DNA of 21,900 nt from positions 1-21,900 of the IMG/VR virus record IMGVR_UViG_3300032235_000595. One strand, given 5' to 3'. Below, piece after piece: positions 1-21,900 of the stretch (positions are counted from its first letter, which is position 1; every line of letters begins with the position of its first letter). This stretch comes from a virus. Made by a program: the position numbers and the translations under genes. The notes under the pieces were generated by a model that saw only the letters and a list, made by a program, of their open reading frames with translations, had not been told where the DNA came from and ran no database searches.

Positions 1-191
1 CCCGAGCTGCGTTCACCTGCGCCATAGTCATTGTAGTGGCTGTAGAATGGAAGTAGCACAGGAGAATATAGTGCAGTGGAATAGCAAAAGTCCGAAATAT
101 CGTTATTTTGAACCAGCGTAAAAACCATTACGGGCTCGCCTTCGTGAATGGCAAGATTCGAAAGTCCGCAAGTCTTATTCCAACAGCCCAT
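1..191 (-). CDS. conserved phage hypothetical protein, cut by the window edge
   Basis: The reading frame begins with ATG at 191 and runs open off the left edge, so about 63 N-terminal residues are visible and the C-terminus is missing. The start MGCWNKTCGLSNL, followed by GEPVMVF, resembles a group of tailed-phage proteins of unknown function that begin MGCWNGTCG; this is from memory, not a search. The early pair of cysteines could bind metal, but nothing visible fixes a role. It is divergent from the plus-strand gene at 262. A sigma-70 type promoter (TTTACA, 17 bases, TATAAT) lies upstream at 221-249, and AGGAG stands 6 bases before the start. Confidence 0.8.
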   Translation of the reverse strand, partial: MGCWNKTCGLSNLAIHEGEPVMVFTLVQNNDISDFCYSTALYSPVLLPFYSHYNDYGAGERSS

Positions 192-220
192 GTTAAACTC
201 CTGTGTGTTTGTGTTGTTGC

Positions 221-249
221 ATTATAGCAATTACCCTAGTAGATGTAAA
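221..249 (-). promoter_or_regulatory. sigma-70 type promoter for the leftmost minus-strand gene
   Basis: On the minus strand TTTACA (244-249) is separated by 17 bases from TATAAT (221-226). It lies in the divergent gap and points at the gene starting at 191. No equally good promoter is visible for the plus-strand gene at 262. Confidence 0.65.
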
Positions 250-261
250 GCTAATAAATAC

Positions 262-726
262 ATGATGCGTATTACAGATCTATTCGAAACTCAGATAAAC
301 GAACTAATGGACCAGCCTTATCGGTTTATGCCTTTAGGACAACTTCGCGGCAAAGCAAAATATGCCTTTGAAACAGATGCAGGAAATGTTTATATTGTAG
401 ACATCGTTTATCCGGAAGGTGAAGCAACTATCGGATTTGGATTGAAAGATCTTAAAAGCACTGGAAGATTAGATAAAGTGCAGGGCACAGGCGATGCTAT
501 GAGAGTCTTTAGCACTGTTGTTGAAATTGTAAAACAGTTTGTTGAAAAAGTTCAACCGCCGAAAATACATTTCGATGCTGCATCAAATGAACCTAGTCGT
601 ATAAAGCTATATCAGCGTATGGCTATGAGTGTAGATCGTGCATTACCCAACTACACGTTTGTCGGGCAAGAGCCCGGAGAACATACTGTAAAGTTTACCC
701 TGGCAAAGAAAGAGTCTCAGGCGTAA
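262..726 (+). CDS. conserved phage hypothetical protein, possibly acetyltransferase-like
   Basis: This is the only convincing plus-strand gene in the window. The frame is open from 148, but ATG at 262 (or the next codon, 265) is preferred because the product then begins MRITDLFETQINELMDQ, a natural-looking N-terminus, and because an earlier start would run across the divergent promoter. The product has 154 residues. The segment near its C-terminus, NEPSRIKLYQRMA, resembles the end of GNAT-type acetyltransferase folds and recurs in phage hypothetical proteins; no acetyl-CoA loop is obvious, so function stays open. Its 3' end overlaps the convergent gene ending at 695 by 32 bases. The Shine-Dalgarno signal is weak. 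Confidence 0.7.
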   Translation: MMRITDLFETQINELMDQPYRFMPLGQLRGKAKYAFETDAGNVYIVDIVYPEGEATIGFGLKDLKSTGRLDKVQGTGDAMRVFSTVVEIVKQFVEKVQPPKIHFDAASNEPSRIKLYQRMAMSVDRALPNYTFVGQEPGEHTVKFTLAKKESQA

Positions 727-940
727 AAATATCTAACATTTCTCTTGAAGTAATTTCAGCCTTGATAATTCGGTCACCAAATTTTAAGATAAGAAAGGTA
801 AGTTGTTCTTCGGACGGAAACACTGCTATGCACGGCTCTCCGCAATAGTAGGCTCCTAGTTTAGATATTAGAGATTTATTTTTTAAAACCCACGATAGAT
901 CCTGCTCATTAGCAGACGTGATGATCCAAAGATCTGTCAT
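695..940 (-). CDS. small hypothetical protein, paralogue of its neighbour
   Basis: This 81-residue protein has no recognised domain. Its layout matches the gene just upstream: a hydrophobic WIIT start, then DLSWVL, and a later LILKFGD followed by a few residues and AE. The neighbour has WLVV, DISWLY and LLLRFGD then AE in the same order, so the two look like an old tandem duplication. The start codon overlaps the upstream stop by 4 bases (ATGA), with no clear Shine-Dalgarno site, which suggests translational coupling. It is the last gene of the leftward operon and its end overlaps the convergent plus-strand gene. Confidence 0.65.
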   Translation of the reverse strand: MTDLWIITSANEQDLSWVLKNKSLISKLGAYYCGEPCIAVFPSEEQLTFLILKFGDRIIKAEITSREMLDIFTPETLSLPG

Positions 941-1233
941 TGGAAATTAATGTAACATCCATGATCTACGCTGTAAAACTGTTCTGCAAGTAGACAAAGT
1001 TTATCGCCGAACCGTAGCAGCAGCATAGTTTCTTTTTTGTTATTGTAGGTTTTAATGGTAATTTCTGTAACGTCGGGCATAGTAACCCTGGAATGAGATC
1101 CGGTCATCATAGTAAAATGGATCTCCTTCCGGTTAACATCAATTTCGTACTGGCTTTGATATAACCAAGAAATGTCTTTATCAGTTAACTCTCCAACAAC
1201 AAGCCAAGTTTTTTCATGCCGCATTTCATGCAT
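937..1233 (-). CDS. small hypothetical protein, paralogue of its neighbour
   Basis: A 98-residue protein of unknown function. It shares the order W-[LI]-[VI], D-[LI]-SW-[LV] and L-[RK]-FGD with the 81-residue product encoded directly downstream. The ATG at 1233 overlaps the TAA of the preceding gene (TAATG), and a second ATG three codons in (MRHEKTW) is an alternative start. There is no signal peptide or membrane segment; it is probably a small cytoplasmic protein. It belongs to the leftward operon of short genes downstream of the two tRNAs. Confidence 0.65.
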   Translation of the reverse strand: MHEMRHEKTWLVVGELTDKDISWLYQSQYEIDVNRKEIHFTMMTGSHSRVTMPDVTEITIKTYNNKKETMLLLRFGDKLCLLAEQFYSVDHGCYINFQ

Positions 1234-1544
1234 TAGATTAAAATGTAATCCTTGCGAGGGTGCAATGTTGTGAACTTGAGTTCTCCTTCGAACTCTTTCC
1301 TATTTCCGTGATAAACATTGAAGTAAGGCGTTTCATCGCCGCAGCCTAACCAGGCGCCCATTTCGCCACACCAGACTTCGTATTCACCATTGTTGTAGAT
1401 TTCCATATAAGCGGTATAACAGTTATCCTTGTCATACAACCAATATTCGTGTAATGCGTGTTCGATGTGCTTTTTAGCAGAATCGTAGGAGTCAAACTCT
1501 ACCCATCCTCTTCTAGGGTATTCATAATCAAAGACTTTGATCAT
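1233..1544 (-). CDS. small hypothetical phage protein, Trp/Tyr-rich
   Basis: The frame is open from 1661, but ATG at 1544 is chosen because AAGGA stands 8 bases before it; the product then has 103 residues beginning MIKVFDYEYPRRGWVEF. It is rich in Tyr, Trp and acidic residues, for example YNNGEYEVWCGEMGAWLGCG, and no family is recognised. It overlaps the end of the 55-residue gene upstream by 17 bases in another frame, normal for compact phage early regions. No membrane or export signal is seen. Confidence 0.65.
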   Translation of the reverse strand: MIKVFDYEYPRRGWVEFDSYDSAKKHIEHALHEYWLYDKDNCYTAYMEIYNNGEYEVWCGEMGAWLGCGDETPYFNVYHGNRKEFEGELKFTTLHPRKDYILI

Positions 1545-1695
1545 TTTCAGTCCTTTCAGGAATAAGAGTTGGATCTGACACCCACATACGATATTCGTAC
1601 AGCGACCAGCCCAGGTATTCATGCAGTTCAAGTTTTGAGTCACTAGTATGCCACTCGTCAATTAAATCATCAACTTGTTCTTGAGTAAGTTTCAT
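1528..1695 (-). CDS. small conserved phage protein (EWHTSDS-LHEYLGWS type)
   Basis: A 55-residue ORF from ATG at 1695 to TGA at 1528, with AGGAGC 5 to 6 bases before the start. The pattern QVDDLIDEWHTSD, LELHEYLGWS and YRMWV matches a very common small phage and plasmid protein of unknown function; this is recognition by eye. It probably folds as a short helical domain. It lies directly downstream of a tRNA gene and overlaps the next gene by 17 bases. Confidence 0.75.
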   Translation of the reverse strand: MKLTQEQVDDLIDEWHTSDSKLELHEYLGWSLYEYRMWVSDPTLIPERTENDQSL

Positions 1696-1712
1696 ACCTG
1701 CTCCTAAAAAAA

Positions 1713-1789
1713 TGGTGCTCCCGGCGGGATTCGAACCCGCGACCCTGAGTTTTAGAGGCTCGTGCTCTGACCAGCTGAGCTACGGGAAC
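1713..1789 (-). tRNA. tRNA with amber anticodon CUA (suppressor tRNA 1)
   Basis: The 77-base minus-strand sequence folds as a tRNA with encoded CCA. The acceptor stem is GTTCCCG with CGGGAGC, the D stem GCTC with GAGC, the T stem GCGGG with CCCGC around TTCGAAT, and the discriminator is A. The anticodon loop reads CTCTAAA, giving anticodon CUA, which pairs with UAG; this loop is the one found in E. coli supF. The anticodon stem (CGAGC against ACTCA) keeps only three Watson-Crick pairs, with C-A mismatches at both ends, which is odd and could mean relaxed function or recent anticodon change. The amino acid it carries cannot be told from sequence alone. Confidence 0.85.
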
Positions 1790-1794
1790 ATTAA

Positions 1795-2076
1795 TTACTT
1801 ACGAATAACAGTTACGTTGTTTTGGTCTACTGTAGTTTTGCCCTGTTGAACACTATGCGTTTCACTAGTGGTCACAGTGTCCTTGCAGTTGACAAAGAAA
1901 ATACGAGAAGGATGATCTTCGCTGTGATTAGCAACACGTACATCACCTGCATAATGTAGATTGCATCCTTCAGGGAGGCTCGACTGCGCCATTCGCATAT
2001 CAAAATCCTGATCCTGTGGAGTAGCATTACAAGCAGTCAGCGCAAGGGCGAAAAGGCAAACACTAATCTTTTTCAT
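1795..2076 (-). CDS. small phage lipoprotein
   Basis: A 93-residue protein with a lipoprotein signal: a charged MKK start, a short hydrophobic stretch and the lipobox LTAC, with lipidated Cys at residue 16. Two later cysteines (in EGCNLHY and VNCKDT) could form a disulfide in the periplasm. The middle resembles small bacterial envelope lipoproteins, but no named family is certain. Its start lies inside the end of the Cys-rich gene ending at 2063, and its stop lies just upstream of tRNA 1. By inference it is a membrane-anchored protein made during infection, perhaps affecting the host envelope. Confidence 0.75.
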   Translation of the reverse strand: MKKISVCLFALALTACNATPQDQDFDMRMAQSSLPEGCNLHYAGDVRVANHSEDHPSRIFFVNCKDTVTTSETHSVQQGKTTVDQNNVTVIRK

Positions 2077-2206
2077 TTCTAACTTCCCTAATTTTGTCTA
2101 GTGGTTCGTGGCAACGTTCACACCATGGATCAATCTCTTTATTACCGAGACTGAATTTTAAAATCCATCCACAATGTATGCAATGCCATTCTTCGTATTC
2201 CCACAT
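2063..2206 (-). CDS. small zinc-ribbon-like protein ending in TAG
   Basis: A 47-residue ORF from ATG at 2206 (GGA 8 bases before) to TAG at 2063. Two CxxC knuckles, CIHC near residue 9 and CERC near residue 29, both next to tryptophan, suggest a zinc ribbon; the target is unknown. The gene lies between the two amber-suppressor tRNAs and is one of only three in the window ending in TAG. If TAG were read through, 11 further codons would follow before TAA, adding three more cysteines (CLPFRPCADCL). That extension overlaps the lipoprotein gene in another frame, so its meaning is uncertain. Confidence 0.65.
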   Translation of the reverse strand: MWEYEEWHCIHCGWILKFSLGNKEIDPWCERCHEPLDKIREVRNEKD

Positions 2207-2221
2207 CGACTGATCCAAAAA

Positions 2222-2296
2222 TGGCGCTCTCGACAGGATTCGAACCTGCTACCTCAGGCTTTAGAGGCCTCTCTATACCAATACAGTTTCGAGAGC
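2222..2296 (-). tRNA. tRNA with amber anticodon CUA (suppressor tRNA 2)
   Basis: The 75-base minus-strand sequence has acceptor stem GCTCTCG with CGAGAGC, discriminator G, an encoded CCA, T arm GCAGG-TTCGAAT-CCTGT, and an anticodon arm AGGC-CTCTAAA-GCCT. The anticodon is again CUA, reading UAG. The D arm is weak and fits best as CTGT with ATAG after three spacer bases, and the outermost anticodon-stem pair is G-G. The body differs from tRNA 1, so this is a separate tRNA and not a simple copy, yet the anticodon loop is identical. It lies just downstream of a gene that ends TAG TAA. Confidence 0.83.
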
Positions 2297-2306
2297 GTTT
2301 TAATTA

Positions 2307-2672
2307 CTATGCAGCAATTATAGCGATAATAGCAACGTATGTCAACTGATGAAATAGCTGATCTAGTCCTGTTAATTGCCAGAACTCGTTGTGTGTGTTA
2401 CAAGCCCAACCCTTGGCTCGATTAATATTCATCTTAGCCCAGTCAGTAAAATAGTGAGCTCCAAACTCTAAGATCGCAATTGCTAGTGCAAGTGTAGGCA
2501 TGGCAAAGAAGCAAAGGATAACAAATGTAACTAATGCGTGTATGCCCGAATGTGCGATTCCTCCCATGTGGCCAAACGTTCCTTTGTTCTGCCACATATA
2601 GGGCGGTTGCCAATAGAAGTCAAAAATAAAGTGCTTAATCTGAAGTGCTAATAGCAACCACACTAATGTCAT
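2307..2672 (-). CDS. DUF3307-like integral membrane protein
   Basis: A 121-residue, strongly hydrophobic protein with about three to four membrane segments and conserved-looking histidines (HFIFDFYWQP, HSGIHALVTF, GAHYFTDW). The order and length fit the DUF3307 family found in phages and bacteria, whose function is unknown. The start lies one base after the peroxiredoxin stop, with AAGGGG about 9 bases before, so the two are probably translated from one message. The stop is TAG followed at once by in-frame TAA, notable because an amber-suppressor tRNA gene comes next. Confidence 0.75.
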   Translation of the reverse strand: MTLVWLLLALQIKHFIFDFYWQPPYMWQNKGTFGHMGGIAHSGIHALVTFVILCFFAMPTLALAIAILEFGAHYFTDWAKMNINRAKGWACNTHNEFWQLTGLDQLFHQLTYVAIIAIIAA

Positions 2673-2673
2673 G

Positions 2674-3198
2674 TTATTCGCCCCTTAGGTACGCAAGAAT
2701 AGTTTCTGGTGAAGTTTCACCATAGGGATCAACTGGACAATTATCTTCTAGTCCAGGCTCTACAAACATCTTTTCAATACGACCGTTGTCAATAACGGCT
2801 GCATATCGCCAACTGCGAGCACCAAACCCTAGGTTGTCCTTTTCAACAAGCATACCCATTTCTTCAGTAAAGAAACCGCTGCCGTCTGGAATGACCTTGA
2901 CATTTTCAATATTCTGACTTTTGGCCCATGCATTCATGACAAAAGCATCATTAACCGAAATGCAGTAAATTTCATCGATACCCAAAGCCTTGAACTCGTC
3001 GTAGTTACCTTCGAAGCCAGGAAGCTGGTAAGTCGAACAAGTTGGTGTGAATGCTCCAGGTAGAGAGAAGAGAACAACACGCTTACCTCCAAAATAATCA
3101 AAACTAGTTACATCTTCCCAACGATATGGGTTAGGGCCGTCAATTGACTCGTCGCGAACACGAGTCTTAAAAATTACACTTGGAATTACTCCGGTCAT
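2674..3198 (-). CDS. Prx5-type peroxiredoxin
   Basis: This protein reduces hydrogen peroxide and alkyl hydroperoxides with a thiol. The start at 3198 is chosen over an in-frame codon at 3249 because AAAGGAA precedes it and because the promoter at 3221-3249 would make the longer form untranslatable; the product has 174 residues. The active-site motif PGAFTPTCS is present with peroxidatic Cys near residue 54, followed by the family's YQLPGF and a C-terminal DPYGETSPETILAYL. Further cysteines (EIYCIS, EDNCP) might resolve the sulfenic acid. It heads an operon with a membrane protein, two suppressor tRNAs and small proteins. By inference it protects the infected cell from oxidative stress. Confidence 0.93.
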   Translation of the reverse strand: MTGVIPSVIFKTRVRDESIDGPNPYRWEDVTSFDYFGGKRVVLFSLPGAFTPTCSTYQLPGFEGNYDEFKALGIDEIYCISVNDAFVMNAWAKSQNIENVKVIPDGSGFFTEEMGMLVEKDNLGFGARSWRYAAVIDNGRIEKMFVEPGLEDNCPVDPYGETSPETILAYLRGE

Positions 3199-3220
3199 AA
3201 ATTTCCTTTCTGTTATAGGT

Positions 3221-3249
3221 ATTATAGACAAAAAAAGAGGGCCTGTCAA
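3221..3249 (-). promoter_or_regulatory. consensus sigma-70 promoter for the peroxiredoxin operon
   Basis: On the minus strand TTGACA (3244-3249), a 17-base spacer and TATAAT (3221-3226) match the bacterial consensus exactly. The -35 box sits in the loop of the terminator that ends the upstream outer-membrane protein transcript, and the spacer contains that terminator's T run. Confidence 0.85.
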
Positions 3250-3260
3250 GACCCTCTTTT
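3233..3260 (-). terminator. intrinsic terminator after the outer-membrane protein gene
   Basis: On the minus strand AAAAGAGGG, a 10-base loop and CCCTCTTTTTTT form a stable hairpin with a T run, 20 bases after the stop at 3280. The arms are also A/T flanked on the other strand. The loop contains the TTGACA of the next promoter. Confidence 0.85.
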
Positions 3261-3279
3261 CTCTTGTTCCTAAAATTAA

Positions 3280-3750
3280 TTAGAAACGGATGCCTACGCC
3301 AACTAGACCGCCATGACGGCCAAGTCCAGCTTCGAAGTCAGTGTAGCGATATTCAACCTTGCCATAGACTGGACCAGCAACATTAACTTCAAGTCCGCCA
3401 CCAACAGTAAGACCGTCAGCGGAACGAGCGCCAAAGTCAAGATTGGTGTAACCTACGCGGCCGAAAGCAAGCACGTTGTCGTTTACAACGTAGCCAAGAC
3501 GTGCGCCAGCGCCGAGGTCAGCACGATCAAAGACGTTAGCAGCAGTAGCATCAACGCCAACAACTACCTTACCAAGCTGAAGGTCATAACCAAGAGCAGC
3601 ACCGTAGGTAACGTCAGTTGGATCAACGCCGTTGGTTACATCATCTGCACCAGCAGTGATTTCAAAGCGTGGACCCTGAAAGTCCTGTGCCATTGCGGGA
3701 GCAGCCGAAAGGCCAAGTGCAACAGCGGCAGCAAAAATAATCTTCTTCAT
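3280..3750 (-). CDS. outer-membrane beta-barrel protein, host-like
   Basis: A 156-residue exported protein with a clear signal peptide (MKKIIFAAAVALGLSAAPAMA, cleavage after AMA near residue 21) and alternating beta strands ending in VGVGIRF, the C-terminal Phe typical of barrels inserted by the Bam machinery. It resembles small Omp25/opacity-type barrels of alphaproteobacteria, with about eight strands. Its G+C looks higher than that of its neighbours, suggesting fairly recent acquisition from a host. It has its own promoter (3816-3845) and terminator (3233-3260), so it is expressed as a single gene. A role in altering surface receptors or permeability is inferred only. Confidence 0.88.
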   Translation of the reverse strand: MKKIIFAAAVALGLSAAPAMAQDFQGPRFEITAGADDVTNGVDPTDVTYGAALGYDLQLGKVVVGVDATAANVFDRADLGAGARLGYVVNDNVLAFGRVGYTNLDFGARSADGLTVGGGLEVNVAGPVYGKVEYRYTDFEAGLGRHGGLVGVGIRF

Positions 3751-3815
3751 ATTTTAATCCTTTGTGTGTTTATGAATTGGTATTTGTTCTTAGCACAACT
3801 ACCAAAGCTAGAGTT

Positions 3816-3845
3816 ATTATATATTACAATTTGTCATTGCGTCAA
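3816..3845 (-). promoter_or_regulatory. sigma-70 promoter for the outer-membrane protein gene
   Basis: On the minus strand TTGACG (3840-3845), 18 bases, then TATAAT (3816-3821). The leader to the ATG at 3750 is about 60 bases and contains AAAGGA 7 to 8 bases before the start. It begins just beyond the TAG stop of the small Cys-rich ORF. Confidence 0.8.
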
Positions 3846-3846
3846 C

Positions 3847-3999
3847 CTATTTTTCATCTTTTTTATCGGGTATGATAATATACCCTAGATAAGGTCCTCC
3901 AAAATGACATCTATCCGACCCGCTGTTTTCGTAACGATAACACTCATTACATACAGCGCACTTCATCGGAATAATTTTTGGTTCTTTGTTCTTTTTCAT
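3847..3999 (-). CDS. small Cys-rich protein behind a structured leader, ending in TAG
   Basis: A 50-residue ORF from ATG at 3999 to TAG at 3847. The motif KCAVCNECYRY near residues 13-23, followed by DRCHFG, gives four cysteines and a histidine in a zinc-knuckle arrangement; no family is recognised. AAGGTG lies about 11 bases before the start, a little far. It is the only ORF downstream of the strong promoter at 4194-4222, with about 190 bases of folded leader between, so expression may be controlled at RNA level. Read-through of TAG would add only nine codons before TAA. Confidence 0.6.
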   Translation of the reverse strand: MKKNKEPKIIPMKCAVCNECYRYENSGSDRCHFGGPYLGYIIIPDKKDEK

Positions 4000-4021
4000 A
4001 AACGGGATGCACCTTTTTATT

Positions 4022-4186
4022 GGTGGGTTAACCTAGCCTCCCTTTCGGAGGAGACACCTACTCCCAGTTCCTCTGGGTCGGTGGTAGCAGGTATAAGTGA
4101 CCGAAGTCCCCAGTGACCGTAGCTACCCTATCGAAAGTATCCGAAGATACGTCAAGTGGTTTGCTGAAATCATCCCTAAACTTTAA
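4022..4186 (-). ncRNA. structured RNA leader or free small RNA, family not recognised
   Basis: The minus-strand transcript from the promoter at 4194-4222 folds into several stable hairpins. They are GTATC-TTCG-GATAC (4137-4150), a GGTAGC/GCTACC helix (4083-4088 with 4122-4127) enclosing GAC-TTCG-GTC, CACC/GGTG (4055-4058 with 4080-4083) enclosing CCCAG/CTGGG, and CCTCC-GAAAG-GGAGG (4037-4051). The C(UUCG)G loops exist only in the minus-strand reading, which supports that orientation. It could be a riboswitch-like leader for the ORF at 3847-3999 or a stable RNA in its own right. I do not recognise a known riboswitch core. Confidence 0.7.
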
Positions 4187-4193
4187 CTTCTAT

Positions 4194-4222
4194 ATTATAG
4201 TTTGTTTGCTATGCAATGTCAA
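4194..4222 (-). promoter_or_regulatory. consensus sigma-70 promoter for the structured RNA
   Basis: On the minus strand TTGACA (4217-4222), exactly 17 bases, and TATAAT (4194-4199). This perfect match predicts a strong start near 4187, immediately before the folded region. Confidence 0.85.
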
Positions 4223-4230
4223 TATATTTT

Positions 4231-4407
4231 TTAATTAACGCCCTTTTTTAATAGGCCGTTAAGTCTCTCTGCTACAGAAAGTGCTTCGTCAATGGTATTA
4301 AATAGTGGAAGATCAGTGTCCTCATCTCCCCAAAAGCCGCCAGCAATAATTACCTTAAACTTCGATGATACCTTTGCACTTCTGGCTACACTGTAATGCT
4401 TTTTCAC
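4231..4407 (-). CDS. small hypothetical protein with GTG start
   Basis: A 58-residue ORF starting with GTG at 4407 and ending with TAA at 4231. GAGG lies 6 bases before the start, and the GTG overlaps the TGA of the Pth2-like gene by 4 bases, so the two are probably translationally coupled. The sequence begins KKHYSVARSAKVSSKFKVI and contains GGFWGDED and a C-terminal helix; it may be a small alpha/beta domain. No family is recognised. It is followed directly by the promoter of the structured RNA. Confidence 0.65.
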   Translation of the reverse strand: MKKHYSVARSAKVSSKFKVIIAGGFWGDEDTDLPLFNTIDEALSVAERLNGLLKKGVN

Positions 4408-4748
4408 GAAAACCTCAATAGATTGAATGCAAGCAATACATCACGCTTATCTTCATCGATAGGATATACTGCAATAGCGGTCATTTCTCCGCCGTTAAGG
4501 TCTGGCTCCATAAAGGTTTCGTACTTAAACTCAAAAGCGCATAGGATATTTTCCACAGCCTCTAGTGCTTCAAGGTTACGAACGCCCACGCAAGTAAAGT
4601 AAGTGTTATTAGCGTCTGCATCCTTGCCCAGCTTGGAGCCTAGCTTGTATGCAACGTGTGCAGTCTGCACCAGTTGATATTCTTTAAAAATGTCTTGGCG
4701 GGTAAAGAAATAAGCGTAACGCTTTACTTCTGTTTTTTCAACGGCCAT
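4404..4748 (-). CDS. Pth2-like (peptidyl-tRNA hydrolase type II fold) phage protein
   Basis: A 114-residue protein. The order RQDIFKEYQLVQTAHVAY, then YFTCVGVRNLEALEAV, then EPDLNGGEMTAIAVYPI recalls peptidyl-tRNA hydrolase 2, where a basic segment leads into a QxAH helix, a beta strand follows, and a T-x-x-A-I-G-P end closes the fold. Pth2 enzymes free tRNA from stalled peptidyl-tRNA. Here the first segment is changed and the catalytic set is not clearly complete, so it may be a divergent or inactive relative. It has its own consensus promoter (4780-4808), and its stop overlaps a 58-residue gene. Location near the tmRNA and suppressor tRNAs agrees with a translation-linked job but does not prove it. 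Confidence 0.6.
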   Translation of the reverse strand: MAVEKTEVKRYAYFFTRQDIFKEYQLVQTAHVAYKLGSKLGKDADANNTYFTCVGVRNLEALEAVENILCAFEFKYETFMEPDLNGGEMTAIAVYPIDEDKRDVLLAFNLLRFS

Positions 4749-4779
4749 AATACATACCTTATACTGTTAATGTAGGTTA

Positions 4780-4808
4780 ATTATAGCAAAATTTAGATTG
4801 ATAGTCAA
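4780..4808 (-). promoter_or_regulatory. sigma-70 promoter for the Pth2-like gene
   Basis: On the minus strand TTGACT (4803-4808), a 17-base spacer, then TATAAT (4780-4785). It begins directly after the terminator of the Bax-inhibitor-like gene. Confidence 0.83.
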
Positions 4809-4812
4809 TAAG

Positions 4813-4839
4813 AAAAATGGCCTGTTTTTAGGCAGGCCA
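4813..4839 (-). terminator. intrinsic terminator after the Bax-inhibitor-like gene
   Basis: On the minus strand TGGCCTG, an 8-base loop, CAGGCCA and TTTTT form a textbook intrinsic terminator 8 bases after the stop at 4847. The next promoter follows within 5 bases. Confidence 0.88.
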
Positions 4840-4846
4840 CTTTCTT

Positions 4847-5521
4847 TTACTTACGCTGTCCGAAAAGACTTAGTAAGTGAATAAACAAGTTGATGAAGTC
4901 CAGGTAAAGCGACATTGCTCCATAAACTTCCACAGCAGGACTATTGCTAGTTGCCAGCTGTTCCTTGATCTTTTGTGTGTCGTAGGCTGTTAAGCCCAGG
5001 AAAATCAACACTGCGGCAGCACTTACTAGCATAGCTAACACGGAACTTCCGATGAACAAGTTAATCAAACTCACAACAATAATTGCAATTAGACCAACAA
5101 GCAAGAAACTGCCCCAACTATCCAAACTCTTTTGTGTGGTATATCCATACAAAGTCATAGTTAGGAATAGAACAGCAGCACCCATGAACGCTTGGACAAT
5201 ACTAACTGCGGTATATGCTGCAATCATTGCAGACATACTAAGTCCCATTAGCGAAGCAAACGCAAGTAGTGTTACCAGCATTCCTGCTCTACCGATTCCG
5301 GAATTAAACAGCACGGGAACAAGGAAGATGAATGCCAGTGGTGACAACAGTGTTACCCAAGCCATAGCACCTGTAAAAAAGAATGCCATCAGTGCAGGTG
5401 TAACTGACACATACCAAGCAGTACCCATACTAGCCATTACAGCTAGGAACATATATTGATACACTCGAGTCATTGCTTGGTTAACATCACTGACTGTGCG
5501 CATCGTTGTTTGTGCAAACAT
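4847..5521 (-). CDS. Bax inhibitor-1/YccA-family membrane protein
   Basis: A 224-residue protein with about seven hydrophobic segments and the signature C-terminal part of the family: GLTAYDTQKIKEQL, then GAMSLYLDFINLFIHLLSLFG. Bacterial relatives such as YccA and YbhL act in the inner membrane; YccA modulates FtsH proteolysis, and eukaryotic relatives regulate cell death and calcium leak. GGAG precedes ATG at 5521 by 8 bases. The gene follows the tmRNA coding piece closely, has no separate promoter that I can see, and ends in a strong terminator, so it is likely the last gene of the tmRNA transcript. A role in delaying host membrane stress is inference. Confidence 0.92.
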   Translation of the reverse strand: MFAQTTMRTVSDVNQAMTRVYQYMFLAVMASMGTAWYVSVTPALMAFFFTGAMAWVTLLSPLAFIFLVPVLFNSGIGRAGMLVTLLAFASLMGLSMSAMIAAYTAVSIVQAFMGAAVLFLTMTLYGYTTQKSLDSWGSFLLVGLIAIIVVSLINLFIGSSVLAMLVSAAAVLIFLGLTAYDTQKIKEQLATSNSPAVEVYGAMSLYLDFINLFIHLLSLFGQRK

Positions 5522-5540
5522 TTAAAATCTCCAAAAAGAG

Positions 5541-5709
5541 TTAAGTGGCCCGTTCTGTTGCAAGGTGGGCCAGTCCCCGTTAGATTATGCTGCTAGAGCA
5601 AGATCCACATTGTTGTCATTAGCTGCGACATTTACAGTTTTGGCTTATATGCGGCCAACCAATCAGTCTACTCTCACCTTTGCCTTGCAGTCGATCCTAT
5701 GTCAGGCCC
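5541..5709 (-). ncRNA. ssrA: tmRNA, coding piece of a permuted two-piece ssrA
   Basis: The minus-strand RNA starts GGGCCTG at 5709-5703 and pairs fully with CAGGTCC of the acceptor piece (6005-6015), including a G3-U70 pair, the alanine identity mark. Then follow the D-loop analogue GGATCGAC, a pseudoknot-1 helix TTGGC/GCCAA, and the resume codon after AAATGTC. The tag frame (5626 to 5585) reads AANDNNVDLALAA then TAA, ending in the usual proteolysis signal. After the tag a TGGCCC/GGGCCA hairpin (5546-5572) follows; the 3' end near 5541 is an estimate. tmRNA rescues stalled ribosomes by adding the tag. No smpB gene is visible in the window, so host SmpB would be needed. Confidence 0.93.
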
Positions 5710-5723
5710 ATCATAAAGAAACA

Positions 5724-5990
5724 TTATTTCCAACGAACAGTTTGATTTAACGTTCGTTCTCTAAGAGTAACTTGTCTTTTTTCCTTGGCGGACAACGGCT
5801 TTTGCATTTTTTCTTTCTTAGCTGGCTTAACCTTTTCAGGACTTTTCCATTCTAAAAAAGTTTTTGTATGCTGTTGCCCAGAATCAAGATACTCTTTGTA
5901 TAACTTTTTATTTCGGTTAGCATGAAATTCCTGGCTAGCCTGTTTCGCTGCCGAAACTTCTTTCGAAGTTTTATTATTCATACCGCCCAT
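5724..5990 (-). CDS. small basic protein encoded between the two tmRNA pieces
   Basis: An 88-residue ORF starting MGGMNNKTSKEV at 5990 (an internal ATG at 5981 is an alternative), with AAGGA 8 bases before the start. An in-frame extension to 6047 is rejected because it would run through the tmRNA acceptor piece. The protein is highly charged and lysine-rich (KSPEKVKPAKKEKMQK, SAKEKRQVTLRERT), has no membrane segment and no recognised domain; it could bind nucleic acid. Its start lies 14 bases after the acceptor CCA and its stop 14 bases before the coding piece, so it fills the segment normally cut out as a short spacer. Confidence 0.8.
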   Translation of the reverse strand: MGGMNNKTSKEVSAAKQASQEFHANRNKKLYKEYLDSGQQHTKTFLEWKSPEKVKPAKKEKMQKPLSAKEKRQVTLRERTLNQTVRWK

Positions 5991-6004
5991 ACTATGTTTC
6001 CTTA

Positions 6005-6093
6005 TGGTGGACCTGCCGGGTACCGCCCCCGGGTCCTGCACAAACATCAGATTGTATCAACAACTGATCCTTTTATAGGGTTTCCCCTAAAAC
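6005..6093 (-). ncRNA. ssrA: tmRNA, acceptor piece of a permuted two-piece ssrA
   Basis: The minus-strand RNA ends CAGGTCC-A-CCA at 6005. Before it comes a T arm, CCGGG-GGCGGTA-CCCGG, with the non-canonical loop I associate with alphaproteobacterial two-piece tmRNAs. TTTG plus TGCAG can pair with CTGCA plus CAAA of the coding piece, giving helix P2. Further upstream are hairpins ATCAG-TTGT/ACAA-CTGAT and GGG-GAAA-CCC flanked by T and A runs. The 5' end near 6093, directly after the stop of the gene at 6095, is estimated. In the permuted layout this piece precedes the coding piece and is separated from it by processing. Confidence 0.9.
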
Positions 6094-6094
6094 T

Positions 6095-6418
6095 TTATCG
6101 AGTGTAGCAACGACGCTCGTAATAACGATTACCGTAATAATCGTAATTTACGATATCCTCACACACTTGAACTCTTTCACGTCTTTGGTTATTACTATTT
6201 GCAATAGCGGTACCTAAAATTAAAGCGCCGATACCAATAGCAATAGCTTCTTCCGTGTTAACACCATTTCGATCTCTGCGATAATTATCGTTACGACGAT
6301 GGTCGTGCCGATGATTTTCGTATCCTCGATATCCGTGTCGATGATTATCATGTGCCATAGCAGCGGTGCTACTAAGCAGCATCGAAGTAATAGCAATGGT
6401 AGACAATAGTTTTTTCAT
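6095..6418 (-). CDS. exported His/Arg/Tyr-rich protein with glycine-zipper segment
   Basis: A 107-residue protein with a signal peptide (MKKLLSTIAITSMLLSSTAAMA, cleavage near residue 22), then a stretch dense in His, Arg, Asn and Tyr (HDNHRHGYRGYENHRHDHR). Next comes a hydrophobic small-residue segment GIGALILGTAIANSNN like a glycine zipper, and two cysteines near the C-terminus (VCEDI, RRCYTR) that may pair. Periplasmic or outer-membrane placement is likely; metal binding by the His-rich part is possible. AGGAG precedes ATG by about 6 bases. It has a near-consensus promoter at 6450-6478 and ends directly before the tmRNA acceptor piece, so the two may share a transcript. No named family is certain. 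Confidence 0.8.
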   Translation of the reverse strand: MKKLLSTIAITSMLLSSTAAMAHDNHRHGYRGYENHRHDHRRNDNYRRDRNGVNTEEAIAIGIGALILGTAIANSNNQRRERVQVCEDIVNYDYYGNRYYERRCYTR

Positions 6419-6449
6419 ATCATTCTCCTACACTTTTACTTATCTGCAG

Positions 6450-6478
6450 AGTATATAAGGGTTATAAAAACGTGTCAA
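6450..6478 (-). promoter_or_regulatory. sigma-70 promoter for the exported protein and tmRNA region
   Basis: On the minus strand TTGACA (6473-6478), 17 bases, TATACT (6450-6455). The -35 box includes the TGA stop codon of the Nudix gene. Confidence 0.83.
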
Positions 6479-6996
6479 GAACGATATTCTCCATTAAACC
6501 ACTTTTCTGCAACGTGGGTGTGAATTGGGAAACAAAGTTCACGTTCGTTGTATGACCAAAGAACATCTAGCGCATAGTTTTCAGCACATGGCTTGCCCTG
6601 TGTCTGGAATTCTGTTAGCGAAATTTCTTCACTCATTACAACAGAAATAATCATATTGCCGTAGGCATTTAATTGACTATGAACAATCTTACCATCACCT
6701 CTAGCTTCGAGGCCAGTTTCTTCACGAAACTCACGACGTGCAGCAGAGATCAAACATGCGTCATGCATATCAACATAGCCGCCGACAAATGCCCAACCAC
6801 CTTTTGCTGGCTCAATTGCTCGTTGCGCAATTGCTAGACCAATGCCGTTGGTAACTGGATCGTAGATGGGTTGCAATACGTTTACAACAGGAATTGGATT
6901 TTTCCATGTGAATCGATCACAGGGCTCACAATGGCGTGGCCATTCTAAGGACTTATATACTGTACCGCAGTCGGTGCAAAAGGCTTGTTTTGTCAT
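6475..6996 (-). CDS. Nudix hydrolase with N-terminal zinc ribbon
   Basis: A 173-residue protein beginning MTKQAFCTDCG at 6996. A GTG start at 7023 is rejected because it lies upstream of the predicted -10 box. The N-terminus carries two CxxC pairs (CTDC, CEPC), a zinc ribbon as in NudC-like and ADP-ribose-type Nudix proteins. The Nudix box is seen as GGYVDMHDACLISAA followed by RREFREETGL; the catalytic REFREE core is intact, but the first Glu is replaced or shifted by one extra residue. The substrate, some nucleoside diphosphate linked to another group, cannot be named. The promoter leaves only about six bases before ATG, suggesting a leaderless or nearly leaderless message. Confidence 0.88.
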   Translation of the reverse strand: MTKQAFCTDCGTVYKSLEWPRHCEPCDRFTWKNPIPVVNVLQPIYDPVTNGIGLAIAQRAIEPAKGGWAFVGGYVDMHDACLISAARREFREETGLEARGDGKIVHSQLNAYGNMIISVVMSEEISLTEFQTQGKPCAENYALDVLWSYNERELCFPIHTHVAEKWFNGEYRS

Positions 6997-7002
6997 TTTC
7001 GT

Positions 7003-7031
7003 AGAATATACTAAAAATGTCACAAAGTCAA
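7003..7031 (-). promoter_or_regulatory. sigma-70 type promoter for the Nudix gene
   Basis: On the minus strand TTGACT (7026-7031), 17 bases, TATTCT (7003-7008); TATATT at 7005-7010 with a 15-base spacer is an alternative. It begins one base after the cyclase stop codon. Confidence 0.65.
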
Positions 7032-7032
7032 G

Positions 7033-9105
7033 TTACTTAGTAGTTGCGCGGAAAATTCCATCAAAGTTTTTTGGAGCAGGATGACTTTTCATGCGCTCGA
7101 CCATCATTGCGTAATAGCCTTCGAGTTCACCTTTCCATAGTGGACCCATTTCGTGAGCCATTGCTATAGCTCTATCCCAACGGCCTGCACGATAATGATC
7201 TAAGAATCTATTGTGTGCTCTTTCCGCTGCTCGGTCTTTCTTTTCAACTACGGTATAAATGTTAACTGGTTCAGTTTTTCCTTTGACTGCAAGATAGTCA
7301 AGTTCTATTACTTGATATACATCCCTAACCAAGTCCGCTGTCCTAGGCCCGATGATGAGTTTAACTCCATAAGGCTTGGATTGACCTTCGAGACGACTAG
7401 CCAAATTAACGCCGTCGCCCAAGCAAGTATAATCGAAACGCTGATCACTACCCATATTGCCAACAACCACATGGGCAGTGTTAATACCAAGGCCCATACC
7501 AAAAGCTGGGATCCCTTCTTTTGTAATTTCTTCATTGAATTCCTTTAAATCGTTGAGCATTTTAAATGCGGTCTTAACTGCATCAAGTGCATGTTTTTCG
7601 TTGTTGAGTGGTGCATTCCAAAAGGCCATTTGTGCATCACCAATGTATTTGTCTAATGTACCTCGGTTTTCAAGAATCGATCTAGTCATCACAGTCATAT
7701 AACGATTCATAATTGTAGTTAGCCCTTGCACATCTCGTCCGTAATGTTCCGAGATTGTAGTAAACCCGCGAACGTCAGTGAACATTATTGACAGTTCTTG
7801 CTCAGTTCCTCCAAGATGCAATAGTTCAGGTTGACGCTGTAATTGTGCAACCAAGTCTGGACTTAGATAGGTTCCAAATTGCTTTTTAATTTGCTGCTTT
7901 TGTAGGAATTCTGCAATATACTTAACAGAGTAAATGTGCATATAAATAATTATTGCTGCAATTACGTTAAATGTTATATCAAACAAGATCTTGTTGTTGG
8001 CAAATAGATATACTGGAGAATAAATGTATCCAGCTAAAAGCAAACTGATCCAGATTATAGAGTAACGAACATTTGATAAGATAATAATTGCCAAGGAGAG
8101 TAGTGCAAATGCAACAAGATCTACCAACGACACCCAGTTCGGAATCGCCACAGAATCCCCGTCAATCAAAGTCTGAAGAAGGCTGGCCTGAACCTGAAGC
8201 GGCATTTTCTCGCCCGACGCAGTCGCTAAGGGATTTGCAATACCATCAGCCGTTGGACCCAGCACCACAATTTTACCTGTCAAATCAGGCAAAGCCGTGT
8301 CACCTATTTCGAATGACTCAAATTGATAGTTCGGATTCATAAACACACGGCCGTATTCGTCTGTGTTAATTTTACCAAATTGGGGGATTCGTAATGCTTC
8401 GACGCCTGTTTGATTTATTTTTGCTTGGTATGAGGAGTCGCCAGCAGCAACCCTCAACATCTCAATCGGAAACGCAGGATAATACTCACCCTTCGAAACG
8501 GCCAACAACGGAACTCGACGAACAATACCGTCAGATTCAGGCAGTGTCGAAGTTATCCCGACGCCTGCGGCATTCTCTTGTAGAACCGAAATATTATCCA
8601 ATACGCAGGGATAATTCGGAAGAAAATCAGTAGGACTACCGTCGCCTATTACGGCGACGCCGGTTTTCCGGGTGTTGGTGTTATTACGTGTACATTCTTG
8701 ATTAACGGTTTGAGCGATAACAACAGGGTAGGTTTGGAACGCGGCGGCGAGCTGTGAGTCTTGGCCAAAGCGGTCGTGCTCTGGAAACATAACAGTAGTG
8801 CCGACAAGGCCAGCGTTGTGATTGTAAATGTCTTGGATAATTTCTGCATGAGTACCTCTTGGAAATGGCCATTGGCCGTATTTTTCAATTGCTTTTTCGC
8901 CAATGTTAGCCACTACTATATTACTAGATTTGACAGGTTTGTCAATCATTAAGTAGTCATAAAATTTTAATCTATTGGCTTCGACAAGATAAGGATCAGA
9001 TATTTTAACAGCTAATAAGACTGCCACAGTTAACAATGCCAACCAAGGTGAAAGTAAAATTCTTTTAATTGTTTTGTTTAACATTGATAATAGTCCCGCC
9101 GTCAT
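7033..9105 (-). CDS. CHASE2-domain class III adenylate cyclase
   Basis: A 690-residue membrane enzyme predicted to make cAMP from ATP. The order is an N-terminal membrane helix (about 20-38), an extracytoplasmic CHASE2 sensor domain (about 40-320), three membrane helices (about 325-395) and a cytoplasmic class III cyclase domain (about 430-630). The metal-binding Asp residues are seen in FTDVRGF (D444) and KYIGD (D490), and the transition-state Asn and Arg in GVNLASRLEG (N567, R571). K486 and the DYT near 558-560 favour ATP over GTP. ATG at 9105 overlaps the FecR gene by 41 bases; 9084 is an alternative start. It is the last gene of the curli-type unit. In bacteria FecR and CHASE2-cyclase genes are often neighbours. 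Confidence 0.93.
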   Translation of the reverse strand: MTAGLLSMLNKTIKRILLSPWLALLTVAVLLAVKISDPYLVEANRLKFYDYLMIDKPVKSSNIVVANIGEKAIEKYGQWPFPRGTHAEIIQDIYNHNAGLVGTTVMFPEHDRFGQDSQLAAAFQTYPVVIAQTVNQECTRNNTNTRKTGVAVIGDGSPTDFLPNYPCVLDNISVLQENAAGVGITSTLPESDGIVRRVPLLAVSKGEYYPAFPIEMLRVAAGDSSYQAKINQTGVEALRIPQFGKINTDEYGRVFMNPNYQFESFEIGDTALPDLTGKIVVLGPTADGIANPLATASGEKMPLQVQASLLQTLIDGDSVAIPNWVSLVDLVAFALLSLAIIILSNVRYSIIWISLLLAGYIYSPVYLFANNKILFDITFNVIAAIIIYMHIYSVKYIAEFLQKQQIKKQFGTYLSPDLVAQLQRQPELLHLGGTEQELSIMFTDVRGFTTISEHYGRDVQGLTTIMNRYMTVMTRSILENRGTLDKYIGDAQMAFWNAPLNNEKHALDAVKTAFKMLNDLKEFNEEITKEGIPAFGMGLGINTAHVVVGNMGSDQRFDYTCLGDGVNLASRLEGQSKPYGVKLIIGPRTADLVRDVYQVIELDYLAVKGKTEPVNIYTVVEKKDRAAERAHNRFLDHYRAGRWDRAIAMAHEMGPLWKGELEGYYAMMVERMKSHPAPKNFDGIFRATTK

Positions 9106-10132
9106 TTACTTGAAGGTCAAAGATTCTATTACCGACGTCTATTTTTAAATTACTGCCTCGTTCTTTATCAACAGCAATATCAAATGTTGTGCCGACATTT
9201 CGAATAAATCTGACCTTATCTTGTTCAATGATTGTATTTATTTGAGTAAGTTCGTTAAGGCCAAATGTAGTTCCTGTAATCTTTATTCCATCCTTGGTGT
9301 CGGCAAGCTCTCCACTATTAAGCAGTGCATCTTCAAGGAAATTATTATTGATAGAAAGAACATCAATTGCAGAATCAGCTAAATCGCGTTCCTCAAGATC
9401 ATCGTTCTTCAAATAGTCTATGTCTAATTCGGAAAGATCTAATATATTGGATTTTGTACCAATTGCTTCGTCTTCATCTTCACGAATCGTCGGAGGACTA
9501 ACAATTAGCATGTTGTCAATCATGTCTAAAGTAAGATTCAGTGTAACAGGTTTACTAGGAGCAGAGTCGTAGGTTGATACTACAGTTGCTTGAAAAGCAC
9601 GAGTTAAAATTACGGTGCCACCTGCATTACTTACGGTGATCTCTCCTACTGTGCCGTCTTCTTCAGGCAAGAGAATAACCAAGCTCTTACCAAAGTCATC
9701 TACTGTAGAAGTAAAATCAGTGCCACGAACTGCAATAGTTGCAGTAGGTGTTCTTAAGTTAATGTTGGGTTTGGCGATGCCCTTGCCTGTGGCAAAGCGA
9801 ACAGTGCCACTGGCAAACTTTAATGCCATTCTTGATGTAGAGGGTTTGCCACTATAAACAAAGTCGTCAATTACAAGTTTAGAATGCTCAGTTACTTTGA
9901 CTGTGGTTTGATCCACAAACTTTATTTCTAACCGTCCATTGCCTGTTTGTACCCTATCCATTTTTTGAATAGGAAGTTGAGGCCGTGCGCTGACTGTTGT
10001 AGTCCTGCGTACGACCTCACCATTTCCTCGTTGTTGATTAATGGTTCCTATATTAGCAAGCGCCGGCGTTGCACTGATTAATAACAACAGTGCTACCATT
10101 ACTTTGCGAAGTGATTGAAATTGCGTCAACAT
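9065..10132 (-). CDS. exported FecR-domain protein
   Basis: A 355-residue protein with a signal peptide (hydrophobic MVALLLLISATPALA, cleavage after ALA near 26). A FecR domain then spans roughly 35-165: RTTTVSARPQLPIQKMDRVQTGNGRLEIKF in pattern, then SGTVRFATG and TPTATIAVRGTDF, the last being the family's hallmark. The C-terminal half is acidic and unassigned. FecR domains act in the periplasm in signalling or anchoring. ATG at 10132 overlaps the curlin gene by 80 bases; ATG at 10099 would cut this to 47 but shorten the signal peptide. It may pass a periplasmic signal to the CHASE2 cyclase encoded next; that link is inference. Confidence 0.9.
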   Translation of the reverse strand: MLTQFQSLRKVMVALLLLISATPALANIGTINQQRGNGEVVRRTTTVSARPQLPIQKMDRVQTGNGRLEIKFVDQTTVKVTEHSKLVIDDFVYSGKPSTSRMALKFASGTVRFATGKGIAKPNINLRTPTATIAVRGTDFTSTVDDFGKSLVILLPEEDGTVGEITVSNAGGTVILTRAFQATVVSTYDSAPSKPVTLNLTLDMIDNMLIVSPPTIREDEDEAIGTKSNILDLSELDIDYLKNDDLEERDLADSAIDVLSINNNFLEDALLNSGELADTKDGIKITGTTFGLNELTQINTIIEQDKVRFIRNVGTTFDIAVDKERGSNLKIDVGNRIFDLQVNDGGTIINVKQNN

Positions 10133-10748
10133 TTAATGTGCTCGTTTGATTAACAGTAAAGTTATTAGTATTACCAGTTAGTGTCATATTAATATTCTTG
10201 TTTGGATTTCCATTCTGAAGAACATTAACGTTGTTACCGCTTCCAGTAATAGCAGTGGTGTTCACTGTGTCGTCTGCATTGACCACTGAAGTGTAGTTGT
10301 TTTGATCACCGAGTATTGTGATGTTCTGTGCAGCACCAGTAGATGATGCAACATTACCTTGTGTTAAGTTAACAGTGTTAGAACTTCCGGTAACTGCCAA
10401 AGTTGTGCTGGATCCTGCAACGCTGCCGGCACTACCAAGATCAAAGTTAACAGTATTGTTATCACCTGTGTTAGTAAGATCAATATTAATGTTATCTGCA
10501 TCCACGATAGAACCCTGTATTGAGTTGCTGCCGCCGGATTGAGTAACATCAACTGTTTGGTTGTTTCCCTGTAATTGAAAACGATCGTTTTCCGTACCAA
10601 CCGTATTTGATTGGCCGCGCTGTGTTATGTTAATTGTACTACTATCACCAACTTGATCAATATAGATTGAGTTAGTAGTTGATTGTGCCATTGCCAATGA
10701 AGAAGCCATCAGCGACATAATCAAAGTGTATTTTGCTATGTGTCTCAT
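10053..10748 (-). CDS. curlin-repeat fibre subunit (CsgA/CsgB-like)
   Basis: A 231-residue exported protein (signal peptide ending AMA near residue 21) made of repeats rich in Asn, Gln, Ser, Thr and Gly, such as INITQRGQSNTV, VDVTQSGGSNSI, VNLTQGN and VNVLQNGNPN. These match the curlin pattern of alternating Asn/Gln positions that stack into amyloid, though less regular than in E. coli CsgA. Two cysteines stand at the very end (NQCNAGAC), unusual for curlin. GGAGG lies 12 bases before the start, three bases after csgG ends. The product is predicted to be secreted through CsgG and to form or seed an extracellular fibre; whether it is major subunit or nucleator cannot be told. Confidence 0.88.
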   Translation of the reverse strand: MRHIAKYTLIMSLMASSLAMAQSTTNSIYIDQVGDSSTINITQRGQSNTVGTENDRFQLQGNNQTVDVTQSGGSNSIQGSIVDADNINIDLTNTGDNNTVNFDLGSAGSVAGSSTTLAVTGSSNTVNLTQGNVASSTGAAQNITILGDQNNYTSVVNADDTVNTTAITGSGNNVNVLQNGNPNKNINMTLTGNTNNFTVNQTSTLNVDAISITSQSNGSTVVINQCNAGAC

Positions 10749-10751
10749 TTG

Positions 10752-11525
10752 TCATTTATACCTCCATAATTCTCTGTCTATGCCTTGCTTAATTAACTGA
10801 ACTACTGCTGCTTCAATGGTCATTTTTACTGCCTTTGTTACAACTTCGTTTTCAGTCATTCCTGCTTCTGCTTCGACTAATTTTGTTCCTAGGTCAACAA
10901 ACTTAAAGACATTGATACTTTGCCCAACTGACAGTATAGTTTTTGAAACTTGTACATTCAATAAGACTTCGCCTGTTTCTGTAGAAACTGCTCGCAGGGC
11001 CACTACAACGGTGTCCTTGCGATATTGACGGTCTGCACCAATTCCTAAGTACCTTGCTCCAACGCCGCCGGTTAACGTGTTCGAGTCGTAGCCAATAATT
11101 CCACCTTGCAGAATTAATCCTGCAAACAACATGGGTTTTAATTTATTGGCATCTTCGCCCATGTATTCTTCTCGAGTCTGTCTAACAATTTGCCGTTCTT
11201 TAGCCAAGTCGTCGACTCTGTTACGCTCAACAACAGTAAACCAACTGCCGTTGCCTGCGTTCTTTAATGCATCGATCAATAATGTTGTACCGCCCTGTGT
11301 AACTGCATTGGAAAAACTAGCAGTAGCACCCGAGTCTTTACGCTGACCAGTTAGATCCGGAAAATCGTAGACTGTGACCACGGGTTTTTGCGCTGGTGCT
11401 GGCAACATCTTTAACTCTGAATATGATTCCAATAATTTAGGTTCTTCAGGTGTGACCAAGGTGCCCTCGGGTAAGTGAGTGCAACCAGTTAATAAAAATA
11501 GTGCAAGAAGGATTGACTTTTTCAT
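10752..11525 (-). CDS. csgG: CsgG, curli secretion channel lipoprotein
   Basis: A 257-residue protein with lipobox LLTGC (Cys 15). Strong resemblance to E. coli CsgG runs through most of its length: LPAP near residue 42, VTVYDFPDLTGQRK, FSTAV-like FSNAVTQG, WFTVVERN, GGIIGYDSNTLTGGVGARY with LGIGADRQYRKD, then STETGEVL, SKTILS and GIDRELW. CsgG forms a nine-subunit outer-membrane channel for unfolded curlin, with two transmembrane beta hairpins per subunit, and both hairpin regions are visible. The start overlaps the csgF stop (TAATG). It is slightly shorter than the E. coli protein at the C-terminus. Identification is secure. Confidence 0.97.
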   Translation of the reverse strand: MKKSILLALFLLTGCTHLPEGTLVTPEEPKLLESYSELKMLPAPAQKPVVTVYDFPDLTGQRKDSGATASFSNAVTQGGTTLLIDALKNAGNGSWFTVVERNRVDDLAKERQIVRQTREEYMGEDANKLKPMLFAGLILQGGIIGYDSNTLTGGVGARYLGIGADRQYRKDTVVVALRAVSTETGEVLLNVQVSKTILSVGQSINVFKFVDLGTKLVEAEAGMTENEVVTKAVKMTIEAAVVQLIKQGIDRELWRYK

Positions 11526-11968
11526 TAGAATTTAAATTGTCCTATCGGTATTTCTATTACAGTTACATTGTTGTTTTCATCTGTAATTGTAAGTTTAACA
11601 GTGTTCAAAGTTTGTTCGTAGGCAATAGTATTACCATCCAAATCAAAAGACCCTGCACTGTCTCCATTGGCAAACAAATTCTGTGTCAGCTGTTGTGCTA
11701 ACTGTGAGTATATTCTCGATTGTAGGTTATTCATAAAGCGATTGAGAATTGAATTCTTTTCCTCAAGGGCTTTTGCTTTTAGGTCAGCTTCAATTTTATC
11801 TTGAATTTCCTTAACGCGAGATCTTTCTTGATTTTCAATAGTCAGCCATTGTGCGCCGGTGTTAACACCACTGAAGGAAGGATTTTTGAATTGAAAAACT
11901 ATTTCACTGGCGGCCGCTGGACTGCTTAGACTTAACAGTATCAGGCTCAGACTCAATATCTTTTTCAT
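11525..11968 (-). CDS. csgF: CsgF, curli assembly factor
   Basis: A 147-residue exported protein with a signal peptide ending AAA near residue 20. The mature start EIVFQFKNPSFSG corresponds to the E. coli CsgF segment TMTFQFRNPNFGG, the part that inserts into the CsgG pore. Conserved spacing continues with SRIYSQLAQQL, then a strand-rich end LKLTITD-like VKLTITDENNN and VIEIPIG. CsgF couples secretion of curlin to nucleation at the cell surface. A strong AGGAGG site lies 10 bases before ATG. It directly precedes csgG, as csgE-csgF-csgG do in Enterobacteria; no csgE is seen here. Confidence 0.93.
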   Translation of the reverse strand: MKKILSLSLILLSLSSPAAASEIVFQFKNPSFSGVNTGAQWLTIENQERSRVKEIQDKIEADLKAKALEEKNSILNRFMNNLQSRIYSQLAQQLTQNLFANGDSAGSFDLDGNTIAYEQTLNTVKLTITDENNNVTVIEIPIGQFKF

Positions 11969-12044
11969 CTTTTTTTGCCTCCTTTGTTTTTGATTTGTCG
12001 TTTCCTGTAGATACTTCTAAAGAAATTTTAAGAATTTTAATCAT
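11904..12044 (-). CDS. small charged ORF before csgF
   Basis: A 46-residue ORF from ATG at 12044 to TGA at 11904. It starts within the last codons of the membrane protein gene at 12037 and runs 65 bases into csgF in another frame. The start MIKILKISLEVSTG is mildly hydrophobic, and the rest is dense in Lys, Asp, Glu and Ser. There is no good Shine-Dalgarno site, so translation would depend on coupling, and the csgF ribosome site lies inside it. It may be a real small protein or a leader whose translation opens the csgF site. Confidence 0.35.
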   Translation of the reverse strand: MIKILKISLEVSTGNDKSKTKEAKKDEKDIESEPDTVKSKQSSGRQ

Positions 12045-12309
12045 TTCTATGTTTAGATTTATGTACATTATGGTCCTCCTCTATCTGCAGTACAACATTG
12101 ACCTTCTGTTGTAATCTAATTAAATCATTATCCAACATTCTAATTCTGTCGATAAGAGCAACTAAAATAACATTGGTTTCGGCAATCAATGGCATCAATT
12201 TGTCTGTAACAAACTTGTATATAAAATAGACAAAATATCCCATGCCCACCGAGGAAACGATAGGGAATCCATATTGTTTGATTAGGTCAGCTATTGCGGT
12301 GATGTTCAT
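12037..12309 (-). CDS. small membrane protein with coiled coil, paralogue of the next gene
   Basis: A 90-residue protein with one membrane helix near residues 14-33 (GFPIVSSVGMGYFVYFIYKF), followed by a heptad-like helix (LIDRIRMLDNDLIRLQQKV) and a charged end. It shares the pattern LI, GFPI, G-x-G/A-x-FVYF and a final DLIRL/DIIRL helix with the 95-residue product encoded just upstream, so the pair came from duplication. Size, single helix and location next to a CHAP hydrolase fit a holin or spanin-like part of a lysis module; YvrJ-like proteins also begin with GFPI. Position inside the curli-type unit leaves open a role in fibre export. Start and upstream stop overlap (TAATG). Confidence 0.75.
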   Translation of the reverse strand: MNITAIADLIKQYGFPIVSSVGMGYFVYFIYKFVTDKLMPLIAETNVILVALIDRIRMLDNDLIRLQQKVNVVLQIEEDHNVHKSKHRND

Positions 12310-12596
12310 TAGTCTCTCCTTGCATCGTTCTTACCATCTGCTCTGGCGATACGATCTAGATCCGGTCGCAGTCCTAGTGCAGAACTTACCACAGCATCGA
12401 GTCTAATGATATCGTGATTCATTGTTTTGACGCGATTATCCAAGCCAAGGATAATGCCCTGCATTCCCTTGATGCCTTTCAATACGCTTTCTAGTATATA
12501 ATTGATAACAAAATAGACAAAGACGCCGGCACCTAATGCAGAAGCTATAGGAAATCCGACGTCAGCTATTAATTTAAAAATCACATCCTGGTTCAT
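12309..12596 (-). CDS. small membrane protein with coiled coil, paralogue of the next gene
   Basis: A 95-residue protein built like its downstream neighbour: a short N-terminal helix, one membrane segment near residues 14-35 (GFPIASALGAGVFVYFVINY), a helix with MNHDIIRLD and a basic C-terminus. It has no recognisable Shine-Dalgarno site before ATG at 12596. Instead a TAAATAT late-type element ends only 5 bases upstream, so the element may serve the downstream genes or initiation may be unusual. It is the first gene of the unit that carries the curli genes. Holin-like function is plausible and unproven. Confidence 0.75.
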   Translation of the reverse strand: MNQDVIFKLIADVGFPIASALGAGVFVYFVINYILESVLKGIKGMQGIILGLDNRVKTMNHDIIRLDAVVSSALGLRPDLDRIARADGKNDARRD

Positions 12597-12601
12597 ATGA
12601 T

Positions 12602-12608
12602 ATATTTA
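12602..12608 (-). promoter_or_regulatory. T4-late-type element TAAATAT before the membrane/curli unit
   Basis: On the minus strand TGTAAATATATC contains TAAATAT, close to the T4 late promoter TATAAATA. It lies very near the ATG at 12596, closer than in the other cases, so its activity is less certain. Confidence 0.4.
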
Positions 12609-12645
12609 CAGGATACAGTATGTTAATTATGTAATATTATAATAC

Positions 12646-12717
12646 GTAAGTGGCGAAATCCACAGGACTTGTTATAGCCTTCGCCTAGCTTCGTGAGTCT
12701 CGCACTCAACCACTAAC
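12646..12717 (-). other. folded intergenic RNA segment
   Basis: The 158-base gap between the CHAP gene and the membrane protein pair contains no ORF. On the minus strand GTTAGTGG (12710-12717) can pair with CCACTTAC (12646-12653), enclosing hairpin GAGT-GCGAG-ACTC (12695-12707) and helix GGCGAA/TTCGCC (12652-12657 with 12680-12685). The second helix competes with the outer stem for two bases. A small cloverleaf-like shape results, but no tRNA T arm or anticodon is present. A leader element or processing site is possible. Confidence 0.4.
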
Positions 12718-12743
12718 TATGTTAGATACTCCTGCCGGACACA

Positions 12744-12750
12744 GTATTTA
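12744..12750 (-). promoter_or_regulatory. T4-late-type element TAAATAC
   Basis: On the minus strand TTGTTAAATACTG lies just after the CHAP gene stop (12755) and upstream of the folded segment. It would drive the folded leader and the membrane/curli unit and is better spaced for that than the element at 12602. Confidence 0.45.
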
Positions 12751-12754
12751 ACAA

Positions 12755-13567
12755 TTATACTACTCGATTTAGGCCGCCAGATCCTGAATAGGTAATCGGA
12801 CGATCGAAGTTAGCAGGAACTGTCCAGTTTCTACCAACGTAAACAATTGGCATTCTACCACTTCTAAATCCAACTTCTGTAAGATTGTTGCTTTGATTTC
12901 CGCCTGCTATTAAAACAGAGCCATTTGACGGATTATACCCTCGAAAAAAGCCAATGTGTCCGCCTCCTTTTCGAGAAAATACAACAACATCGTTTAATCT
13001 CCATTTAGATTTGTCATTTAAAGGAACAGCAGTGCCGTAACCTCGATATGCAAGGCTACTCAAAGTATTTAAGTGTCCGGCACCTGCAGACTTTAATATA
13101 AATCCGGAAAATCCTGCGCACCACGGAGTACTATCACTGCTGAGCCTAAATCCTACAGCTCGGTAACACTGCACGATATGTGCGTTTCTACCATTTTCTC
13201 TCCATGCGCCGGCCCTAGCTTGTAATAAACAATTATTAAGTGCGTTTGCTATTTTAGAAAAAGTGTCTGAGCCAGTTACTTCTCCAAGTAATTGTACTTC
13301 CCCTTCTTGAGGGACTTCGCCAACTCCTGTTAACCCAACTTCAGCTTCTTCTGGCGATATTGCTAGGACAGCAGATTGTTCTATTCCGGTAATCTGAGTC
13401 GGCGATAGCGAAACTAAGGCGCCACCGGCTGCACCGGCAGGAGGGTCGTATAAAACCACGTTGGCGTTATTTACAAATACGTCTTCGGATTTATATAAAT
13501 CCTTAACGCCGGGTTCATTTGAATCCTTTTGTGGTAAACTGTCTTTAATCCACGGTGGTACAGCCAT
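12755..13567 (-). CDS. CHAP-type peptidoglycan hydrolase with long N-terminal region
   Basis: A 270-residue protein. The C-terminal domain (about 105-250) matches the CHAP/TIGR02594 pattern: STPWCAGFSGFILKSAG with catalytic Cys near 150, SLAYRGYGTAV, then DVVVFSRKGGGHIGFFRGY with catalytic His near 204 and VLIAGGNQSN. Such enzymes cut cell-wall peptides or amide bonds. The first 100 residues are low in complexity and lack a signal peptide, so it could be a cytoplasmic endolysin needing a holin or a virion-associated lysin. AGGAGA lies 8 bases before ATG, and a late-type element is at 13586-13592. The two small membrane proteins downstream are candidate partners. Confidence 0.9.
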   Translation of the reverse strand: MAVPPWIKDSLPQKDSNEPGVKDLYKSEDVFVNNANVVLYDPPAGAAGGALVSLSPTQITGIEQSAVLAISPEEAEVGLTGVGEVPQEGEVQLLGEVTGSDTFSKIANALNNCLLQARAGAWRENGRNAHIVQCYRAVGFRLSSDSTPWCAGFSGFILKSAGAGHLNTLSSLAYRGYGTAVPLNDKSKWRLNDVVVFSRKGGGHIGFFRGYNPSNGSVLIAGGNQSNNLTEVGFRSGRMPIVYVGRNWTVPANFDRPITYSGSGGLNRVV

Positions 13568-13585
13568 TAACTATCTCCTAAAACA

Positions 13586-13592
13586 ATATTTA
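13586..13592 (-). promoter_or_regulatory. T4-late-type element overlapping a stop codon (CHAP gene)
   Basis: On the minus strand GCTTAAATATTG contains TAAATAT, whose first three bases are the TAA of the Sm-like gene. It lies 18 bases before the CHAP start. Confidence 0.55.
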
Positions 13593-13880
13593 AGCTAACT
13601 TAATACCAGTTGTGCCTTCGATGTACTGAGTCTGCATATCTTTAACAGTTTCGGCAATCATGATTACCTTATCCTTGTTGATCTTAAATGCCTTATCAAT
13701 GTTGGCAGTAAATGTCCACTGCTGCAATCCCAGTCCCTGCTGACTCATAACAAGTACTAGTGGCCGATGGATGGCATAATAGTCATCTCCAATTTCAGTT
13801 AGCTTACCGATGAGTTCTTCGCCTGTGACGATCTTTAATGTAACAACTTCGCCAACAGCGATGCCTTTTGTAATAATCAT
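13590..13880 (-). CDS. Sm-like (Hfq-like) beta-barrel phage protein
   Basis: A 96-residue protein whose first 60 residues resemble an Sm fold: GEVVTLKIVTGEELIGKLTEIGDDYYAIHRPLVL has the strand pattern V-x-L-K-x-x-x-G-E-E-x-I-G-K of Sm1 motifs, and a second strand region ends VIMIAETV. Similar proteins of unknown function occur in T4-like marine phages, from memory. Sm-like proteins usually bind RNA as rings, but no RNA-binding residues can be assigned here. It lies downstream of thyX with a 19-base gap; the ribosome site before 13880 (AAAGAA) is weak. Confidence 0.65.
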   Translation of the reverse strand: MIITKGIAVGEVVTLKIVTGEELIGKLTEIGDDYYAIHRPLVLVMSQQGLGLQQWTFTANIDKAFKINKDKVIMIAETVKDMQTQYIEGTTGIKLA

Positions 13881-13899
13881 ATCTAATTCTTTCTAAAAA

Positions 13900-14598
13900 T
13901 TATGGTAGTTTACGTTCAAACTCGGCCCACCACTCGAGTTCGGAAAGTGCTGCGTCAACATCTGGAAAATGCTGCTTGATGATTTCCCAGCACTGGTCCG
14001 CAACTTCACGATGTTCTTTCTGTGTTGCACGATCTCTTCGAATCTGACAGTAGTGAATCCATGAGCGAAGTGAGCCCTTCATAATTACCACAGATTCAGT
14101 TAGTCCTTCAGGAAGAACTGCGCGAGCTTGTTCCTTGGCAATACCATTTTCAATGGCCCACTTGTAGGATTCTTGAGCAGTATTTCGAACCTTGGCCTGC
14201 ATCATGCTCCACTCTTCTTCTAAGCGATTATCACTGACTTCAATGGAATTCTGACGATTCTTTAGATCTTGGAGACGAGCTTCTCGGATTACAAAGTCTA
14301 GATCCTTGGTAGGATCTGCATAACGCTGACTGTATTCCTGGAAACTGAAACTACGATGGCGCAGGATTTGACGTGCGATATCCCTAGTGGTTTTGATTTC
14401 CATGGCTATGTCCACCATTTCAAATGGTGACCAATGCTTTTCGCGAATCAAAAACTGAATTAGCTTCGACGCCGTCTTTGTATTGTTTTGATTGCTGGGA
14501 TTTGAAACTCTCGCTGCCCAAGCAACTAATTCATTTGCTGTAGTGCAGCCAGTGTATGCACTCGGTTTAGTAAGTCCAACTAATGATACTTGTGTCAC
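13900..14598 (-). CDS. thyX: ThyX, flavin-dependent thymidylate synthase
   Basis: A 232-residue enzyme that makes dTMP from dUMP using FAD, NADPH and methylene-tetrahydrofolate. The signature RHRxxS is present as RHRSFS (residues 80-85) followed by FQEYSQRY; the C-terminal part LRSWIHYCQIRRDRATQKEH is typical for nucleotide and flavin binding. Length matches the family. The start is GTG at 14598, overlapping the TGA of a 50-residue gene by 4 bases (GTGA), with GGAAA just before. It belongs to the nucleotide-supply block with nrdA and nrdB. Confidence 0.97.
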   Translation of the reverse strand: MTQVSLVGLTKPSAYTGCTTANELVAWAARVSNPSNQNNTKTASKLIQFLIREKHWSPFEMVDIAMEIKTTRDIARQILRHRSFSFQEYSQRYADPTKDLDFVIREARLQDLKNRQNSIEVSDNRLEEEWSMMQAKVRNTAQESYKWAIENGIAKEQARAVLPEGLTESVVIMKGSLRSWIHYCQIRRDRATQKEHREVADQCWEIIKQHFPDVDAALSELEWWAEFERKLP

Positions 14599-14747
14599 TT
14601 TCCGTCACTTTCTAATGTTTGTTCTAAGTACTCGACTCTTAATTTAAGTTCTGATATTAGTCCGTACAAAAACTCATCCGAGAATTCATATCCAGATCCG
14701 TTAAGTTTAGTCTTAAACTCAGTTGTGTGCTCTTTTATCTTGTCCAT
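14595..14747 (-). CDS. small hypothetical protein before thyX
   Basis: A 50-residue ORF, ATG at 14747 to TGA at 14595, with GAGGG about 6 bases before the start. It has an N-terminal charged helix and a C-terminal helix ISELKLRVEYLEQTLES with heptad spacing, suggesting a short coiled coil. It is coupled to thyX by a 4-base overlap and starts one base after the preceding small gene. No family is recognised. Confidence 0.6.
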   Translation of the reverse strand: MDKIKEHTTEFKTKLNGSGYEFSDEFLYGLISELKLRVEYLEQTLESDGK

Positions 14748-14748
14748 C

Positions 14749-14886
14749 TTACCCTCTTCTCATTGCGTTGCCAATTTGATTTATTTCTGACTTGCGACGA
14801 TTGTTTTCTCTTTCCAGAAAAGAAACTTTTTGCTCTAACTTGATGATAGCATCTTTGAGCTGTTTGATAGTCTGATCATCAGTCAT
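14749..14886 (-). CDS. small coiled-coil phage protein
   Basis: A 45-residue ORF, ATG at 14886 to TAA at 14749. Nearly all of it is one predicted amphipathic helix, IKQLKDAIIKLEQKVSFLER, then ENNRRKSEI. Short proteins with this FLERENNRRKSEI pattern are common in marine T4-like phages, by memory. It overlaps the end of the structural-type gene by 8 bases. Its role is unknown; oligomerisation through the coiled coil is likely. Confidence 0.65.
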   Translation of the reverse strand: MTDDQTIKQLKDAIIKLEQKVSFLERENNRRKSEINQIGNAMRRG

Positions 14887-15268
14887 CGTCGTCATGGCAC
14901 ATTGCTTCTATTGTTTTGTAATGAGCATATGCTTTCTGCAATGCTTCGTACTTAGCGAGCTTCTTTGGGTCTGGCGTTAATATTGACAAACGCTTTTCAA
15001 TTGCTTCCAACGAGTCAACAATGCTCTTGCCTTTGACTTTTACATCACCCTTAAAGTTAGCATCCCCTTCACATATAATACCACTGGAATAGTTAGGTGC
15101 CATTGTGGTATAGTTGTGGGCAGTTGCACCTGTTCCGCCGCCTGAGATACTAAAGGACGTCGAATTTGGAAAATAAGTCGACGCTGCACCAGTTAATGAG
15201 GTTGACAAAGATGAATAAGCCATAGTATCAATTGTTATAGTACCAGAGTCGTCGGTTTCATCGTTCAT
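14879..15268 (-). CDS. phage structural-type protein (Gly/Ser/Thr-rich with conserved C-terminus)
   Basis: A 129-residue protein starting MNDETDDSGT at 15268; a TTG start six codons earlier is possible. The N-terminal half is rich in Ser, Thr, Gly and Tyr, like fibre or baseplate decoration proteins. The C-terminal half, ANFKGDVKVKGKSIVDSLEAI followed by EKRLSILTPDPKKLAKYEALQKAY in pattern, closely matches a segment repeated in T4-like marine phage virion proteins, where a FKGDVKIKGKS strand is followed by a helix. The end is acidic (CHDDDD). It overlaps the glutaredoxin gene by 11 bases. A virion or assembly role is inferred from composition and family memory. Confidence 0.7.
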   Translation of the reverse strand: MNDETDDSGTITIDTMAYSSLSTSLTGAASTYFPNSTSFSISGGGTGATAHNYTTMAPNYSSGIICEGDANFKGDVKVKGKSIVDSLEAIEKRLSILTPDPKKLAKYEALQKAYAHYKTIEAMCHDDDD

Positions 15269-15500
15269 AAACCACCGTTCGATCAAAGTGCTTACGTAGC
15301 TCTGTGAACCCTCCGATCAAATTTCCATCAAGGAAAATCTGCGGAAGCGTTCGTGCATTAGGCACAGCTTCTAAAAGATCTTCTTTGGTGTAGCTTTCGC
15401 CAATCTTCTTTTCTTCGTATTCAATGCCCTTGATAGTTAAGAGCTGTTTTGCCTGTACGCAAAACGTGCAGTTATCCTTAGACCAAATTATTGCTTTCAT
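15258..15500 (-). CDS. glutaredoxin (NrdC-like)
   Basis: An 80-residue glutaredoxin. The active site CTFC follows the first strand (MKAIIWSKDNC), and the family's TLPQIFLDGNLIGGFTEL gives the cis-proline and glutathione-binding region. It supplies electrons to ribonucleotide reductase. The start at 15500 is preferred over an in-frame codon at 15536 because GGGGAAAG stands 6 to 7 bases before it and because the longer form would run into nrdB. It follows nrdB by 16 bases, and a TATAAAATA sequence covers the nrdB stop. Confidence 0.95.
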   Translation of the reverse strand: MKAIIWSKDNCTFCVQAKQLLTIKGIEYEEKKIGESYTKEDLLEAVPNARTLPQIFLDGNLIGGFTELRKHFDRTVVYER

Positions 15501-15516
15501 TATCTTTCCCCTTATT

Positions 15517-16617
15517 TTATAGATCTGGTAATTCACTATAGTCTAGGTTATCAGTCATTACACCGATAACGTAGCTTGTTGATTCTGCTTCCTGCAATGC
15601 AGTCTGCTTTTTGCTAGTATCTGCATGTTTGTTAAACCACGGAATTGGAGTGTTCTTCGGAGCAGGGTTCCAATACTTGATGCCAATCTGTTTGAGTGCA
15701 TCAACTGCGGTATAATCGACAAAATCGCAAAGAATGGCTGTGTTAAGACCAATAACTGGTCCTTTCTTGAACAAATATTCAGCCCACTGCTTTTCTTCGC
15801 GGATTACATCTTCGTAGATCTTCAATACTTCAGCTTCGCAGTCAGTCTTTGCTTTTGCAAAGCGAGGATCTTCCTTGACTACTTGATTGATCATCCAAGC
15901 TGTCCATTCCTTGTGCAGTAACTCATCGTTGAGAATCATTCCAATAATAGCGCCATTGCCGATGAAAATCTTATTTTCTACCATGGCAAGACTTGTTGCA
16001 AAGGATACCATAAACCTAAATGCTTCAAGTGCATAACTTGCATGAAGTGCTAGCCAAATAGCGTTAATATGCTCTTGCTCATCAACTTTTAATCCAAGCT
16101 CTTTCTGACAGTTAATATGATGTAGCTTATCATAATATGCGCCTACACTGGAAGCCATGTCAATGATTTCTTGTGTATTATGAATCGAATTGAACACTTC
16201 CTTAGGAACATTGTAAATGTTACGAATGATGTGACTGTATGAGCGACTATGGATGTTTGTTTCAAAGAAGCTCCAGTTGCTCATAATAGCTTCGAGTTCT
16301 GGAATAGAACATACTGGAGTAAAGACCTGCGCCGGCGCTCTACCCTGCAAACTATCAAGAGCAGTCTGTCTAAGAACGTTACTAGTAAAGATATGTGCTA
16401 CAGTTTCGCTGGCTTCCTTCATATCACTAGAGTCTTTAGTTAGTGAGATTTCTTCAGGAATCCAGTAAAAACCACGTGCAGTTTGTTCGATTTTTTGTAG
16501 TTTTTGGTACTTTACCTCCTCAAATCGCTGAATAGTTACAGGACCCGCAGGATCGAGAAACATTTTACGCTGAAGATAGTTTGTTTTAGTGGTTAAGTTA
16601 TACTGTGCTTTGCTCAC
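15517..16617 (-). CDS. nrdB: NrdB, class I ribonucleotide reductase small subunit
   Basis: A 366-residue radical-generating subunit. Di-iron ligands can be placed: D88 (TALDSLQGR), E119 and H123 (FFETNIHSRSY), E198 (ALEAFRF), E232 and H235 (DELLH), with the radical Tyr at 127. In E. coli and T4 the corresponding segment is SETIHSRSY, so here one extra residue separates Glu and His (ExxxH instead of ExxH). The C-terminal end (DNLDYSELPDL) is the usual acidic tail that docks on NrdA. The start overlaps the small gene upstream by 4 bases (ATGA). Confidence 0.96.
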   Translation of the reverse strand: MSKAQYNLTTKTNYLQRKMFLDPAGPVTIQRFEEVKYQKLQKIEQTARGFYWIPEEISLTKDSSDMKEASETVAHIFTSNVLRQTALDSLQGRAPAQVFTPVCSIPELEAIMSNWSFFETNIHSRSYSHIIRNIYNVPKEVFNSIHNTQEIIDMASSVGAYYDKLHHINCQKELGLKVDEQEHINAIWLALHASYALEAFRFMVSFATSLAMVENKIFIGNGAIIGMILNDELLHKEWTAWMINQVVKEDPRFAKAKTDCEAEVLKIYEDVIREEKQWAEYLFKKGPVIGLNTAILCDFVDYTAVDALKQIGIKYWNPAPKNTPIPWFNKHADTSKKQTALQEAESTSYVIGVMTDNLDYSELPDL

Positions 16618-16823
16618 GAATTCTCTCCAAAATGTTTAAGTAGTGCTTCGAGCTTATCCTCATATTCTGAAATATGCTCTAGCTCTCCTTCAATCGCAGA
16701 CATGATATCTGTATGATCATGTATAGCCATAGGATTAGCTAGCATGACCTCAATGTTAGTTTTATGCTTTAAAATGAGTGCTTCGAACTGAAGCTTTAAT
16801 GCCGCAATGATTGATTTTTTCAT
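16614..16823 (-). CDS. small conserved phage protein between nrdA and nrdB
   Basis: A 69-residue protein starting MKKSIIAALKLQFEALI at 16823, chosen over 16847 because AAAGGAA lies 7 bases before it and it clears the nrdA stop at 16835. It is helical and acidic, with NIEVMLANPMAIHDHTDI and EHISEYEDKLEALL, a pattern I associate with small marine phage proteins. No function is known; a place between nrdA and nrdB hints at a link to reductase, such as a regulator, but this is inference from position only. Confidence 0.75.
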   Translation of the reverse strand: MKKSIIAALKLQFEALILKHKTNIEVMLANPMAIHDHTDIMSAIEGELEHISEYEDKLEALLKHFGENS

Positions 16824-16834
16824 GTAAAGTTCCT

Positions 16835-19147
16835 TTATAGTTTGCAAGATTCACAGTCGCCCTCATCTAAGTCATCGAGACCAGATGGCAAATCGACAAT
16901 ATCATCTTCCTTAGACCCTTGCTTGTTGATCAAGCTGTAATAAAGTGTCTTAATTCCCCAATGGTGAGCTAACATAAGGTTCTTTGCAATAAGGGTAGTT
17001 GGAACTTTACGATCTGGGAAGAACGCTGGGTTATAAAATGTATCAGTTGAAATACTTTGATCCATCCAAGCTGCAAGAACAGCTGAAGTTTTTAAGTATC
17101 CAACGCAATCAGTTTGATCCCACATTAATTGATAATTCTTACGAACCTTGGCATTGTTATATTCGGGAACAACTTGCACAAAAGATCCAGCCTTTGATTC
17201 CTTAACTGAAATTAAGTTCATGGGCAAGGCAATTCCGTTAGTTGAATTAATCACAACCGAGCTTGACTCAACAGGAGCGATGGCTCCTACTGTGGCGTTT
17301 CGAACTCCGTAAGTTTTCATTTCAGAACGTAATGTTTCCCAATCAAGTTCCGGAGTGAAGTCTGCTAATTCATTAACACCATTGGCACGGAGCTCCCAAG
17401 TGAAGATGCCATGTCCGTAGCGAGTCTTGTCGCTGTCTAAGCACTTGCCGCGCTCTTTAGCAAGTTCAACGTTTGCCTCCATTAGGAAGTATGTTTGATG
17501 TTCTGCCCAGCTCTTAACTTCTTGTAGTGCTTCTGATTCGCCATACTTAAATCCTCGCTTGGCATGCCAGTATGCAAGATTAGTAACGCCGATACCAATT
17601 GGTCTAATTTCGTCGTTTGATAGTTTGCTTTGTATTGACAAGAAGTCTTGGTAGTCAAGAATATTGTTCAAGCTACGCAATAGAATACGACATGCTCTAC
17701 GCATATCTTCTGGATTCCTAAATGCACCCCAGTTCATACTTCCAAGTGTGCAAAGTGCAATACGCCCAGCTGGGTCGTCTAGTCTCTTAAAGCTCTTAGT
17801 GGGAAGTAGAATTTCAACACAAAGATTTGACTGATAGATGGTATGATATTCAGGATCAAACGGTCCCTGATTCATAACGTTATCAATGAACACTAGATAG
17901 ATTCTACCAGTGTCTGTACGTTCTTTGAGAATGCCGCCCTTGAAGACTTCTTCAGCGCTCATTGTCTTCTTACGCAAATCCTTGCGCTTTTCGTACTTTA
18001 CATAAAGCTCTTCAAACTTTGCAGTGTTTGTGTAGAATGCTTCATAAAGATCAGGAACTTCGTTTGGATCAAAGAATGTAATGTCCTGCTTCTTTTTAAA
18101 GCGACGCCAAAAGAATGCTGATAGAACAACTCCGTAATCCATGTGTCGTACACGAGTTTCTTCAGTGCCCTGGTTGTTCTTAAGAACAATCAAGTCATCA
18201 AACTGCAAATGCCATATAGGATAGAACACAGTAGCACTTGCGTTGCGAATGCCGCCTTGTGAGCAGCTACGAAGATCACCAAACCACTTTTTTAGAAACG
18301 GAACCATGCCAGTGTGCATGATTTCACCACCTCGGATAGGACTGCCTAGTGAGCGAAGTCTTCCAATTTCTAAGCCAATGCCGGCACGTTTGCTGGCATA
18401 CTTAGCCATCATTTCTCCCGAAGCAAAGATGCTATCAAGATCATCATCACTGCGGATAAGAACGCAACTAGAAAATTGTTTTGTAGGTGTACCGAGACCA
18501 GCCAGAACAGGAGTAGCCAAAGTAAAAAGACCATCGCTGGCTGCGTTATAATATTCTTTAACGAACTTAAGGCGTTTACTGTGCTCTTCCATATGGAAAG
18601 CTGTAGCTGCTGCAACCATATACCGAACTTGAGGAGTTTCATAGATTTCTTTCGTTGCTCTGTTGCGAACAAGATATTTTTCAATCATTTGTTCAATTGC
18701 TGCGTAAGAGCTTTCTTCGTCTTTGGAATGGTCGATAAATTCATTCATCTTATTCCAGTCGTCTTCTGAATACCAATTTAGTAATTCAGGAGTATAAAGA
18801 CCAACAGCAATATTTTTCTTTACAATTTCATAAAGATGCGGAGGATTATAATCTCCATAGACATCTTTACGTAGCATAGACAAACGCTGCTTACCTGCAA
18901 CGTATTGGTAGTTAGTATGACCGATGTCAGGATTTGCATCTACGTCGATTAGGTCAACAATTGCACGTAGAGTAATTTCATCAATTTCTCGAGAAGTAAT
19001 ACCATCGTAGAAATGTGGGTGGGCTTTGATTTCAATCATTGACTGACTGACATCTGCAGTGCCATTGCAGATTTTAGTGATTTGGGACTGCCATTTCTCT
19101 AATGACAGGGGCTCACTCATGCCCGACCGCTTGGTTACATTAATCAT
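16835..19147 (-). CDS. nrdA: NrdA, class I ribonucleotide reductase large subunit
   Basis: A 770-residue enzyme that reduces ribonucleoside diphosphates to deoxy forms. An N-terminal ATP-cone region (about 1-95, NVTKRSGMSEPLSLEKWQ) should give dATP feedback control. Catalytic residues are in place: C228 (FSSCVL), N441, C443 and E445 (SNLCVEI), C466 (IALCTLGS), the radical-transfer pair Y736-Y737 (KTLYYSL), and a C-terminal CESC (C765, C768) that relays electrons from glutaredoxin. AGGAAAG precedes ATG at 19147 by about 6 bases. A late-type element lies at 19193-19199. The order nrdA, small gene, nrdB, glutaredoxin indicates one operon. Confidence 0.97.
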   Translation of the reverse strand: MINVTKRSGMSEPLSLEKWQSQITKICNGTADVSQSMIEIKAHPHFYDGITSREIDEITLRAIVDLIDVDANPDIGHTNYQYVAGKQRLSMLRKDVYGDYNPPHLYEIVKKNIAVGLYTPELLNWYSEDDWNKMNEFIDHSKDEESSYAAIEQMIEKYLVRNRATKEIYETPQVRYMVAAATAFHMEEHSKRLKFVKEYYNAASDGLFTLATPVLAGLGTPTKQFSSCVLIRSDDDLDSIFASGEMMAKYASKRAGIGLEIGRLRSLGSPIRGGEIMHTGMVPFLKKWFGDLRSCSQGGIRNASATVFYPIWHLQFDDLIVLKNNQGTEETRVRHMDYGVVLSAFFWRRFKKKQDITFFDPNEVPDLYEAFYTNTAKFEELYVKYEKRKDLRKKTMSAEEVFKGGILKERTDTGRIYLVFIDNVMNQGPFDPEYHTIYQSNLCVEILLPTKSFKRLDDPAGRIALCTLGSMNWGAFRNPEDMRRACRILLRSLNNILDYQDFLSIQSKLSNDEIRPIGIGVTNLAYWHAKRGFKYGESEALQEVKSWAEHQTYFLMEANVELAKERGKCLDSDKTRYGHGIFTWELRANGVNELADFTPELDWETLRSEMKTYGVRNATVGAIAPVESSSVVINSTNGIALPMNLISVKESKAGSFVQVVPEYNNAKVRKNYQLMWDQTDCVGYLKTSAVLAAWMDQSISTDTFYNPAFFPDRKVPTTLIAKNLMLAHHWGIKTLYYSLINKQGSKEDDIVDLPSGLDDLDEGDCESCKL

Positions 19148-19192
19148 TCTTTCCTCATTATTATTATTTTTATCAGAGATCTTGTTAGACTG

Positions 19193-19199
19193 ATATTTA
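19193..19199 (-). promoter_or_regulatory. T4-late-type element overlapping a stop codon (nrdA)
   Basis: On the minus strand GGTAAATATCAG contains TAAATAT beginning at the TAA of the gene at 19197. A 45-base leader to nrdA follows. Confidence 0.5.
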
Positions 19200-19631
19200 C
19201 CTAGGCCTTTCGAGGACTATTAAATTTTCTAGACGACAAAACTCCGGAATTTCTTCTAATTTTATCGGATGATGATCGTTAAAATTCAAAGCCCATTCAT
19301 TATCTATAATCACTGCATTATACAATCTATTGTTTTTATTGTCTACCAAAGTTCTAATTTCTACTAGACTTTTTTTAAATTTCTCTGTAAGCAGCAATGT
19401 ATATCCTATCATCGCTGCTTTGGAAAAATCATCATATAGATTTTCTACAATGAGTTCCCATGGTGTAGGCCAACTAGCTTGATAGAACGGATCTAGTTTT
19501 GGTTTACCATGGGAAAAAGGAGCATTAGCCCAAAAATCTATAACCAATTCTAATGGATTTTCGCTATTATCAATTTCTTTTCTAATAGCCGACCAGGAGG
19601 CTAGCCGTTTGTCTTCGTCTAACTTAAACAT
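19197..19631 (-). CDS. conserved T4-like marine phage protein, function unknown
   Basis: A 144-residue protein with patterns I recall from T4-like marine phages: DEDKRLASWSAIRKEI, DFWANAPF, DPFYQASWPTPWELIVENLYDD and KAAMIGYTLLLTEKFK. It is soluble and mixed alpha/beta by appearance, with no catalytic motif visible. Its start overlaps the tail-fibre stop (ATG at 19631 shares bases with TAA). Grouping with tail and exonuclease genes suggests a role in late functions or DNA processing, without further support. Confidence 0.75.
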   Translation of the reverse strand: MFKLDEDKRLASWSAIRKEIDNSENPLELVIDFWANAPFSHGKPKLDPFYQASWPTPWELIVENLYDDFSKAAMIGYTLLLTEKFKKSLVEIRTLVDNKNNRLYNAVIIDNEWALNFNDHHPIKLEEIPEFCRLENLIVLERPR

Positions 19632-21226
19632 TATTGACTGACGTTAGCGTTGTAAGAAATTGTTCCATCGATGCCTATGTTGTTTGCTTTGACTATTATA
19701 GCATCGGAACGTGATAAATCAACGGAAAAGATTGTATCTCCGTCATTAACTCCATTATATGTAAAGTTATCAGCGATTGTTGCCGATGTATCTTTAACTG
19801 CAATAGATAGCGTACCTCTTCTTACAGTATTAGATTTAGTTAACACATAATCAATTTCAATATTTTGACCAGGACTTGTAATACTAGTAATGGTATAGGT
19901 TGACTTTGGCCATACAAAGACGTTGAACGTGCCCACACCTGGCATAGATACTGGCTTAGTAGTAATAGCGCCAAACACTCCTGGTCCATATACTACAGGC
20001 TTGATAGAAGTAAACGCTGCAACACTGCTAGTATTGATTACATCTAATCTAGCAAAAGAGTCATCAACTGACGAATTTCCGAAGCTATTAAATGAAATAA
20101 CGTCGTGTCTTTGCGCGATTTCACCAGTAACTGACCCAAATCCGATGCCGACGTTAGTATAGCTGTTGTTCGAGCTTTTAATGCTAGATACACCAGTTAC
20201 GTTTGCGCCAACAAACAACCCTTCTTTGTTGATTACACTGAAATTATTTTCAGTGATGTTAACACGAGTCGGTCCTGTGATTCTGCCAGCTAGTCCTGTT
20301 AATGTTTTTGCAAAAGAAATACCTGCGTCGAGATCTTTAAACGTATTTCGAGTAATGTTAATGTTTTTAACATCATAGTCGCTGACAACGCCGTTACTTA
20401 ATTTTCTAAAAACACAGTCTTTAATCGTAACGTTGTCACAGACTACACTACCGTTTCCTCTAAGACTAACGGCAGTGGCCATTGTGCTAGTGTTATTAGC
20501 AAGTGCAAAATTTCCTCTAAACTCACAATCTTCAATGATAGAATCAGACAAGCAGTCTAAGTTCATAATTGGATTTGCATTAGTCAAAGAAGATTGGAAA
20601 GTAATTCCGTCAATTCTAACATTTTGAGGAGTTCGAGTTGACGAAGCAATACTGTTTAGAGTTCTTCCAAGTCCATCAACAGTTTGAAACATCGGTGAAG
20701 TTGAATTATTGATAATAATAGACTTATTACGGCCTGCACCAGAAATTTCTGTGTTTGGCGGAAGGAAAATAGTTCCTGTAATTACATATGTACCTTCAGG
20801 AAAGATTAATTTCTTAGATCCAGTTAACGTTCCTGTTGAAACGTGATTGACTGCACGTTGAATAGCAGACGTTGCAAATGTTTCGTTGGCAATAAAATCA
20901 TTTAGGTTAACAATGTCGTCTAGTTTCTTTTGTATAGTTCTAGTAACATATGGATCAGAATTAGGTCCGGTTTGAACAGTAGGACCACTTTCAGTGTTAG
21001 AGTAAATGTAGTTAGGAGAGGTTAGTAAGAAAAAGTTAGTGTCGTTTGTGGTAAGAATGCGTGTATTCCCAACAGCTGGAGCACCTTCGCTAACAGCACC
21101 GTTACCGATATAAAGCTGCTGTTCGTCGATGCTCCACCCAAATTCACCGCTGGCAAGTTGAGGGAACCCAGCTTGAGATGTTCTACCTCTGCGTACTTGA
21201 ACTCTTGAAATTTGGATTACTGCCAC
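19631..21226 (-). CDS. tail fibre or tail spike with beta-helix domain
   Basis: A 531-residue protein. The N-terminus (about 1-65, VQVRRGRTSQAGFPQLASGE, then FGWSIDEQQLYIGNG) matches the virion-attachment start of many phage fibres, as in Mtd-like N-domains. Residues about 100-380 form a right-handed beta-helix of the pectate-lyase-3 type: the entry AIQRAVNHV, KKLIFPEGTYVITGTIFLP, then repeated ITFQSS, IEDCEFRGN, IKDCVFRKL, ITRNTFKDL and ITENNFSV rungs. The last 130 residues are a beta-rich C-terminal domain. It probably binds or cleaves a surface glycan of the host. The start codon is GTG, with AGGAGA upstream. Confidence 0.9.
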   Translation of the reverse strand: MAVIQISRVQVRRGRTSQAGFPQLASGEFGWSIDEQQLYIGNGAVSEGAPAVGNTRILTTNDTNFFLLTSPNYIYSNTESGPTVQTGPNSDPYVTRTIQKKLDDIVNLNDFIANETFATSAIQRAVNHVSTGTLTGSKKLIFPEGTYVITGTIFLPPNTEISGAGRNKSIIINNSTSPMFQTVDGLGRTLNSIASSTRTPQNVRIDGITFQSSLTNANPIMNLDCLSDSIIEDCEFRGNFALANNTSTMATAVSLRGNGSVVCDNVTIKDCVFRKLSNGVVSDYDVKNINITRNTFKDLDAGISFAKTLTGLAGRITGPTRVNITENNFSVINKEGLFVGANVTGVSSIKSSNNSYTNVGIGFGSVTGEIAQRHDVISFNSFGNSSVDDSFARLDVINTSSVAAFTSIKPVVYGPGVFGAITTKPVSMPGVGTFNVFVWPKSTYTITSITSPGQNIEIDYVLTKSNTVRRGTLSIAVKDTSATIADNFTYNGVNDGDTIFSVDLSRSDAIIVKANNIGIDGTISYNANVSQ

Positions 21227-21247
21227 AATAAATTCTCCTATTATAGG

Positions 21248-21254
21248 ATATTTA
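21248..21254 (-). promoter_or_regulatory. T4-late-type element overlapping a stop codon (tail fibre)
   Basis: On the minus strand GGATAAATATCC contains TAAATAT, starting at the TAA of the exonuclease gene (21252) and lying 21 bases before the tail-fibre GTG. It is the best match to TATAAATA in the window apart from TATAAAATA at the nrdB stop. Confidence 0.6.
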
Positions 21255-21900
21255 TCCGGTCAGCAGTTGTTTCATTCCCTGCATACCAATGGTATAATAT
21301 TCTTCGACCTTGGCTAGCCACATATCTTGATACTTGTTAAAATTATCTGGGGTTAGCTCAAACTGCTGATAGACTTCACCGCCGGGTTTAATAGTATCAT
21401 CCCCGCGACTGCACATAAAAATGATGCCGCGCTTAATGTCAGTACCGTAAACTTCATTGTGAGCCATTGCATATGCAACTAGCTGCATATAATAGTCTTC
21501 GACCCATTCTTCTTTTTTAGGCTTGTTGGTTTGCTTATGATCCATTATAGCAGGATTACCTTTGAATACTCCTACTAAGTCAGTGGTTCCTGAATATAGT
21601 CCGGGAAAGTAAAGGCTTTGTTCCATTGCCCATACTTCATCTAGGTGAACCAGTCCGTTTTGAATAATAACTTCTGCCATAGCATTCGCTTTGACATGTA
21701 CTGGATTGTTGCCGGGTTGTCGAGGCAATCCTGCTAGAAACCGTTCTAAGTTTCCGTGCATTGCAGTACCAACGCCAGAAGCTTCTTTGGTAATTTGAGC
21801 TGCTTTTTCTACCCCTACTCTTTTCTTCCACTCATTTAAATGAGTCATATCTTTTGTAGCAGATAGGATTGTTGTTACTGATGGAAGTTTTTCACCATCA
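21252..21900 (-). CDS. PD-(D/E)XK exonuclease, N-terminus beyond the window
   Basis: The reading frame stays open past an internal ATG at 21848 to the right edge, where DGEKLPSVTTILSATKDM is encoded; the start is outside. The visible 215 residues show the RecB-like nuclease pattern: VGTAMHGNLERFL (His motif), SGTTDLVGVFKG with the first acidic ligand, PAIMDHKQT as the D-x-K strand, and YYMQLVAYAMAH as the QxxxY helix. Phage enzymes of this type process DNA ends in recombination or replication. The stop codon TAA forms the start of the late-type element for the tail fibre. Confidence 0.9.
   Translation of the reverse strand, partial: DGEKLPSVTTILSATKDMTHLNEWKKRVGVEKAAQITKEASGVGTAMHGNLERFLAGLPRQPGNNPVHVKANAMAEVIIQNGLVHLDEVWAMEQSLYFPGLYSGTTDLVGVFKGNPAIMDHKQTNKPKKEEWVEDYYMQLVAYAMAHNEVYGTDIKRGIIFMCSRGDDTIKPGGEVYQQFELTPDNFNKYQDMWLAKVEEYYTIGMQGMKQLLTG

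Follow-up and report, generated by a model that had tools for sequence, protein, structure and literature searches.

The locus described here raises the question of what a protein gene is doing in the part of a tmRNA transcript that is removed during maturation. The window, by which we mean the whole stretch of 21,900 nucleotides that was analyzed (positions 1 to 21,900 of the IMG/VR virus record IMGVR_UViG_3300032235_000595), carries a tmRNA gene of the permuted, two-piece form, in which the acceptor piece precedes the coding piece. The intervening sequence (IVS) between the two pieces holds an open reading frame, referred to as P0001 in the following. All of these features lie on the minus strand:

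6005..6065 (5' end approximate), minus strand: acceptor piece of the permuted tmRNA, supported by RF04321 and RF01849 above gathering score and by the sequence, with the T-arm GGACCCGGGGGCGGTACCCGG, the 3' acceptor strand CAGGTCC, the discriminator A and an encoded CCA ending at 6005
5710..6004, minus strand: IVS of 295 nt, its bounds given by the full 7-bp acceptor stem with G3-U70
5724..5990, minus strand: nested ORF P0001, 88 aa with stop codon TAA, fitted in the IVS
5541..5709 (3' end approximate), minus strand: coding piece of the tmRNA, with the 5' acceptor strand GGGCCTG at 5709-5703
5585..5626, minus strand: tag reading frame AANDNNVDLALAA and its stop codon, read from the sequence; most orthologous loci share this tag

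Judged by its sequence, the locus is a genuine and intact viral permuted tmRNA gene. The initial annotation had recognized the two pieces from the letters alone (CCA end at 6005, coding G at 5709, complete 7-bp stem with G3-U70) and had named a covariance model as the appropriate check, and its reading is borne out. In a cmscan search, RF04321 (tmRNA_permuted) scored 66.6 bits against a cut-off of 47 (5585-6065, minus strand) and RF01849 (alpha_tmRNA) 65.5 bits against a cut-off of 50 (5544-6105, minus strand), both over the full model length and with both pieces covered in permuted order. The acceptor arms GGGCCTG and CAGGTCC pair at 7 of 7 positions, G3-U70 included, and are followed by the CCA at 6007-6005. 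The tag AANDNNVDLALAA, which had been called intact, is indeed read at 5626-5585 (GCA GCT AAT GAC AAC AAT GTG GAT CTT GCT CTA GCA GCA TAA) and ends in Ala-Ala before the stop codon. ARAGORN did not call this tmRNA, no smpB was identified within the 21.9-kb fragment, and no group I intron family was found in the window by cmscan with Rfam.

In its gene order, acceptor stem, G3-U70 pair, CCA, tag frame and model scores, the gene resembles the permuted tmRNAs of Alphaproteobacteria (RF01849/RF04321). It differs from them in its IVS, which in bacteria is typically 3-60 nt long and ORF-free, but here spans 295 nt and contains a gene and a 13-bp helix. For the permuted tmRNA of Orientia, Northern blots have demonstrated that the precursor is processed into two pieces (PMC7335160). 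Two-piece tmRNAs are also already known from marine phages, namely Melnitz and the pelagimyophages (PMC9004378), which share with the window virus a marine, myovirus-like setting, curli genes and the permuted tmRNA itself; that paper, in its accessible part, describes a glutamine riboswitch along with the tmRNA and does not mention an ORF in the IVS. In the Melnitz genome (L396, MZ577097.1, around 46,096), we find a 142-nt IVS with the same helix and an unannotated ORF of 54 aa. A motif of this ORF, PKYLSG, is also present in the spacer ORF of another viral locus (L234).

Two further relatives of this arrangement are described in the accessible part of a tmRNA database paper (PMC11915505). In the group I intron form of tmRNA, which carries LAGLIDADG/homing endonuclease genes, a protein gene likewise lies within the removed part of the transcript, but there it resides in a self-splicing intron in the T-loop and here in the IVS of the permuted form. 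The same source lists single cases of permuted tmRNAs whose IVS contains a tRNA-Ala or a repetitive element; these, too, have extra cargo, but it is an RNA or a repeat, and no protein gene is mentioned there. We found no published report of ORFs nested in a tmRNA spacer in the literature covered, which included few subscription papers and preprints, and protein genes nested in the removed tmRNA spacer appear to be undescribed before. They have escaped notice for two reasons: annotation treats such a locus as RNA and masks it, as in Melnitz, and ARAGORN fails to detect the long gene in the window.

Pattern scans of IMG/VR and of isolate phages yielded viral permuted tmRNAs in which both pieces are present, 235 in total and 145 distinct. 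An ORF was regarded as fitted if it has a start codon led by a Shine-Dalgarno sequence (SD) 5-30 nt past the CCA and a stop codon -32 to +45 nt from the coding piece. P0001 is such an ORF (start +14, stop -14, SD AAGGA), and fitted ORFs are found in 44 of the 145 distinct tmRNAs, in a sample that is enriched for long spacers. The initial annotation had described the nested arrangement as not known elsewhere; none turned up in the literature covered either, but the arrangement is no one-off among viruses. Where the IVS is at least 100 nt long, 39 of 74 tmRNAs have a fitted ORF in the sense direction, compared with 0 of 74 when the IVS is reverse-complemented in place. Our first sample, which was not selected for length, included four tmRNAs with a spacer of at least 180 nt, and in all four a sense ORF fills at least 86% of it. 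The remaining samples were chosen by length or type, and the overall fraction of ORF-bearing spacers is therefore no population estimate. Upon re-testing with Rfam, 14 loci that bear an ORF or stem from cultured phages pass RF04321, some of them together with RF01849 and some alone.

Bacterial two-piece tmRNAs were described as having short, non-coding spacers by the initial annotation, and this agrees well with our data: most cellular spacers are 3-60 nt long (n=55 examined), and none of the 55 has a fitted ORF, including four long ones of 115, 232, 277 and 292 nt. Likewise, the tmRNA spans are short in the class around Ruegeria, where 105 of 115 genomes score over the cut-off. When 84,980 species genomes were scanned for alpha-type spacers with a length of about 250-310 nt, 15 pattern matches were obtained, just four of which have a spacer longer than 250 nt. 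Two of these belong to Rickettsia and have no fitted ORF; the other two are MAG contigs with ORFs of viral families, one of them 29,883 bases long, which is also the length of a viral record. Because they carry viral ORF families, these two contigs are probably viral, and with the two Rickettsia being ORF-free, we rejected a bacterial origin of the ORF-bearing spacers. L210 (PBDU01000009.1) and L218 (PALK01000009.1) have permuted tmRNAs with viral spacer ORFs and lie in MAGs labeled Euryarchaeota and Rickettsiales; they are probably misbinned viral contigs and may bear on reports of archaeal tmRNA.

We propose that the IVS of this viral tmRNA gene acts as a slot, in which a small protein gene is carried as cargo within the loop of a processing hairpin; we consider this reading probable. 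The hairpin is closed by a helix between the two ends of the IVS, with the following elements in the window:

5994..6006, minus strand: 5' strand of the helix, CAUAAGGAAACAU, whose first two bases are the last two of the CCA
6003-5999, minus strand: Shine-Dalgarno sequence AAGGA, within the 5' strand of the helix
5712..5724, minus strand: 3' strand of the helix, AUGUUUCUUUAUG, supported by pairing, the minimum free energy (MFE) fold and covariation
5710..5711, minus strand: dinucleotide A(-2)U(-1) preceding the RNase P site

This helix, which the initial annotation had not noticed, comprises 13 of 13 possible pairs between CAUAAGGAAACAU and AUGUUUCUUUAUG, one of them G-U, in the register CA.../AU/GGG. 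It stacks on the acceptor stem, with A(-2)U(-1) left between helix and coding piece. The MFE fold of the precursor shows the T-arm, the acceptor stem and the IVS helix, with the SD fully paired (z -5.7). The IVS-closing helix is found in 107 of 121 viral IVSs. Across 95 distinct viral spacers of at least 40 nt, a mean of 9.67 of the 11 positions in columns 3-13 are paired, whereas strands with swapped partners reach a mean of 6.90 and, among 2000 swaps, a maximum of 7.38; sliding the strands by 1-3 bases reduces the pairs to 4.1-6.5. The helix also covaries among viruses, with at least three pair types in several columns. Among IVSs with a length of 34 nt or more, 86 of 100 viral but only 5 of 27 bacterial ones form 11 or more of the 14 pairs, and AU stands ahead of the coding piece in 88 of 100 viral and 13 of 27 bacterial ones.

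In the proposed mechanism, the helix of about 13 bp formed by the IVS ends would extend the acceptor stem across a mismatch, and the ORF would be located in the loop that it closes. The helix would hold both halves of the tmRNA in register at any loop length, so that the loop could gain, lose or swap cargo without harm to the mature RNA. The ORF would be translated via its own SD from the nascent or unprocessed precursor, and RNase P and 3' trimming would free the two tmRNA pieces and thereby destroy the message. The footprint of a ribosome extends about 15 nt to each side. A ribosome at the start codon of P0001, 14 nt past the CCA, would thus reach the CCA end, and one at its stop codon, 14 nt ahead of the coding piece, the 5' acceptor strand. 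With the SD in the helix and the acceptor strands covered by ribosomes, a transcript would at any moment be either message or tmRNA precursor, and we infer that, on one transcript, the acceptor stem should not be closed while a ribosome initiates or terminates. A competition between processing and translation had been suggested in the initial annotation; the burial of the SD in the helix and the distances of start and stop codons fit this idea, and the argument is one of geometry.

Such considerations could be taken a step further. The helix might have been selected as a translational regulator, that is, as a switch that times the production of the nested protein against that of the tmRNA from a single promoter. 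Besides the fully paired AAGGA of the window, this is favored by the enrichment of an SD inside the helix in ORF-bearing IVSs (21 of 44, vs 6 of 77 ORF-free viral IVSs; p = 1.4e-6), by a G-U pair at the SD in 14 of these 21, and by their start codons, which lie 9-18 nt past the CCA, where the 30S footprint would reach the acceptor strand. Pairing of the leader with the 3' RCCA is moreover known to slow RNase P (PMC9433436). On the other hand, the SD lies outside the helix in 23 of the 44 ORF-bearing IVSs; in about half it is found just past the helix, and burial of the SD is therefore not universal. Furthermore, many ORF-free viral IVSs have the same helix, which accordingly is not there for the sake of the ORF and more likely acts primarily in the folding or processing of the precursor. 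For these reasons, a switch of this kind appears possible, but we do not favor it. We are similarly tentative about a more general version of our own proposal, in which the viral spacer is a general exchangeable gene slot and the conserved helix couples the translation of the cargo to tmRNA maturation, making every transcript either a message or a precursor of tmRNA. Since A(-2)U(-1) is the optimum for RNase P (PMC9433436) and RCCA pairing slows the enzyme, the conserved mismatch next to the cleavage site seems to be a trade-off between helix length and cleavage.

In some viruses, ORF and helix overlap at the 3' end of the spacer as well: certain IVS ORFs stop at a UGA just before the coding piece or extend 13-42 nt into it, and their final codons are encoded by the helix strand. 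A family of tiny membrane ORFs of 29-40 aa with the C-terminus ...YLIFF (L065, L023, L175, L177, L199 and L226) has its last codons in the 3' strand of the spacer helix.

The history of the locus was traced with its coding-piece signature, which is common to 17 other viral loci, and with its neighbors:

6095..6418, minus strand: upstream neighbor, 107 aa, with 28-54% identity in 12 of the 17 related tmRNA loci
4847..5521, minus strand: downstream neighbor, a Bax inhibitor-1 (BI-1) family membrane protein (Pfam PF01027, 2.8e-48)

Given the matches to the upstream neighbor, the locus is orthologous in these viruses. The BI-1 neighbor was rejected as an anchor for relatives, as the family is too widespread and yielded four further tmRNA loci. 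The orthologous spacers are 5, 9 or 119-127 nt long; none of those in the 17 related loci has an SD-led ORF, and the longer ones retain a helix of 12-14 bp with a different sequence. Relatives with a frameshifted spacer ORF, which the initial annotation had envisaged as evidence against its reading, are not what we observe, since the orthologous loci are without an ORF altogether. The comparison indicates that these viruses have retained the tmRNA but replaced the IVS in its entirety; within this sample, only the window virus has P0001. We also considered the 119-127 nt spacers as known ribozymes or tRNAs, which was rejected: Rfam gave only the tmRNA and weak chance matches, and ARAGORN no tRNA. 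Two of the loci with a 119-nt IVS (L383 and L388) have a canonical-looking T-arm, TATAGGTTCGAATCCTATA, which adjoins the helix as in a degenerate tRNA and is not called by ARAGORN.

The IVS ORFs are largely unrelated between viruses. They include small membrane proteins of several families and short proteins that contain cysteines, as well as a thioredoxin with CGPC (L408, L420 and L424; PF00085, 4e-21), a PGDYG protein (L405; 3e-6), a DUF6356 protein (L090; 5e-12) and a LAGLIDADG endonuclease (L142; 6.5e-5, and 2e-14 for the endonuclease phrog_5046). The thioredoxin gene is complete and small, occupies a spacer of 268 nt, has its SD in the helix and stops one base before the coding piece. The LAGLIDADG gene lies in a 511-nt spacer of a permuted tmRNA in which no group I intron was recognized. 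Where families could be compared, the substitution rates point to purifying selection on the nested ORFs of other viruses, P0001 being without a relative to compare: dN/dS is 0.05-0.13 in the family MTKITKENTP (dS 0.5 to above 1), about 0.16-0.32 in the families around L173/L203/L236, L235/L239 and L411/L428, and about 0.4-0.66 in the family around L125/L135.

The LAGLIDADG gene and the blockwise exchange of the IVS between orthologous loci would also be expected if the IVS were a landing site for mobile DNA, specifically for homing endonuclease genes, and the small ORFs were remnants or hitch-hikers. However, of the distinct ORFs seen, a single one resembles an endonuclease; the remaining ones are intact and fit closely between the pieces, and those that could be tested are under purifying selection, which makes this origin unlikely. 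P0001 itself has no match to a LAGLIDADG or other endonuclease domain.

For P0001, the segment described in the initial annotation (295 nt, with an SD-led ORF of 88 residues 14 nt from each piece) was recovered at the same coordinates, 5710-6004 for the spacer and 5990-5724 for the ORF. The predicted protein has a pI of 10.2, with 17 K and 5 R. We found no homolog with peptide patterns in IMG/VR or with tblastn in isolate phages, and nothing usable in Pfam, PHROGs, NCBIfam, PADLOC or a PDB sequence search; the DNA of the tmRNA region has no similarity to isolate phages either. A single-sequence model consists of two helices, with a mean pLDDT of 75.7 and a low overall confidence (pTM 0.34), and gave nothing usable in Foldseek. 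The codon usage of P0001 is only weakly phage-like. The in-frame codon score is -0.8, compared to a mean of -18.7, a 99% level of -2.7 and a maximum of about 0 in 1000 shuffles; other genes of the window score higher than P0001 per codon, and the intrinsic coding evidence for P0001 alone is therefore modest.

This score, the lack of homologs in these searches and the structured 119-127 nt spacers of close relatives, which have no SD-led ORF, could suggest that the 88-aa ORF is a chance frame in a long structured spacer, with only the spacer RNA or its helix being of importance and the tmRNA being an ordinary one. Yet just 1 of 5000 dinucleotide shuffles of the IVS gives an ORF of at least 88 aa, fitted SD-led ORFs are present in 20 of 32 IVSs of 200-300 nt and in none after reverse complementation, and known protein families fill the same slot in other viruses. 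A chance frame thus seems quite improbable, and P0001 is probably translated in the manner proposed above. Its product, small, basic and predicted to be helical, probably serves as an accessory protein with no relation to tmRNA. That the IVS ORF products might instead regulate tmRNA by binding it, SmpB or RNase P and thereby controlling maturation or trans-translation, extending the idea of the initial annotation that the product might act on tmRNA or its maturation, is suggested by their nested position and by the small, basic and predicted helical P0001, which resembles a possible RNA-binding protein, but it is very improbable, since the cargo is unrelated across viruses (many membrane proteins, one thioredoxin and one homing endonuclease), which makes a common tmRNA-directed function unlikely, and since many viral tmRNAs do without any IVS ORF.

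The window contains further features of interest. Two tRNA genes with the anticodon CUA (1713-1789 and 2222-2296, minus strand; amber-reading, ‘Pyl’ in ARAGORN) lie 3-4 kb from the tmRNA; no CUA tRNA was found in 194 other tmRNA-bearing loci. They prompted us to consider TAG recoding in the window virus, which was rejected, as TAG still terminates 3 of 34 predicted genes. Readthrough of host amber stops would make clients for tmRNA. Moreover, an operon at 7033-11968 (minus strand) encodes a CHASE2-adenylate cyclase, a FecR-domain protein, a curlin-like protein (recognized by eye), CsgG and CsgF, and much of the same CHASE2/FecR/Csg set is found on a 154-kb contig (L361) with 37-64% identity.

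Many aquatic viruses share the nested arrangement; we find it in roughly a third of the distinct permuted tmRNAs in our sample, which is enriched for long spacers. The arrangement makes part of the small-protein repertoire of these viruses visible, and it offers a possible reason why viruses keep the permuted form, as the spacer is free space. One transcript would give rise to two products, and as a transcript should be either processed by RNase P or translated, such loci would be a clean system for studying the competition between ribosomes and RNA maturation. Melnitz is in culture and has both the helix and a 54-aa IVS ORF, which makes this question testable.
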